Below are positions 1 to 64,000 of a stretch of DNA of 64,000 nucleotides, piece after piece. Position numbers and translations under genes: made by a program. This DNA is from an uncultured Eggerthellaceae bacterium. Its GTDB lineage: Bacteria; Actinomycetota; Coriobacteriia; Coriobacteriales; Eggerthellaceae. The stretch covers positions 186,001 through 250,000 of the forward strand of contig CANSWY010000001.1 of the NCBI GenBank assembly GCA_947650915.1, read 5' to 3'. Within the stretch, counting starts at the first letter, position 1. Each line of letters starts with the position of its first letter. The notes below the pieces were generated by a model that saw nothing but the letters and a program-made list of their open reading frames with translations, was not told the DNA's origin and made no database searches.

Positions 1-264
1 GTGGATGCCGCTACGGAGAAGCATGTGCCCAAGGTCACCACAGAGGGTGGTCATGTGCACGTGAACGTGGGGTCGGTGGACCACCCCATGCAGCCAGAGC
101 ACTACATCCAGTTCATCTGTCTGGTGAAGGATGCGGGCTATGAGATCCATCCTCTGCAGGCAGGAGAGGCGCCCGCCACTGATTTCTATCTGGGTGAAGG
201 CGAAGTGGCCCGCGAAGTGTACGAGTTCTGCAACATCCACGGTCTCTGGAAGCTGTCCCTGTAA
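1..264 (+). CDS. superoxide reductase (desulfoferrodoxin family), 5'-truncated by window
   Basis: The last 87 residues of a superoxide reductase, the iron enzyme that reduces superoxide to peroxide in the cytoplasm of anaerobes. The ligand set of the catalytic Fe(His)4Cys centre is visible in family order: His in EKHVP, His in VDHPM, His in PEHYI, then Cys and His in FCNIHGLWK near the C-terminus. The family is usually about 90-130 residues, so a short N-terminal part, possibly including a desulforedoxin-type domain, lies before the window. The GTG at base 1 is probably internal and not the start. The gene ends with TAA 73 bases before rpmE. It fits an anaerobic lifestyle. Confidence 0.85.
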
Positions 265-267
265 GTG

Positions 268-276
268 TGCTATCAT
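268..276 (+). promoter_or_regulatory. extended -10 promoter element for rpmE
   Basis: The sequence TGCTATCAT matches an extended -10 (TGn plus TATCAT) just after the stop of the superoxide reductase gene. No good -35 is visible, which is allowed for extended -10 promoters. It is placed to drive rpmE. Confidence 0.4.
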
Positions 277-294
277 TGCTCGGCTTGTCCAGGA

Positions 295-313
295 CCTTGG
301 TCGGAAACCAAGG
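295..313 (+). promoter_or_regulatory. hairpin in the rpmE leader
   Basis: CCTTGGT (295-301) pairs perfectly with ACCAAGG (307-313) around a CGGAA loop. It sits 24 bases before the rpmE start and just upstream of its GAGGAG ribosome binding site. No U-tract follows, so it is more likely a translational or stability element than a terminator. Confidence 0.4.
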
Positions 314-337
314 CATGAGCTGAGGAGTGTAGAGGAC

Positions 338-808
338 ATGAAGAAGGACATCCATCCGGAATATCTTGACTGCACGGTCCGGTGCAGCTGCGGGAACGAA
401 TTCACCACGCGTTCCACGAAGCCTGAGCTGCGCATCGACATCTGCAACGTGTGCCATCCGTTCTACACCGGCACCCAGAAGCTGATCGATACCGGCGGGC
501 GCGTCCAGCGCTTCGCTGACCGGTTCGGTTCCGCCTCTGAGGCGGTGGCTGAGCGCGAAGCTGCCAAGAAGGCGGAGCGCGCCGCCAAGATCGCTGAGCG
601 CGAAGCTGCCAAGAAGGCGGAGCGCGAAGCGAAGGCCAAGGAGAAGGAAGAGCGTGCGGCGAAGTATGCTGAGAAGGCTGCTGCTGCCGAGGCTGAAGCT
701 GAGGCTCAGGCAGAGGATGCGGCTGCAGATGCGGTCGCTGCTGATGCAGAGGCCATCGTCGAAGAGGCTCAGGCCGAAGCCGAGGCACCCGCGGAGAACG
801 CAGAGTAG
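338..808 (+). CDS. rpmE: 50S ribosomal protein L31 with long Ala/Glu/Lys-rich C-terminal extension
   Basis: Large-subunit ribosomal protein L31. Residues 1-70 are the L31 core, with the zinc-binding cysteines of the C+ type at C16, C18, C36 and C39. L31 is normally 70-90 residues; this one has 156 because about 85 residues of low-complexity, charged, probably helical sequence follow (repeats of EAAKKAER, then an acidic Ala/Glu tail). The start ATG at 338 is supported by GAGGAG at 322-327; the same frame is open further upstream but has no better start. A hairpin followed by TTT lies downstream. L21 in this window carries a similar low-complexity tail, so such tails may be a lineage habit. Function of the tail is unknown. 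Confidence 0.9.
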
Positions 809-840
809 TCGCGGCATCGAGCATCGCTTCTGCGAAGGAA

Positions 841-869
841 GGGGACGGTCGCATGCGGCCGTCCCCTTT
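841..869 (+). terminator. intrinsic terminator after rpmE
   Basis: GGGGACGG (841-848) pairs with CCGTCCCC (859-866) around a 10-base loop and is followed by TTT. It lies between rpmE and glnA. Confidence 0.7.
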
Positions 870-916
870 GCATTCCGTTCCCCACGCCGTGCGTATCCCC
901 TATGATGGAGGTCATC

Positions 917-2245
917 ATGTCCAACCCTAGAAACCCTACCGTGGATTTCGTGCTGAAGACCATCGAGAGCCGCGACGTCCACTTCTTGCGCTGCTGGTTC
1001 ACCGATGTGCTGGGTGCCATGAAATCATTCGCCGTGGTGCCCGGAGAGCTGGAGCACGCCATCGATGAGGGCATGGCGTTCGATGCCAGCTGCATCAAGG
1101 GCTTCACGGAGGCGGATGAACCGGATGCTCTGGCATTCCCTGACCCCTCCACGTTCCAGGTGCTCCCTTGGCGCCCTCAAACGGATGCAGTGGCCCGCAT
1201 GTTCTGTGACGTGCGGATGCCGGATGGGTGCCCCTATGAGGGCGACCCGCGCTTCATCTTGAAACGCGTGCTGGCGCAGTGCGCAGATGCGGGCTTCACG
1301 CCGAACGTAGGCTGTGAGCTGGAGTTCTACTATTTCAAAGACGCCCAAAGCACCGAGGTGCTGGATGTGGGGAGCTGCTTCGATCTCACGTCCCTTGATT
1401 ACGCATCGGATCTGCGGAGGGACACCGTGCTCACGCTCGAGCACATGGGCATTCCGGTGGAGTATTCCCATCATGAGCTGGGGCACTCCCAGCATGAGAT
1501 AGACCTGCGCGCAACGGATGCGCTCGCCATGGCTGATTCCATCATGACCTACAAGCTGGTGGTGAAAGAGATCGCCATCAAGCATGGCGTGTTCGCATCA
1601 TTCATGCCCAAGCCCATGAACGGGCAGCCGGGAAGCGGGATGCACATCCACTTGAGCTTGTATGATGATGCGGGACAGAATGCTTTCTATGGTGCGTCCG
1701 ATCCGCAAGGTGTCAGCCTGTCTTCAACGGCCAAGAGCTTCATCGCGGGCGTTCTCGGACGTGCGCGCGAGATGAGCCTCGTCACGAACCAGTACGTGAA
1801 TTCGTACAAGCGGCTCTGTGCTGATGGCCTGGCTCCTACCAAGGTGGCCTGGACGCGGTCGAACCGCGAGGCCATCGTGCGCGTGCCCGGATATCGGCCG
1901 GATGATCCGGATGCGTGCCGCGCTGTGCTTCGCAGCCCCGATGTGGCTGCGAATCCGTATCTGGTCCTTGCAAGCTTCCTTGCCGCGGGTCTTGAGGGCG
2001 TGCGACAGGGGCTCTCCTTGCCCGATCCGTGCGGAGCGGATGCATGCCCGGCGGATGCCGTTGCGGGCAGCTTGCCAGAGAACCTGGGAGAGGCCATCGC
2101 CGCATTCAAGGACAGCGCGTTCATGCGCCGGGTCCTGGGCGAGCGCACCCATGGATTCCTCTTGTCCGCGAAGACCGAAGAGTGGCAGCGTTATCAGTCC
2201 CATGTGGATGCCTGGGAGCGCGACCGTCTTTTGGCGGTGCTCTGA
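917..2245 (+). CDS. glnA: glutamine synthetase, type I
   Basis: Makes glutamine from glutamate, ammonia and ATP as a cytoplasmic dodecamer. The length of 442 residues fits the GSI-alpha size. Active-site signatures are present: the ExE metal ligands in CELEFYYF (E134, E136), HHELGHSQHEIDLR, NGQPGSGMHIHLS for ATP and metal binding, and NRE in the glutamate-binding region. There is no NLYDLP-type adenylylation site near the C-terminus, so control by AMP addition is unlikely. Where Bacillus GS has EGFVRIEE (feedback Arg62) this protein has KGFTEADE, so that Arg is replaced. ATG 917 was chosen over 902 and 905 because GGAGG at 907-911 serves it. The stop is one base before the GlnR-like gene. Confidence 0.95.
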   Translation: MSNPRNPTVDFVLKTIESRDVHFLRCWFTDVLGAMKSFAVVPGELEHAIDEGMAFDASCIKGFTEADEPDALAFPDPSTFQVLPWRPQTDAVARMFCDVRMPDGCPYEGDPRFILKRVLAQCADAGFTPNVGCELEFYYFKDAQSTEVLDVGSCFDLTSLDYASDLRRDTVLTLEHMGIPVEYSHHELGHSQHEIDLRATDALAMADSIMTYKLVVKEIAIKHGVFASFMPKPMNGQPGSGMHIHLSLYDDAGQNAFYGASDPQGVSLSSTAKSFIAGVLGRAREMSLVTNQYVNSYKRLCADGLAPTKVAWTRSNREAIVRVPGYRPDDPDACRAVLRSPDVAANPYLVLASFLAAGLEGVRQGLSLPDPCGADACPADAVAGSLPENLGEAIAAFKDSAFMRRVLGERTHGFLLSAKTEEWQRYQSHVDAWERDRLLAVL

Positions 2246-2246
2246 G

Positions 2247-2915
2247 ATGGGCAAGCATGTTGCGTTCATCGCGGACTCTCTGGACAACGCGCGCCGCTAC
2301 AAGCGGATCATGGAAGGCATGGATGTGTCCATCTCTGCCGGATCATCTGCGCAGGCGCGCAAGCTCTTGCAGGCAGAGGAAGCCTTTGATCTGGTCATCT
2401 TGGAAGCCTGTGGGGAGGTGAGCGCCAAGACGGCCCTCGTGGAAGGGGCGCTCTCTGAAGAGAGCGGAGCGGCCCTCCTCATCATCGTGAGCCAGGCAGA
2501 TTTGTCGGGTTTCCGTTTGCCCGTGCGCGGCAACGCTGATTTCGTCATGGCGGATGCCACCGATGAGGAGTGCGCTACGCGCGTGCGCCAGCTCCTCTGG
2601 CCGGGCAATGAATCCAGCAGCGCCGATCTGATCTGCATCGATGCCATGACGGTGAACCTGGCCACGTATCAGGTGAAAGTGGGCGGACAGCCGCTCGATC
2701 TGACGTATCTGGAATATGCGCTCTTGGCTTTCCTTGTCACCCACCCCGGTCGCACCTATTCGCGTGACGCTCTTCTCAGGCGCGTGTGGGGGTTCGATTA
2801 TTATGGCGGTTCTCGCACGGTGGACGTGCATGTGCGCCGCGTGCGCGCGAAGCTGGGGCCGGAGCTGGCCCAGCATCTGGAGACCGTGCGCGGCGTCGGA
2901 TACCTTTGGTCTTAG
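2247..2915 (+). CDS. orphan OmpR/PhoB-type response regulator with degenerate receiver (GlnR-like candidate)
   Basis: A 222-residue DNA-binding protein. Residues 1-115 have a receiver-like fold but lack phosphotransfer residues: the acidic pair after strand 1 is replaced by FIADS, and the phospho-Asp position reads VILE. Residues 125-222 are a clear winged-helix Trans_reg_C domain (LTYLEYALLAFL, then RTVDVHVRRVRAKLG and VRGVGYLW). No histidine kinase is nearby. It starts one base after the glnA stop, so the two are probably co-transcribed. Actinobacterial GlnR is an orphan OmpR-type regulator with an atypical receiver that controls glnA and amtB, so the location suggests the same role here. 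That role is inference from domain type and context. Confidence 0.75.
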   Translation: MGKHVAFIADSLDNARRYKRIMEGMDVSISAGSSAQARKLLQAEEAFDLVILEACGEVSAKTALVEGALSEESGAALLIIVSQADLSGFRLPVRGNADFVMADATDEECATRVRQLLWPGNESSSADLICIDAMTVNLATYQVKVGGQPLDLTYLEYALLAFLVTHPGRTYSRDALLRRVWGFDYYGGSRTVDVHVRRVRAKLGPELAQHLETVRGVGYLWS

Positions 2916-2943
2916 ACGAACGTTCAGCAGAAAGGCGCTTCCC

Positions 2944-5571
2944 ATGTCGAAGAAAGTGGCGGTCATCGATGGCAATTCGCTCATGCATAGGGCCTATCAT
3001 GCCATCCAAACGCCCATGTCAGCCAAAGACGGCACGCCCACCAATGCGGTGTTCGGCTTCATGCAGATGCTCTGCAAGTTCGCCGAAGACGCGCAGCCCG
3101 ATGCGCTCATCTGCGCGTTCGATGCGGGCAAGCCGGAGTTCCGCATCCAGGAGATGCCCGGCTACAAGGCCCAGCGGCCTCCTATGGACGATGACCTGCG
3201 CGTGCAGTTCCCCATCATCGAAGAGTTGTTGTCCTCCATGTGCATCCCCATCGTCAAGGTGAAGGGCTGGGAGGGGGATGACATCCTGGGCACCATCGCT
3301 GCGCGCGATGAGGAGCTGGGGTTCGAGACGCTCTTGGTGACCGGGGACAAGGATGCTTGCCAGCTGGCCTCTCCGCTCACGAAGATCGTCACCACCAAGC
3401 GCGGCATCACGGACGTGGTGGTCTCAGGGCCTGATGAGGTGCGGGAGCGTTATGGCGTCTCTCCTGAGCAGTTCTGCGATTACTTGGGCCTCATGGGGGA
3501 TTCTTCGGACAACATCCCCGGTGTTCCGGGCATCGGCCCGAAGAAGGCCACGCAGCTGCTCCAGACCTATGAGAGCATCGAAGGCATCTATGGGCACATC
3601 GACGAGCTGAAAGGCAAGCTGCGGGAGAGCCTCATCGAGAACGAACAGGCGGCGCGCCTGAGCCGTCAGATCGCCACCATCGTCCGCGACCTGGATTTTG
3701 AGCTGGATCTGGAAGGCGCGTCGTTCCCTGCGTTCAGCGCGCATGAGGTGGAGGACTCGTTCGGGAAATACCAGCTGCGCGCCCCCCTTGCACGCGTGCT
3801 GTCGCTTATCCAGGTGGAAGCAGCCCGTGATGAGCTTGCGGTGGATGCGGGGAAGCGCTTGGATGCGCCGGCGTGGCGCGGTCTGGTGGATGGCGCGCGG
3901 AGGGAAGGGACGTGCGTGGGAGCGGCCTTTGTGCGCGGAGAGGCTGACACCATCTTCGGACAGTCGGTGAAGCTTGCGCTCTGTGCGGGCGGCGCTCACG
4001 TGGTCTTGGAAGACGCCGAGGCGGAAGAGGCGGTGGCTCATCTGGTGCGCACGGCGCGGTTCGCCACGCTGGATGCGAAGGCGCTCCTGCAGATGGTCTA
4101 TCCGCCCGACACCTCCTTGGCTGCGCGCGTGACCGAAGAAGAGCTTTCTGCGCACGAGGGGTTCGATCTGTCCTTGGCGGCCTATGCGCTGGAGTCCACG
4201 GTCAATTCGTATTCTTTCGAGGCGCTTGCTGAGCGCTTTTTGGAGGGCGTGCTCCCTGAAGTCCACGGTGAAGAGGAAGAGCTGGTCCAGCATGCGGCGC
4301 TCTGCTGTCTTCTGGAGCCTGTCGTCGCGCGTGCATTGGATGAGGACGGATCAGAGGAAGTGTATGCGCAGATCGACCTGCCCTTGGTGGCGGTGCTCTG
4401 CCAGATGGAGCGCACGGGCGTGGTGGTGGATGTGGATCAGCTGAAGCGCCTTTCCGCTGATGCGGATGCCAGCCTGAAGGAGATCGCCCGGCGCATCTTC
4501 GCGGAGGCGGGGGAGGAGTTCAACATAGATTCCCCCAAGCAGCTCTCCCATATCCTGTTCGAGGTCATGGGGCTCAAGCCCCTGAAGAAGAACTCGCGCG
4601 GCTATTCCACGGATGCCCGCGTCATGCGCGAGCTGGCGAAGACGGCCTCCATCGCCGATGACGTCCTCAAGTATCGCGAGCTTTCCAAGCTTCGTTCCAC
4701 CTACCTGGACAATCTGCCGAAGATGCGCGCGGGGGATGGGCGCGTGCATACCGTCTTCCATGAAACGGTGACGGCCACCGGGCGCCTCTCTTCATCCGAT
4801 CCGAATCTCCAGAACATCCCCGTGCGCACCGATCTGGGCCGTCGCATCCGGGAATGCTTCGTGCCCCTTGAAGAGGGGAGCGTCTTTTTGGCGGCGGACT
4901 ATTCCCAGATAGAGCTGCGCCTGTTGGCGCACCTGTCCCAAGACGAACACCTGATCAGCGCCTTTGAATCCGGTGAGGATTTCCATGCCAGCACCGCTGC
5001 GCGCGTGAACGGCATCAGCGTCGATGAGGTGACGCCGGAATTGCGCAGCCGCGCGAAAGCGGTCAACTTCGGCATCGTCTACGGGCAGCAGGCCTATGGG
5101 CTCTCCCAGTCGCTGGACATCCCCGTCCCTGAAGCCGCGGAGATGATCCAGCGCTATTTCGAAGCGTATCCGAAGGTGCGCGCCTATTTGGATTCCATCG
5201 TGGAGGACACGGCGGCCCACGGCTTCGCGCAGACGATGTTCGGCCGCAAGCGGCACATTCCTGAGATCCGAGCCACCAACAAGAACATGCGTGCCCAAGG
5301 GGAGCGCACTGCCATGAACCACCCCATGCAGGGTGCGGCGGCTGACATCATCAAGATGGCCATGCGCCAGGTCCAAGATCGCATCATCTGCGACGGGCAC
5401 GAAGCGAAGATGATCCTGCAAGTGCACGATGAGCTGGACTTCTCGGTGCCGGAGGCGGAAGCGGAGGCGCTGGGAGCGATGGTGAAAGAAGTCATGGAGG
5501 GCGTGGTTCGGCTCTCCGTGCCGTTGGTGGCCGATGTCCAATGGGGACCGAACTGGGCGTCAGCCCACTGA
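2944..5571 (+). CDS. polA: DNA polymerase I
   Basis: Repair and Okazaki-fragment polymerase, 875 residues, the usual family length. Residues 1-290 are the 5'-3' exonuclease (VIDGNSLMHRAYHA, WEGDDILGT, TGDKDACQL, helix-hairpin-helix GVPGIGPKKA). Residues about 300-490 occupy the place of the 3'-5' exonuclease, but the DxE motif is not visible, so proofreading is probably lost. The polymerase motifs are intact: A (ADYSQIELRLLAH), B (RAKAVNFGIVYGQQAYG) and C (LQVHDELDF). ATG 2944 was chosen because the protein then begins MSKKVAVIDGNS, typical of the family. The gene lies 28 bases after the regulator gene. Confidence 0.95.
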   Translation: MSKKVAVIDGNSLMHRAYHAIQTPMSAKDGTPTNAVFGFMQMLCKFAEDAQPDALICAFDAGKPEFRIQEMPGYKAQRPPMDDDLRVQFPIIEELLSSMCIPIVKVKGWEGDDILGTIAARDEELGFETLLVTGDKDACQLASPLTKIVTTKRGITDVVVSGPDEVRERYGVSPEQFCDYLGLMGDSSDNIPGVPGIGPKKATQLLQTYESIEGIYGHIDELKGKLRESLIENEQAARLSRQIATIVRDLDFELDLEGASFPAFSAHEVEDSFGKYQLRAPLARVLSLIQVEAARDELAVDAGKRLDAPAWRGLVDGARREGTCVGAAFVRGEADTIFGQSVKLALCAGGAHVVLEDAEAEEAVAHLVRTARFATLDAKALLQMVYPPDTSLAARVTEEELSAHEGFDLSLAAYALESTVNSYSFEALAERFLEGVLPEVHGEEEELVQHAALCCLLEPVVARALDEDGSEEVYAQIDLPLVAVLCQMERTGVVVDVDQLKRLSADADASLKEIARRIFAEAGEEFNIDSPKQLSHILFEVMGLKPLKKNSRGYSTDARVMRELAKTASIADDVLKYRELSKLRSTYLDNLPKMRAGDGRVHTVFHETVTATGRLSSSDPNLQNIPVRTDLGRRIRECFVPLEEGSVFLAADYSQIELRLLAHLSQDEHLISAFESGEDFHASTAARVNGISVDEVTPELRSRAKAVNFGIVYGQQAYGLSQSLDIPVPEAAEMIQRYFEAYPKVRAYLDSIVEDTAAHGFAQTMFGRKRHIPEIRATNKNMRAQGERTAMNHPMQGAAADIIKMAMRQVQDRIICDGHEAKMILQVHDELDFSVPEAEAEALGAMVKEVMEGVVRLSVPLVADVQWGPNWASAH

Positions 5572-5630
5572 GAGCGTCCACCGGCTGCACCGTTCCTGCA
5601 AGAAAATGACCTCAGGGGCAAGATATCCGG

Positions 5631-5659
5631 TTGACGGCGCACGACCGCATTGGTAGGAT
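5631..5659 (+). promoter_or_regulatory. sigma70-type promoter for rplU-rpmA
   Basis: TTGACG (5631-5636), a 17-base spacer and TAGGAT (5654-5659). This is one of the best matches to the sigma70 consensus in the window. Transcription would start near 5666, about 35 bases before rplU. Confidence 0.75.
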
Positions 5660-5699
5660 ATCGCCTTGCGTTTGGACACATTCAAGGAGACAAGAAGCA

Positions 5700-6191
5700 A
5701 TGTACGCAATCGTTAAGACCGGCGGTAAGCAATACAAAGTCGCGCTTGGGGACAAGCTCAATGTGGAGAAGCTCCCCGCGGAGGTCGGTGACAAGGTAGA
5801 GCTCGCCACCATCTGCGTCGTGGATGGCAAGGACGTCATCGCAGACCCTGCAAAGGCTGCGGAGACCAAGGTGCAGGCCGTCGTCGTCGATCAATTCAAG
5901 GACAAGAAGGTCATCGTCTTCAAGTTCAAGAAGCGCAAGAACTACAAGCGCAAGCGCGGCCATCGGCAGAATCTGACCCGCATCCAGATCGTGGGCATCG
6001 GCTCTGAGACCTACAAGGAGCCGGCGAAGAAGGCTGCCAAGAAAGCCGATGCTGAGACTGCTCCGAAGAAGAGCGCTGCGAAGGCCGATGACGCGAAGGC
6101 GGAGAAGAAACCGGCTGCGAAGAAGGCTGCGCCCAAGAAGGCCGCTGCGAAAAAGACCGAAGAGAAGCCCGCTGAGAAGGCTGACGAATAA
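5700..6191 (+). CDS. rplU: 50S ribosomal protein L21 with Lys/Ala-rich tail
   Basis: Ribosomal protein L21. Residues 1-105 match the family (MYAIVKTGGKQYKV at the start; FKKRKNYKRKRGHRQ rRNA-binding stretch). The usual length is about 100 residues; here another 58 residues of Ala/Lys repeats (PAKKAAKKA-like) make 163 in all. The tail resembles histone-H1-like segments and would be highly basic. ATG 5700 has AAGGAGA at 5684-5690 upstream. It is the first gene of rplU-rpmA-obgE. Confidence 0.95.
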   Translation: MYAIVKTGGKQYKVALGDKLNVEKLPAEVGDKVELATICVVDGKDVIADPAKAAETKVQAVVVDQFKDKKVIVFKFKKRKNYKRKRGHRQNLTRIQIVGIGSETYKEPAKKAAKKADAETAPKKSAAKADDAKAEKKPAAKKAAPKKAAAKKTEEKPAEKADE

Positions 6192-6221
6192 TCTGATCTC
6201 AAGATCCACGGAGGTTCAACC

Positions 6222-6473
6222 ATGGCACACAAGAAAGGCCTCGGCTCTACCAGGAACGGCCGAGATTCACACGCGAAGCGCCTCGGCTGCAAGATGTTCG
6301 CCGGTCAGAAGGTGCGCACGGGCAACGTCATCGTTCGTCAGCGTGGCACGCACTTCCATCCCGGTGAGAACGTGGGACGCGGCAGCGATGACACGCTGTT
6401 CGCTCTCTGTGACGGCACGCTGAAGTACACCCGCGGTGACAAGCGCAAGGTGCATGTGATTCCAGAGGCATGA
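6222..6473 (+). CDS. rpmA: 50S ribosomal protein L27
   Basis: L27, 83 residues, begins [16 protein letters not shown], so it lacks the cleavable N-terminal extension found in Firmicutes L27. The N-terminal arm reaches toward the peptidyl-transferase centre. The core [23 protein letters not shown]-type signature is present. The ribosome binding site ACGGAGG precedes ATG 6222, 30 bases after rplU. Confidence 0.97.
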
Positions 6474-6510
6474 CTTTTCCATGCCGATCGGCTTGACAGC
6501 AACGTTGACT

Positions 6511-6540
6511 GAGGGGCCCTCGCAAGAGGGCTCTTCTTGT
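6511..6540 (+). terminator. hairpin between rpmA and obgE
   Basis: An 11-base-pair stem (6511-6521 with 6526-6536, two G-T pairs) closed by a GCAA tetraloop and followed by TTGT. It may be an attenuating terminator separating abundant ribosomal-protein transcripts from the obgE-rsfS genes. Confidence 0.6.
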
Positions 6541-6542
6541 AA

Positions 6543-9103
<2,561 letters not shown>

Positions 9104-9123
9104 CGTCCGAATAGGAGGAGTGC

Positions 9124-10407
9124 ATGGATCTTGTCCGGCAGATGACGGGAGTGGCGCAGAAGGCGGCACGTGCCGCGGAGCGCATGGCGTCCATGGATGC
9201 GGAGGTGCGCGATGGCGCGCTCATGCAGATGGCGACTGCATTGAGGGCGGAAGCGGCATCAATCTTGTCCGCGAATGCGCTGGATGTATCCGCAGCGCGT
9301 GAAATCGGTTTGAAGGATTCCCTCATCGACCGGCTCGCCCTCGACGAAGGCCGCGTGGAGGACATGGCTTCAGCGCTGGAAGACCTGACCGCGCTCCCGG
9401 ATCCTGTGGGGCGCATCCTGGAAGAGCGCACGTTGGATTCCGGCATCCATCTCAGGCGCGTGAGCGTGCCTTTGGGTGTGGTCTGCGTGATCTATGAGGC
9501 GCGGCCGAACGTGACGGCTGATGCGGCCGGCATCTGTCTCAAGGCTGGCAACGCCTGCATCCTGCGCGGCGGTTCCTCGGCGGCCCGCTCCAACGCCGCC
9601 ATTGCTGATGTCCTGGCGCGCGCCGCCGTGGCAGCGGGGCTGCCGGATGGCTCCATTCAGGCCGTCACCACAGCTGACCGGGCGGCAGCTGATGCGCTCA
9701 TGCAGCTGCACGGGTTGGTGGACGTCATCATTCCTCGTGGCGGTGCTGGCCTCATCCAGCATTGCGTCGATGCCTCTAAAGTGCCGGTCATCGAGACGGG
9801 GACGGGCAACTGCCATGTGTACGTGCATGAGAGCGCTGATGTGGACCGCGCGGTGCGCATCGCGGAGAACGCGAAGTGCCGGCGTTATGGTGTCTGCAAT
9901 GCGGCGGAAACGTTGCTCATCGATGAGGCCTGCGCGCCTCGTGTCCTGCCTCCCATCTTGGATGCGCTCACCTCCCATGGCGTGCGCTTGCATCTGGATG
10001 AGGCGTCGTTCTCCATCGCGCAAGATGCGATCGCAAACGGCGCTGGGCACGATGCGATGCCGGCGACGGATGCGGACTGGGCCACAGAATATCTGGCACC
10101 AGAGATCGCAGTGAAGTGCGTGGCGGACGTGGATGCGGCAGTGGAGCACATCAACCGTTACGGCACGCGCCATTCCGAGGCCATCGTCGCAGAGGATGCG
10201 GAGGCCATCCAGCGGTTTCTGAATGGCGTGGACGCGGCGGCCGTGTATGCGAACGCTTCCACGGCCTTCACGGATGGCGCGCAATTCGGCCTGGGCGCTG
10301 AGATCGGCATCTCCACCCAGAAGCTGCATGCACGCGGTCCGTTCGCCGCCGATGCGCTGACCTCCCACAAGTACATCCTGGAAGGCTCTGGACAGGTGCG
10401 CGGCTGA
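9124..10407 (+). CDS. proA: glutamate-5-semialdehyde dehydrogenase (gamma-glutamyl phosphate reductase)
   Basis: Second step of proline synthesis: NADPH-dependent reduction of gamma-glutamyl phosphate. It has 427 residues and the aldehyde-dehydrogenase fold; GVVCVIYEARPNVTADAAG, LRGGSSAARSN and the catalytic Cys region RRYGVCNAAETLLID are visible. TAGGAGG immediately before ATG 9124 is the binding site. The TGA overlaps the nadD start codon. Confidence 0.96.
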   Translation: MDLVRQMTGVAQKAARAAERMASMDAEVRDGALMQMATALRAEAASILSANALDVSAAREIGLKDSLIDRLALDEGRVEDMASALEDLTALPDPVGRILEERTLDSGIHLRRVSVPLGVVCVIYEARPNVTADAAGICLKAGNACILRGGSSAARSNAAIADVLARAAVAAGLPDGSIQAVTTADRAAADALMQLHGLVDVIIPRGGAGLIQHCVDASKVPVIETGTGNCHVYVHESADVDRAVRIAENAKCRRYGVCNAAETLLIDEACAPRVLPPILDALTSHGVRLHLDEASFSIAQDAIANGAGHDAMPATDADWATEYLAPEIAVKCVADVDAAVEHINRYGTRHSEAIVAEDAEAIQRFLNGVDAAAVYANASTAFTDGAQFGLGAEIGISTQKLHARGPFAADALTSHKYILEGSGQVRG

Positions 10408-11012
10408 TGCGACGCGTGGGCATCATGGGCGGCACGTTCGACCCCATCCATATGGGGCACCTGTCCTGTGCCGAAATGGCGCGCGATGCATGCGCCTTGG
10501 ACGAGGTGCTGTTCGTGACGGCGGGCAATCCCAATTTCAAGCAGGATCGCCGGATCGCTCCAGCGAAGGAGCGCCATGCCATGGTTGAGCTCGCGGTGCA
10601 GGGGAACGCCGCATTCTCGGCATCGGATGCAGAGATCGGAGGCGCGGAGGTCGCCTACACGGCGGACACGCTCGCGCGCCTGTCCGGTGAAAGACCTGAC
10701 GCAGAGCTCTTCTTCATCATGGGAACGGATTCTCTGATGACGCTGGCGCATTGGAAGAATGCATCCCGCATCGCAGAGCTGGCTTGCATCATCTGCGTCT
10801 CGCGTCCGGGATTCATGCCGGATGGGACCGTGCTCTCAAGCCTTGAAGAGATGGGATTCCGCATCAAGATGGTCGAGGCGCCGCTCCTGGACATCTCTTC
10901 CAGCCAGATCCGCGCCCGCGTGGCGCGCGGCGAGACGGTCAGGTATCTGGTGCCCGACCAGGTGCACAGCTATCTTCAGGCAACGGGCCTGTATCGGAAG
11001 GAGCGAGCATGA
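10407..11012 (+). CDS. nadD: nicotinate-nucleotide adenylyltransferase
   Basis: Makes deamido-NAD from nicotinate mononucleotide and ATP. The nucleotidyltransferase signature GGTFDPIHMGHL is at residues 8-19 and the second motif DISSSQIRAR is near the C-terminus. The 201-residue length is typical. It overlaps proA by one base and yqeK by four. Confidence 0.95.
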   Translation: MRRVGIMGGTFDPIHMGHLSCAEMARDACALDEVLFVTAGNPNFKQDRRIAPAKERHAMVELAVQGNAAFSASDAEIGGAEVAYTADTLARLSGERPDAELFFIMGTDSLMTLAHWKNASRIAELACIICVSRPGFMPDGTVLSSLEEMGFRIKMVEAPLLDISSSQIRARVARGETVRYLVPDQVHSYLQATGLYRKERA

Positions 11013-11686
11013 GCAAGAGAACGTCTTCTGATGCGAACGGGATCTCCTCTGCCGAACCTCTCTATGAGCGCATGAGAGCGCTGGCGAAGGAGCGCGTTTC
11101 CAAGAAGCGCTTCAAGCATATGGAGGGCGTGGCTGGGACGGCCGAACGTCTGGCTCGCTCCTATGGCGCAGACCCCTATCTGGCGCGTTTGGCGGGGATC
11201 CTCCATGACTGGGACAAGGACCTGGACAACGACCAGATCCGCGTCAAGGTGCATGAGATGGGCATCCAGGGCGAAGTGGGGGAGTGGGTGGTGCGCAACA
11301 TGCCGCAGGTGCTGCATGGTCCCACGGCAGCAGCGGAGCTGGAGCGCAGCTTCCCGGACATCCCGGCTGAAGCGATCAGCGCCATCAGGAAGCACACCAT
11401 CGCTTCCCGTGAGATGTCGGACCTGGACAAGATCATCTACATCGCGGATGCATTGGAGCCGGGAAGGCGGTTCGATGAAGTGCAGGAGCTGCGCTCCATG
11501 ATGGGCGAAGCCAGTCTGGATGAGCTGTACTACGAGGTGTACCGATTCTGGATACAGGCTCTTGTGGACAAGGGATGCCTCTTGCATCCTGACACCCTCG
11601 CTATCTGGAACGATCTGGCCTATCCGCAGGCGCATGAGCGTTTGCTGGCGTATGAGAGACGATGCAAGGAGAAAGAACATGGTTGA
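11009..11686 (+). CDS. yqeK: YqeK-type HD phosphohydrolase, predicted Ap4A hydrolase
   Basis: HD-domain hydrolase of the YqeK family, which cleaves diadenosine tetraphosphate symmetrically to ADP. The metal ligands are visible as His37 in RFKHMEG, His66-Asp67 in ILHDWDKD, a His in VLHGP, and DKIIYIADALEPGR. The 225-residue length includes about 15 extra N-terminal residues. Conserved nadD-yqeK-rsfS order supports the call. Start and stop overlap both neighbours. Confidence 0.9.
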   Translation: MSKRTSSDANGISSAEPLYERMRALAKERVSKKRFKHMEGVAGTAERLARSYGADPYLARLAGILHDWDKDLDNDQIRVKVHEMGIQGEVGEWVVRNMPQVLHGPTAAAELERSFPDIPAEAISAIRKHTIASREMSDLDKIIYIADALEPGRRFDEVQELRSMMGEASLDELYYEVYRFWIQALVDKGCLLHPDTLAIWNDLAYPQAHERLLAYERRCKEKEHG

Positions 11687-12092
11687 GTCAAGGGAAGCGG
11701 CGCTCGAGGCGGCGCGTGCCGCGGATGCGAAGAAGGCCACGGACATCGTGGTCCAAGAGGTGGGGCCTCACATCGGCGTCACGGAGTATTTCGTGATCGT
11801 CACGGCGGCGAACAACCGTCAAGTGGACGCTATCATCGACGAGGTGGAAGAGAAGCTTCGCGAAACGTGCGGCATGAAGCCATCGGGACGCGAGCTCTCG
11901 CCGGACGGTTCGTGGTCGCTCCTTGATTACGGGAGCGTGGTGGTGCACGTCTTCCAACCGGAGACGCGGGAGCACTACCGCTTGGAGACGCTCTGGAATG
12001 AGGCGCGCGTGCTTGATCTGGACGCTGAGGAAGGGTTCGAGAACCTGGAATACGGCGATCGCATCGCGAAGCTGTTGACGCGGGAGGCATGA
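11679..12092 (+). CDS. rsfS: ribosome silencing factor RsfS
   Basis: Binds L14 and blocks subunit joining under starvation. A 137-residue protein of the Oligomerisation (RsfS/Iojap) family, with DIVVQEVGPHIGVTEYFVIVTA and WSLLDYGSVVVHVFQPETREHYRLETLW. ATG 11679 has AAGGAG seven bases upstream; the open frame before it lies inside yqeK. It overlaps yqeK by eight bases and ends the obgE-rsfS run. Confidence 0.94.
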   Translation: MVESREAALEAARAADAKKATDIVVQEVGPHIGVTEYFVIVTAANNRQVDAIIDEVEEKLRETCGMKPSGRELSPDGSWSLLDYGSVVVHVFQPETREHYRLETLWNEARVLDLDAEEGFENLEYGDRIAKLLTREA

Positions 12093-12144
12093 GCCGATCG
12101 CCGTTCGCGCACGTGAGGCCTCCGTTCGCCGTTTGCTGCCGCCC

Positions 12145-12182
12145 GCCCGGAAACCGGAGAGGGCCTGCCCCGGTTTCCGGGC
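12145..12182 (+). terminator. strong hairpin after rsfS
   Basis: A perfect 13-base-pair stem, GCCCGGAAACCGG (12145-12157) with CCGGTTTCCGGGC (12170-12182), around a 12-base loop. The downstream bases (ATTCTCCT) are only weakly T-rich. The rest of the 224-base gap up to 12316 shows no gene. Confidence 0.65.
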
Positions 12183-12316
12183 ATTCTCCTGAACAGAGGG
12201 GCAGGACGTCGATCGCATGAGCGGTCCCACGCGCGCTTTACCGAGCAGGCCGCAGGTCCTACCATCCCGTCTCGCCTTTGCACCCGGTCCTTTCACAGAA
12301 TCAGGTGATCTTCAAG

Positions 12317-14896
12317 ATGAGCACGTTCATGCAATCCTGCTGCTGCAAGGGCAGGCAACCTCAAGGCGTCGTTGCGAAGAAACGGATAGCGCGCCCGGAG
12401 GCGGTCGGCCTTCTGCTCAAAGACCGTTCAGTGCCACGTTTTCTCGTGGCTCCGGATGGGTATGGGAAAACGCACGTCGCATTCGAATACGCCTGCATCG
12501 TCTTCGCATTCAAGCATGTGGCGTGGGTCCGCTGCGGCTCACCATGCTTCGTGCGCGACCTTGACGCGGGCGTGTTGGAGCGTGAGCTTGCTGCTGCGGA
12601 TCCCGACTGCGGTCTCGTGGTGTTCGACGAGCTTCCCATCTTGGATGCGAAGCGTTCAGACACCCTCTCAGACGTCATCGACGGCTTGATCTCTGCCGGG
12701 CGTGAAGTGCTGGTGGCGTGCAGTCCGTCTGCAGATGCGTTCGGCATGCGGCAGAAGGATCGCGTGCTCGTGACCAGCCGGGAGCTTTTGCTGGATGCTG
12801 TGGAGATGGCTGCGCTCGGCTTGGACGCGCTGCCGCATGCGGACATCGCCTGCATCGCGTGGGGCGAAGGTGGCGTGCGGCGCCTGTTGGAGGGGTGCTC
12901 AAAGGAGGCCATGCCGGCGGATCTGCGCTGTGCGGTCTTCAAGATGCTCGTCGTGGGATCCGGTGCGATCGATGAATCCCTGGCGTTCTTCGATGCGGCC
13001 AGGCGCGATGAGATATCACAGATCCTCGCGCGCTATTACACCTTCCTCGGCGTGGATGCGGAGCATGGCTGCTTCTGCGCGATAGAGGCGCCGTTGAGTG
13101 AGATCAAGCAGACGCTCCTCGCATCCCTTGAAGAGCTGGTGGGTTGCACGCCCTTCGCGAGCGCTGATGCGCTCGGCGCTGACATCGCGGATGCCCTCCT
13201 TCGTGCTCGCAGGCCTAAACAGGCTGTGGGACTGTTGCGCGCTTACGCGTCTGCGGCGGGGTCGATGTCCTGGATCGACCGGCGCGGGTGGCAGTTGATC
13301 ATGCGAGCAGAGCCTGGGCTGGTGGTGAGCGTGCTGGAGGCTGCTGCCAAGAAAGGGCGCCTCACCGCCGCACGGCGGGCCTTGTTCGCTTGGGCGCTGT
13401 GGGCTGCGGGGCGCCCTGACAAGGCCCTGGTCCAATGTCAGAGAGCGGCGGCAGGGGTGACGGATCCTTGGACGCGCGCTCGTTCGTTCTCTTTGATGGC
13501 CCGTTTGCAGACAGAACCGCTCGAACCGGATGACACGCTCTCGTTCGCGGAGAGCCTGGCCGCGCTGGAGCGCGAAGGGGATATCGCCCGTGCTGGCACG
13601 GGCATCGATCAGCTCGTCTTGGGGCGGCTGATGCTCCCGGTCTCCCTCGGTGCCGTCATCGAAAGCGATGCGTGGGAGAGCGTGGCTTCTGAGGCTCTCA
13701 CGGAGGCGGGGCGCGGGTCATGGGAGCAGGCGGCTGCGGCGCTCATCGGGGCTGCGTGGACGATCGGGAGGGCGGAGGCTGCAGAACAGCCGGATGGCGC
13801 GTTCCTGGGCGAGCGCGCAGAGGCGTTCGTTTCCTTCGCGCAGGAATGCGCGGAGCTGCTCGCGTTCGATGAGGATGCGGCCGATCGGATGGCCTTTCCG
13901 TTCTTGGTCTTGATCCAGTCGGCGGATGCCATGGATCTGAGCTTGGATGCGCTCGATGGGCTTCCCATGGAGCTCGTGGTCGGCATATCGCGCATTCGAG
14001 CGTGCCTGGATGAGCAGGCGCGAGACCGGGCGCGGACGCAAGAGGCCGCCGCGCAGAGGCGAGCGCGCTTCGAGGCCACGCATCCTGACCCCTTCCGCGC
14101 GCAGCATGTCTCGGCGGCGCTCTCGGAAAGCTCGGTCCCGCAGCTTGAGATCAGGATGTTCGGCGGTCTGGACGTGCTGATCGACGGAGTGGCGATCGAT
14201 CCGCGTTCGCTCACGCGACGCCGCACTCGCACCCTTGCGGCAGCCCTTGCGCTCAACAAAGGCCAAGAGCTCTCACGTGAGCGGCTTTGTGAGATCATCT
14301 GGCCTGGTGCGGATGCCTCTGGTTGCGTGAACGGCTTCTACTCCGTTTGGAGCTCGTTGAAGCGGGCGCTCTCGCCGGAGGGGGAATGCCCGTATCTGGT
14401 GAGGTCCCAAGTGGGATGCAGCTTGGATGCGCGATATCTGGTGACGGACATGGAGGAGTTCGAGGGCATCTGCGCATCGCTCGTGTTCGGGAGTTCGCAC
14501 ACAGGTGCCTGGGAGGACCTGTATGCGAAGGTGACCGGTGCCTTCTCTGCTGGGCTCCTGCCCCAAGAGCATGACAATCCCTACATCAATGAGATCAGCG
14601 AGCGATGCAAGAACCGCTTGGTGGATGGACTGCTGGCAGTGTCCCGTCGTCTTCTTTCCTCAGATGAGCGCATTGGCGCGCTCTGGTTCTCCCGGGAAGC
14701 GCTCAGGCGCGACGATGCGCGTGAGGATGCGTACATCGCGCTGATGGAGGCGCAGATCGGCGCAAATCAGCGAGGGCCTGCGCTGGACACCTACTTCAAA
14801 TGCCGCAAATTCCTCTCAGATGGATTGGGCATCGATCCGTCTCCCAAGCTGGTGGAGCTCTATCGCTCCATCATCGAATGCGAGGAGGATCTCTGA
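12317..14896 (+). CDS. large P-loop transcriptional regulator with C-terminal winged helix and BTAD domain
   Basis: An 859-residue regulator. The N-terminus has a nucleotide-binding motif (APDGYGKTH, 45-52) and a Walker-B-like LVVFDELPI, then a long helical, TPR-like middle. From about residue 608 it has a winged helix (LEIRMFGGLDVLIDG, ARRTRTLAAALALNKG-like region) and a bacterial transcriptional activation domain ending in LDTYFKCRKFLSDGLGIDPS. This resembles SARP/AfsR-type regulators with the order of domains reversed. ATG 12317 was preferred over TTG 12278 because AGGTGA (12303-12308) serves it. It stands alone between housekeeping operons, so its target is unknown. Confidence 0.8.
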   Translation: MSTFMQSCCCKGRQPQGVVAKKRIARPEAVGLLLKDRSVPRFLVAPDGYGKTHVAFEYACIVFAFKHVAWVRCGSPCFVRDLDAGVLERELAAADPDCGLVVFDELPILDAKRSDTLSDVIDGLISAGREVLVACSPSADAFGMRQKDRVLVTSRELLLDAVEMAALGLDALPHADIACIAWGEGGVRRLLEGCSKEAMPADLRCAVFKMLVVGSGAIDESLAFFDAARRDEISQILARYYTFLGVDAEHGCFCAIEAPLSEIKQTLLASLEELVGCTPFASADALGADIADALLRARRPKQAVGLLRAYASAAGSMSWIDRRGWQLIMRAEPGLVVSVLEAAAKKGRLTAARRALFAWALWAAGRPDKALVQCQRAAAGVTDPWTRARSFSLMARLQTEPLEPDDTLSFAESLAALEREGDIARAGTGIDQLVLGRLMLPVSLGAVIESDAWESVASEALTEAGRGSWEQAAAALIGAAWTIGRAEAAEQPDGAFLGERAEAFVSFAQECAELLAFDEDAADRMAFPFLVLIQSADAMDLSLDALDGLPMELVVGISRIRACLDEQARDRARTQEAAAQRRARFEATHPDPFRAQHVSAALSESSVPQLEIRMFGGLDVLIDGVAIDPRSLTRRRTRTLAAALALNKGQELSRERLCEIIWPGADASGCVNGFYSVWSSLKRALSPEGECPYLVRSQVGCSLDARYLVTDMEEFEGICASLVFGSSHTGAWEDLYAKVTGAFSAGLLPQEHDNPYINEISERCKNRLVDGLLAVSRRLLSSDERIGALWFSREALRRDDAREDAYIALMEAQIGANQRGPALDTYFKCRKFLSDGLGIDPSPKLVELYRSIIECEEDL

Positions 14897-14956
14897 GGCG
14901 GATGGAGATATGCCCGCAGTGCGTCCATTTCCGTGCAACGCGCTCATGGGCTGTAT

Positions 14957-14962
14957 TAGAAT
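14957..14962 (+). promoter_or_regulatory. -10 element before secA
   Basis: TAGAAT within GTATTAGAATG, 62 bases before secA. No convincing -35 is seen. Confidence 0.35.
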
Positions 14963-15023
14963 GTCTGTTCGGCATATGACCTGAGGGGCTCATCCCCCTC
15001 TGACGAGAAAGAAGCCGTCTCAC

Positions 15024-17784
<2,761 letters not shown>

Positions 17785-17795
<11 letters not shown>

Positions 17796-18870
17796 AGAGA
17801 TAGAAGCCGCGTCCGCACGTCTGGCGGATGCGCATGGATACCTGAAGGTGGACCAGCTGCGCGAAGACGTGGCGGCGTTGGATGCCCAGATGGCCGAACC
17901 TGGTTTCTGGGATGATGCCCAGGCGGCGCAGAAGGTCTCCAAGGAGGCGGCTGACCTGAAGGACACCATCGCCGAATACGAGGCGGCCGCAGCGAAACTG
18001 GAAGACGCTGAGGCGGCCTGTGAGCTGGCCAGTGAAGACGAGGCGTTCGCTGAAGAATACGAACAGGACCTGGCGGACCTGTCCCGCATGCTGGACGCTC
18101 TGGAGGTCTCCTCCTGGTTCTCCGGCAGGTTCGACCGCGGAGGCGCTATCCTGTCCATCAATCCAGGCCAGGGTGGCCTGGAGGCGCAGGATTGGACGGA
18201 AATGCTCTACCGGATGTATCGCAAATACGCGGAGGGCAAGGGTTGGAACGTCACCGTGCTGGATCTTGTCCCGGGCGAAGGCATCGGGTTGGACAAAGCC
18301 ACCATCCAGGTGGAGGGCAAGAACGCGTTCGGGATGCTCGCCAGCGAGGCGGGGGTGCACCGTTTGGTGCGCATCTCTCCCACGGATGACAAGAAGCGCC
18401 GGCACACCACGTTCGCAGGCGTGGAGGTGCTGCCCATCCTGCCGGACGACATCGAAGTGGAGCTGAATCCGGCGGATGTGCGCGTGGACGTGTACCGCTC
18501 CAGCGGCCCTGGAGGCCAATGCGTGAACACCACGGATTCCGCTGTGCGATTGACGCATCTGCCCACGGGCATCGTGGTCACGTGCCAGAACGAGAAGAGC
18601 CAGCTGCAGAACAAGGAAGCTGCATTCCGCGTGCTCAAGGCCAAGCTCTACGAGATAGAAGAGCAGAAGCGCCAAGAGGAGATAGAGGGCTTGCGCGGGG
18701 ACAAGATGGACAACTCCTTCGGCAGCCAGATCAGGAACTACGTCCTGTATCCCTATCAGCTGGTGAAGGACACGCGCACGGGGATAGAGACGGGCAACGT
18801 GGACGCGGTGCTGGATGGGGACCTGGAGGAATTCGTGATCGGATTCCATAAATGGAAGGCTTCTGCCTGA
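17785..18870 (+). CDS. prfB: peptide chain release factor 2
   Basis: Terminates translation at UGA and UAA. The 361-residue length, the N-terminus (HGYLKVDQLREDVAALDAQM) and the C-terminus (SQIRNYVLYPYQLVKDTRT) are RF2-type. The catalytic GGQ is present (SSGPGGQCVNTTDSAVR). Two points stand out: the codon-reading tripeptide that is SPF in RF2 reads SPT here (VRISPTDDKK), and no in-frame TGA or CTT-TGA programmed frameshift is found near codon 25. It starts inside the secA end. Confidence 0.92.
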
Positions 18871-18940
18871 CCTACGGCGCCTGCTCCTCCGCTGCACATC
18901 CAGAACCTGTCCAGCCTCGCGCCCGTGCCGCTTCCATTGC

Positions 18941-18948
18941 TATAGAAT
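18941..18948 (+). promoter_or_regulatory. -10 element before the transketolase genes
   Basis: TATAGAAT, 40 bases before the first transketolase gene, contains overlapping TATAGA and TAGAAT hexamers. A -35 is not obvious. Confidence 0.35.
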
Positions 18949-18987
18949 CCCATCTGACTTTTCGAATCAAACGATGAGAGGCGGCAC

Positions 18988-19830
18988 GTGGACATCAAAG
19001 ACCTTGAGATGCGCGCGCTGGATGTGCGCGAGGACATCATCTCCATGATATCCGGGGCAGGAAGCGGGCATCCTGGCGGATCGCTCTCCTGTGCAGATAT
19101 CCTTTGCGCACTGTATCTGGGCGGCATCATGGATGTCTCGCCAGATGCGGCAGCGGATCCGGCACGGGACAGGTTCGTGCTGTCCAAGGGCCATGCGGCT
19201 CCTGCGCTCTATGCGGTGCTGGCCCATGCGGGCTTCTTCCCTCGGGAGGAGCTCAAAACGCTCCGGAAATTGGGAAGCCGGCTGCAGGGCCATCCGGACA
19301 TGCGCCTCACGCCGGGCGTGGACGCATCCACGGGTTCTTTGGGGCAGGGTCTCTCCATTGCATGCGGCATGGCGCTGGGCCTGCGCTTGGATGGGAATCC
19401 GGCTTCGGTGTTCGCGCTTTTGGGCGATGGCGAATGCCAGGAGGGCCAGGTGTGGGAAGCGGCCATGTATGCGGCGCATCAAGGACTTGACGGCATGGTG
19501 GCCATCGTCGATCACAACGGCCTTCAGATAGACGGGGCTGTGACGGAGGTGTGCAGTCCGGAGAGCATCGCTGAGAAATTCCGCGCATTCGGGTGGGACG
19601 TCCATGAAGTGGATGGCCATGACGTGGCAGCGCTCATGAAGGTCCTCGCGGACGCGAAAGCGGCGCGCACCGGACGTCCCCAGGCCGTCATCGCGGAGAC
19701 GGTGAAGGGCAAGGGCGTCTCATTCATGGAAGGGAATGCCGGATGGCATGGCAAGGCGCCGGATGCGGAGCAGACGGCCAGTGCCTTGGCAGAGATCCGG
19801 TCCGCACGGGCGGAGAGGAGCTGCGCATGA
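18988..19830 (+). CDS. transketolase, N-terminal (thiamine diphosphate) subunit
   Basis: First half of a split transketolase, 280 residues. It carries the thiamine-diphosphate motif (LGDGECQEGQVWEA to DHNGLQ) and the family elements GHPGGSLS, SKGHAAPALYA and TGSLGQGLS. The enzyme moves two-carbon ketol units in the non-oxidative pentose phosphate pathway. The start is GTG 18988 behind GAGAGG. It overlaps the second subunit by four bases (ATGA). Confidence 0.93.
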   Translation: MDIKDLEMRALDVREDIISMISGAGSGHPGGSLSCADILCALYLGGIMDVSPDAAADPARDRFVLSKGHAAPALYAVLAHAGFFPREELKTLRKLGSRLQGHPDMRLTPGVDASTGSLGQGLSIACGMALGLRLDGNPASVFALLGDGECQEGQVWEAAMYAAHQGLDGMVAIVDHNGLQIDGAVTEVCSPESIAEKFRAFGWDVHEVDGHDVAALMKVLADAKAARTGRPQAVIAETVKGKGVSFMEGNAGWHGKAPDAEQTASALAEIRSARAERSCA

Positions 19831-20810
19831 TCGCATTCGCCAGCGAAGAGGAGCGCGGCTGTCGCATGGCCACGCGGGCAGCCTATGGCCCTGCGCTCAC
19901 AGAGCTTTCTGCTGAAGGCGCGCCTGTGGTGGCCGTGGATGCGGATCTGACCGGTTCCACCACCATCGCGAAGTTCGCCGCTTCCAGCGAAGAGAACGCG
20001 CGCCGTGTCTTCAATGTGGGCATTGCGGAGCAGAACATGACGGATGTGGCCGCGGGCCTGGCGCTCACGGGCAAGGTGGCGTTCACTGGTTCGTTCGCCG
20101 TGTTCGGATGCGGGCGCGCCTATGACCAGATCAGGAACACGGTCTGTTATGCGGGGCTGGATGTGAAGATCTGCCCCACCCATGCGGGCATCTCCGTGGG
20201 CCCTGACGGGGGCACGCACCAGATGCTGGAGGACATCGCGCTCATGCGGGCGCTCCCGGGCATGCGCGTGCTGGTACCGGCCGACCATGCCGCTGCCCGC
20301 GCCGCCATCAAACTGGCTGCGCGCACGTCGGGGCCGGTGTATGTGCGGATGGGCCGCGCTGCGGTGCCGTGCGTCTACGCTCAGGATGTGGAATTGGAGA
20401 TCGGGCGCGCGTACGTCCTGCGCGAGGGGGCAGACGTCACGCTCATCGCCTGTGGCGTGGAAATAGAGGAGGCGCTCAAGGCAGCGGATGTGCTCGCGGC
20501 GGAAGGCGTGAGCGCTGAAGTGGTGGATGCCTTTTCTGTGAAGCCGCTGGATGCGGGCACAATCCTGGCATCCGTCGGGAAGACGGGGTGCGCGGTGGTG
20601 GCAGAAGAGCATTCCATCATCGGAGGCTTGGGGGATGCCGTTTCGCATCTGCTGGCCGCAGAACATCCGGTTCCCTGTGAATGCGTGGGCGTGCAAGACC
20701 GCTTCGGCAAGTCCGGCGCGTTCGAGGAGTTGATGAGCGCATTCGGTCTGGACGCGCAGGCGCTGGCGGCAGCGGCGCGGCGCGTGCAGGAGCGCAAGCT
20801 TTCCTCATAA
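19827..20810 (+). CDS. transketolase, C-terminal (pyrimidine-binding) subunit
   Basis: Second half of the split transketolase, 327 residues. It has the pyrimidine-binding domain with the catalytic-type Glu (NVGIAEQNMTDVAAG), THAGISVGPDGGTHQ and a C-terminal transketolase_C domain (VIAEEHSIIGGLGDAVS-like). ATG 19827 follows GAGAGGAG. Two-gene transketolases are common in anaerobes and archaea; the complex is expected to be a heterotetramer. Confidence 0.93.
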   Translation: MIAFASEEERGCRMATRAAYGPALTELSAEGAPVVAVDADLTGSTTIAKFAASSEENARRVFNVGIAEQNMTDVAAGLALTGKVAFTGSFAVFGCGRAYDQIRNTVCYAGLDVKICPTHAGISVGPDGGTHQMLEDIALMRALPGMRVLVPADHAAARAAIKLAARTSGPVYVRMGRAAVPCVYAQDVELEIGRAYVLREGADVTLIACGVEIEEALKAADVLAAEGVSAEVVDAFSVKPLDAGTILASVGKTGCAVVAEEHSIIGGLGDAVSHLLAAEHPVPCECVGVQDRFGKSGAFEELMSAFGLDAQALAAAARRVQERKLSS

Positions 20811-20811
20811 C

Positions 20812-20820
20812 TGCTAAAAT
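20812..20820 (+). promoter_or_regulatory. extended -10 promoter for ftsEX
   Basis: TGCTAAAAT immediately after the transketolase stop, 43 bases before the ftsE start, matches TGn plus a -10 hexamer. Confidence 0.5.
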
Positions 20821-20863
20821 AGACAAGTTGACCACTGCACGCTGAAGATACGGAGCATCAACT

Positions 20864-21730
20864 GTGGCTATTGACAGATCGCGGACCGCGCCGCAAGGCG
20901 CGCACCGAGCAGCCCACGGCGGCCACGCGGCCGTCCCTGGCGGTCGCTCCCGGAATCGCGCTCAGCTCACCAACCAGCTCACGCAGACCTTGCCGGAGCT
21001 GGACGTTGAGGCAACGCGGGCGCAGCTGGGGCAGCCCGTCATCACCTTCGACCATGTGACGAAGGTCTACCCGGCGCAGCCGAACAAGCCGGCGCTGGCA
21101 GATGTTTCCTTGCAGATCTACGCGGGAGAATTCCTGTTCTTGGTGGGGCATTCCGGCTCCGGCAAATCAACCTTCATCAAGCTGCTCACCCGTGAGATCA
21201 AGCCGTCCCAAGGGCATATCTACGTGGCCGATGAGGATCTGTCATCCATGCGCAATTGGCGCGTGCCTTATCTGCGCCGCAACATCGGATGCGTGTTCCA
21301 GGATTTCAAGCTCCTCCCGTCCAAGACGGTGTTCGAAAACGTGGCGTTCGCACTGGAGGTCATCGGCAAATCCAAGCATGTCGTGAAGACGCAGGTGCCC
21401 GAAGTGCTCCGCTTGGTCGGGCTGCAGGAGAAGTTCGGGAAGCTCCCTGACCAGCTTTCTGGCGGCGAACAGCAGCGCGTGTCCATCGCGCGCGCCATCG
21501 TGAACCGCCCGCCGCTCCTCATCTGCGATGAGCCCACAGGGAACCTGGACCCGCAGACATCCCGCGGCATCATGGATCTGCTTGAGCGCATCAATCGCAC
21601 TGGCACCACGGTGCTGGTGGCCACCCATGACCGTGAGATGGTGGATAACATGCGCCGTCGCGTCATCGCGCTGGAGCGCGGACGCCTCACGCGCGACCAG
21701 GATCGGGGGGTGTACGGCTTCGATGTCTAG
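20864..21730 (+). CDS. ftsE: cell division ABC transporter ATPase FtsE, with N-terminal extension
   Basis: ATPase of the FtsEX complex, which couples division to peptidoglycan hydrolysis at the septum. ABC motifs: Walker [10 protein letters not shown] (95-103), Q-loop VFQDFKLL, signature LSGGEQQR, Walker [13 protein letters not shown]. FtsE is usually about 225-230 residues and begins at the strand before VTKVY; here about 58 Arg/Gln/Ala-rich residues precede it. The GTG at 20864 has GGAG at 20852-20855. The only later in-frame option is a TTG at 20990 without a binding site. It overlaps ftsX by eight bases. Confidence 0.92.
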
Positions 21731-22637
21731 CATCGGTTACTTCTTCAAAGAATCCCTTCAGGGCTTCGCGCGGAACCTCTCCACCGCCCTGGGGTCCATC
21801 ATCACCATCTTCCTGTCTTTGCTCATCATCGGCGTGTTCTTCGTGGCTGGGTCAATGTTGAACAACCTCATGAAGTCGGTGGAGAGCGAGGTTACCATCA
21901 CGGCCTACGTGGCGGATGACGCTCCCGAAGAGGACATCCAGAGCGTCATGTCCACCATCTCCCAGATGCCTGATGTGGCGGAAGTGTCCTTCACCACCAA
22001 GGAGCAGGCGCTGGAGAACTTCTCCAATTCCATGACCTCCAACCCTGAGATCATCGAACAGTTGGACGGCACGAATCCGCTGCCCGCATCCATCGATGTG
22101 GAGCTGACGGATCCTCAAGCGGTGCAATCCGTGGCATCCTCCATCGAATCCGACCAGGCCTATGTGAAGATATCGGAAGACCCCGAGAACGCGGGAGATT
22201 CCATCAAGTACGGACAGGGCACGGTGGAGCGGCTCTTCCAGCTCACGAACTACGTCCGCTACATCGGTATCGCGCTCATCGTGCTGCTGATCTTCATCGC
22301 GCTGGTGTTCATCAACAACACCATCCGCCTTGCCATCCTGGCGCGCCGCAAGGAGATCGCCATCATGCGCTTGGTGGGCGCCTCGAATGGGTTCATCCGC
22401 GGGCCGTTCTTGATGGAAGGCGCGCTGCATGCCCTCATCGGATCGGTGTTGGCCATCATCGTCATCCAACTTCTGCGCACCTTCGCGCTCCCGCAGCTGG
22501 AAAACGCCATCCGCTTCCTTGATTTCACGGTGCCTGACATGACCTATGTCATGATCTACGTGGGCCTTGCGGTGGCGGGCGTCATCATCGGTCTCATCGG
22601 CTCGGCCATCGCCATGCGGCGTTACCTCAAGGTCTAG
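21723..22637 (+). CDS. ftsX: cell division protein FtsX
   Basis: Integral-membrane partner of FtsE, 304 residues. One transmembrane helix lies near residues 20-45 ([18 protein letters not shown]), then an extracellular domain of about 130 residues, then three C-terminal helices of the FtsX permease domain, with the conserved [14 protein letters not shown] segment between helices. ATG 21723 lies inside the ftsE end. Confidence 0.93.
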
Positions 22638-22662
22638 CGCCTCAACTGGGCAGTCCACCCTC

Positions 22663-23961
22663 ATGACGGCTCCTCGGCGCAACAGCACGGCGAAGGCCAA
22701 GAAGGCCGCTGTCTCTCTCCGCGATCATGTGCGCAACAAGAAGATCGCGGGCATGCTGGCGATCTTCATCGTCATCGTCGCGGCCTTCGTTGCTGGATTC
22801 GCGCTGCGCTCCAATGTTCAGCTCTCGGAGCTTCTGGGCTTCAGCGTGGGCACGGAGAGCGCAGCCACGGGCAAGACGGCCAGTCAGCAGAAGACCACCT
22901 ACGACGCCATCTCTGCCAGAGTGGACGAGGTGGAGGACATTCTTGACACCTACAGCATGGATACCATCGAATTGTCCGCGGCCACTGATTCCATGCTGGC
23001 CGACCTCTTGAAGGCCACGGGAGACCCGTTCGCGGAATACTACGATCAACAGCGTTATGAGGATTACATCAAGGAATCAGTGAGCAACGGCTACAAGGGC
23101 ATCGGCGTCCTGTTCGGGGATTACAACGGGCGCGCTTATGCCATTGACATTCTGGCGGGATCGGAGGCCCAGGCCAAAGGCGTCACGAAAGGGGATTTCG
23201 TCGAAGCCATCAACGGGGATTCCGATCATGCATGGTCAGCCTCTGAGGTCATCGGCGCGCTGGGCAAGTTGGAGGGCGATGACGTGGTGGTCACGTGGAT
23301 GCGCCCCATCAGCATGGATGCTGAGAACGGCAACGAGTTCACCACCACGCTGGAGTGCCGCGAATATGATGCGGTGAATGTCACCAGCTCCCTCATGGAC
23401 GAGAACGTGGGCTACATCCGTCTGCGCCAGATGACCTCCAATGCGAGCGATCTGGTCAAGCGTGCGATCCAGGAACTCACCGCTCAGGGTGCCCAGGCGT
23501 TCGTGCTGGACATCCGGGACAATCCGGGCGGATACCTCACGCAATCATTGGATGCCGCCAGCCTCTTCGTGCCCTCGGGCACTTTGGTGGGGATCGAGAC
23601 GCTGGATGGGGTCAACACGCGCACGGCCAGCGGGACCACGGTCACGTCATTGCCGTTGGTGGTGCTGGTGAACGGGTACACGTCTGCTGCTGCCGAAGTG
23701 CTGGCGGCGGCGCTGCAGGACAATCAGCGCGCCACCACGGTCGGGCAGACCACCATGGGCAAAGGTTCCGTCCAAGTGGTGCGCGAGCTCACGTTCGGCG
23801 GTGCCATCAGATACACAGCGGCTTATTATCTGGCACCGTCAGGGCGGGCCATCAACGGCAACGGCGTCACGCCGGAGCTGATCGTCGGCTCCACTGGTGA
23901 TGATGATACCCAGCTTCTGGTGTCCCTGGACACGGCGCGGTCCTTGATCGGGACGGAATAG
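22663..23961 (+). CDS. ctpA: S41-family C-terminal processing peptidase
   Basis: A membrane-anchored serine protease of the tail-specific family, 432 residues. A single helix at about 30-48 would place the rest outside the cell. A PDZ domain (about 125-215) precedes the S41 catalytic domain, with catalytic Ser in NGYTSAAAEVLA and Lys in TTMGKGSVQ, 26-28 residues later. Linkage to ftsEX is common and suggests a role in turnover of septal or envelope proteins. ATG 22663 has no strong binding site; coupling to ftsX is possible. Confidence 0.88.
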   Translation: MTAPRRNSTAKAKKAAVSLRDHVRNKKIAGMLAIFIVIVAAFVAGFALRSNVQLSELLGFSVGTESAATGKTASQQKTTYDAISARVDEVEDILDTYSMDTIELSAATDSMLADLLKATGDPFAEYYDQQRYEDYIKESVSNGYKGIGVLFGDYNGRAYAIDILAGSEAQAKGVTKGDFVEAINGDSDHAWSASEVIGALGKLEGDDVVVTWMRPISMDAENGNEFTTTLECREYDAVNVTSSLMDENVGYIRLRQMTSNASDLVKRAIQELTAQGAQAFVLDIRDNPGGYLTQSLDAASLFVPSGTLVGIETLDGVNTRTASGTTVTSLPLVVLVNGYTSAAAEVLAAALQDNQRATTVGQTTMGKGSVQVVRELTFGGAIRYTAAYYLAPSGRAINGNGVTPELIVGSTGDDDTQLLVSLDTARSLIGTE

Positions 23962-23964
23962 CCC

Positions 23965-25998
23965 GTGGGCCGGAAGAGGTCCCATGCCCGCCGCGGACCC
24001 ACGCGGGGAAAGCCGCGCGCGTGTGCGCGCGGCATCCTGGAGATGAACCCGCGCGGATTCGGCTTCGTGAAGACGTCCGCCGGCGAGTTCTTCATCCCGC
24101 GCTCGAAGGAGGGCGGCGCATTCGATGGGGATGTGGTGGAAGTGGTGCCCACGCGCCGCGAAGGGTCCCGTTCCTACCGGGAGAAGCGTGACCGACAAGC
24201 TGCGGGCCAGCGCCAGGAAGGGCGCGTGGTGAACGTTGTGGAGCGCGCTCATGCCTCTGTGGTGGGCCGCTACGACGTGGCAGAGCCGTTCGGCATCGTG
24301 GTGCCCTTGGACCCGCGCATCCGCCATGACATCTTCACGCGCCGCTCTGATGCTCCCCATGTGGCGGACGGCTCCATCGTGAGGGTGTCCATCACCGAAT
24401 ACCCCACGCGCAAGAGCGCTGCCTGCGGCGTGGTGGAAGAGGTCATCGGCAGCGCGGATGACACGGCGCTCCTGATCGAACAGGTGATCGCGGCGCACAA
24501 GCTTCCTACGGCGTTCTCCGAGGCTGCGCTCGATGAGTCTGAGGCGTGCGATGCGGGCATTGAAGCGGCGCTGGCTGAAGGCTATGCGGACATGCGGGAT
24601 CGCTTCACGTTCACCATCGACCCGAAAGACGCGCGCGATTTCGACGATGCGCTCTCCGTGGAGGACGTCTCTGCCGACCCGGCGGCTCCTGCTGGGGCGA
24701 AGACGCGTCTGGGCGTGCATATCGCGGACGTGTCCCATTACGTGGACCTGGGAAGCGCGTTGGACCTGCAAGCGCGCGAACGCGCCTGCAGCGTGTATCT
24801 GCCGGACCGCGTCATTCCCATGCTGCCGGAGCGGCTCTCGAACGGCATCTGTTCGTTGAACCCGGGGGAGGACCGGCTCTGCATGACCGTCGACCTGTAT
24901 CTGGACAGCGCGGGGAAGCTGGTGGCGCACGAGGTGTTCCCGGCGGTCATGCGCTCCCGTGCGCGCCTTGATTACGGCCAGGCGCAGGACATCCTGGAGG
25001 GCAGGGGCGCGGAGACGGGGATCGCGCCGGAACTGCTGGACGCGCTCGTCCCGCGCATCAAGGCAGCGGACGCGATCGCCCGGGCGCGGCTGATTGCGCG
25101 CTTGGAAACGGGCGGACTTGAGTTCCACACGAAAGAAGCGAAGATCAAGCTGGACGCTTCGGGGGAACCCGTTGGCGTCATCGTGCGGGAGAAGACGGAT
25201 GCCACCATGCTCATCGAAGAGGCCATGGTCTTCGCGAACGAAACGGTGGCGCGCCATTTGGAAGAGCGGGAATATCCCTGCGCGTTCCGTGACCACGAAC
25301 CGCCGCCGGCGGACGGCCTGGCAGGCCTCATCCCAGTCTTCCAGGAGTTCAAATGGTTCACGCCCGCCATGGCGCGCAGATTGGCGGTGGCGGACCCCTA
25401 TGTCATCCAGGAGGTTCTCAGCGCCGTTGAGGGGCACCTTGAAGAGACGCTGGTCTCCACGCTGCTCCTCCGGTGCATGTCGCGCGCGTTGTACCGGATG
25501 GACAACGTGGGGCATTATGGTCTGGGCCTTGATTCCTACTGCCACTTCACCAGCCCCATCCGCCGTTATCCCGATCTCATGGTGCATCGCGTGCTCAAAT
25601 GCGCATGGAAGCGCGACCAGCGCACCGCGGCTTCCCTGAAGGACCAGATGCGCGCTTCGTGCGAACATTGCTCTGCGAAGGAGCGCGAAGCCGAGGCGGC
25701 GTCTCAAGAGGCCACGCGCGCGCTCATGTGTGTGTTCATGGCATCGAAGGTGGGGGAGACGTTCCCGGCCACCGTGTCCGGAGTGGCCAGCCACGGGCTC
25801 TATGTGGAACTGGAGACGTGCGCTGAGGGGCTCATTCCCGTGCGCACGCTGGGGGATGAATACTTCGCCTTCGATCCGGTGCGCCTCACGCTCACCGGCG
25901 TGGATTCCGGCACATCGTTCCGGTTGGGGGATGCCATCGCCGTGCGCCTCACCTCAGCCGATGCGCTGCTCTCACGGCTCACGTTCGCGCTCGCGTGA
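23965..25998 (+). CDS. rnr: ribonuclease R
   Basis: Processive 3'-5' exoribonuclease, 677 residues. Cold-shock-type OB domains occupy about 25-200, followed by the RNB catalytic domain (IDPKDARDFDDALS, with the Asp cluster, and SPIRRYPDLMVHR) and a C-terminal S1 domain (VGETFPATVSGVASHGLYVEL). It lacks the N-terminal HTH and the long basic tail of E. coli RNase R, so it is shorter than usual. The GTG start is three bases after ctpA. Confidence 0.93.
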   Translation: MGRKRSHARRGPTRGKPRACARGILEMNPRGFGFVKTSAGEFFIPRSKEGGAFDGDVVEVVPTRREGSRSYREKRDRQAAGQRQEGRVVNVVERAHASVVGRYDVAEPFGIVVPLDPRIRHDIFTRRSDAPHVADGSIVRVSITEYPTRKSAACGVVEEVIGSADDTALLIEQVIAAHKLPTAFSEAALDESEACDAGIEAALAEGYADMRDRFTFTIDPKDARDFDDALSVEDVSADPAAPAGAKTRLGVHIADVSHYVDLGSALDLQARERACSVYLPDRVIPMLPERLSNGICSLNPGEDRLCMTVDLYLDSAGKLVAHEVFPAVMRSRARLDYGQAQDILEGRGAETGIAPELLDALVPRIKAADAIARARLIARLETGGLEFHTKEAKIKLDASGEPVGVIVREKTDATMLIEEAMVFANETVARHLEEREYPCAFRDHEPPPADGLAGLIPVFQEFKWFTPAMARRLAVADPYVIQEVLSAVEGHLEETLVSTLLLRCMSRALYRMDNVGHYGLGLDSYCHFTSPIRRYPDLMVHRVLKCAWKRDQRTAASLKDQMRASCEHCSAKEREAEAASQEATRALMCVFMASKVGETFPATVSGVASHGLYVELETCAEGLIPVRTLGDEYFAFDPVRLTLTGVDSGTSFRLGDAIAVRLTSADALLSRLTFALA

Positions 25999-26007
25999 CG
26001 CAGGTCG

Positions 26008-26013
26008 TATAAT
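26008..26013 (+). promoter_or_regulatory. consensus -10 (TATAAT) for efp
   Basis: A perfect TATAAT, ten bases after the rnr stop, with a weak TTCGCG 18 bases upstream as a possible -35. Confidence 0.6.
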
Positions 26014-26049
26014 GCATGACTGCTGACTCAAGATGAAAGGAACGTGAAA

Positions 26050-26613
26050 GTGGCAAGCGTATCTACCGCGGATTTCCGCAACGGGATGTGCATCATCAAC
26101 AACGGCAAGATGTGCACCATCGTCGAATTCCAGCACGTGAAGCCCGGCAAGGGCGGCGCATTCGTCCGCACGAAGCTGAAGGACATCAAGACCGGCCGCG
26201 TGGTGGATTACACCTTCAACTCCGGCACCAAGTTCGATTCGGTGCGCCTGGAGACGAAGAAGATGCAGTATCTCTACAACGATGGCTCTGATTTCAACTT
26301 CATGGACAATGACACCTATGAGCAGATGGCCATTCCTGCTGCCACGGTGGGGGATGCAGCCAAGTGGCTCAAGGAGAACGATGAGGCGTCGCTTCTGTAT
26401 GCAGGTGATGAGCTGATCTCCATCGAGCCGCCCATGTTCGTGGAACTGGAGGTCACGCACACCGAGCCCGGTTTCAAGGGGGACACCGCCACCAGCACCA
26501 CTAAACCCGCCACCCTTGAGACGGGCATCGAAGTGCAGGTGCCCACTTTCATTGAGATCGGGGACGTGCTGCAGATGGACACGCGCGATGGCAGGTTCAT
26601 CAAGCGCGTGTAG
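26050..26613 (+). CDS. efp: elongation factor P
   Basis: Relieves ribosome stalling at polyproline stretches. It is 187 residues with three OB-like domains; the loop with the tip residue reads HVKPGKGGAFVRTKL, and STADFRNGM at the start is characteristic. GTG 26050 was chosen over GTG 26044 because AAAGGA (26035-26040) is then nine bases away and the length matches the family. The tip Lys in PGKGG is present, but no epmA/earP-type partner gene is in the window. Confidence 0.95.
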   Translation: MASVSTADFRNGMCIINNGKMCTIVEFQHVKPGKGGAFVRTKLKDIKTGRVVDYTFNSGTKFDSVRLETKKMQYLYNDGSDFNFMDNDTYEQMAIPAATVGDAAKWLKENDEASLLYAGDELISIEPPMFVELEVTHTEPGFKGDTATSTTKPATLETGIEVQVPTFIEIGDVLQMDTRDGRFIKRV

Positions 26614-26641
26614 CGCCCCTCATCCGCTTCACCGTTCTGTC

Positions 26642-26675
26642 GGGACGCTGGACATCGGTTCGGCGTCCCTTGTTC
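26642..26675 (+). terminator. terminator after efp
   Basis: GGGACGC (26642-26648) pairs with GCGTCCC (26663-26669) and is followed by TTGTTCT. Confidence 0.6.
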
Positions 26676-26681
26676 TATAAT
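26676..26681 (+). promoter_or_regulatory. -10 (TATAAT) for the carboxylase operon
   Basis: A perfect TATAAT 53 bases before the carboxyltransferase start, immediately after the efp terminator. The -35 region would lie in the terminator stem; TGGACA at 26649-26654 is too far (21 bases), so the -35 is unclear. Confidence 0.55.
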
Positions 26682-26733
26682 GGGACGTTCGAAAACGAGG
26701 ACTTTGATACGTTCACATAAAGGAGGTGCGCCT

Positions 26734-28626
26734 ATGGCCAGACTTCAGATCATGGACACCACCATTCGCGATGGCCAGCAGAGCCTGTGGGCCACGCGCA
26801 TGCAGATAGGGGAGATGCTGCCCATCCTCCCGAAGATGGACAAGGTGGGATACTGGGCCATCGAAGCTTGGGGCGGTGCCACGTTCGATTCCTGTTTGCG
26901 CTTTTTGGATGAGAACCCGTGGGAACGTCTGCGCTCCATCAAGGCGAACACGCCGAACACGCCTTTGTCCATGCTCTCCCGCGGGCAGAACCTGGTGGGC
27001 TACAAGCATTATTCGCGGGATATCGTCTTCCACTTCATCGAAGCCGCGCATCGCAACGGCATCGAGGTTTTCCGCGTTTTCGATGCGCTGAACGACATCC
27101 GCAACGTGGTGGACAACGCTGAGGCCATCAAGGCTTGTGGCGCGCATTTCGAAGGCGCCATCTCCTACACCGTCTCTCCCGTGCACACCCTTGACAGCTT
27201 CCTGGAATACGGCCAGGCGCTGAAGGATCTGGGCGCGGACAGCATCGCCATCAAGGACATGGCGGGCATGCTCACGCCCTACCGGACCGAGCGCATGGTG
27301 AAGGCGTTCAACGCTGAGATCGGCCTGCCCGTGCACATCCATTGCCACTATGTGGGCGGCATGGCTCCAGCGAACATCATCAAGGCAGCTGAGGCGGGTG
27401 CCTCCATTGCGGACACCGCGCACGCGCCTCTTGCCTTCGGCAACTCCCATCCGGCAGTGGAGATGATCGTGGCGGCGTTCCAGGAGAGCCGCTATGACAC
27501 CGGGCTTGACCTTGACCTTCTGTTCGAAATATCCGAATACTGGGAAGAGATGCGCAAGCGCGGCCACTACAAGCGCGGCGTGTCGTCGCTCACGCACATG
27601 AAGGTGTATTCGCATCAGGTGCCGGGCGGCATGATGTCGAACCTCATGAGCCAGCTGGAGGTGCAGAAAGCGGCGGACCGCTTGCCTGAGGTGATGGCTG
27701 AGATCCCGAAGGTGCGCGCTGAGGTGGGGTATCCGCCGCTGGTCACGCCGCTTTCGCAGATCGTGGGAACGCAGGCGGTGTTCAATGTCCTCACCGGCAA
27801 ACGCTGGAGCGTCATCAGCAAAGAAATGAAAGACTACATCTGCGGCTTCTACGGCAAGGCTCCCGGCCGCATGGATCCGGCCATCGTGGCGAAGGTGACG
27901 GACGGGCAAGAGATCTTGGATCCGGACGTGGCTCCGGGCACGCTGGTCACCACCACCTACGAAGAGGTGGCAGCAGAGATAGGCGATCTGGCCCGCAGTG
28001 AGGAGGATGTGCTGATGTACGCGCTCTTCCCGAATGAGGCGCGCACGTATTTGAGCAAGCATCGCACATCCGAGAAAGTGGACTTCATGCTGGAGCAGGA
28101 GTCTTCAGGCACCAAGGAGGACGATTACGTGGACATCAATCAGATCAGGCAGCTGGCCGAGCTCGTTCAAGAGAGCGGCATCGGTGAGATCGTCGTGGAA
28201 GAGGAAGGCGTGCGCGTGGCCATCCGCATGCCCGGCGAAGGCGGGGAGGGTGCTGCGGCACCTCAAGCTCCGGCCATCGCTGCCGCACAGCCAGCCACCG
28301 CTTTGGCACCTGTCGCAGACCCGGCGCCTGCTGCTGATGAGCGTCCGTCCACGTGGTATCCGGTCACTGCTCCCATGGTGGGCACCTACTACGAAGCGCC
28401 CGCTCCTGGAGAGCCGCCCTTCGTGAAGGTGGGAGATGAAGTGGCTGCAGGTGAGACGCTCTGCATCGTGGAAGCCATGAAGCTCATGAACGAGATAACA
28501 GCTGAAGAGATGGGCACCGTGCGGGAGGTCTGCTTGGAAGACGCCACGCCTGTCGAGTTCGGCACCGTGCTCTTCTACGTGGAACCGCATGAGAAGTCCC
28601 AGGCCATTCCGCCGGAGCAGGCATGA
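26734..28626 (+). CDS. biotin-dependent carboxyltransferase fused to biotin carboxyl carrier protein (PycB/OadA-like)
   Basis: A 630-residue fusion. Residues 1-460 are a pyruvate/oxaloacetate-type carboxyltransferase (DTTIRDGQQSLWATRM at the start, the lysine in IKDMAGMLTP, metal ligands in VHIHCHYVGGMA). Residues about 465-500 resemble the N-terminus of AccB (QIRQLAELVQESGIGEIVVE), and after a Pro/Ala linker residues 550-620 are the biotinyl domain with EAMKLMNE. With the adjacent accC it would form a complete biotin carboxylase system, most likely a two-subunit pyruvate carboxylase or an oxaloacetate decarboxylase alpha chain. No membrane beta/gamma decarboxylase subunits are here. AAGGAGG precedes ATG 26734. 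Confidence 0.85.
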   Translation: MARLQIMDTTIRDGQQSLWATRMQIGEMLPILPKMDKVGYWAIEAWGGATFDSCLRFLDENPWERLRSIKANTPNTPLSMLSRGQNLVGYKHYSRDIVFHFIEAAHRNGIEVFRVFDALNDIRNVVDNAEAIKACGAHFEGAISYTVSPVHTLDSFLEYGQALKDLGADSIAIKDMAGMLTPYRTERMVKAFNAEIGLPVHIHCHYVGGMAPANIIKAAEAGASIADTAHAPLAFGNSHPAVEMIVAAFQESRYDTGLDLDLLFEISEYWEEMRKRGHYKRGVSSLTHMKVYSHQVPGGMMSNLMSQLEVQKAADRLPEVMAEIPKVRAEVGYPPLVTPLSQIVGTQAVFNVLTGKRWSVISKEMKDYICGFYGKAPGRMDPAIVAKVTDGQEILDPDVAPGTLVTTTYEEVAAEIGDLARSEEDVLMYALFPNEARTYLSKHRTSEKVDFMLEQESSGTKEDDYVDINQIRQLAELVQESGIGEIVVEEEGVRVAIRMPGEGGEGAAAPQAPAIAAAQPATALAPVADPAPAADERPSTWYPVTAPMVGTYYEAPAPGEPPFVKVGDEVAAGETLCIVEAMKLMNEITAEEMGTVREVCLEDATPVEFGTVLFYVEPHEKSQAIPPEQA

Positions 28627-29978
28627 TGTTCAAGAAGATCCTGGTCGCCAACAGAGGTGAAGTGGCGTTGCGCGTGATGCGCGCGGCGCGCGAGCTGGGC
28701 GTGGAATGCGTGGCGGTCTACTCCACCGAAGATGCGGACACGCTGCCGGTGCGCTATGCGGACGAGGCGGTCTGCATCGGCCCGGCCCCATCTGCGCAAA
28801 GCTATCTGCAGATGTCCAACATCATAGAAGCAGCGAAGATGACCGGAGCCGAAGCCATCCATCCGGGATACGGCTTTCTTGCTGAGAACGCTGAGTTCGC
28901 GCGTGCCTGCGCAGAAGAGGGCATCGTCTTCATCGGTCCTTCGGCTGAATGCATCGAGAAGATGGGCGACAAGGCCACGGCGCGCAAGACCATGGCCGGC
29001 TGCGGCGTGCCCACCGTTCCTGGTTCAGATGGCCTTTGTGACACGGTGGAAGAGGCCCGCGCCTTCGCCGAGCGCGTGGGTTATCCGGTGCTCATCAAGG
29101 CCACGGCCGGCGGCGGCGGCAAGGGCATGCGCGAGGCGCATTCGCCTGAAGAGCTGGACAGCCAATACCAGGCCGCGCGCACCGAAGCGGGCGCGGCATT
29201 CGGCGATGACGGGGTGTACCTGGAGAAGCTGGTGCTCCGTCCGCGCCACGTTGAGATCCAGGTCTTGGCGGATGACCATGAGAACCGCATCGCGCTCTGC
29301 GAACGCGATTGCTCCATCCAGCGCAGGCATCAGAAGCTCTTGGAAGAGGCGCCTTCTCCGGCATTGGATGAGGAGACGCGCCGCCAGATGGGCGTGGCCG
29401 CCATCCGCGCCGTGCGGGCGGTGGACTACCGCAATGCGGGCACCATCGAGTTCCTGCTGGATGAGCGCGGTGAATTCTACTTCATGGAGATGAACACGCG
29501 CGTCCAGGTGGAGCATCCGGTGACGGAGATGATCACGGACACGGACATCATCAAGGAGCAGATCCGCATCGCTGCCGGAGAGCCCATCAGCGCAGCCGAC
29601 CGTGCGCCGTTCACGCCGAATGGGCACGCCATCGAGATGCGCATCAACGCGGAAGACCCCGATCACGGCTTCAGGCCCTCGCCGGGCACGGTGACGAAGT
29701 TCCGCCTGCCGGGAGGCCCGGGCGTGCGCGTCGAGACGTTCGTCGAAGAAGGGTCCAAGATATCCCCGTACTATGATTCGCTGCTGGCGAAGTTGATCGT
29801 GCACGGGCAGGATCGGGCGGAAGCCATCGCGCGGGCGAAGCGCGCGCTGGATGAATTCCAGATAGAAGGCGTGGCCACCACCATCCCGTTCCACAAGCGC
29901 GTGCTGGACAATGAGGCGTTCGTGGCGGGAGAGGCCACCACGGATTTCATAGAGACCCAGATGGGAGATGTGCTATGA
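28626..29978 (+). CDS. accC: biotin carboxylase
   Basis: ATP-dependent carboxylation of biotin on the carrier domain of the preceding protein. It has 450 residues, with ATP-grasp elements KATAGGGGKGMR, the family start MFKKILVANRGEVALRV, and the active-site EMNTRVQVEHPVTE. ATG 28626 was preferred over ATG 28623 because GGAG at 28614-28617 is then eight bases away. The stop overlaps the next start by four bases. Confidence 0.95.
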   Translation: MFKKILVANRGEVALRVMRAARELGVECVAVYSTEDADTLPVRYADEAVCIGPAPSAQSYLQMSNIIEAAKMTGAEAIHPGYGFLAENAEFARACAEEGIVFIGPSAECIEKMGDKATARKTMAGCGVPTVPGSDGLCDTVEEARAFAERVGYPVLIKATAGGGGKGMREAHSPEELDSQYQAARTEAGAAFGDDGVYLEKLVLRPRHVEIQVLADDHENRIALCERDCSIQRRHQKLLEEAPSPALDEETRRQMGVAAIRAVRAVDYRNAGTIEFLLDERGEFYFMEMNTRVQVEHPVTEMITDTDIIKEQIRIAAGEPISAADRAPFTPNGHAIEMRINAEDPDHGFRPSPGTVTKFRLPGGPGVRVETFVEEGSKISPYYDSLLAKLIVHGQDRAEAIARAKRALDEFQIEGVATTIPFHKRVLDNEAFVAGEATTDFIETQMGDVL

Positions 29979-30331
29979 CGGATTCAGTGCAGGCGCAGAA
30001 CATGACCTTGGCGCCGGGCGTGGTGGACACCATCGTCTCCATCACCGCCTCTGAGACCGAAGGCGTGGCCAGCGTCGGTTCCCCGGTCACGTCCGGCATC
30101 CGCGCCATGTTCCAGGCAGGCCCGTCCACTTCAGGGATAGAGACGGTGCGCAATGAGGACGGCACGCTGGACGTTTCCTTGCATGTCAGCGTGTTCTACG
30201 GCACCGTCCTGCCCGATCTGGCCGACGAGCTGCGCCAAGCCATCGCGGAGGCGCTCAAGGTGCAGGTGGGAATGGATGTGAGCCGCGTGGACATCTACGT
30301 GGACGGCATCCAGTTCCCGTCCCGGTCCTGA
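29975..30331 (+). CDS. Asp23/Gls24 family envelope stress protein
   Basis: A 118-residue protein of the Asp23/Gls24 family: LAPGVVDTIVSITASETEGV at the start and VSRVDIYVDGIQFP at the end match the domain. Firmicutes members attach to the membrane or respond to alkaline stress. Position between accC and nusB is shared by many Gram-positive genomes. It overlaps accC by four bases, and nusB follows after five. Confidence 0.88.
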   Translation: MTDSVQAQNMTLAPGVVDTIVSITASETEGVASVGSPVTSGIRAMFQAGPSTSGIETVRNEDGTLDVSLHVSVFYGTVLPDLADELRQAIAEALKVQVGMDVSRVDIYVDGIQFPSRS

Positions 30332-30336
30332 CGGCC

Positions 30337-30795
30337 ATGGCGCACAAGCACGAACGCACCGGCGCGCGGCGCATCGCGTCGCAGGTCCTCTATTCGGCAG
30401 CCATCAGGAGCATGAGCGCTCAAGAGCTTTTGCGTTCCAACCTCATGGATTGCCTTGATGGGCCGCCTTCTGATTATGCCCTCAGGCTCATCACGGGCGT
30501 GGAGGAGCATGCAGAAGAGCTTGACGCCATCATCAACAAGGCAGCGAAGAACTGGACGCTTTCGCGCATGCCCATCATGGACGTGGCCATCATCCGCATT
30601 GCGTTGTATGAGATGCTCCATGTGGACGAGGTCCCGGTGTCCGTTTCGATCAATGAGGCGGTGGAGTTGGCGAAATGCTTCGGCGGTGAAGATGATTCGC
30701 CCAAGTTCGTGAACGGCATGCTGGGAGGCGTCGCGCGACAGATGGAAACGGACGCGGGCAAGGCTGCCACAGGCGCTTCGACGGAAGGAGCGTGA
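30337..30795 (+). CDS. nusB: transcription antitermination factor NusB
   Basis: With NusE/S10 it binds boxA RNA for rRNA antitermination. The 152-residue all-helical protein has the Arg-rich start (RTGARRIASQVLYSA), DVAIIRIALYEMLH, SVSINEAVELAK and KFVNGMLGGVAR. The last 15 residues are a loose tail. xseB starts one base after the stop. Confidence 0.93.
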   Translation: MAHKHERTGARRIASQVLYSAAIRSMSAQELLRSNLMDCLDGPPSDYALRLITGVEEHAEELDAIINKAAKNWTLSRMPIMDVAIIRIALYEMLHVDEVPVSVSINEAVELAKCFGGEDDSPKFVNGMLGGVARQMETDAGKAATGASTEGA

Positions 30796-30796
30796 G

Positions 30797-31102
30797 ATGG
30801 ACGGTCTTTCTTTCGATGAGGCGAAGGCGCGCTTGGATGAGATCGCGGATGCGGTGGAGGATCCGGCCATCTCATTGGATGACGCGCTGGCGTTGTATGA
30901 GGAGGCTGTGAAGATCGGCTTGCATGCATGCGAGGTGAGCGAACAGGACGTGCTCGCTGCTGATGAGGAGCCGCAGGCAGACGCGGATGCGGACGCAGAT
31001 GCTGCTGATGCGCCTCAGGAAGAGGCTTCTGGGATGGCGGCTCCAGCGGCGTCCGAGGAGTCGCAGACCTCCTTTCCAGATGAGGCCCTTTCAGGTGAAT
31101 GA
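30797..31102 (+). CDS. xseB: exodeoxyribonuclease VII small subunit
   Basis: Small subunit of ExoVII. Residues 4-55 carry the family pattern (LSFDEAKARLDEIADAVEDPAISLDDALALYEEA, shown as two adjoining helices). The remaining 45 residues are an acidic Ala/Asp/Glu tail not typical of the family. The large subunit xseA, usually adjacent, is not in the window. Order nusB-xseB-dxs is a common arrangement. It overlaps dxs by four bases. Confidence 0.85.
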   Translation: MDGLSFDEAKARLDEIADAVEDPAISLDDALALYEEAVKIGLHACEVSEQDVLAADEEPQADADADADAADAPQEEASGMAAPAASEESQTSFPDEALSGE

Positions 31103-32982
31103 CCATGGGACGGCGCGGCGCTCGCATACTGGATTGCATCTCATCCCCACGTGACCTGCACCTGCTGAGCGCGCAGGAGCTTGAGATCCTGGCCGATGAG
31201 ATCCGCCAGCAGATCGTGGACACCACCTCCAAGAACGGCGGCCACGTGGCATCTTCTTTGGGCGCCGTTGAGATCATCTTGGCATGCCATAGCGTTCTGG
31301 ACGCTCCCAAGGACAAGCTCATCTTCGACGTGGGGCATCAATCCTATGCGCATAAGCTGGTGACGGGGCGTTTGGATGCGTTCGGCACCCTGCGCAAGCA
31401 TGGCGGCCTCTCCGGCTTCCCCAAGCCCAGCGAAAGCCCGTACGACACCCATCCTTCCGGGCATGCTTCTGATTCTCTTTCGGTGGCATCCGGCTTTGCG
31501 AAGGCGAAGCTTCTCCAGGGAGGGGACGAGCGCATCGTGGCCATCATCGGGGATGCGGCTCTTGCCGGCGGCATGGCGTTCGAGGCGCTGAACTACATCG
31601 GCAGCCAGCAGCTGCCCATGGTCATCATCCTGAACGACAACGAGATGTCCATCTCGCGCAATGTGGGCGCGCTCATGCGCCATCTGGGCAACATCCGCTC
31701 CACGGCGGGCTACCGCACTGCGCGCGATCTGATCCAGGAGCGCATGGAGAGCGGCGGGCGCATGAGCAATGCGTTCGTGGAATTCGGGCGGCGCGTGAAG
31801 GAATCCACGAAGCACATGTTCATCCCGGAATCCATGATCTACGAGCAGCTGGGCATCGTCTGCACGCCGCCCATCAACGGCAATGACATCAGCGAAGTGC
31901 GCGAGATGCTGGAGCTTTTGCTTCCTATGGAATGCCCGGTGCTCATGCACGTGGTGACGAAGAAGGGGGCCGGGTTCAAGCCGGCCGAGGATGATCCGGT
32001 GCGCTTCCACGGCACCGGTCCTTACAATCCGCTCACCGGAGAAGCGTACCCGAAGCCGGCGTCGGGGCCGAAGTACACCTCCGTGTTCGGCGATGCATTG
32101 GCGAAGGAAGCGGAAGCGGATGAGCGCATCGTCGCCATCACCGCTGCCATGGAGGACGGCACTGGTCTCAAGGCCTTTCACGACGCCTTCCCTGATCGTT
32201 TCATAGACGTGGGCATCGCTGAGGAACAGGCAGTGGGCATGGCTTCAGGGCTTGCGGCCGCGGGCATGAAGCCTGTGGTGGCGCTCTATTCCACGTTCAT
32301 GCAGCGGGCGTTCGACCAGACAATCGCGGATGTGGCTCTGCCTGACCGCAATGTCGTGTTCGCGCTGGACCGTGCGGGGCTGGTGGGGGATGACGGACCC
32401 ACCCATCACGGTGCGTTCGATATCTCCTATCTGCGCTTGATCCCCCATATGCGCATCCTCTGCCCGTCGGATGCGGATGAGCTTGCCAGTGCGCTGCACA
32501 CGGCTCTGTCCTTGGGCGGTCCGGTGGCCCTGCGCTATCCGCGCGGATGCGCTCCCGCGCCGGTGCAAGGGGAGGCGCAGATGCTGGACGTGGGCCGGGC
32601 ACGCCAAGTGCGCGAAGGAGCCGATGCCGCCATCCTCGCCTGGGGGCGCGCCGTGGGCGCTGCCGTTGCGGCGGCCGATGCTCTTGCTTCAGAGGGCATC
32701 CAGGCATCGGTCTTCGACATGCGCTGGGCGAAGCCGCTGGATGAGGCGGCCGTGCGCGCAGCAGCCGCCACAGGGGCGGTGGTCACCGTGGAAGAGGGTT
32801 CGGTCATCGGGGGCGCGGGCAGCGGCGTGTTGGAGCTCTTGGCGGATGCGGACCTCACGCCGCGCGTGCGCACCATGGGCCTGCCGGATGAGTTCGCCAT
32901 GCAAGGTGACACGGATCTCCTTCTGGAAGACGCCCATCTTGATGCCGCTTCCATTGTCCTGTCCGTGAAGGACATCCTGTAA
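31099..32982 (+). CDS. dxs: 1-deoxy-D-xylulose-5-phosphate synthase
   Basis: First step of the MEP isoprenoid pathway: pyruvate plus glyceraldehyde 3-phosphate to DXP, thiamine-diphosphate dependent. The 627-residue length is normal. DVGHQSYAHKLVTGR, SGHASDSLSVASGFA, the cofactor motif GDAALAGGMAFEA to ILNDNEMS, and DVGIAEEQAVGMASG are all present. ATG 31105 is an alternative start. ispH of the same pathway is at 44,860. Confidence 0.95.
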   Translation: MTMGRRGARILDCISSPRDLHLLSAQELEILADEIRQQIVDTTSKNGGHVASSLGAVEIILACHSVLDAPKDKLIFDVGHQSYAHKLVTGRLDAFGTLRKHGGLSGFPKPSESPYDTHPSGHASDSLSVASGFAKAKLLQGGDERIVAIIGDAALAGGMAFEALNYIGSQQLPMVIILNDNEMSISRNVGALMRHLGNIRSTAGYRTARDLIQERMESGGRMSNAFVEFGRRVKESTKHMFIPESMIYEQLGIVCTPPINGNDISEVREMLELLLPMECPVLMHVVTKKGAGFKPAEDDPVRFHGTGPYNPLTGEAYPKPASGPKYTSVFGDALAKEAEADERIVAITAAMEDGTGLKAFHDAFPDRFIDVGIAEEQAVGMASGLAAAGMKPVVALYSTFMQRAFDQTIADVALPDRNVVFALDRAGLVGDDGPTHHGAFDISYLRLIPHMRILCPSDADELASALHTALSLGGPVALRYPRGCAPAPVQGEAQMLDVGRARQVREGADAAILAWGRAVGAAVAAADALASEGIQASVFDMRWAKPLDEAAVRAAAATGAVVTVEEGSVIGGAGSGVLELLADADLTPRVRTMGLPDEFAMQGDTDLLLEDAHLDAASIVLSVKDIL

Positions 32983-33060
32983 CGCTCTCCCTTCGCGCGC
33001 GTGATCCCCTCATTCCATCCGATGGCGCTGGCACCATCCTGACCGCGGGCTCTGCGTAGC

Positions 33061-33086
33061 GGACGTGGGAAGCCCTGTCCCTACGG
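33061..33086 (-). repeat. degenerate REP palindrome upstream of RAYT1
   Basis: An imperfect hairpin of GGACGTGGG and CCCTGTCC arms followed by CTACGG. It matches the REP copies below in the orientation opposite to the copy at 33,108. Confidence 0.5.
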
Positions 33087-33107
33087 CCTCGCTGATGCAG
33101 CCCTCGT

Positions 33108-33134
33108 CGTAGGGCAGGGGCTTGCCCCTGCCGC
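33108..33134 (+). repeat. REP palindrome 1 upstream of RAYT1
   Basis: CGTAG, then GGCAGGGGC (33113-33121) paired perfectly with GCCCCTGCC (33124-33132) around TT. With the degenerate copy at 33,061 it forms an inverted pair, as in a BIME. Confidence 0.75.
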
Positions 33135-33243
33135 TTGTTTTCCTCCACGCTCCGCTGTCCCGCGCCCAACGGTGCGTCGTCGCAGGGCGCATGCCGTCCA
33201 ACAAGGTGCGGCCGTGATAAGATGCGCGGAATCTTTTTCGCAG

Positions 33244-33762
33244 ATGGAGGTTCATTTGGGATTGCCGGCTCGCAAGCGGATGCGTTTGAAGGGATACGAT
33301 TATCGGATGGCAGGATCGTATTTCATCACGATATGCACGGCAGGAAAGCGGTGCGTTTTGGGTGAGGTGGTTGCTCCTGACCATGCGGGGGCGGCGGGGG
33401 CGAGCCCCTGCCCTACGGAACCGAAGTGCCTTTTGTCTCCTATGGGGCGGATCGTCCGTGATGAGGCGCTGCGCATTCCTCTGCATTTTTCCTCAGTGAA
33501 CATCGATTCATTCATCGTCATGCCGAACCATGTGCATCTGCTGCTTTCGATCATGGTTGATGGTGATTCCAGTTTGAGCGAGATCATCGGGCGATTCAAA
33601 TCTGTTTCAACGCGTCGCGTCAATGAGGCCTGCGGGACTTCGGGGCGGAAGCTTTGGCAAACCGGGTTCTATGACCATGTCATTCGTGACCGCTCTGATT
33701 TCGAAGGCAGATGTTCGTATATCGAGAGGAATCCGTTTCGCTGGATCGGTCATCCGGGCTGA
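33244..33762 (+). CDS. REP-associated tyrosine transposase (Y1_Tnp, IS200-like), RAYT1
   Basis: A single-strand HUH-type transposase that recognises REP hairpins, 172 residues. The HUH motif is HVH at 96-98 in VMPNHVHLLL and the catalytic Tyr is probably Y143 in GFYDHVIRD; RKRMRLKGYDYRMAGSYFITI is the typical N-terminus. REP palindromes lie before, inside (residues about 50-58) and just after the gene. ATG 33244 lacks a clear binding site; TTG 33256 with GGAGG at 33246-33250 is the main alternative. No flanking direct repeat or partner gene is seen, so it is a domesticated-type RAYT, not an insertion sequence. Confidence 0.82.
   Translation: MEVHLGLPARKRMRLKGYDYRMAGSYFITICTAGKRCVLGEVVAPDHAGAAGASPCPTEPKCLLSPMGRIVRDEALRIPLHFSSVNIDSFIVMPNHVHLLLSIMVDGDSSLSEIIGRFKSVSTRRVNEACGTSGRKLWQTGFYDHVIRDRSDFEGRCSYIERNPFRWIGHPG
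33393..33418 (+). repeat. REP palindrome 2, inside the RAYT1 coding sequence
   Basis: GGCGGGGGC (33393-33401), GA loop, GCCCCTGCC (33404-33412), then CTACGG. It is in the opposite orientation to copy 1, and it is read through in frame as part of RAYT1. Confidence 0.75.
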
Positions 33763-33770
33763 TGCGGGGC

Positions 33771-33797
33771 GGCAAGGGCAAGCCCTTGCCCTACGGG
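33771..33797 (+). repeat. REP palindrome 3, just after RAYT1
   Basis: GGCAAGGGC (33771-33779), AA loop, GCCCTTGCC (33782-33790), then CTACGGG; a perfect nine-base-pair stem nine bases after the transposase stop. It may also terminate the gene. Confidence 0.8.
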
Positions 33798-33910
33798 TTG
33801 CTCATGGTTGCATTTGACGCATGAGAGCACTGATTCGAATCACTTGACGGGCAGATCTCAGGGATGGGGCTTGTCCCATCCGTTGCGGCTGGGGCCATCT
33901 GGAGCGCATT

Positions 33911-33950
33911 GAAACGATGGTCTGTTTCCAGCGTGTGAACAGGGGGGTTC
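33911..33950 (+). promoter_or_regulatory. inverted repeats upstream of amtB, possible operators
   Basis: Two small palindromes lie in the 283-base region before amtB: GAAAC-N8-GTTTC (33911-33928) and GAAC-N6-GTTC (33937-33950). Regulator sites before nitrogen genes often contain GAAAC half-sites in actinobacteria (GlnR), which makes the first a candidate. No clear -35/-10 pair was recognised. Nothing else is seen in this gap beyond REP copy 3. Confidence 0.3.
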
Positions 33951-34045
33951 GCGCTCGTTAACTCTCTCTTGTCCTGCATGTTCAGCCAGCGGCATCTGGA
34001 ATCATCGGATGCGTGCAAGGCGGCTGAAGACGGAAGGAGAAGGAA

Positions 34046-35314
34046 ATGGACGGAGGAACCTCTGCGTTCATGATGGTGGCAGCCATGCTGGTGCTCCTCA
34101 TGACGCCCGGGCTCGCGTTCTTCTATGGAGGGCTTTCCCGGAGGAAGAACGTGGGGAACACCATGTGCATGGTGATGGTGGTGATAGGCATCGTGGCCGT
34201 CACTTGGACGGCCGTGGGCTGGTCGCTGGCCTATGGCGGCGATGGTGACAACCCTGTATTCGGCGGCTTCGATCAGCTGATGCTCTTCGGCAACGTGGAA
34301 GCTCTGCTGATCGAAGCGGAAGCGCCCGGGGAGGCGCTCTATCCCTCTTTGGTGGACGTGGCCTTCCAGATGGCGTTCTGCATGATCACCTGCGCCATCA
34401 TCACCGGCGGCGTGGCGGGCCGCATGAAGTTCGGCGCGGTCTGCGCGTTCCTCACCGTGTGGGCCGTGGTGGTGTATCCGCCGCTCGCGCACATGGTGTG
34501 GGGCGGTGAAGGCTCTCTCATCGGTGATCAGATCGGTGCGCTGGATTTCGCAGGCGGGGACGTGGTGCACATCTCCAGCGGCCTCACGGCGCTCGTCCTG
34601 TGCATCCTCTGCGGGCGCCGCAAGGGTTTCGGCATCATGGGATACCGGCCCCATAACGTGCCGTTCGTGGCTTTGGGCGCGGCGCTCCTCTGGTTCGGCT
34701 GGTTCGGATTCAATGCGGGCAGCGCCTTCGCGCCTGACGGGGTGGCGGCCCTCGCGCTGGTGAACACCGTTTGTGCATCAGGGGCTGCCGTGATCTCCTG
34801 GATGGCGGTGGAGCGCATCTTGGTGAAGAAGCCCACGCTGGTGGGCGGATGCACGGGCCTGGTGGCAGGGCTCGTGGTCATCACGCCGGCTGCGGGCTTC
34901 GTGGAGCCTTGGGCGGCGGTGGTGATGGGCCTTGCGGTGTCCCCGGTCTGCTATGCGGCCATATCCCATGCGAAGCGCGCATTCGGCTATGACGACGCGC
35001 TGGATGCTTTCGGGTGCCATTGCGTGGGCGGCGTCCTGGGCGGCGTCCTCACGGGCATCTTCTGTGTGCCGGAGCTGTCTTGGACGGAGGCGGGCGGCCT
35101 CATCTACACCGGTGACTTCTCCCTTTTGGGTTCGCAGATCCTGGGGATCGTGGTCACCATCGTGTTCGTGGGCGTCTTGGATCTGGTGTTGGGGCTCATC
35201 TTGAAGGCGTGCTTCAAAGGGAGCCTGCGGGTGAGCGATGAAGCGGAGGCGCTCGGCTTGGACGTGTCTGAGCATGGTGAATCGGCATATCCGGCCTACG
35301 TGGGCCTTGACTAG
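34046..35314 (+). CDS. amtB: ammonium transporter AmtB
   Basis: Membrane channel for ammonium, 422 residues with about 11 helices. The two pore histidines are visible in GGDVVHISSG and in DAFGCHCVGGVLGG. The N-terminus (AAMLVLLMTPGLAFFYGGL) is typical and there is no extra signal peptide. AAGGAGAAGG precedes ATG 34046. glnK follows after 15 bases, the classical pair. Confidence 0.95.
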   Translation: MDGGTSAFMMVAAMLVLLMTPGLAFFYGGLSRRKNVGNTMCMVMVVIGIVAVTWTAVGWSLAYGGDGDNPVFGGFDQLMLFGNVEALLIEAEAPGEALYPSLVDVAFQMAFCMITCAIITGGVAGRMKFGAVCAFLTVWAVVVYPPLAHMVWGGEGSLIGDQIGALDFAGGDVVHISSGLTALVLCILCGRRKGFGIMGYRPHNVPFVALGAALLWFGWFGFNAGSAFAPDGVAALALVNTVCASGAAVISWMAVERILVKKPTLVGGCTGLVAGLVVITPAAGFVEPWAAVVMGLAVSPVCYAAISHAKRAFGYDDALDAFGCHCVGGVLGGVLTGIFCVPELSWTEAGGLIYTGDFSLLGSQILGIVVTIVFVGVLDLVLGLILKACFKGSLRVSDEAEALGLDVSEHGESAYPAYVGLD

Positions 35315-35329
35315 GAAAGGAGGTCTGGC

Positions 35330-35668
35330 ATGAAGCGGGTCACTGCCATCATCCGGCCAGAGCGCATGGAAGCCGTGAAGGATGCCTTGTTCAACAACGG
35401 CGTGCACGGCATGACCGTGAGCCAAGTGAATGGCTGCGGCAACCAGCATGGCTGGAAGGAATACTATCGCGGCACGGAAGTGCTGCTCAACATGGTCCCG
35501 AAGGTGAAGATCGAAGTGGTGGTCCATGAAGAGCAAGCGGACGCCGTGGTGGATGTGATGATCGCCTCTGCCCGCACCGGAGAGGTGGGGGACGGCAAGA
35601 TCTTCGTGAGCCCGGTGGATGAGGTCATCCGCATCCGCACCGGAGAGCGGGGAGACGGCGCCATCTGA
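35330..35668 (+). CDS. glnK: PII nitrogen regulatory protein, no Tyr51
   Basis: A 112-residue PII trimer subunit that senses ATP/ADP and 2-oxoglutarate and plugs AmtB. The T-loop reads [18 protein letters not shown]: position 51, Tyr in proteins that are uridylylated or adenylylated, is Val. The nucleotide-binding signature [14 protein letters not shown] is intact. Signalling is therefore likely by ligand binding only. GAAAGGAGG precedes ATG 35330. Confidence 0.94.
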
Positions 35669-35689
35669 GGGTGCCATCCGGTGGGTCGC

Positions 35690-35716
35690 GCCGGGAGGTC
35701 CTCCGGGCCTCCCGGC
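35690..35716 (+). terminator. terminator after amtB-glnK
   Basis: A perfect nine-base-pair stem, GCCGGGAGG (35690-35698) with CCTCCCGGC (35708-35716). The downstream bases are only moderately T-rich. Confidence 0.6.
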
Positions 35717-35730
35717 TCCGTTGCGTCATT

Positions 35731-35739
35731 TGCTAGAAT
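35731..35739 (+). promoter_or_regulatory. extended -10 promoter for the ABC-F gene
   Basis: TGCTAGAAT matches TGn plus a -10 hexamer. Transcription would start near 35,746. Confidence 0.5.
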
Positions 35740-35763
35740 ATCCAGTTCGAACCGGACCAGATC

Positions 35764-35787
35764 ATGAGAGCGGGCGCACAGCGTTGA
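35764..35787 (+). CDS. possible 7-codon leader peptide upstream of ABC-F gene
   Basis: ATG at 35764 opens a short frame, MRAGAQR, whose TGA (35785-35787) overlaps the TTG start of the ABC-F gene. Leader peptides before ABC-F genes are known to sense ribosome stalling in some antibiotic-resistance members. The binding site for this ATG is poor, so it could be chance. Confidence 0.3.
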
Positions 35788-37826
35788 TCCTCCAACTGGA
35801 GCGCATATCCAAATCTTTCGGCAGCCGAGAGCTCTTCTCGGATGTCTCCATGCGTCTGGAGGCGGGCGATCGCTTCGCGCTGGTGGGGCCGAACGGCGCG
35901 GGCAAGACCACGCTGTTGAACATCATAGCTGGCGCAGAGGACGCGGATGAGGGCACCATCACGCTGGCCAAGGGCGCGCGGGTGGGCTACCTCAAACAGG
36001 AGGCCATAGAGATGGGGGAACGCCCCGTCTTCGAGGAGGTCATCTCCTCCCAGGCGGAGGTCCTGGAGATGGAGCAGCGTCTTGCGCGCCTGGAAGCTGA
36101 GCTGGGAGCCGAACCGTCCCCTGAGGCCTTGGTGGAGCTGGGGCGCGTGCGGGACGCCTATGAGATGATGGGCGGCTACAGCCTTGAGGCGAAGGTGCGC
36201 GCGGTGCTGTTCGGCATCGGGTTCACTGAAGAGGACCTCTCCCGTCTCACCACGGAATTCTCCGGCGGCTGGCAGATGCGCATCGCGCTGGCGAAGCTGC
36301 TCGTGCGCAACCCGGAAGTGCTGCTGTTGGACGAACCTACGAACCACCTTGACCTTGAGTCCGTCAAATGGCTGGAAGGATTCTTGCGCACCTATGAAGG
36401 CACTGTCATGGTGGTGAGCCATGACCGGGCTTTCATGGACAACATGGTGGACCATGTGGCAGAGATCGATAACGGCGCGCTCACCCTGTACAAGGGCAAC
36501 TATTCCGCGCATCTGAAGGCGCGCGCTGAGCGGATAGAGCGTCTGCGGGAGGAACGCCGCAGCCAGCTTGAGGAGATGGCCAAGCTGGAGGCGTTCGTCG
36601 AACGGTTCCGCTACAAGGCCACCAAGGCGAAGCAGGCTCAGGACCGCTTGAAGAAGCTGGAGCGCCTGAAGGCAGAACTGGTGGAGATCCCCGAAGAGAA
36701 GCACGCCATCCGCTTCGATTTCGTGCAACCGCCGCGCACGGGGGATGAAGTGGTGCGTGCGCGGGGCCTTTCGAAGCGCTTCGATGACAAGCAGGTCTAT
36801 GAGGGGCTCGACTTCTCCCTCTACCGGGGCGAAAAGGTGGCCTTGGTGGGGCCGAACGGCGCAGGCAAATCCACGTTGCTCAAGATGGTCGCGGGCGTGC
36901 TCGTGCCGGATGAGGGCAGCGTCACGTTGGGAGAGCATGTGAGCCGCACCTACTATGCGCAGCATCAGCTGGAAGAGCTCACCAGCACGAACACCGTGTT
37001 CGAAGAGCTGGATCGCGCGGCTCCGGGATGGTCCATCTCGCAGGTGCGCAGCCTCTTGGGCGCGTTTTTGTTCAAAGGGGATGACGTGGACAAGCGCGTA
37101 TCCGTCCTGTCCGGTGGCGAGAAGAGCCGCTTGGCACTGGCGAAGATGCTGGTAGCGCCCACGCCGCTGCTCTGTTTGGACGAGCCCACGAACCATCTGG
37201 ACATCTCCAGCGCGGACGTGCTGGAGCAAGCCCTCCGGCAGTTCGAGGGCACGATCCTTCTGATCACCCACGACCGCCATCTCATCGAGGGCGTGGCGAA
37301 CCGCATCGTGGAGGTGAAGGATGGCACGGTGACGGATTATCCGGGCGGCTGGGATTACTATCTGTTCAAATCCGGCCAAGCGGAAGAGCGGGCTTCTTCC
37401 GGCCCGTCGGTGGTGGATGAGATCGTGGGCGCCTCACCTGGCGGAAGCGCTGCGGCCACCACGGGAAGCGGCGCGCCCATCACGGTGAATCGCACCCGCC
37501 ATGGGGCGGCTTCCAGCGCCCCTTCTGCGCGCAAGACCAAAGAACAGAAGCGGGCTGAAGCGGAGGCGCGCCAGAAGAAGAGTCAAGCCACGAAGGATGT
37601 GAAACGCAAGCTGGAAACGCTGGAAAAGCGCATGGAGCGCGACGGTGCGCGCATGGAGGAGATCTTGGGGCTCATGGCGGACCCTGATTTCTATATCAAG
37701 GAGGATGCAGCGACGGATCTCATCAAAGAGCATGGCGAGCTCAAGGCGCGCATGGAAGCGGATGAGGCTGCGTGGCTGGATCTTTCAGAGGAGATGGAGC
37801 GCATCCTTTCAGAGGTGGGAGCATGA
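35784..37826 (+). CDS. ABC-F family ATPase (translation factor type)
   Basis: A cytoplasmic protein with two ABC domains and no membrane part, 680 residues. Walker A sites [11 protein letters not shown] and [11 protein letters not shown], signatures FSGGWQMR and LSGGEKSR, and Walker [13 protein letters not shown] and [12 protein letters not shown] are present, with the ABC-F linker ([17 protein letters not shown]) between. A C-terminal coiled coil of about 90 residues follows a Ser/Ala-rich linker, as in Uup/YdiF-like members. ABC-F proteins act at the ribosomal E site. No other start lies nearby in frame, so TTG 35784 ([13 protein letters not shown]) is used. It overlaps the next gene by four bases. 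Confidence 0.9.
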
Positions 37827-38500
37827 GCGTGGATGATCTGGCTTATTACGCCTGCGCCATCGTGAGCTTCGCGGTGGCGCTCACCGGCCATGAGGTGGCG
37901 CACGGGTTCGCTGCCTACAAGCTGGGCGATCCTACAGCCAAGCGCGCAGGGCGGCTGTCCTTGAATCCGCTCAAGCACATCGACCCGTTCGGCACGGTCA
38001 TCCTGCCGCTTCTGCTGATGGTGCTGCACATGCCCATCTTCGGCTACGCCAAGCCGGTTCCCTATGACCCGCGCTACTTCAAGGATCCGCGCAAGGGGGA
38101 CGCCATCACGGGCTTTGCGGGCCCTGTGGCCAATCTGGTGATGGCCGTGGCGGCCTCCATCGTGGCGTATCTGGTGTTCGCGGCGGCGCCCCATCTCATG
38201 CAGTCAGATGCGGGGTATTTCCTCATGCTCCTTCTGGCCACGTTCACGTTGGTGAACCTCTACCTGATGTTCTTCAACCTCATCCCCATCCCGCCTTTGG
38301 ACGGCTCATCCATCATCGCGGTATTCATCCCGCCCCGGCTGCTGCCGAAGTGGTATTCCATCCAGCACTACGCGTTCCCGGTGTTCATGATCGCCATCAT
38401 CGCTCTCCCGTATCTGGTGGGCTTCAACCCGTTCTCGTGGTATCTGGACGTGACGGCGGGCAATGTGGCGAACCTCCTGTTCCCCATCAGGATATCGTGA
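37823..38500 (+). CDS. site-2 protease family (M50) membrane metallopeptidase
   Basis: A 225-residue polytopic membrane protein. The zinc site is HEVAH in [18 protein letters not shown], and the second motif is [12 protein letters not shown] with the metal-binding Asp. It belongs to the short, PDZ-less M50 group often placed next to scpAB. The substrate is unknown. It starts within the ABC-F stop codon (ATGA). Confidence 0.88.
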
Positions 38501-38510
38501 GGGAGGGCAT

Positions 38511-39284
38511 GTGGCGTACAAAGTGAAGACCGAGGCCTTCGAAGGCCCGTTCGATCTCTTGCTGTATTTGGTCAGCAAGAAGCGCGTGGACATCGGCGCC
38601 ATCTCCATCGCGGAGATTGCGGACCAGTATCTGGCTGAAGTGGCGCGCATGAAGAGCCTGGACTTGGATGTGGCATCTGACTTCCTTTTGGTGGCCTCCA
38701 CGCTCCTTGAGATGAAAGCCCGCGCTCTGGTGCCGAAGCCGCCGGTGGAGATCGATGAGGAAGTGGAAGGCTTGGCACCTGATGAGGCGCGCGAGGTGTT
38801 GGCGCAGAAGCTCATCGCCTACAAGCAGTTCAAGAACGCCTCAGAAGAGCTGTACGGGCGCTATCTGTCCGAAGGGCGCATGCATGCGCGCCCGTTCGGG
38901 CCGGGGCCGGAGTTCGGGGATCTGACCCCTGATTTCTTGCGGGGGGCCAGCCTGGATGACCTGGGGCGCGTGGCTGCGGCGGCGCTCGCGCGGCGCGAGG
39001 TGTTCCTTCTGGAGAGCGAGCACATCGCTAGCAAGCCCATTCCTGTGGAAACGTTCGTGCGCAGCATCCATGAGCGCATCGTCTCTGAGAAGCGGCTCTC
39101 CTTCCATCAACTGGTGCGCGCATCTCGCACTCCTCAGATCGTGGTGGTCACGTTCTTGGCAGTGCTGGAGCTGTACAAGCGCCAGATGGTGCGCGTGGAT
39201 CAGCCGGACGCGTTCGGCGACATCCATATCGAATACATCGAGGGCTCGGGCGCCCTCTTTCTGGAGGAAGGGGAGGACGCATGA
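38511..39284 (+). CDS. scpA: segregation and condensation protein A
   Basis: Kleisin subunit of the SMC-ScpAB condensin, 257 residues. The N-terminus EAFEGPFDLLLYLVSKKRVDI and the C-terminal winged helix (VVVTFLAVLELYKRQMVRVDQ) are typical. GTG 38511 follows GAGGGAGGG. It overlaps scpB by four bases. Confidence 0.93.
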   Translation: MAYKVKTEAFEGPFDLLLYLVSKKRVDIGAISIAEIADQYLAEVARMKSLDLDVASDFLLVASTLLEMKARALVPKPPVEIDEEVEGLAPDEAREVLAQKLIAYKQFKNASEELYGRYLSEGRMHARPFGPGPEFGDLTPDFLRGASLDDLGRVAAAALARREVFLLESEHIASKPIPVETFVRSIHERIVSEKRLSFHQLVRASRTPQIVVVTFLAVLELYKRQMVRVDQPDAFGDIHIEYIEGSGALFLEEGEDA

Positions 39285-40120
39285 CGTTCGCAGATGAGGC
39301 CTATCTGGAAAGCGCCTTGGAATCTCTTCTGTTCGTGAGCGATGAGCCGGTGGCTGCTGCGCGCTTCGCGGAGGTGCTGGAGGCGGATGCGGCTTCCATT
39401 GAGGCGGCGCTCTCCCGCATCCGGGAGGCGCGGCAGCAGACGAACGCGGGCATCCAGCTTCGGGAAGCGGCGGGCGGCTGGCAGCTGGTCACCCATGCAG
39501 AGCACCATGAACTGGTGGAGCGCTATGTGCGCTCCTGGGACGTGCGGAAGCTCTCTGCCGCCGCCATGGAGACGTTGGCGGTCATCGCCTACATGCAGCC
39601 GGTCACGCGATCGCAGGTCTCATCGGTGCGTGGCGTGACCTCTGATTCATCGGTCAGTTCGTTGGTGGAGAAGGGCCTGGTGCGGGAGATGGGCACGGCC
39701 GATGCGCCCGGCAATCCCACCCTCTATGGCACCACGCGCACGTTTTTGGACAAGTTCGGGCTGAGGGGTCTGGATGACATGACCGATCTGGCCGAGTTCG
39801 CGCCGGATGAGGAGACGGAGCGCTTGATCCGCCAGCGCCTGTCGGCTACGCGTGAAGAGACGGCGCTCACAGATGAAGAGGCGGCCCGCCTGGCTGAGCA
39901 GATGCTCTATGACGATGATGCGGACGAAGCCGTGGCGGGCATGGTGGCGGCGGAAGCGGCCGTGCAGCTGGAGCGTGCGGCCGATGAGCTGACGGAAGCG
40001 GATGGCCCGGAAAGTGCGGATCCGGTGCGCCAGATGATGCGCGAGGCGCTGGCTTCCACTGCGGGCGTGGTGGAGAAAGTGGATTTCGACGCGCTCACCT
40101 TCGATACCGACGATGAGTGA
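39281..40120 (+). CDS. scpB: segregation and condensation protein B
   Basis: Partner of ScpA with two winged-helix domains in residues 1-175 (LESALESLLFVSDEPV, AAMETLAVIAYMQPVTRSQV, YGTTRTFLDKFGL). The last 100 residues are an acidic tail, making 279 residues against about 190-200 in Bacillus. It overlaps the pseudouridine synthase gene by eight bases. Confidence 0.92.
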   Translation: MTFADEAYLESALESLLFVSDEPVAAARFAEVLEADAASIEAALSRIREARQQTNAGIQLREAAGGWQLVTHAEHHELVERYVRSWDVRKLSAAAMETLAVIAYMQPVTRSQVSSVRGVTSDSSVSSLVEKGLVREMGTADAPGNPTLYGTTRTFLDKFGLRGLDDMTDLAEFAPDEETERLIRQRLSATREETALTDEEAARLAEQMLYDDDADEAVAGMVAAEAAVQLERAADELTEADGPESADPVRQMMREALASTAGVVEKVDFDALTFDTDDE

Positions 40121-40829
40121 GGTGCGGCTCCAGAAGATCCTGGCGCGCTCAGGCGCCGGTTCGCGCCGGGCGTGCGAAAAGCTCATCGAAGCCGGGCGCG
40201 TCACGGTGAACGGGCGCGTGGCGCAGTTGGGCCAGAGCGCGGATGCTTCTGTTGATGACGTGCGCCTTGATGGGAAGCGCATCACGCTGCCGGATGAGCG
40301 CGTGGTCATCGCCCTCAACAAGCCTTGCGGATATCTGAGCGCCATGGGCGATGACCGTGGCAGGCGCTGCGCATCAGAGCTTCTGCCTTTGGAGAGGTGG
40401 CCGTCGCTCTTCCATGTGGGGCGTCTGGATGCGGACACCAGCGGGCTCCTTCTGTTCACCACGGATGGGGATCTGGGACAAGCGCTGGCGCACCCGTCCC
40501 ACGAGGTGCAGAAGGAGTACGTCGCATGCGTCAAAGGGCGCGTGGATGAGGCGTCATTGCAGCGTCTGCGGGAAGGCGTCGTGTTGGATGACGGGCCCAC
40601 GGCACCAGCCGCGGCAGAACTGCTCTCCTGCGATGGAGGCGTCTCTTGCGTGCGCCTGCGCATCCATGAGGGACGCAACCGCCAGGTGAGGCGCATGATG
40701 GACGCTGTGGGGCACCCGGTGAGAAGACTTGAGCGCACGGCCATCGGAGGCGTGAGGCTGGAGGGCATCCCGCAAGGCGGCTGGCGGCTCCTTGCCGCCG
40801 ATGAAGTGGAGCGTCTGTTCAGCGCCTGA
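40113..40829 (+). CDS. rluB: RluB/RsuA-family pseudouridine synthase
   Basis: Modifies ribosomal RNA uridines; the target is probably 23S rRNA. Residues 4-60 are an S4 RNA-binding domain (LQKILARSGAGSRRACEKLI), and the catalytic domain has the Asp in GRLDADTSGLLLFT and the motif EGRNRQVRRMM. The 238-residue length fits. Choice between RluB and RsuA subfamilies rests on the scpAB linkage. Confidence 0.9.
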   Translation: MSEVRLQKILARSGAGSRRACEKLIEAGRVTVNGRVAQLGQSADASVDDVRLDGKRITLPDERVVIALNKPCGYLSAMGDDRGRRCASELLPLERWPSLFHVGRLDADTSGLLLFTTDGDLGQALAHPSHEVQKEYVACVKGRVDEASLQRLREGVVLDDGPTAPAAAELLSCDGGVSCVRLRIHEGRNRQVRRMMDAVGHPVRRLERTAIGGVRLEGIPQGGWRLLAADEVERLFSA

Positions 40830-40876
40830 ACCTTTACAATGTCCTCAAGACCCGGCAGAGAATATGAGGGAGACCA

Positions 40877-42040
40877 GTGGAATCGAGCGCTTCACAGACC
40901 GCACCGTTCAAGAACGTGGCCCTGGCAGGCTTGGGGCTCATCGGAGCGTCATTCGCCGGGGCCATCAAACGCGCCTACCCGGATGTGCGCATCTTCGGCG
41001 TTGACACGGATTCCCGCAGCGGCGTGGTGGCAGTTGAGCGGGGCTGGGTGGATGAAGCCGCAACTCCTGGCGATCCTGCGTTCGCACGTTTTTTGGGGGA
41101 TGAGGCGGACCTGTTCATCATCGCCACGCCGGTGGCGGCGGTGGACGGCTATTTCAAGCTGATCCGGGAGACGGGCTTCGCGGGCGTGGTGACGGACACC
41201 GTCTCCACCAAAGCCCATATCATCAGCAGCGCTGATGAGCTGCTGCCGGACACCACGCGCTACATCCCGGGGCATCCCATGGCAGGGTCGGAGGCCAGCG
41301 GGGTAGATGGTGCGCGCACTGACCTGTACGAGGGCGCGAACTGGATCCTCTGCCCTGATGACACCACGGATGCGGACAGCTTCCAGAAGCTCCATGAGCT
41401 CATCTGCGGCATCAGCGCGCGCGTGGTGTCGTTGCCGCGCGAAGAGCACGACCGGGCGGTTGCTGTGGTCAGCCATGTGCCGCACATGGTGGCCTCATCG
41501 CTCATGCGCCTGGCGCTGGACCACGCTGATGAGAACAACGCGCTCATGCGCCTGGCGGCGGGTGGCTTCAAGGACACCACGCGCGTGGCTGCAGGCTCGC
41601 CTGAGCTGTGGTGCGGCATCGCGTTCGACAATGCAGAGGCGCTCTCCCGTGGCCTGCACGAGATGGAGCAGATCATCGCCTCGTACGCGGAGGCCATCGA
41701 GCAGCGCGATGCGGATGGATTGAAGACGCTCCTGCGCGTGGCGGCGGATGCGCGCCAGGCGCTCCCGGCCCAGTGGGTGCCCGGTTCCGACAAGCTCTTG
41801 GAAGTGCGCATCCCCATGGTGAACCGCACGGGCGTAGTGGCGGAGGTCACCACCATCGCCAGTTCGGTGGGGTGCAACATCCAGTCCATAGAGATAGACC
41901 ATCTCTCCGAGGGCAATGCGGTGCTCTCGCTCATGCTGACCGACGAAGGGGATATCGGCCAGCTGTCATTCCAGCTCATCGACGCAGGCTATACTGTGTC
42001 TTTCAGACCCATCGAGCCGAAGGAGCATGCTCATGTCTGA
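40877..42040 (+). CDS. tyrA: prephenate dehydrogenase with ACT domain
   Basis: Oxidative decarboxylation of prephenate to hydroxyphenylpyruvate for tyrosine synthesis. An NAD-binding motif (GLGLIGASFAGAIK), the conserved GHPMAGSEASGVDGA and SHVPHMVASSL define the enzyme. Residues from about 310 are an ACT domain (EVRIPMVNRTGVVAEVTTIASS) that suggests tyrosine feedback. The start is GTG 40877 behind GAGGGAGA. aroA of the same pathway overlaps its end. Confidence 0.93.
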   Translation: MESSASQTAPFKNVALAGLGLIGASFAGAIKRAYPDVRIFGVDTDSRSGVVAVERGWVDEAATPGDPAFARFLGDEADLFIIATPVAAVDGYFKLIRETGFAGVVTDTVSTKAHIISSADELLPDTTRYIPGHPMAGSEASGVDGARTDLYEGANWILCPDDTTDADSFQKLHELICGISARVVSLPREEHDRAVAVVSHVPHMVASSLMRLALDHADENNALMRLAAGGFKDTTRVAAGSPELWCGIAFDNAEALSRGLHEMEQIIASYAEAIEQRDADGLKTLLRVAADARQALPAQWVPGSDKLLEVRIPMVNRTGVVAEVTTIASSVGCNIQSIEIDHLSEGNAVLSLMLTDEGDIGQLSFQLIDAGYTVSFRPIEPKEHAHV

Positions 42041-43352
42041 TGCCGCTGCCATCCAACCGTTCGCTCGTCCGCTTTCTGGGGACGCGCGCGTGCCTGGGGA
42101 CAAATCCATCTCGCATCGCGCGGTGCTGTTCGCCGCCATGGCTGAGGGCACGTCGCATCTGGAAGGCGTGCTGGATTCGGAGGACGTCCGCTCTTCCATG
42201 AAGGTCGTGTCTCAGCTGGGCGCCCAGGTCAATCTTGAAAAGGGGCCGGACGGGTCGTTGTCGGGCACGGTCACGGGGTGGGGAGCTGCCGGTCCGGTGC
42301 AGCCCGATGGGCCTCTTGATTGCGGCAACTCAGGCACCACGGCGCGCCTGCTCATGGGCATGCTGGCCCCGTGGGAAGTGGAGGCGGTCATCACTGGGGA
42401 CGAATCGCTCTGCCGGCGTCCCATGCGCCGCAACACGGCGCCGCTCATGAAGATGGGCGTCCAGTTCGAACCGGCCGAGGCGGACCACCTTCCCATCACG
42501 GAGATCGGCACGCCGAACCTGCGCGCCATCACCTACGACGCGCCCATGGCGTCCGCCCAGCTGAAGACTGCGGTGCTCTTGGCGGGCGTGCGCGCTCAAG
42601 GCACCACCACCCTGAACGAGCCAGCGCCCTCGCGCAACCATACGGAGCTGATGCTCCCTGAGTTCGGCGTTCCCACCACGGCCGGCACGCGCGTGGCCAC
42701 AGTGACGGGGCCGGTGCTCATGCATGCCTCGGACATCGCGGTGCCGGGCGATCCGTCCTCGGCAGCGTTCCTCTGCGCCGCAGCCATCCTCATGCGCGGC
42801 AGCAGCATCTGTGTACAGGACGTTTCTCTGAATCCGGCGCGCACGGGCTTCGTGCGCACGCTGGAGCGCATGGGAGCGAAGATCGAGGATGCGCGCACGG
42901 GCGCAGAGGGCAAGGAGCCTTACGGTTCCATCTGCGCGTCTTATTCGCCGAGCCTGCATGGGTGCGAGGTTCCGGCCCAGCATTTCGCATCCATCGTGGA
43001 TGAGGTGCCCATTCTGGCCATCGTGGCGGCCCATGCGAAGGGCGTCACCGTTTTCAAGGGTGCGGGGGAGCTGCGCGTGAAGGAGACGGATCGCCTCCAG
43101 GCCATCATGGACGGGCTGGAGACGATCGGCGTGGATGCCTGGGAGGAGGGGGACAACCTCTACATAGAAGGAGACCCTGATCTCACCGTTGCGCCGGATG
43201 TGGAATTCGATTCGCGGGGAGACCATCGTCTGGCCATGACCTGGGCGGTCCTGGGGATGTGCGCGGGGGTCCCGGTGAAGATCCGCGGCTTCGAGAGCAT
43301 CGCCATCAGTTTCCCGGGCTTTCTGGACGCCCTGCGCGCATTGGAGGCATAG
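42033..43352 (+). CDS. aroA: 3-phosphoshikimate 1-carboxyvinyltransferase (EPSP synthase)
   Basis: Shikimate-pathway enzyme, 439 residues. Signatures: PGDKSISHRAVLF near the start, LDCGNSGTTARLLMG, the Arg in RVKETDRLQA, and DHRLAM. ATG 42033 was chosen over 42027 because AAGGAG at 42020-42025 is then seven bases away. It overlaps tyrA by eight bases, and cmk follows with no gap. Confidence 0.95.
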   Translation: MSDAAAIQPFARPLSGDARVPGDKSISHRAVLFAAMAEGTSHLEGVLDSEDVRSSMKVVSQLGAQVNLEKGPDGSLSGTVTGWGAAGPVQPDGPLDCGNSGTTARLLMGMLAPWEVEAVITGDESLCRRPMRRNTAPLMKMGVQFEPAEADHLPITEIGTPNLRAITYDAPMASAQLKTAVLLAGVRAQGTTTLNEPAPSRNHTELMLPEFGVPTTAGTRVATVTGPVLMHASDIAVPGDPSSAAFLCAAAILMRGSSICVQDVSLNPARTGFVRTLERMGAKIEDARTGAEGKEPYGSICASYSPSLHGCEVPAQHFASIVDEVPILAIVAAHAKGVTVFKGAGELRVKETDRLQAIMDGLETIGVDAWEEGDNLYIEGDPDLTVAPDVEFDSRGDHRLAMTWAVLGMCAGVPVKIRGFESIAISFPGFLDALRALEA

Positions 43353-44042
<690 letters not shown>

Positions 44043-44044
44043 GG

Positions 44045-44869
44045 ATGGGTCTTTTCCTGCCCTATGAGAAGATGTGGGACATGCCTTTGGGCGGCATCTC
44101 CTCTGAGAAGCAGATCCCGCATTGGTTCGGAAATCTGGCCTATGTGGTGGTGGGCGGCGTCTGCAAGCTGCTCTTCCGCTATCGTGTGGATGGCCGTGAG
44201 GCTCTGCGCGCATTCAAAGGGAAATGTGGAGCGGTGGTGGTCTGCAACCATACGTCGTTTCTGGATGTGGCGTTCATCTATCTGTCCGCGCGCCCGAAGC
44301 AGTGGATCCGCCTCATGGGGCGTGATTCCCTGTTCGACAACGCGCATGGGCTGGTGGGGCAGATTCTTTCGCGCGTGGGCGCATTCCCGGTGAAGCGGGA
44401 CACTTCTGACCGGACGGCCATCAAGCGCGCGGCGCGCATGCTCAAAGAAGACGAACTGGTGGGGATCCTTCCCGAAGGCACCCGGCGAGGCAAGGGGTCC
44501 AAAGTGCCCAGCCTGCATGCGGGCGCCGCCTTCGTGGCGAAGATGGGGCGCGCGCCGCTCCTTCCCATGACGGTGCGCAACGCGGAGCTGGTGAAGCAGA
44601 AAGGCCAGCGCATCCGTTTCCCGAAGATCACGGTGGAATACGGCAGCCCCGTCGTTCTGGCCGATTTCGATTTCCTTCCGAAGGCGGACCGGTTGGATGC
44701 CTGCACGTGGTACGCCATGCGTGAATGCTTCGCGCTCTCTGCGCGCATCCCGGCTGATGAGGTGGACATGGCGGCGCTCTTCCCGGAATCTGAGGATTGG
44801 ACATCCGTTTTCAAGGAACACCCTATCCCGAAGCGCACGCCCGAGGAGGCCATCGCCGCATGCAGGTGA
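44045..44869 (+). CDS. plsC: 1-acyl-sn-glycerol-3-phosphate acyltransferase (PlsC family)
   Basis: Adds the second acyl chain in phosphatidic acid synthesis at the membrane. The catalytic HX4D is NHTSFLD, and the substrate motif PEGTR is in ILPEGTRRGKGS. About 40 residues before the domain include a hydrophobic stretch (LAYVVVGGVCKLLF). ATG 44045 with GGAG ten bases upstream was chosen over GTG 44036. With plsY and gpsA nearby, much of phospholipid synthesis is in this operon. Confidence 0.88.
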   Translation: MGLFLPYEKMWDMPLGGISSEKQIPHWFGNLAYVVVGGVCKLLFRYRVDGREALRAFKGKCGAVVVCNHTSFLDVAFIYLSARPKQWIRLMGRDSLFDNAHGLVGQILSRVGAFPVKRDTSDRTAIKRAARMLKEDELVGILPEGTRRGKGSKVPSLHAGAAFVAKMGRAPLLPMTVRNAELVKQKGQRIRFPKITVEYGSPVVLADFDFLPKADRLDACTWYAMRECFALSARIPADEVDMAALFPESEDWTSVFKEHPIPKRTPEEAIAACR

Positions 44870-45705
44870 TCCTGGCCAAGTTCGCGGGCGCTTGCTACGG
44901 GGTGCAGCGGGCGTTGGACATGGTGGATGGCCTGGTGGAAGCGGGTCGCCATGTGTCCACCATCGGTCCGCTCATCCACAACCCCCAGGTGGTCAGCAAG
45001 CTTGAAGAGGCGGGCGTACAGGTGGCGGCATCCCCTGGAGACATCGAAGAGGGGACCGCGGTCATCCGCAGCCACGGCGTGGCTCCGCAGGTGAAAGCCG
45101 ATCTTGTGGCTCGCGGGCTGGAGGTGGCCGATGCCACTTGTCCCCATGTGGCCCGCGCCCAGGCGGCCGCGGCAGAGCTGGCTCAGGCGGGCTGCCGCGT
45201 GCTGGTGGTGGGGGAGGCGGGGCATCCGGAAGTGGAGGCGCTCCTGGCGTGCGCGAAGGATGCAGGTGCGGCGGCTGATGTGGTGCTGGCTCCTGAAGAC
45301 ATCCCGCAGGGGCTGTACGACCCGGTGGGCGTGGTGGTGCAGACCACGCAGACGCGCGACAACCTGGATGCCATCCTGGATGCGCTCCAAGCGCGGGGTC
45401 TGGCGCCACAGATCAAGGACACCATCTGTTCGGCCACGCGCAAGCGCCAGAAGACCGCGAATGAGCTGGCCTCGAAAGTGGATGCCATGGTGGTCATCGG
45501 AGGCCGCAACTCATCCAACACCACGCGGCTCTCAGAGATCTGCTCAAAAGCCTGTCCGAAGACCTTCCATGTGGAATCTCCTGATGAGGTGGGCGCGCTG
45601 GATCTTTCTGGTTGCACCATCATCGGCGTGACGGCGGGCGCATCCACGCCGGAAGACCAGATAGAGGATGTGGTCCGCTTGCTGGAAGCGTGGGGAGATC
45701 GGTGA
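44860..45705 (+). CDS. ispH: 4-hydroxy-3-methylbut-2-enyl diphosphate reductase
   Basis: Last MEP-pathway step, making IPP and DMAPP on an iron-sulfur cluster. The three cluster cysteines are C12 (AGACYGVQRAL), C94 (DATCPHV) and C188 (DTICSATRKRQ). The 281-residue length fits. ATG 44860 has GAGGAGG upstream and overlaps plsC by ten bases. Confidence 0.95.
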   Translation: MQVILAKFAGACYGVQRALDMVDGLVEAGRHVSTIGPLIHNPQVVSKLEEAGVQVAASPGDIEEGTAVIRSHGVAPQVKADLVARGLEVADATCPHVARAQAAAAELAQAGCRVLVVGEAGHPEVEALLACAKDAGAAADVVLAPEDIPQGLYDPVGVVVQTTQTRDNLDAILDALQARGLAPQIKDTICSATRKRQKTANELASKVDAMVVIGGRNSSNTTRLSEICSKACPKTFHVESPDEVGALDLSGCTIIGVTAGASTPEDQIEDVVRLLEAWGDR

Positions 45706-47051
45706 GGCAGCGCGCATGCGAGGCGCTCATCGCTGTGGTGGATCCCGGCTCTCCCGCTGCACGTGCAGGCTTCGAGGCGGGAGACGCCATCCTGGCCGTG
45801 GATGGGCAGCCGGTTCGGGACATCCTGGATTGGCGATGGCTCACCACCGAAGAGGCCTGCACGGTGTCATACCGCGGGAAGCTCGGGGAGACGGGCGAGG
45901 CGCAGCTGGAGCGTTCTCTCTCAGAGCCGTGGGGCATCACGTTCTCGGGCATCCTTTTCGACGGGTGCCGCATCTGCCGCAACGCGTGCACCTTCTGTTT
46001 CATGCGCCAATTACCGAAAGGCTTGAGGGGCACGCTCTCTGTGCGTGACGATGACTACCGTTTGAGCTTCTTGCAAGGGAACTTCGTCACGCTCACGAAC
46101 TTGGATGCGGAAGACGTGGCGCGCATCTGCGAACAGCGCATCTCCCCTTTGCGGGTGTCCTTGCACGCGGCGGACCCGGCGGTGCGCCGGTCCCTCATGG
46201 GGAAGAACGCTGATGTGGGCATCCGCAACTTGGAAACGCTCTTGGATGCAGGGATCAGCATCGATGCGCAGATCGTGCTGGTGCCGGGCGTGAACGATGG
46301 CGCTGTGCTGGATGAAACGCTTTTGTGGGCTTACGCGCACCCGGGCATCCAGACTGTGGGCATCGTGCCCTTGGGCTACACGCGCCACCAGGATGCGTTC
46401 ACTGCGGGCTTCGATGATCCTGCATCATCTCAGGCCGTTCTCCAGCAGATCGCGCCATTCCAGGAACGCGCACAGGAAGAACGGGGATGCGCCTGGGTGT
46501 TCGCAGCCGATGAGTTCTACCTCACGGCGTTCGGGGATGAAGTCTTGAGCAACCTGCCGAATGCCGTGTTCTACGGGGATTTCTCCATGTACGAAGACGG
46601 CATCGGCATCGTGCGCTCATCCGTGGACGGGTTCAATGAAGCGCGGGCGTTAGGAGAGCTGGAGGAGTTGGCGTGCGCGTTGGATGATGCGGGAGCGCGG
46701 GCGGTCATGGTCTGCGGACGGGCCATGGAGCGCTATCTGCCCCAGCTCATCGCGTCGTCCCCTTTGCAGGGGTGCATGGAGGCGCTCTTCGTGGACAACG
46801 CGTTCTTCGGAGGGAACGTGAACGTGACGGGCCTTCTGGCCGGGGAGGACATGGCGCGCGCCATTCGCCATCATGGGGCATCTGATGCGCTTTACCTGTT
46901 GCCTGCGGTGGCCTTCAACGCTGATGGCGTCACGGTGGATGACCTCACGGCGGAAGACATCGGCCGCCGCGCAGGCGAGCGTTGCCTGACGGTCCCTTCC
47001 AATCCGCTAGACTGTATCCCATACCTGCTGGACGTTTTGAAGGACAGATGA
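45702..47051 (+). CDS. DUF512 protein: PDZ plus radical-SAM-like FeS protein
   Basis: A 449-residue protein. Residues 8-45 resemble a PDZ domain (VDPGSPAARAGFEAGDAILAVD). C89, C92, C96 and C99 (DGCRICRNACTFCF) resemble a radical-SAM-like cluster site, and the C-terminal half is the DUF512 region ending EDIGRRAGERCLTVPSNPL. The role is not established; the family often neighbours der in Gram-positive genomes, which suggests a link to ribosome or RNA maturation (inference). GTG 45702 overlaps the ispH stop. der starts one base after the stop. Confidence 0.85.
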   Translation: MRQRACEALIAVVDPGSPAARAGFEAGDAILAVDGQPVRDILDWRWLTTEEACTVSYRGKLGETGEAQLERSLSEPWGITFSGILFDGCRICRNACTFCFMRQLPKGLRGTLSVRDDDYRLSFLQGNFVTLTNLDAEDVARICEQRISPLRVSLHAADPAVRRSLMGKNADVGIRNLETLLDAGISIDAQIVLVPGVNDGAVLDETLLWAYAHPGIQTVGIVPLGYTRHQDAFTAGFDDPASSQAVLQQIAPFQERAQEERGCAWVFAADEFYLTAFGDEVLSNLPNAVFYGDFSMYEDGIGIVRSSVDGFNEARALGELEELACALDDAGARAVMVCGRAMERYLPQLIASSPLQGCMEALFVDNAFFGGNVNVTGLLAGEDMARAIRHHGASDALYLLPAVAFNADGVTVDDLTAEDIGRRAGERCLTVPSNPLDCIPYLLDVLKDR

Positions 47052-47052
47052 C

Positions 47053-48369
47053 ATGGCATTGCCACTGGTCGCGGTCGTTGGCCGCCCGAACGTGGGCAAA
47101 TCCACGTTCGTGAACAAGATCGCGCAGACAAGCGACGCCATCGTGCATGAGATGCGCGGCGTCACGCGCGACCGCAGCTACCATCAAGCGGATTGGAACG
47201 GCGTGGATTTCATGCTGGTGGACACCGGCGGCATCGAAGTGTCCACGGATGACGATTTCCAGCAGTCCATCCGTGCGCAAGCCTATGAGGCGAAGGACCA
47301 GGCTGACGTCATCCTGTTCATGGTGGACGGACGTGCGGGCGTGCAGACGGATGACGAGGAAGTGGCGCGCCTGCTCAAGCGCACGGGCAAGCCGATGTTC
47401 CTCATCGTGAACAAGTTGGATGATCCTTCCGCTGAAGGCGCCATCTGGGAATACTACCAGCTGGGGCTGGGGGATCCGTGGCCGGTGTCATCGGTGCACG
47501 GGCACGGCACCGGGGACTTGCTGGATGCGGTGGTGGATGCCATCCGGGAGGCCGGTTTGGACGCGGAAGAGGCGGAAGAGCCGGCGGTCAACATCGCCAT
47601 CATCGGGCGTCCGAATGCGGGAAAGTCGTCCCTCACCAACAAGCTCACGAAGGGTGAACGCTCCATCGTGAGCCCGGTCGCCGGCACCACGCGCGATGCC
47701 ATCGACACGCTGGTGGAACACGATGAGAAGCTCTACCGCATCGTGGACACGGCGGGCCTCAGGCAGAAGAGCAAGATATCGGAATCCGTGGAGTACTACG
47801 GGTTCGTGCGCGCCATGCGCGCCATCGACCGGGCGGACGTGGCGGTGCTGGTGATCGACGGCACGCTGGGCGTCACCAACGAAGACCAGCGCGTGGCGAA
47901 CTATGCGGCTGAGCGCGGCTGCGCTTTGGTGGTGGTGCTCAACAAGTGGGACATCGTGGAAGGGCCGGAGGCAAAGGAGAAAGTCCGGTTCGATCTGGAA
48001 GATGAACTGGTCTTCGTGAGCTATGCGCCGGTGATCGCCATCTCTGCTCTCACGGGCAAGGGGGTGGAACGCGTCTGGAAAGCTGTGGACGAGGCGTTCG
48101 CGCATTATGCCGAGACGCTGCCCACGGCGCGCTTGAACCGTTGGCTGGCGGAGATCCAGGAGACGGGGCACACCGTCACGCGCGGCAAGACCATCCTGCG
48201 CATCAAATACGTCACGCAGACGGGCGCCTGTCCGCCGCGGTTCACATTCTTCTGCAACCGGCCGGATATCGTCACGGACAATTTCCAGCGGTTCTTGGAG
48301 AACCGGCTGCGCAAAGCATTCAGCCTTGAAGGCACGCCTGTGCGCTTCAAGTTCAAGAAGAAGGATTGA
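47053..48369 (+). CDS. der: ribosome biogenesis GTPase Der (EngA)
   Basis: Two tandem GTPase domains and a C-terminal KH-like domain, acting in 50S assembly. P-loops GRPNVGKST (10-18) and GRPNAGKSS (about 183-191), DTGGIE and DTAGLRQKSK are visible, and the 438-residue length is normal. Confidence 0.96.
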   Translation: MALPLVAVVGRPNVGKSTFVNKIAQTSDAIVHEMRGVTRDRSYHQADWNGVDFMLVDTGGIEVSTDDDFQQSIRAQAYEAKDQADVILFMVDGRAGVQTDDEEVARLLKRTGKPMFLIVNKLDDPSAEGAIWEYYQLGLGDPWPVSSVHGHGTGDLLDAVVDAIREAGLDAEEAEEPAVNIAIIGRPNAGKSSLTNKLTKGERSIVSPVAGTTRDAIDTLVEHDEKLYRIVDTAGLRQKSKISESVEYYGFVRAMRAIDRADVAVLVIDGTLGVTNEDQRVANYAAERGCALVVVLNKWDIVEGPEAKEKVRFDLEDELVFVSYAPVIAISALTGKGVERVWKAVDEAFAHYAETLPTARLNRWLAEIQETGHTVTRGKTILRIKYVTQTGACPPRFTFFCNRPDIVTDNFQRFLENRLRKAFSLEGTPVRFKFKKKD

Positions 48370-48373
48370 TCCC

Positions 48374-49039
48374 ATGGCTGCATCTTGGGGGCTTCTGGCC
48401 CTTCTGTTCGCCTGCGCTTTCTTGCTGGGGTCCATCCCCTGGGGCGTCATCGTGTCGAAGTTGGCGTTCCGCAAGGACATTCGGGATGAAGGCTCAGGCA
48501 ACATCGGTGCCACGAATGCACTGCGCGCCATGGGCAAGCGCGGTGGCGCTTCGGTCTTTTTGTTGGATGCTGCCAAAGGGGTTGCGGCAGGAGCGCTGGG
48601 TTGTCTGCTCTGGCCGCACTGGGTGGATGCTGCGGCTCTGGACGTGCTGGATGCGCGCGCTCTCTGCGGCGCGGTGGCGCTTTTGGGGTGCGTCTGGGGG
48701 CATATCTTCTGTCCCTGGCTCAAGTTCAAGGGCGGCAAGGGGATATCGGTGGCGTTCGGGTGTCTCTTCTTCACGTTGGGGCCTCTGGGCGCGCTGATCG
48801 AATTGGGCGTCTTCATCGTGTTCGTGGCCGCTACGCGCTATGTCTCCTTGGGTTCGATCATGGCAGCGGTCGCGCTCGTGCCGCTCGCGGTCTGGATGCT
48901 CTGGGGGAGCTGGGCGGCCATCGTGCTCTGCGTGTTGGCGGCAGTCACGGTCATCTGGGCGCACCGTGGCAACATCAGCCGCATCGCTCATGGCACGGAG
49001 AGCAAGCTCAGCTTCAAGAAGAAGGGTGCACGGGCATGA
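48374..49039 (+). CDS. plsY: glycerol-3-phosphate acyltransferase PlsY
   Basis: Membrane enzyme that acylates glycerol-3-phosphate from acyl-phosphate. It has 221 residues with about five to six helices and the motifs GSIPWGVIVSK, GSGNIGATNALR and KFKGGKGISV. The matching plsX is not in the window. It overlaps gpsA by four bases. Confidence 0.93.
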   Translation: MAASWGLLALLFACAFLLGSIPWGVIVSKLAFRKDIRDEGSGNIGATNALRAMGKRGGASVFLLDAAKGVAAGALGCLLWPHWVDAAALDVLDARALCGAVALLGCVWGHIFCPWLKFKGGKGISVAFGCLFFTLGPLGALIELGVFIVFVAATRYVSLGSIMAAVALVPLAVWMLWGSWAAIVLCVLAAVTVIWAHRGNISRIAHGTESKLSFKKKGARA

Positions 49040-50031
49040 AAGCGTGCGTCATCGGATCGGGCTCATGGGGCACGGCGCTCGCTCAGGTGCTGGCCGATGC
49101 AGGGTGTTCCGTCTCATTGGCAGCACGGCGCCAGAGCGTGGCGGATGGCATCAATGAACATCATCATAACCCGGACTACCTTTCAGATGCGCTGCTGTCC
49201 CAGGCCATCGTCGCCACCACGTCGTTGGATGAAGCGTTCTCAGGGGCGGATGCGTGCGTGATCGTGACGCCTTCGGGCTATTTGAGGCATACGGCGCGTT
49301 CCGTCAGATCGCACGTGAGCCCGCAGCTGCCGCTCGTGATCTGCTCCAAGGGCGCGGAAGACGGCACGGGAGCGCTGCCCGCGGACGTCTTCGCAGAAGA
49401 GGTGGGCGGACTTGAGCGCATCTGCGTGCTCTCAGGTCCCACTCATGCTGAAGAGGTGGTGCGGCGCGTTCCTTCCAGCGTGGTCTGCGCATCCGTTTCT
49501 GAGGACACGGCGCGCTTGGTGCGCGATCTGTTTTCCACGGATGCGTTCCGCACCTACACCTCGGATGACCTGGTGGGAGTGGAGCTCTGCGGGGCGTTCA
49601 AGAACGTCATCGCCATCGCTGTGGGCGTGTCCTACGGGCTGGGCATGGGTGACAACACAGCAGCCACGCTCATCACGCGCGGGTTGGCTGAGATGAGCCG
49701 CATGGTGGACGCGTGCGGCGGCAACGTCATCACGTGCATGGGGCTCGCGGGCGCTGGGGACATGGTGGTCACCTGCACCTCGCGCCATTCGCGCAATCGC
49801 CGCTTCGGCGAGGATTACGTGGCGCGCGGACGCACGCTGCAGCAGTTCGAAGCAGACACGCACATGGTGGTGGAAGGGGCGCTCGCCTGCAAGACGCTCT
49901 CTGACCTGGCCGTGCGCCATCACGTGGAGCTTCCGCTGACCGAAGCGGTGCGCCAAGTGGTCTGGGATGGAGCCGACGCGCGGGCCCTGGCGAAGACGCT
50001 GCTGGACCGGCCCCTCAAGAGCGAATTTTGA
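49036..50031 (+). CDS. gpsA: glycerol-3-phosphate dehydrogenase (NAD(P)+)
   Basis: Supplies glycerol-3-phosphate for PlsY. Nucleotide-binding GSGSWGTALA (7-16), LSGPTHAEEV, catalytic Lys region CGAFKNVIAIA, and LAGAGDMVVTCTSRHSRNR are present in 331 residues. plsC, plsY and gpsA sit in one run. Confidence 0.95.
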   Translation: MKACVIGSGSWGTALAQVLADAGCSVSLAARRQSVADGINEHHHNPDYLSDALLSQAIVATTSLDEAFSGADACVIVTPSGYLRHTARSVRSHVSPQLPLVICSKGAEDGTGALPADVFAEEVGGLERICVLSGPTHAEEVVRRVPSSVVCASVSEDTARLVRDLFSTDAFRTYTSDDLVGVELCGAFKNVIAIAVGVSYGLGMGDNTAATLITRGLAEMSRMVDACGGNVITCMGLAGAGDMVVTCTSRHSRNRRFGEDYVARGRTLQQFEADTHMVVEGALACKTLSDLAVRHHVELPLTEAVRQVVWDGADARALAKTLLDRPLKSEF

Positions 50032-50058
50032 CGCCCGGCAAAGGATGAGGAGGCGCAC

Positions 50059-51276
50059 ATGCGCGTTCTAGTGGTGAATGCGGGAAGCTCCAGTCTGAAA
50101 TGCCAATTGATCGAGACGGACGGCAAGGTCTCGCTCATGAAATGCTTGGCGGAGAAAGCGGGCACGCTGGATGTGTTCATGAACGTCTCATTCGCGCCTG
50201 GTTTCCAAAAGACCGCCCATGACGTGGCGGGCCTCACGGTGCCGGAGTGCTTGGAGAAGCTGCTGCGCGTTCTGGTGACGGACCCGGCAAGCCCCATCCG
50301 CAGACTGGATGAAGTGCGCGCCATCGGCAACCGCATCGTGGCGGGCGGGGAGTTCTTCAGCGCATCGGTGCTCATCGACCATGATGTGCGTGAGAAGCTC
50401 TCGCTCTGCGAGGAGCTGGCGCCGCTGCACAATCCGGCGGCGGATGCGTGCATAGACCTGATGCGGCGCCTCATGCCGGACACGCCGCAGGTTGCCGTGT
50501 TCGACACCGCGTTCCATGCCACCATGCCGCCGAAAGCCTATCTGTATCCGCTGCCCATGGCCTACTACGAGAAGTACAAGATCCGCCGCTATGGGGCGCA
50601 CGGCACCAGCCACCGCTATGCGGCGCAACAGGCGGCGAACCTCCTGGGCCGCCCTCTGGAGGATCTGGGCCTCATCACATGCCACTTGGGCAACGGCGGC
50701 TCCATCACGGCGGTGAACCATGGGGAGTCCATCGACACCACCATGGGGTTCACGCCGCTGGAAGGGCTCATGATGGGCACGCGCAGCGGCTCTGTGGATC
50801 CGGCCATCATCACGTATCTCATGCGACGGGAGAACATGAGCTATGACGAGATGGACGCGGTGCTGAACCGCGAGAGCGGCGTTCTGGGCATCTCTGGGAT
50901 ATCGGCGGACATGCGGGATGTTCTGGAAGCGGCAGGTGCGGGAAACGCCCAGGCGGAGCTGGCCATCGAAATGTATGTGTATCGCGTGCAGAAGGCCATC
51001 GGGAGCTATTATGCAGCCATGACGCGCACGGATGCGGTGGTCATGACGGCGGGCATCGGGGAGAATTCGGCGGAATTGCGCGAGCGCATCTTCGCCGGGC
51101 TCGCGCACATGGGCATGATCTTGGACAAGGAGCGCAACGACGTCACCGGACAGATCGGCGTGAACCGCGTGATCTCCATCGATGACAGCCCCATCAAGAT
51201 CTGCATCGTGACCACGGATGAAGAAATGCGCATCGCGCGCGAAACGGATGACCTGGTGTGCCGCATGCCCGCGTGA
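50059..51276 (+). CDS. ackA: acetate kinase
   Basis: Converts acetyl-phosphate and ADP to acetate and ATP, the main energy step of acetogenic fermentation. The family signature VLVVNAGSSSLKCQL is at the start, and RYGAHGTSHRY, LGNGGSI, DTTMGFTPLEGLMMGTRSG and TAGIGENSAELR follow; 405 residues. GAGGAGG precedes ATG 50059. The phosphotransacetylase gene, often adjacent, is not here. Confidence 0.95.
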   Translation: MRVLVVNAGSSSLKCQLIETDGKVSLMKCLAEKAGTLDVFMNVSFAPGFQKTAHDVAGLTVPECLEKLLRVLVTDPASPIRRLDEVRAIGNRIVAGGEFFSASVLIDHDVREKLSLCEELAPLHNPAADACIDLMRRLMPDTPQVAVFDTAFHATMPPKAYLYPLPMAYYEKYKIRRYGAHGTSHRYAAQQAANLLGRPLEDLGLITCHLGNGGSITAVNHGESIDTTMGFTPLEGLMMGTRSGSVDPAIITYLMRRENMSYDEMDAVLNRESGVLGISGISADMRDVLEAAGAGNAQAELAIEMYVYRVQKAIGSYYAAMTRTDAVVMTAGIGENSAELRERIFAGLAHMGMILDKERNDVTGQIGVNRVISIDDSPIKICIVTTDEEMRIARETDDLVCRMPA

Positions 51277-51317
51277 GAGGGATGCGGCATGGAGCGAAGG
51301 ATGGAGGGCGGACGCCC

Positions 51318-51920
51318 ATGAACATAGCGGTGTATTGCGGATCCAGCCCCTTGGCGCTGCCGCATCTCAAAGAAGCGGCGCGCACGCTGGGCGCCTGGAT
51401 CGGCCGGAGCGGGAATGCTCTCGTCTATGGCGGCAGCTCCATCGGCCTCATGGGAGAGGTGTCCGCATCCGCGCTCGCGGCCGGGGCCGAGGTCTACGGA
51501 GTGGAGCCGCAGTTCTTCATCGATGCGGGCGTGGCGCAGCATGATCTCACGCGCTTGCACGTGGTGGAGACCATGGAAGAGCGCAAAGCGCTCATGATAG
51601 AGCTGGCCGATGTCTTCGTGGCGCTGCCGGGCGGGGTGGGCACGCTGGAGGAGATATCTGAGATCATGAGCCGCATCCGGCTGCAGATGACGCCGGGACC
51701 TTGTTATTTCTTGGATCTGGACGGATTCTACGCGGGGCTTTCTCAGCTTTTGGATCGCATGGTGGACGCGCGCTTCATCGAACGCGCGCAGGCGGATGCC
51801 GCCTACGTCATGGCGTCTTCGGTGGATGAGCTCATCGCTCATCTGGAAGGACGCATGGAGGCACCGTGCGCTGACTGCGCGCATCCGGTGGTGCCTGAAT
51901 CGAATTTGAGGATGGGGTAG
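51318..51920 (+). CDS. LOG family protein (Rossmann-fold nucleotide-binding)
   Basis: A 200-residue protein of the LOG/TIGR00730 family. The fold markers YGGSSIGLMG and the catalytic-type PGGVGTLEE are present. Family members cleave nucleoside 5'-monophosphates to base and ribose 5-phosphate; the natural substrate here is unknown. Older annotations call it lysine decarboxylase, which is not supported. ATG 51318 is preferred over GTG 51258. Confidence 0.88.
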   Translation: MNIAVYCGSSPLALPHLKEAARTLGAWIGRSGNALVYGGSSIGLMGEVSASALAAGAEVYGVEPQFFIDAGVAQHDLTRLHVVETMEERKALMIELADVFVALPGGVGTLEEISEIMSRIRLQMTPGPCYFLDLDGFYAGLSQLLDRMVDARFIERAQADAAYVMASSVDELIAHLEGRMEAPCADCAHPVVPESNLRMG

Positions 51921-51924
51921 GGCC

Positions 51925-53436
<1,512 letters not shown>

Positions 53437-53484
53437 AGCCGCGCATCCAGCAGCGGCAGCTGATCCAAGAGAGAGGTGGAAAGG

Positions 53485-54015
53485 ATGCATGGAGCCATGC
53501 AGGTCCGGAAAGCGGTGGAAGGCGATTTCGATGAACTGGTGGCGCTCTACCAGGCCATCGGAGCCGCTGTTGCAGGCACGGACAACGACCCCATCTGGGA
53601 AGTGGGGGTGTATCCCACCTATGAGGAGCTTTCCAGCCACATAGCAGGCGGGGAGATGCACGTGTGCGTGATGGGCGGTCGTATCGCGGGCGCGGTGGTG
53701 GCCGTGAGCGGTGGGGAAGAGGGCTACGAGGACGTGGCGTGGCGCTCTTCGGTGCCCGTTGCGGAGTCCGCCATCATCCATCTGTTCGGGATGCACCCTG
53801 ATTTCAAAGGGCAGGGCTTGGCGCGTCCGTTCATGGCGGCGGTGGAAGAGGTGCTCCGCGCGCAGGGGGAGCGCATCTTGCGCCTTGACGTGGTGGGTGA
53901 GAACAAGGGGGCGCAGGTGGTGTACGAGCGTCTCGGCTTCACCCCGTGCGGCACCGCGTACCTGGCCTATCCGGACTACCAGGGGGACTTCGCTTTCTTC
54001 GAGAAGGAGCTCTAA
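53485..54015 (+). CDS. GNAT family N-acetyltransferase
   Basis: A 176-residue acetyltransferase fold. The acetyl-CoA motif is in MHPDFKGQGLARPFM, followed by LDVVGENKGAQVVYERLGF. The substrate is unknown. ATG 53485 was chosen (GAGAGG about seven bases upstream); GTG 53476 and ATG 53497 are in frame. Confidence 0.82.
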   Translation: MHGAMQVRKAVEGDFDELVALYQAIGAAVAGTDNDPIWEVGVYPTYEELSSHIAGGEMHVCVMGGRIAGAVVAVSGGEEGYEDVAWRSSVPVAESAIIHLFGMHPDFKGQGLARPFMAAVEEVLRAQGERILRLDVVGENKGAQVVYERLGFTPCGTAYLAYPDYQGDFAFFEKEL

Positions 54016-54106
54016 CACCCCGTCGCGTTGCTGAGATGTCGGAATGCTTCAGGAAGGTGTATCCTGTTCATCTCTTGCAGTCTGCGCATACAAGGAGGAT
54101 GGAAGC

Positions 54107-54544
54107 ATGGGCCCTCAGGCAGGTTGGTACGACGATCCCAACGGCACGCCCGGGAAGCTGCGTTATTGGGACGGCGTTCAGTGGACGGACCAGTACACGG
54201 ATGCGCCCGCCTCATCCGCAGCTGGAGACCAAGCCTATGCTGGCTCGTACCAGGCATCCGCTGCTGCAGGGCCGCTCGTGTCCACCATGCTTCCCGGCCA
54301 GATCTATCCCATGACGGAAACGGACCGGACGCTCCGGCTCATCGCCTTCATTTGGAACGTGCTCTGCACGGTGGGCTGCGGCATCCTCCTCATCCCGCTG
54401 GCGTGGATGATCCCCATGACGGTGCATTCCTATGGCATCTACAAGGGCACGAAGCCGAACACCGTCGGTTTCGATGTCTGCACGCTCATCTTCATCGGTC
54501 TCATCTCCGGCATACTGCTGCTCTGCTCCAAAAAGGAAGCCTGA
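54107..54544 (+). CDS. DUF2510 domain membrane protein
   Basis: A 145-residue protein. The N-terminal DUF2510 motif is AGWYDDPNGTPGKLRYWDG with WTD following; this Trp-rich motif is common in actinobacterial envelope proteins. Two transmembrane helices follow (about 80-105 and 120-140). Function unknown. CAAGGAGG precedes ATG 54107. Confidence 0.82.
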   Translation: MGPQAGWYDDPNGTPGKLRYWDGVQWTDQYTDAPASSAAGDQAYAGSYQASAAAGPLVSTMLPGQIYPMTETDRTLRLIAFIWNVLCTVGCGILLIPLAWMIPMTVHSYGIYKGTKPNTVGFDVCTLIFIGLISGILLLCSKKEA

Positions 54545-54583
54545 CCCACACTCGAACGCACTGATGCGCGGAGGGGCGTTCCA

Positions 54584-54694
54584 GGATGCGGATGTGCAGA
54601 AGGGACGTCCCAAATTGCACATAGGACAAGACGATGCGCACTGGAGACGATCCCTATGTGCAATTTGGAACGTCCCTTCTGCACATCCGCATCC
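54584..54694. repeat. long inverted-repeat element, copy 1 (MITE-like)
   Basis: Arms 54584-54625 and 54653-54694 are 42 bases each and complementary at 41 positions; the 27-base centre is single-stranded in the hairpin. Each arm contains GGGACGTCCC or its one-base variant. The centre is conserved in copy 2, so this is a mobile-type unit and not a simple terminator. No gene is inside. The rest of the gap up to 54783 shows no clear gene. Confidence 0.85.
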
Positions 54695-54783
54695 CACCCA
54701 CGTGCGATTTCGATGCTTCTTCTGCATATCCACCGCGATTTCGTTCAAGCTTCTTGGCGTCCGATGCGGTATCGTCGTCAAGC

Positions 54784-55593
54784 ATGCAAGCACGCGCATC
54801 AAAAGAACACCATTGCGAACGCGCGGAGCGCCAAGCGGCTCCTCTTCCATGTCTCGGTGGCGAGAGGCGCAGCTACGCTGGCGTGTCCGAGCCTTTCCTG
54901 CCGCATGCTCATGAGCACTATGTCATCGGGTCAGTGCGCGAGGGCAGCCGACTTCTCAAGATCAACGGGCAAGAGATCTTGATCTCAGCTGGAGATGCCA
55001 TCGCATTCAATCCGGGTGACGTGCATGGGTGCGAGCAGGCCAGTGCGGAGCCGTTCGCCTATGACAGCGTCACCGTGACGCCAGCTCTTCTGGAGGGCAT
55101 GCATCTCAGGAACGTTGCCCGTGCGGATGAGGAGGCCGCTGAAGAGGCGCTCACACTCTTCGGCCAGCTAGATGCGATGGAGGATGATGAGACCCTGGAA
55201 GGCGTTCTCGCCATCGCGAGCCTCCTTGATGACGGCGATGGTGTCCAAGGGTCTGCGGATGAGGGCCTTGCCGCCACGGTCGCTGCGCATCTGGAAGCGC
55301 ATATGGCGGACACGGCGAGCATCCAAGCTCTGGCTGATGATGCTGGCGTTTCCATCCATGCGCTCATCAGAGCGCATCAGAAGCGCTTCTCCATCACGCC
55401 CCTGCAGCATCTGAAATCCATGCGCGTGGAGCGCGCGGTCAGGTTGCTCGCAGACGGCGCAACTCCGGCAGAGGTGGCGGCGGAGACGGGGTTCGCTGAC
55501 CAGGCCCACCTGACGCGCGCGTTCAAGGAGCGCACGGGCTTCACGCCTGCGGCCTACCGGAAGATGGTAGCCTCGAAAGGGAAACTGGCGTGA
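54784..55593 (+). CDS. AraC-family transcriptional regulator
   Basis: A 269-residue regulator. An N-terminal cupin-type sensor domain (FLPHAHEHYVIGSVREGS, FNPGDVHGCE) is followed by a C-terminal double HTH (IQALADDAGVSIHALIRAHQ, EVAAETGFADQAHLTRAFKERTGFTPAAYR). ATG 54784 removes upstream frame that belongs to the inverted-repeat element. It overlaps the EamA gene by one base, which suggests it regulates that exporter. Confidence 0.85.
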   Translation: MQARASKEHHCERAERQAAPLPCLGGERRSYAGVSEPFLPHAHEHYVIGSVREGSRLLKINGQEILISAGDAIAFNPGDVHGCEQASAEPFAYDSVTVTPALLEGMHLRNVARADEEAAEEALTLFGQLDAMEDDETLEGVLAIASLLDDGDGVQGSADEGLAATVAAHLEAHMADTASIQALADDAGVSIHALIRAHQKRFSITPLQHLKSMRVERAVRLLADGATPAEVAAETGFADQAHLTRAFKERTGFTPAAYRKMVASKGKLA

Positions 55594-56492
55594 TGCCGCA
55601 CCTCATCGCGCTCTTCACGGTGTTCGTCTGGGGGATGACGTTCGTCTCCACCAAGGTGCTCTTGGGTGTCATGTCGCCGCTCTGGATCCTGCTGATCAGG
55701 TTCGCGCTGGGCTTCTTGGCGCTCTGTGCGCTGCGGCCGCATGCGTTCCAGATGGAGCAGCGCTCCCACGAGCTCCTCTTCATCGGAGCGGGCGCCACGG
55801 GCATCGCGGCGTATTACCTTCTTGAGAACATGGCGCTCGTGCACGCCACGGCCACAGCGGTGGGCGTCATCGTCGCTGCAGCGCCTTTGTTCACGGCCAT
55901 CCTCTCGGCGTTTTCGGGGGATCGCTCTGCGCTCACGGTGCGTTTCTTCGCAGGTTTTACGCTCGCCATGGCAGGACTCGTCATGGTGGGAGCCAGCGCA
56001 GGAGGGGCAGGGGCGTTCGCTTTCGGAGCAGAAGACCTTCTGGGTGATGGACTGGCGCTCTTGGCGGCGCTCGTCTGGGCGGTGTATTCGCTCTTGGTGC
56101 AGCGAATCGCGCAGCTGGGCTATGAGACCATCGCATCCACCAAGCGGACGTTTTTCTGGGGCCTCGTCTTCATCGTGCCAGCCACGTTCTTGTTCGGTGG
56201 CGCAGCGCCCGCTGCGGAGGTGTGCCTTCAGCCGCACATTGTGGCGAACCTCCTCTTCCTGGGACTGGTGGCATCCGCTGCGTGCTTCGTCACCTGGGGC
56301 GTTGCCGTGAAGGAGCTGGGACCTGCCATATCCACCACCTACATCTATCTGGTGCCCGCCCTCACCGCCACCGCATCCATCCTCATCCTGGGAGAGCCGC
56401 TGTCCGCGCCCATCATCTGCGGCTTGGGTCTCACCATAACCGGCCTCCTCCTCTCCCAAACGCACAAAGAAAACGCCCCGGAGCGCCCCTAG
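55593..56492 (+). CDS. EamA/DMT family transporter
   Basis: A 299-residue membrane protein with ten predicted helices in two EamA repeats (VFVWGMTFVSTKVLL; LVWAVYSLLVQRIAQ). Members export amino acids or metabolites; AraC-DMT pairs are often annotated as amino-acid exporters, but the substrate here is unknown. The start ATG 55593 (GTG 55590 is the alternative) overlaps the araC stop. Confidence 0.86.
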   Translation: MPHLIALFTVFVWGMTFVSTKVLLGVMSPLWILLIRFALGFLALCALRPHAFQMEQRSHELLFIGAGATGIAAYYLLENMALVHATATAVGVIVAAAPLFTAILSAFSGDRSALTVRFFAGFTLAMAGLVMVGASAGGAGAFAFGAEDLLGDGLALLAALVWAVYSLLVQRIAQLGYETIASTKRTFFWGLVFIVPATFLFGGAAPAAEVCLQPHIVANLLFLGLVASAACFVTWGVAVKELGPAISTTYIYLVPALTATASILILGEPLSAPIICGLGLTITGLLLSQTHKENAPERP

Positions 56493-56504
56493 GAATGCCA
56501 CCCC

Positions 56505-56538
56505 GATGTGCAAAAGGGACGTCCCAAATCGCACAGAG
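56505..56538. repeat. half copy of the inverted-repeat element
   Basis: A single left arm closely matching 54591-54625, with three or four changes, without its partner arm. It lies 15 bases before full copy 2. Confidence 0.75.
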
Positions 56539-56552
56539 CAGAAACCTTGCCC

Positions 56553-56650
56553 GATGTGCAGAAGGGACGTCCCAAATTGCACATAGGACAAGACGATGCG
56601 TACTGGAAGGTGACCTCTATGTGCAATTTGGAACGTCCCTTTTGCACATC
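56553..56650. repeat. long inverted-repeat element, copy 2
   Basis: Arms 56553-56587 and 56617-56650, nearly complementary over 33-35 bases, with a centre that shares ACAAGACGATGCG and ACTGGA with copy 1. The two copies flank the araC-EamA pair in the same orientation. Confidence 0.85.
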
Positions 56651-56662
56651 CCTGAGACGAGA

Positions 56663-56688
56663 AAAGCCAGCTTGAGGAAGCTGGCTTT
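56663..56688 (-). terminator. terminator-like hairpin beside the tRNA-Asp remnant
   Basis: A perfect 11-base-pair stem AAAGCCAGCTT/AAGCTGGCTTT with a four-base loop; on the minus strand it is followed by TCTCG. The intact tRNA-Asp has a related hairpin (GGCCAGC) in the same relative place, so this is probably its original terminator, displaced by the island. Confidence 0.6.
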
Positions 56689-56691
56689 CGG

Positions 56692-56743
56692 TTCGAAATG
56701 GCGGGATGTACGAGACTTGAACACGCGACCTCCGACGTGACAG
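56692..56743 (-). repeat. tRNA-Asp 3'-end duplicate: island attachment site, distal copy
   Basis: 52 bases match 62188-62239 with one mismatch; they cover the 3' part of tRNA-Asp through the T-arm to the anticodon. This is the usual mark of site-specific integration into a tRNA gene. The remnant lacks the 5' half and is not a functional tRNA. Confidence 0.88.
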
Positions 56744-57073
56744 AACGGACTTCTGACAATATCTTGCCTTAGTCCACCATTTGGCTCGCTAACCAAACAC
56801 CCTGAAAATCATTATCGGTGGCTTCGATTTACGTGACAAATATGATATCTGAACAGGTATTTCTTGAATGCATAAGAAATAGCCTATGGCTTCGAGATTT
56901 GTTTGTGGCAATTCCTAGGTGACCAAAACTCACCCAACACGCTCAATCCGCCTAAAACGGTTTAGCCGTTTTAACCGTTTAAACGGCTAAAACCTCGTGG
57001 AGCCGGACCTATTTTCAGACCTATTTTTCGGCTAGCTTCAAAACAACAGACCTAAAACAGATCTGTATTTTGA
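56744..57073. other. gene-free AT-rich island end with inverted repeat
   Basis: 330 bases without a supported gene. TTTAGCCGTTT (56961-56971) and AAACGGCTAAA (56981-56991) form an 11-base-pair hairpin. After it come CCTCGTGGAG and several GACCTA heptamers (57006-57052). A related block occurs at 61,020-61,080 on the other side of the island. Confidence 0.5.
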
Positions 57074-58042
57074 TTACTCATTGCTTGAATCTGCTTCGCC
57101 TTTGAGCCTGCGCATTGCGATTGGAGTATCGCCCAGTATCTTGATGGAGTCACCAACCCTACGCCACACTCTATATACCTCTCCGCCCCTTTCTTCGGCC
57201 TTTGATGGGTCCATCTCGAAAACGCCTATGAAACGATACCCAGATGTCCTGAAAACCGGATCGTACACGTACGGGATGATGACCCGCTGCATGCTCTCCT
57301 CTTTGGGCAGTTTGCGTCCATCCACGTTTCGCTCATAGAGCTCACTACCGTCCTCTTTGAGCAAATTCTTCCATCCATTGGTATTAGAACCATCAATCGA
57401 TATCTTAGGGAACCATACTATGCGTTCCTCGGAATATTCATTCTCGAAAGCACCGTAAGGAACAAAGAAGGCATGCTGCTGAAACGAATAGTCAGTGTCG
57501 AACAAGAGATTGCTTGCATCTGTGATTGTCCTGAAAACAATTCCATCAGATACGAAAATCTCCTCTTTGCCCTCTAGAAGTTCCTTTACCGTCCGACTAG
57601 GGTTCCAAGGCTGCAGTTCGCCCCGACTCTCCAACTCAGCGATTCTATTTTTTAATGTAGAAACAGCTTCATCGATGTCTTGCATTGCAAGTACATAATC
57701 TGGAGCCTTATCTTCTCCACAGACGCGAATATGCTTAGCCTCATATGTTTGATCTTGAGTGTTTACGGCTGAGAGGATATCAACCAGCTCGGCTTCACGC
57801 TCTTTGTCCGCCTCTTCTTGATTCAGATGGTGAGCTTCATCACATTCGATACCAATATTGAGCTGAGGGAAATATAGATCGATAAATCTTCTTCCTTTCT
57901 CATGGTTTCGAACATACTGCTGGGAAACAGGTTGAATATCATCTCGATCGAGCTTGTTCCAAATAGCATTGATGACAAAGTTTTCGTAGTCTTTGCGATT
58001 GGTTCGAGACAGCGTCTTCGCCAAGTAAGTCAACTTCTCCAT
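57074..58042 (-). CDS. AbaSI/PvuRts1I-family restriction endonuclease (modified-cytosine dependent, type IV-like)
   Basis: A 322-residue protein. The N-terminal half matches my recollection of AbaSI/PvuRts1I: YENFVINAIWNKL, a QQYVR stretch, then the nuclease core FIDLYFPQLNIGIECDEAHH with D55 and E66/D68/E69 as PD-(D/E)XK or Vsr-like catalytic candidates. The C-terminal half (WFPKISIDGSNTNGWKN, SGYRFIGVFEMD) fits the SRA-like reader domain that recognises 5-hydroxymethylcytosine or its glucosylated form. Such enzymes cut phage DNA with modified cytosines and need no methyltransferase; none is seen here. AAGGAG precedes the ATG on the minus strand. GC content is clearly below the core. Confidence 0.72.
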   Translation of the reverse strand: MEKLTYLAKTLSRTNRKDYENFVINAIWNKLDRDDIQPVSQQYVRNHEKGRRFIDLYFPQLNIGIECDEAHHLNQEEADKEREAELVDILSAVNTQDQTYEAKHIRVCGEDKAPDYVLAMQDIDEAVSTLKNRIAELESRGELQPWNPSRTVKELLEGKEEIFVSDGIVFRTITDASNLLFDTDYSFQQHAFFVPYGAFENEYSEERIVWFPKISIDGSNTNGWKNLLKEDGSELYERNVDGRKLPKEESMQRVIIPYVYDPVFRTSGYRFIGVFEMDPSKAEERGGEVYRVWRRVGDSIKILGDTPIAMRRLKGEADSSNE

Positions 58043-58046
58043 TGCA

Positions 58047-58151
58047 ATATTTCTCCTTCAGTATCATTGCTTGCTCCGCGATCTTCTCGCGGAGACTTTC
58101 AGGTTCAAGTACCTCTGCCATATCAGAATACTGTAGCGCCCAGGAACCCAT
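58047..58151 (-). pseudogene. C-terminal fragment of a WYL-domain-type regulator
   Basis: 35 codons read MGSWALQYSDMAEVLEPESL followed by REKIAEQAMILKEKY, which resembles the final strand and helix of WYL-domain proteins (WALQYG...VEVLEPE.LR). The frame continues without a stop into the restriction gene in another frame, and everything upstream is replaced by a REP palindrome and the RAYT2 gene. WYL regulators often control defence operons, so this may be the lost regulator of the nuclease. Short length keeps certainty moderate. Confidence 0.5.
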
Positions 58152-58170
58152 TGGGGGCGGGGCTATTGGG
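58143..58170 (+). repeat. REP family 2, left copy
   Basis: GGAACCCATTGGGGGCGGGG then CTATTGGG. It matches the right copy at 59017-59044 in inverted orientation, with about three differences in 28 bases. It abuts the WYL fragment. Confidence 0.75.
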
Positions 58171-58229
58171 TTGGCGTAGAATGCTCCTCTCAACTGTCAG
58201 ATGAGCCTGAAGGGCGGAGGACGCGATAG

Positions 58230-58994
58230 ATGACAAGGCGCGCACGGCAAGCTTCGGAGAGCGGTTGGTACCATGTGACGATGCGTGGAGCGGGGCGACG
58301 GGCGCTGTTCGAGGACGATGATGACAGGGTCCGTTTCCTCCGTGATCTGGACGATGCTGCAAGGCATAGCAACGAGGCGGTCGAGATCCCTGCATGGTGC
58401 CTCATGGACAACCATGTCCATCTCGTGGTGAAGGCTGAGGACCTCTCTTCGCTCCAGCGGTCCACGCACAGGCTCTGCTCTGGCTATGCGTCCAGGTTCA
58501 ACCGCAAGAACGGGCATGTGGGACCGGTCTTCCAGGAACGGTTCGCGAGCTTTCCCATAGAAAGTGATGCGTATCTGATGGAAGCGATCAGATACGTCCA
58601 TCTCAACTGCCGGGACAAGGGGTTCGAAGACCCCGCCCGGTATCGCTGGTCTAGCTATCGGCTCTTCATAGATGGCCCGCGCACGCTCGCCATGGATGGG
58701 ATCGTTGACCTGTTCGGCGGACCGGACGGCTTCAAGAGGTTCCATGCAGAGGACGTGCACCTGGGCATGGTGGAGGCGCCGACGCACAGGCGCAGGCTCG
58801 ATGATGAACGCGCGCGCCGCATCGCGCGCATTGAGTGCGGCTCAGGCTTCGCCGAAGTGATCCCCTTGATGGAGCATTCCGAAAGGGACAGAGCGATAGC
58901 GCGCCTCTACGCGCTGGGGCTGTCAACAAGGCAGCTTGAGAGGATGACAGGGATCGGCAGAAGCGTGATCAGAAGGGTCTGCCATTTGAAATAG
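58230..58994 (+). CDS. REP-associated tyrosine transposase with C-terminal helix-turn-helix, RAYT2
   Basis: A 254-residue Y1 transposase. HVH is at 62-64 in CLMDNHVHLVV, the catalytic Tyr candidate is Y122 in EAIRYVHLNC, and GHVGPVFQERF is a family marker. The last 40 residues form an HTH (LGLSTRQLERMTGIGRSVIRRV), like the Chp/DnaA-type C-termini of some RAYTs. It is flanked by inverted REP copies at 58,143 and 59,017. Its GC content is high, unlike the genes on each side. GGAGG (58216-58220) precedes ATG 58230. It is only distantly similar to RAYT1. Confidence 0.87.
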   Translation: MTRRARQASESGWYHVTMRGAGRRALFEDDDDRVRFLRDLDDAARHSNEAVEIPAWCLMDNHVHLVVKAEDLSSLQRSTHRLCSGYASRFNRKNGHVGPVFQERFASFPIESDAYLMEAIRYVHLNCRDKGFEDPARYRWSSYRLFIDGPRTLAMDGIVDLFGGPDGFKRFHAEDVHLGMVEAPTHRRRLDDERARRIARIECGSGFAEVIPLMEHSERDRAIARLYALGLSTRQLERMTGIGRSVIRRVCHLK

Positions 58995-59016
58995 ACAGTT
59001 TGAGCATCTGCGTGCG

Positions 59017-59044
59017 CCCAATGTCCCCGTCCCCAATGGGTTCC
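59017..59044 (-). repeat. REP family 2, right copy
   Basis: CCCAATGTCCCCGTCCCCAA then TGGGTTCC, the reverse complement of the left copy with few changes. Together they bracket RAYT2. Confidence 0.75.
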
Positions 59045-59055
59045 TCAATCGACCG

Positions 59056-59085
59056 TTCATACCCGAAGTCGTCGAAAGGTAAAAT
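59056..59085 (+). promoter_or_regulatory. promoter for the HNH gene
   Basis: TTCATA (59056-59061), 18 bases, TAAAAT (59080-59085). Transcription would start near 59,092. Confidence 0.45.
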
Positions 59086-59114
59086 ACTTACATAGTTCAA
59101 TTCGTGGAGGAAAA

Positions 59115-60077
59115 ATGCGGTTTGAATTAAATGAATATAAAGGTGAACTTAGCGACGACGAGATACTGAATGATATTAGGCGTGTGGCACAGAACCTAAA
59201 TACGGACTATATCTCTATTTCAGTTTACAAAAAAAATGGGAAGCATTCTCAGACTGCAATACAAAGGCATTTCGGAACCTGGGTCCATGCTCTAGAGTTA
59301 GCAGGTTTGAGATCTAAGCGAACTGCCGAAGAGTTAAAAAGCATCAGCAATGAAGATTACTACGCTGATTTAAGAAGAGTTGCTCGCTTGATAGGTAGCG
59401 ATACCGTACCTTATGAATCATATTTGCAATTTGGGCAATACTCTTGTGGTCATATCTTTCATCGCTTTGGTAAATGGAATACGGCGCTAGCAAACGCTGG
59501 TCTTAAAGAGACAGGCTTTTCTAAGGAGAAAATATCGAAACAACAATGCTTTGATGAGATAGAGCGCATGTGGATAACGTTAGGGAGACAGCCAACCTCT
59601 ACAGACATAACCAAAGGAGGTCTCTCTGCGTATTCATTAGACACCTTTAAACGACGTTTTGGAGGATGGAGAAAAGCACTGGAGGCTTTCATTGAATACA
59701 TTAATAATGACAAGCCCGACGCCAACTTTATGCCAGCAGCGAACAGTGATTGCCTCGAACAAAAAGAAGAGAATCAGGAATCTGTCAATGAACGCCCAAA
59801 TCCCAGTAGCCAAATAAATGACGCTGCTCAAAACCCGACTCAAATAGAGACAAAGAGTCATCGTACATCTAGAAATATTAATGCGAGATTAAGATATAAG
59901 GTATTGCTAAGGGACAATTTCAAATGCTGCGCCTGCGGTGCATCTCCTGCAAAGGACCCATCAGTCGAACTGCATATCGATCATATTGTGCCTTGGTCAA
60001 AAGGCGGAGAAACCGTAATTGAAAACCTTCAAACCCTTTGCTCGAAATGCAATCTGGGAAAAGGAAGCGATGCGTAA
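59115..60077 (+). CDS. HNH endonuclease with N-terminal homing-endonuclease-associated repeats
   Basis: A 320-residue, AT-rich gene. The N-terminal 195 residues hold three related repeats of about 60 residues, each ending in a pattern like HFGTWVHALELAGL, RFGKWNTALANAGL and RFGGWRKALEAFIE, as in the repeats attached to some HNH homing endonucleases. A Gln/Asn-rich linker follows. The C-terminal 60 residues are an HNH domain: CCACG, ELHIDHIVPWSKGGET, LQTLCSKCNLGKG with paired zinc cysteines. It may be a homing or defence nuclease. GGAGG lies four bases before ATG 59115. Confidence 0.82.
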   Translation: MRFELNEYKGELSDDEILNDIRRVAQNLNTDYISISVYKKNGKHSQTAIQRHFGTWVHALELAGLRSKRTAEELKSISNEDYYADLRRVARLIGSDTVPYESYLQFGQYSCGHIFHRFGKWNTALANAGLKETGFSKEKISKQQCFDEIERMWITLGRQPTSTDITKGGLSAYSLDTFKRRFGGWRKALEAFIEYINNDKPDANFMPAANSDCLEQKEENQESVNERPNPSSQINDAAQNPTQIETKSHRTSRNINARLRYKVLLRDNFKCCACGASPAKDPSVELHIDHIVPWSKGGETVIENLQTLCSKCNLGKGSDA

Positions 60078-60150
60078 AACGGCCGGATTTAATGCGTGAT
60101 ACACATATCGGCAAGAGGCTGCCAGCAAATCATCAAGCACTTATCCTGGC

Positions 60151-60762
60151 CTAAAGCATTTTGTCTGCAATGGTTTGTAAGGTAAAAGCTATTGTTTTGC
60201 ATGGCTCATTTTGATTATATACTCGACCAGATGGAATATCGCAGTATGCTCCCGAGGGAACATTGAACGTTTCCTCGTAAACGTTTCCTATAGACGATTC
60301 ATACTTGATTCTTGTTTCGATATAAGAGGGTAATCCATCGATTACAGTTCCATTAAGAATGCATACAAAACTTTGCCCCGGGAGAATGGAAGAACCAACG
60401 AGATGTTCGAAGGGCTCCCGCTCTGGTTTAACAGGTAGCGCACCTTTAAGGCTTGTACCAACAAACGTGATTTCACGAACAAAGGCTTCTGAGCTCCCAT
60501 AGTTTTTTAAGACAAGCTTGTACTCTGTTGAACTATTGTTAACGTGCTCTCCCGTCATGCCAACATAGGGTCTTGTCGAATCTTCGATCATTCTGTTGTT
60601 CTGCTTCAAAGTCGCTAAAGCCACTTTGACAGAAACTACCACAATAACTAAAGACAGAAGGCAGAAGATAATATTCGAAATGGTCGCTGCTACGCTCCAG
60701 TCAAAGTCATAGTCAAGTATTTGAACGGAAATAGGTTGCTGAGTTGCAAATTCGTTATTCAT
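60151..60762 (-). CDS. hypothetical membrane-anchored protein
   Basis: A 203-residue protein not recognised by name. One transmembrane helix at about 27-50 (ISNIIFCLLSLVIVVVSVKVAL) is followed by LKQNNRMIEDSTRPYV and a soluble C-terminal domain likely rich in beta strands. Proteins of this shape occur in accessory islands. Base composition is AT-rich like the HNH gene. A weak GGGAAGT lies before the ATG on the minus strand. Confidence 0.65.
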   Translation of the reverse strand: MNNEFATQQPISVQILDYDFDWSVAATISNIIFCLLSLVIVVVSVKVALATLKQNNRMIEDSTRPYVGMTGEHVNNSSTEYKLVLKNYGSSEAFVREITFVGTSLKGALPVKPEREPFEHLVGSSILPGQSFVCILNGTVIDGLPSYIETRIKYESSIGNVYEETFNVPSGAYCDIPSGRVYNQNEPCKTIAFTLQTIADKML

Positions 60763-60903
60763 AAGTGTTACTTCCCTTGAATCTATACCTATGCCGAGTG
60801 CATATCCGTAAAAATCAATTTGACTATAAGTAATTTATCAGCAATCAGCAGTTACATATGACACGAAGATAACACCACCTGTTTGTATTGTTGTCATCCC
60901 CCT

Positions 60904-60937
60904 AAAAAACGAACTCCGACAAGACTCGTCGGAGTTC
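60904..60937 (-). terminator. orphan minus-strand intrinsic terminator
   Basis: GAACTCCGAC (60911-60920) pairs with GTCGGAGTTC (60928-60937). On the minus strand it is followed by GTTTTTTAGG, a good U-tract. No complete minus-strand gene lies upstream of it (61,453-60,940), so it probably marks the end of a lost gene. Confidence 0.65.
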
Positions 60938-61137
60938 TAACACATTGGCATGACCTCGTAAAAGCTCTTACAGGCTTGACTTGGAACTCGAGACGAACAA
61001 GTCGTTTTAGACCGTTTAGGATGTTTAAGCCTCGTGGAGTCAGCCCAAGCAGACCTAAAAACAGACCTATTTTGTGGTTTTCGGAACCTGATAATAAAAA
61101 ATCAGGAGCCAAAAGTGACTTCTGACCTCATGGATGT

Positions 61138-61164
61138 GAACCCATTGGGGACGGGGTCATCGGG
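61138..61164 (+). repeat. REP family 2, third copy
   Basis: GAACCCATTGGGGACGGGGT then CATCGGG. A partial inverted partner (CCCCTGTTTTCAATGGGTTC) is at 61205-61224. Confidence 0.7.
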
Positions 61165-61453
61165 TCGGAATGGGAGACGGGTCAAGGCTTGTCTTGTGAC
61201 TTGTGCCCCTGTTTTCAATGGGTTCGAATCCGATAGGTTCTGCGCCGCAGATCCATCCGCGGGCTTCAGTGCGCAGCTTTTTGCACACGTGAGCCTTGTT
61301 CAGATGCACACGTTCCGTAGCAAAGGCTTCAGCCTTCGTCCGACGCGGACGGAGTCACATTGCTTTCTCGAGAAGTGGCACAGTTTGGTGGGTGCGGTCC
61401 ATGTCGTGCATGGAGAATCATCGGCGTCGTTGCCAATGGGCTGGCAGCGCGGC

Positions 61454-61861
61454 TCAGAACGTGTTCAAGACTTCAGCTGGGTAGGTCTTTTCAAGACTGT
61501 CCAGCAAGCTGTCGAATGCTGGGATGAAATCGCTGATTATGTCGTCCACCAGATCGCGCGCCATGTCGGAGTTGTAGACATGGAGCGCTTCGTTACGCGC
61601 ATCGAGCATGGACAGCCACAAGTCTTCGTCGATGAAATCGTAGGAGCTGTACGCGGCTTTGATGATGGTCCGGGGCGAACCTGCCGCCGATTCGACTCTG
61701 CCATCGTACTGCAAGGCTTTTTGCAGCAGTTTCCACGCAAGCTCGAACTGGAGCGAGAACTTACCGATGATCCCATTCTGTATGAACTCATCCGAAAGGT
61801 CTTTCTCAGGGGCTTGGCGCAAGGCAGCCAACTGCGACCTGTAGTTGTCATACTTGGCCAT
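61454..61861 (-). CDS. hepT: HEPN toxin of a HEPN/MNT module (HepT-like)
   Basis: A 135-residue helical protein of the nucleotidyltransferase-substrate-binding (HI0074-like) group. The HEPN RNase motif RX4HXY is exact: R89, H94, Y96 in DARNEALHVY. In type VII systems the MNT partner adds AMP to the Tyr of this motif and silences the RNase. The gene overlaps mntA by 14 bases, so the pair is co-translated. Confidence 0.88.
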   Translation of the reverse strand: MAKYDNYRSQLAALRQAPEKDLSDEFIQNGIIGKFSLQFELAWKLLQKALQYDGRVESAAGSPRTIIKAAYSSYDFIDEDLWLSMLDARNEALHVYNSDMARDLVDDIISDFIPAFDSLLDSLEKTYPAEVLNTF

Positions 61862-62141
61862 ATATCTTCACGCCTTCCTCGGCTATCCTCTTTGCGAATC
61901 CGTCGCTCAACGAGTTCGAAAGATCCACGAAATCGAACTGGAGCAAGGTCGGGCACCGCTCATCAAGAGCCTCGACGAAGTCATGGTAGCGATCGCCCGA
62001 AACGGCGAGATCGATGTCGCTCTTTTCTGTGAACCGTCCTGTAGCGCGCGATCCGAACAGAATGATTTCTGACATGCCGCAGTCCTCAGCGGCCTCAACG
62101 ATGAAGGCGAGGACGTCATCTTTGAGGCCGAACGCGTTCAT
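61848..62141 (-). CDS. mntA: MNT-type minimal nucleotidyltransferase antitoxin (MntA-like)
   Basis: A 97-residue protein with the GSX10DXD motif: G30-S31 and D42-D44 in ILFGSRATGRFTEKSDIDLAV, read as two adjoining pieces. It is the predicted AMP-transferring antitoxin for the HEPN protein that follows. AAGGAAG precedes the ATG on the minus strand. It lies 53 bases from the 3' end of tRNA-Asp and so is the island gene closest to the attachment site. Confidence 0.88.
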   Translation of the reverse strand: MNAFGLKDDVLAFIVEAAEDCGMSEIILFGSRATGRFTEKSDIDLAVSGDRYHDFVEALDERCPTLLQFDFVDLSNSLSDGFAKRIAEEGVKIYGQV

Positions 62142-62160
62142 GCCGCTTCCTTTACGAAGA

Positions 62161-62187
62161 AGGCCAGCATTTCTGCTGGCCTTGACA
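62161..62187 (-). terminator. terminator of tRNA-Asp
   Basis: AGGCCAGC/GCTGGCCT arms around a TTTCT-containing loop, just downstream of the tRNA on the minus strand. It is related to the hairpin beside the remnant at 56,663. Confidence 0.6.
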
Positions 62188-62194
62188 TTCGAAA

Positions 62195-62271
<77 letters not shown>

Positions 62272-62344
62272 GCGAAACTTGGGTGCTGCGAAATGCAGCC
62301 TAAACATTATAAGCAGAAGACTTGCGTGAGGCAAGGAGAAATTT

Positions 62345-63373
62345 TCAGATGATCTGGCCGCCACCCAGGAGCAGGTCTCCATCATAGAAGGCGGCCGTCT
62401 GACCGGGGGCGGGCGCGAACACGGGGGAGGAGAACGTCAGGATCGCCTCATCGTCATCCACGTGCACGGTGCATGCGGAAGGCTCCATGTTGTAGCGGAC
62501 CTTCGCTTGGCAGGCGAAGGCGCTGCCATCCGGTTCCGCGAGCCAGTTCAGGTCCCGCACGCGCACCGTGTCCACCTGGACCGATGCTGCGTCCCCGAGC
62601 ACCACCCGGTTCGCATCAGCGTCTTTCGCGCAGACATAAGCGGGATGCCCGAGGGCCACGCCCAGGCCTTTGCGCTGGCCGATGGTGAACAGGTGCGCGC
62701 CCTCGTGTCCTCCCAGGACGCGCCCTGTTCCATCGACGATGCTCCCGGGGCGCGTTCCCAAGCGCTCTCTCAGGAAATCCGCGCAGGACCCGTTGACGAA
62801 GCAGACATCTTGGGATTCTTCGCGCGCAGCGGAGGGCAGTCCTGCCTCTGCCGCCAGCTGCACCACCTCCGGTTTGCTGAGGTCTCCCAAAGGGAAGAGC
62901 GCGCGGCTGAGCGCGCTGCGGGGAACGCGCGAGAGGAAGTAGCTCTGGTCTTTTCGGGCATCTGCCGCGCGCATCACGCGCGTTCGTCCGTCATCGTGGC
63001 CCACCTTAAGGTAATGCCCGGTGGCGATGCGCGCGCAGTCGATCTCTTCCGCCCTGCGCATGAAAGCGCCGAACTTGATGGTGCGGTTGCAGGTGACGCA
63101 CGGGTTCGGCGTCAGGCAGGCTGCATGCTCATCCAAGAACGGCCGGATGACGAGGCGGCGGAACTCCTCAGCCAAAGGAAAGACCTCATGGGGGATGCCG
63201 AGCTGTTCGCACACCGCGCGCGCTGATGCCACGTTCGCTTCGTCTTCAGGCGTGCCCAGCACCATGGTGGCGCCGGCGCAAGGGGTGCCGGCGCGCGTGA
63301 GCAAGAGCGCGCAGACGCTGGAATCCACGCCTCCGCTCATGGCGATGCAGATCTTCTCAGGCACGTGACGCAT
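62345..63373 (-). CDS. mnmA: tRNA-specific 2-thiouridylase MnmA
   Basis: Puts the 2-thio group on U34 of tRNA-Lys, -Glu and -Gln. The ATP-pyrophosphatase P-loop AMSGGVDSS is at the start; the catalytic cysteines are in NPCVTCNRTIKFG and in SQDVCFVNG; C-terminal beta domains follow (LFTIGQRKGLG, VRYNMEPS). From 63373 the length is 342 residues. Alternatives are ATG 63394 behind AGGAGG and GTG 63364, which is nine bases from AAAGGG. An upstream extension to 63526 is open but not conserved-looking. Confidence 0.93.
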   Translation of the reverse strand: MRHVPEKICIAMSGGVDSSVCALLLTRAGTPCAGATMVLGTPEDEANVASARAVCEQLGIPHEVFPLAEEFRRLVIRPFLDEHAACLTPNPCVTCNRTIKFGAFMRRAEEIDCARIATGHYLKVGHDDGRTRVMRAADARKDQSYFLSRVPRSALSRALFPLGDLSKPEVVQLAAEAGLPSAAREESQDVCFVNGSCADFLRERLGTRPGSIVDGTGRVLGGHEGAHLFTIGQRKGLGVALGHPAYVCAKDADANRVVLGDAASVQVDTVRVRDLNWLAEPDGSAFACQAKVRYNMEPSACTVHVDDDEAILTFSSPVFAPAPGQTAAFYDGDLLLGGGQII

Positions 63374-63496
63374 CCCTTTCTGGCTCTGTTCCATTTCCTC
63401 CTGCGGTATTCTGGCATGAGAAGAAGAGACTGCAAGGGATGAGATGTTGCGAACGCGAGGATCAGAGCTGGAGATGCGGATGAGGGGCGCGCGCCG
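63374..63496. promoter_or_regulatory. divergent intergenic region between mnmA and the ABC exporter gene
   Basis: A 123-base divergent region that must hold promoters for both genes. No convincing -35/-10 pair was recognised on either strand. Confidence 0.3.
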
Positions 63497-64000
63497 ATGA
63501 AGGTGTTCCGTTTCTTGGGCGCGCACAAGCTGGCGGTCTTCTTGGCCACCGTGCTGTTGGCGGGGTGCGTGGCGTGCGATCTTTCCATTCCCAAGCTGAC
63601 ATCGCAGATCGTGGATGTGGGCATCCAGCAGTCAGGGGTGGACCGCATCGCCGTGGACGGCATGACGGATGGATCGCACGCGGCCATCGCGCTCATGGTC
63701 CCCGAAGATGACCAAGGTCTTTTCGCGGCGTCGTATCAGCAGGATGCAGGCGGCATCTGGCGTCTGACTGAGGAAGGCCGGGAGCATCTGGATGAGCTGG
63801 ACCGGATGCTGGCGTTCCCGCTGGTGGCCGTGCATGGCTCCTCCTTGCTGGGCGGCAGCGTTGACTTTGAACAGATGGTGGAGGCCGCTCGGGCAGGAGA
63901 GGTGGACGCGCAGGAGATCCGCGCGTATGCGGCCGCAGCCGAAGAGGAGATGGACCAGGCTCCGGAAATGTTGGAGCAAGCAGCAGTGGCCGCAGCGCTC
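63497..64000 (+). CDS. ABC exporter (MsbA/MdlB type), N-terminal part, runs off the window
   Basis: 168 codons are open to the window end. The start MKVFRFLGAHKLAVFLATVL, then LSIPKLTSQIVDVGIQQSGV, is the first transmembrane helix and lumenal region of a type I exporter permease-ATPase. Instead of the second helix soon after, about 110 mostly polar and acidic residues follow (HLDELDRM, EEEMDQAPEM), a large insertion seen in some multidrug exporter pairs of Gram-positive anaerobes. The ATPase domain lies outside the window. ATG 63497 has GAGGGG ten bases upstream. Confidence 0.65.
   Translation, partial: MKVFRFLGAHKLAVFLATVLLAGCVACDLSIPKLTSQIVDVGIQQSGVDRIAVDGMTDGSHAAIALMVPEDDQGLFAASYQQDAGGIWRLTEEGREHLDELDRMLAFPLVAVHGSSLLGGSVDFEQMVEAARAGEVDAQEIRAYAAAAEEEMDQAPEMLEQAAVAAAL

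Follow-up and report, generated by a model that had tools for sequence, protein, structure and literature searches.

A predicted PvuRts1I/AbaSI-family endonuclease within a small integrase-less tRNA-Asp island of an Eggerthellaceae bacterium

PvuRts1I is used for the mapping of 5-hydroxymethylcytosine (5hmC). In its structure (PDB 4OKY, 4OQ2), and in that of AbaSI (PDB 4PAR, 4PBA, 4PBB), a nuclease domain is followed by an SRA domain. Mutation of K17, E20, D57, E68, D70, E71 or H74 in the nuclease domain of PvuRts1I, or of W205, P207, W215, N217 or E228 in its SRA pocket, abolishes or cuts activity (PMC4027163, PMC4157451). Tyr210, at the edge of the pocket, is reported to be conserved in homologues. 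Substitution Y210F raised the preference for 5hmC, and A212N lowered it (PMC4157451). The nearest kin of PvuRts1I are found on conjugative-type plasmids, whereas the gene described here lies in a chromosomal tRNA island. Integrase-less tRNA islands have been described elsewhere as CIMEs, in which, too, the 3′ end of a tRNA carries att-like repeats with no integrase or transfer genes between them (PMC5704250). WYL proteins, a remnant of which adjoins our gene, may repress, like BrxR, or activate, like PafBC (PMC9122601).

The window that we analysed is a stretch of 64,000 nucleotides from an uncultured Eggerthellaceae bacterium (contig CANSWY010000001.1). On its minus strand, at 57074-58042, a reading frame with an ATG start extends for 322 aa without an internal stop, and this gene is present in a single copy in the source genome. 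A first-pass annotation had taken the product for an AbaSI/PvuRts1I-type enzyme, and this is borne out by Pfam domains, PDB matches, PADLOC, the residue map and fold matches. Residues 5-106 (57725-58030, minus strand) match the PD-(D/E)XK (Vsr-like) domain PvuRts1I-like_N (PF21598, E 5.3e-32, 111 bits against a Pfam cut-off of 27), and residues 159-302 (57137-57568, minus strand) match the SRA domain (PF18491, E 4e-21, 76 bits against 30), in the order that is found in the PvuRts1I/AbaSI family. The two motifs that had been quoted are both present; the nuclease core FIDLYFPQLNIGIECDEAHH occupies residues 53-72 and contains the active site, and RFIGVFEMD is found at residues 270-278, within the SRA domain. 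The PADLOC model mREase_II, for Type II methyl-directed enzymes, matches over the whole length (E 4.1e-58). In a phmmer search of the PDB the protein aligns end to end with PvuRts1I (2.6e-26) and AbaSI (5.8e-21), with no credible match beyond these two. The domain, PADLOC and PDB matches all greatly exceed what chance would give. No NCBIfam model passes; homologues on plasmids carry the NCBI label ‘AbaSI family restriction endonuclease’. Length, domain order, active-site residues and main pocket residues are common to our protein and PvuRts1I at about 25-29% identity, while AbaSI has the same two domains at about 26% identity, and is the second-best match in sequence and the best in fold. Taking sequence and modelled fold together, we regard the protein as very probably a full-length member of the family, with a general function on modified cytosine predicted. 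It is an ordinary enzyme of a known kind, and the island that surrounds it is more unusual.

The fold was modelled with AlphaFold from a six-sequence alignment, giving a structure of moderate confidence (mean pLDDT 61); a two-sequence model (pLDDT 42) was set aside. Below 1e-3 Foldseek matches nothing but five PvuRts1I and AbaSI chains, with E values of 1e-18 to 2e-17. VIA-align returns Z scores of 15.2 for AbaSI and 14.3 for PvuRts1I, at a whole-chain rmsd of about 12-14 Å, so that the relative placement of the domains in the model is unreliable. Among the lower VIA matches, Vsr and Hjc resolvase align with the N-terminal half, and the SRA domains of SUVH5, UHRF1, MspJI, LpnPI and AspBHI with the C-terminal half. 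At Z 5-7 these domain matches to a model are weak alone, and they agree with the sequence result. A PD-(D/E)XK or Vsr core and an SRA-like domain, by which the first-pass annotation had proposed to check the assignment, are both found by sequence and by fold matches.

The active site is complete. In a global alignment K17, E20, D55, E66, D68, E69 and H72 are identical to the mapped active-site residues of PvuRts1I, and the nuclease-site residues are invariant across ten homologues from three phyla (Coriobacteriia, Bacilli and Gammaproteobacteria). All the conserved residues E20, D57, L58, P61, E68, D70, E71 and H74, in the numbering of PvuRts1I, are present. In the base pocket W205, P207, W215, N217 and E228 of PvuRts1I correspond to W210, P212, W224, N226 and E237. 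The edge of the pocket is different: Tyr210, Ala212 and Tyr237 are replaced by Ser215, Asp217 and Pro246, and there is a four-residue insertion near 219-223. The same loop difference is seen relative to AbaSI. This natural change falls where the selectivity of PvuRts1I is tuned. The tyrosine is missing too from other homologues that NCBI places in the AbaSI family, and Tyr210 is thus not family-defining. The edge change and the insertion are common to the homologue of Enterorhabdus sp. P55 (L005, 5989-6957), an open gene whose product is 69% identical to ours. We rejected the notion that the insertion is unique to the Eggerthellaceae nuclease, as the loop varies in other homologues too.

What does such a pocket read? 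Were the altered edge to accept 5mC, or a differently decorated 5hmC, this would be an enzyme of the same family with a substrate other than 5hmC or glucosylated 5hmC (5ghmC). Y210 and A212, which set the selectivity of PvuRts1I (PMC4157451), are both replaced here, and the length and sequence of the loop vary across the family. Yet the stacking tryptophans and the base-contacting asparagine and glutamate are kept, and the loop also differs in other homologues that NCBI assigns to the AbaSI family, and so is not confined to this lineage; on balance we think another base rather unlikely. The reading of modified cytosine is well supported by the residues of the pocket, and phage DNA containing 5hmC or 5ghmC is the most likely target predicted, the exact base being unproven because the pocket edge differs from that of PvuRts1I.

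If expressed, the nuclease would restrict DNA in the manner of Type IV (modification-dependent) enzymes, as a member of the PvuRts1I/AbaSI family. The SRA domain would flip out and read the modified cytosine, most likely 5hmC or 5ghmC, and the PD-(D/E)XK domain, as a dimer with Mg2+, would cut about 11-13 bases away; incoming modified phage DNA would be destroyed. These are the activity, substrate and defence role that we infer. Putative selection by phages with modified cytosine may fairly be drawn from the enzyme family.

How widespread are relatives of the nuclease? With the source genome counted, they occur in 3 of 138 genomes of the family, in 8 of 297 of the order and, when the phylum is sampled evenly, in 2 of 396. 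The protein thereby adds a well-supported PvuRts1I-type enzyme to the gut bacteria of the Actinobacteriota, where it is rare. Relatives are also found on 49 plasmids, mostly of Providencia, Moellerella and Proteus, and in eight phage records. A single-protein scan of viral contigs revealed none with the nuclease, and an alignment-based scan found four with relatives. Thus phages and prophages carry relatives of the nuclease. It is a mobile cargo gene, and this fits the family. In G340, another genome, a PvuRts1I-like gene has a C5 cytosine methylase gene close by (L019, 1201-2526 and 3382-4317).

Upstream of the nuclease lies the remnant of a WYL regulator. On the minus strand, 26 codons at 58068-58145 match positions 47-72 of the 76 of the WCX domain (PF25583, E 1e-5, above the Pfam cut-off; PADLOC WYL, 8.5e-6). 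The reading frame that contains them (58193-57939, minus strand, 84 aa) continues into the nuclease start without a stop of its own. Of WCX only the last third survives; the HTH, the WYL domain and most of WCX are gone, and a search for the rest of the gene between the transposase and the left end of the island found none. The truncated regulator that the first-pass annotation had placed here is therefore real, with 26 matched codons in place of the ‘final 35’ that it gave. As judged by these matches, the remnant is a pseudogene fragment.

The WCX match stops about where a 29-nt REP arm (58142-58170) begins. A second 29-nt arm, at 59017-59045, is inverted relative to it, and the two enclose a RAYT/Y1_Tnp-like gene of 254 aa (58230-58994, plus strand; PF01797, E 2.3e-8; NCBIfam RAYT model NF047646, E 2.5e-15, below its cut-off). 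The genome contains 16 copies of the REP sequence and none of the reversed control, so the Y1 transposase domain is flanked by genome-repeated REP arms, as is characteristic of a RAYT. REP is also found apart from this element, at 61141-61164. Insertion of the RAYT/REP element, or a rearrangement at it, would most simply account for the truncation of a WYL gene formerly located just upstream of the nuclease.

The first-pass annotation had gone further, proposing that the WYL protein repressed the nuclease and that its loss may leave expression constitutive. The arrangement is indeed operon-like, since the WCX remnant and the nuclease share a strand, with about 25 bp from the end of the former to the start of the latter, and BrxR-type WYL repressors are often found by defence genes, among them those of Type IV restriction (PMC9122601). 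However, PafBC and similar HTH-WYL-WCX proteins activate, and loss could equally silence the gene (PMC9122601). No WYL gene was seen beside the nuclease in Enterorhabdus, in the four Coriobacteriia-level relatives inspected or on three plasmids; in other members of the order the neighbours of the nuclease include a C5 methylase and a RelB/PemK pair. The upstream RAYT gene is oriented the opposite way, with no promoter-like site between, and no sigma-70-like promoter was found upstream of the nuclease in 57.9-58.3 kb. Because the relatives inspected lack an adjoining WYL gene, and WYL proteins repress or activate, constitutive expression is unsupported, and we consider de-repression improbable. 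We give as little credence to the idea that the locus is decaying and the nuclease an unexpressed cargo of a wrecked island. The gene presumed to be its partner is a truncated one, a transposase insertion is present, and the nuclease copies in two genomes (G041 and G226) are frameshifted, but here the frame is fully open over 322 codons and every active-site residue is kept. The course of events that we infer is one in which a small island inserted in the tRNA-Asp 3′ end brought in an intact nuclease gene as its cargo, and the RAYT/REP element was the likely cause of the damage to the WYL gene.

The island is 4.4 kb in length. It looks mobile and lies in the 3′ end of tRNA-Asp (GTC; 62195-62271, minus strand), its integration site. 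A 52-bp duplicate of the tRNA end delimits it at 56692-56743 (minus strand, 98% identity); this distal att-like repeat spans the last part of the tRNA and just beyond. The right end (56744-57064, minus strand) is common to four other genomes and is 79-88% identical to the consensus; the left end (61028-61132, minus strand) is 93% identical to a sequence that directly follows tRNA-Asp in Enterorhabdus sp. P55. Further cargo comprises an HNH protein of 320 aa (59115-60077, plus strand), with three homing-endonuclease-associated HNH_repeat units (PF18780, E 1.6e-34) and a C-terminal HNH domain (PF01844, E 6.7e-14), and a 203-aa protein (60151-60762, minus strand) with no family match. The HNH-repeat protein could be a defence or homing nuclease. 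No recombinase is encoded by the ORFs between the repeats, and the nearest Phage_integrase on the contig is 47 kb from the island. An island whose direct att-like repeats lie at the 3′ end of a tRNA and enclose no integrase is CIME-like. Beyond the repeat, AraC- and EamA-like genes common to genome G011 mark the chromosomal flank. Between tRNA-Asp and the left end, 61454-62141 encodes an MntA-like nucleotidyltransferase and an HI0074-type (HEPN) partner, a toxin-antitoxin-like pair.

The two ends are found, enclosing different cargo, in five or six genomes of the Eggerthellaceae (L005, L057, L058, L059 and L083). The right-end consensus has five full copies and one partial copy in 137 genomes of the family, in four genera; outside the family there is none among 395 genomes of the order, and its exact 26-mer was absent from the viral contigs. 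The left-end motif AATAGGTCTGnTTTTAGGTCTG, allowing up to two mismatches, is found at tRNA-Asp sites in five of the genomes that have the right end, and the reversed control in none. Enterorhabdus sp. P55 has the order tRNA-Asp, left end, a 380-aa zinc-ribbon protein, right end (72% identical to 57060-56698 of the window) and tRNA-end repeat. Its nuclease gene occupies the same tRNA-Asp neighbourhood just outside the att-like repeat, whereas ours is inside, and no WYL remnant is seen there. The nuclease is thus no constant component of the island. Across the copies the cargo comprises EcsC-like, DUF4268, HEPN, zinc-ribbon and HNH-repeat proteins and the PvuRts1I-type nuclease. No recombinase was seen in the listed cargo, of which that of G011 and G012 is incomplete as their contigs break within the site. 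In genome G134 (L083, 8614-10893, minus strand) the cargo adjoining tRNA-Asp encodes 760 aa, a protein in which about ten helix-turn-helix units surround a possible nuclease domain.

Decayed ICE remnants, or CIMEs (PMC5704250), are a plain alternative for the island. From the simple one-off decay of an ICE, however, one would not expect the same ends to recur in several genera with cargo that differs. We tentatively suggest, as something that may well prove otherwise, that these are small non-autonomous islands of the Eggerthellaceae, with conserved ends and the arm repeat AATAGGTCTGnTTTTAGGTCTG, that use an integrase in trans at tRNA-Asp and shuttle single defence-type genes, the nuclease among them, and that the right end may have a promoter of its own for a short tRNA-like RNA. 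If shown to move, the family would be a compact vehicle spreading defence genes among the Eggerthellaceae. A literature search for Eggerthella islands gave no paper. The recurrent integrase-less tRNA-Asp island is a more novel lead than the enzyme.

At the right end (56692-56839), and in L005, L057, L058 and L059, there is a promoter-like element TTGTCA-17-GATAAT located 73-75 nt before the tRNA-end repeat. Its -10 is invariant, and its -35 is TTATTA in L005. A strand that pairs with the CCCGCCAT end of the repeat is followed by a terminator-like hairpin, and the folding z-scores are uneven, from -0.3 to -3.5. The right end perhaps encodes a candidate short tRNA-like RNA. The right-end repeat was rejected as a tRNA gene, since neither ARAGORN nor Rfam makes a call. 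GC-rich palindromic repeats of the GGGACGTCCCAAATTGCACAT type lie between genes near the island, at 56508-56655 and 54439-54680.
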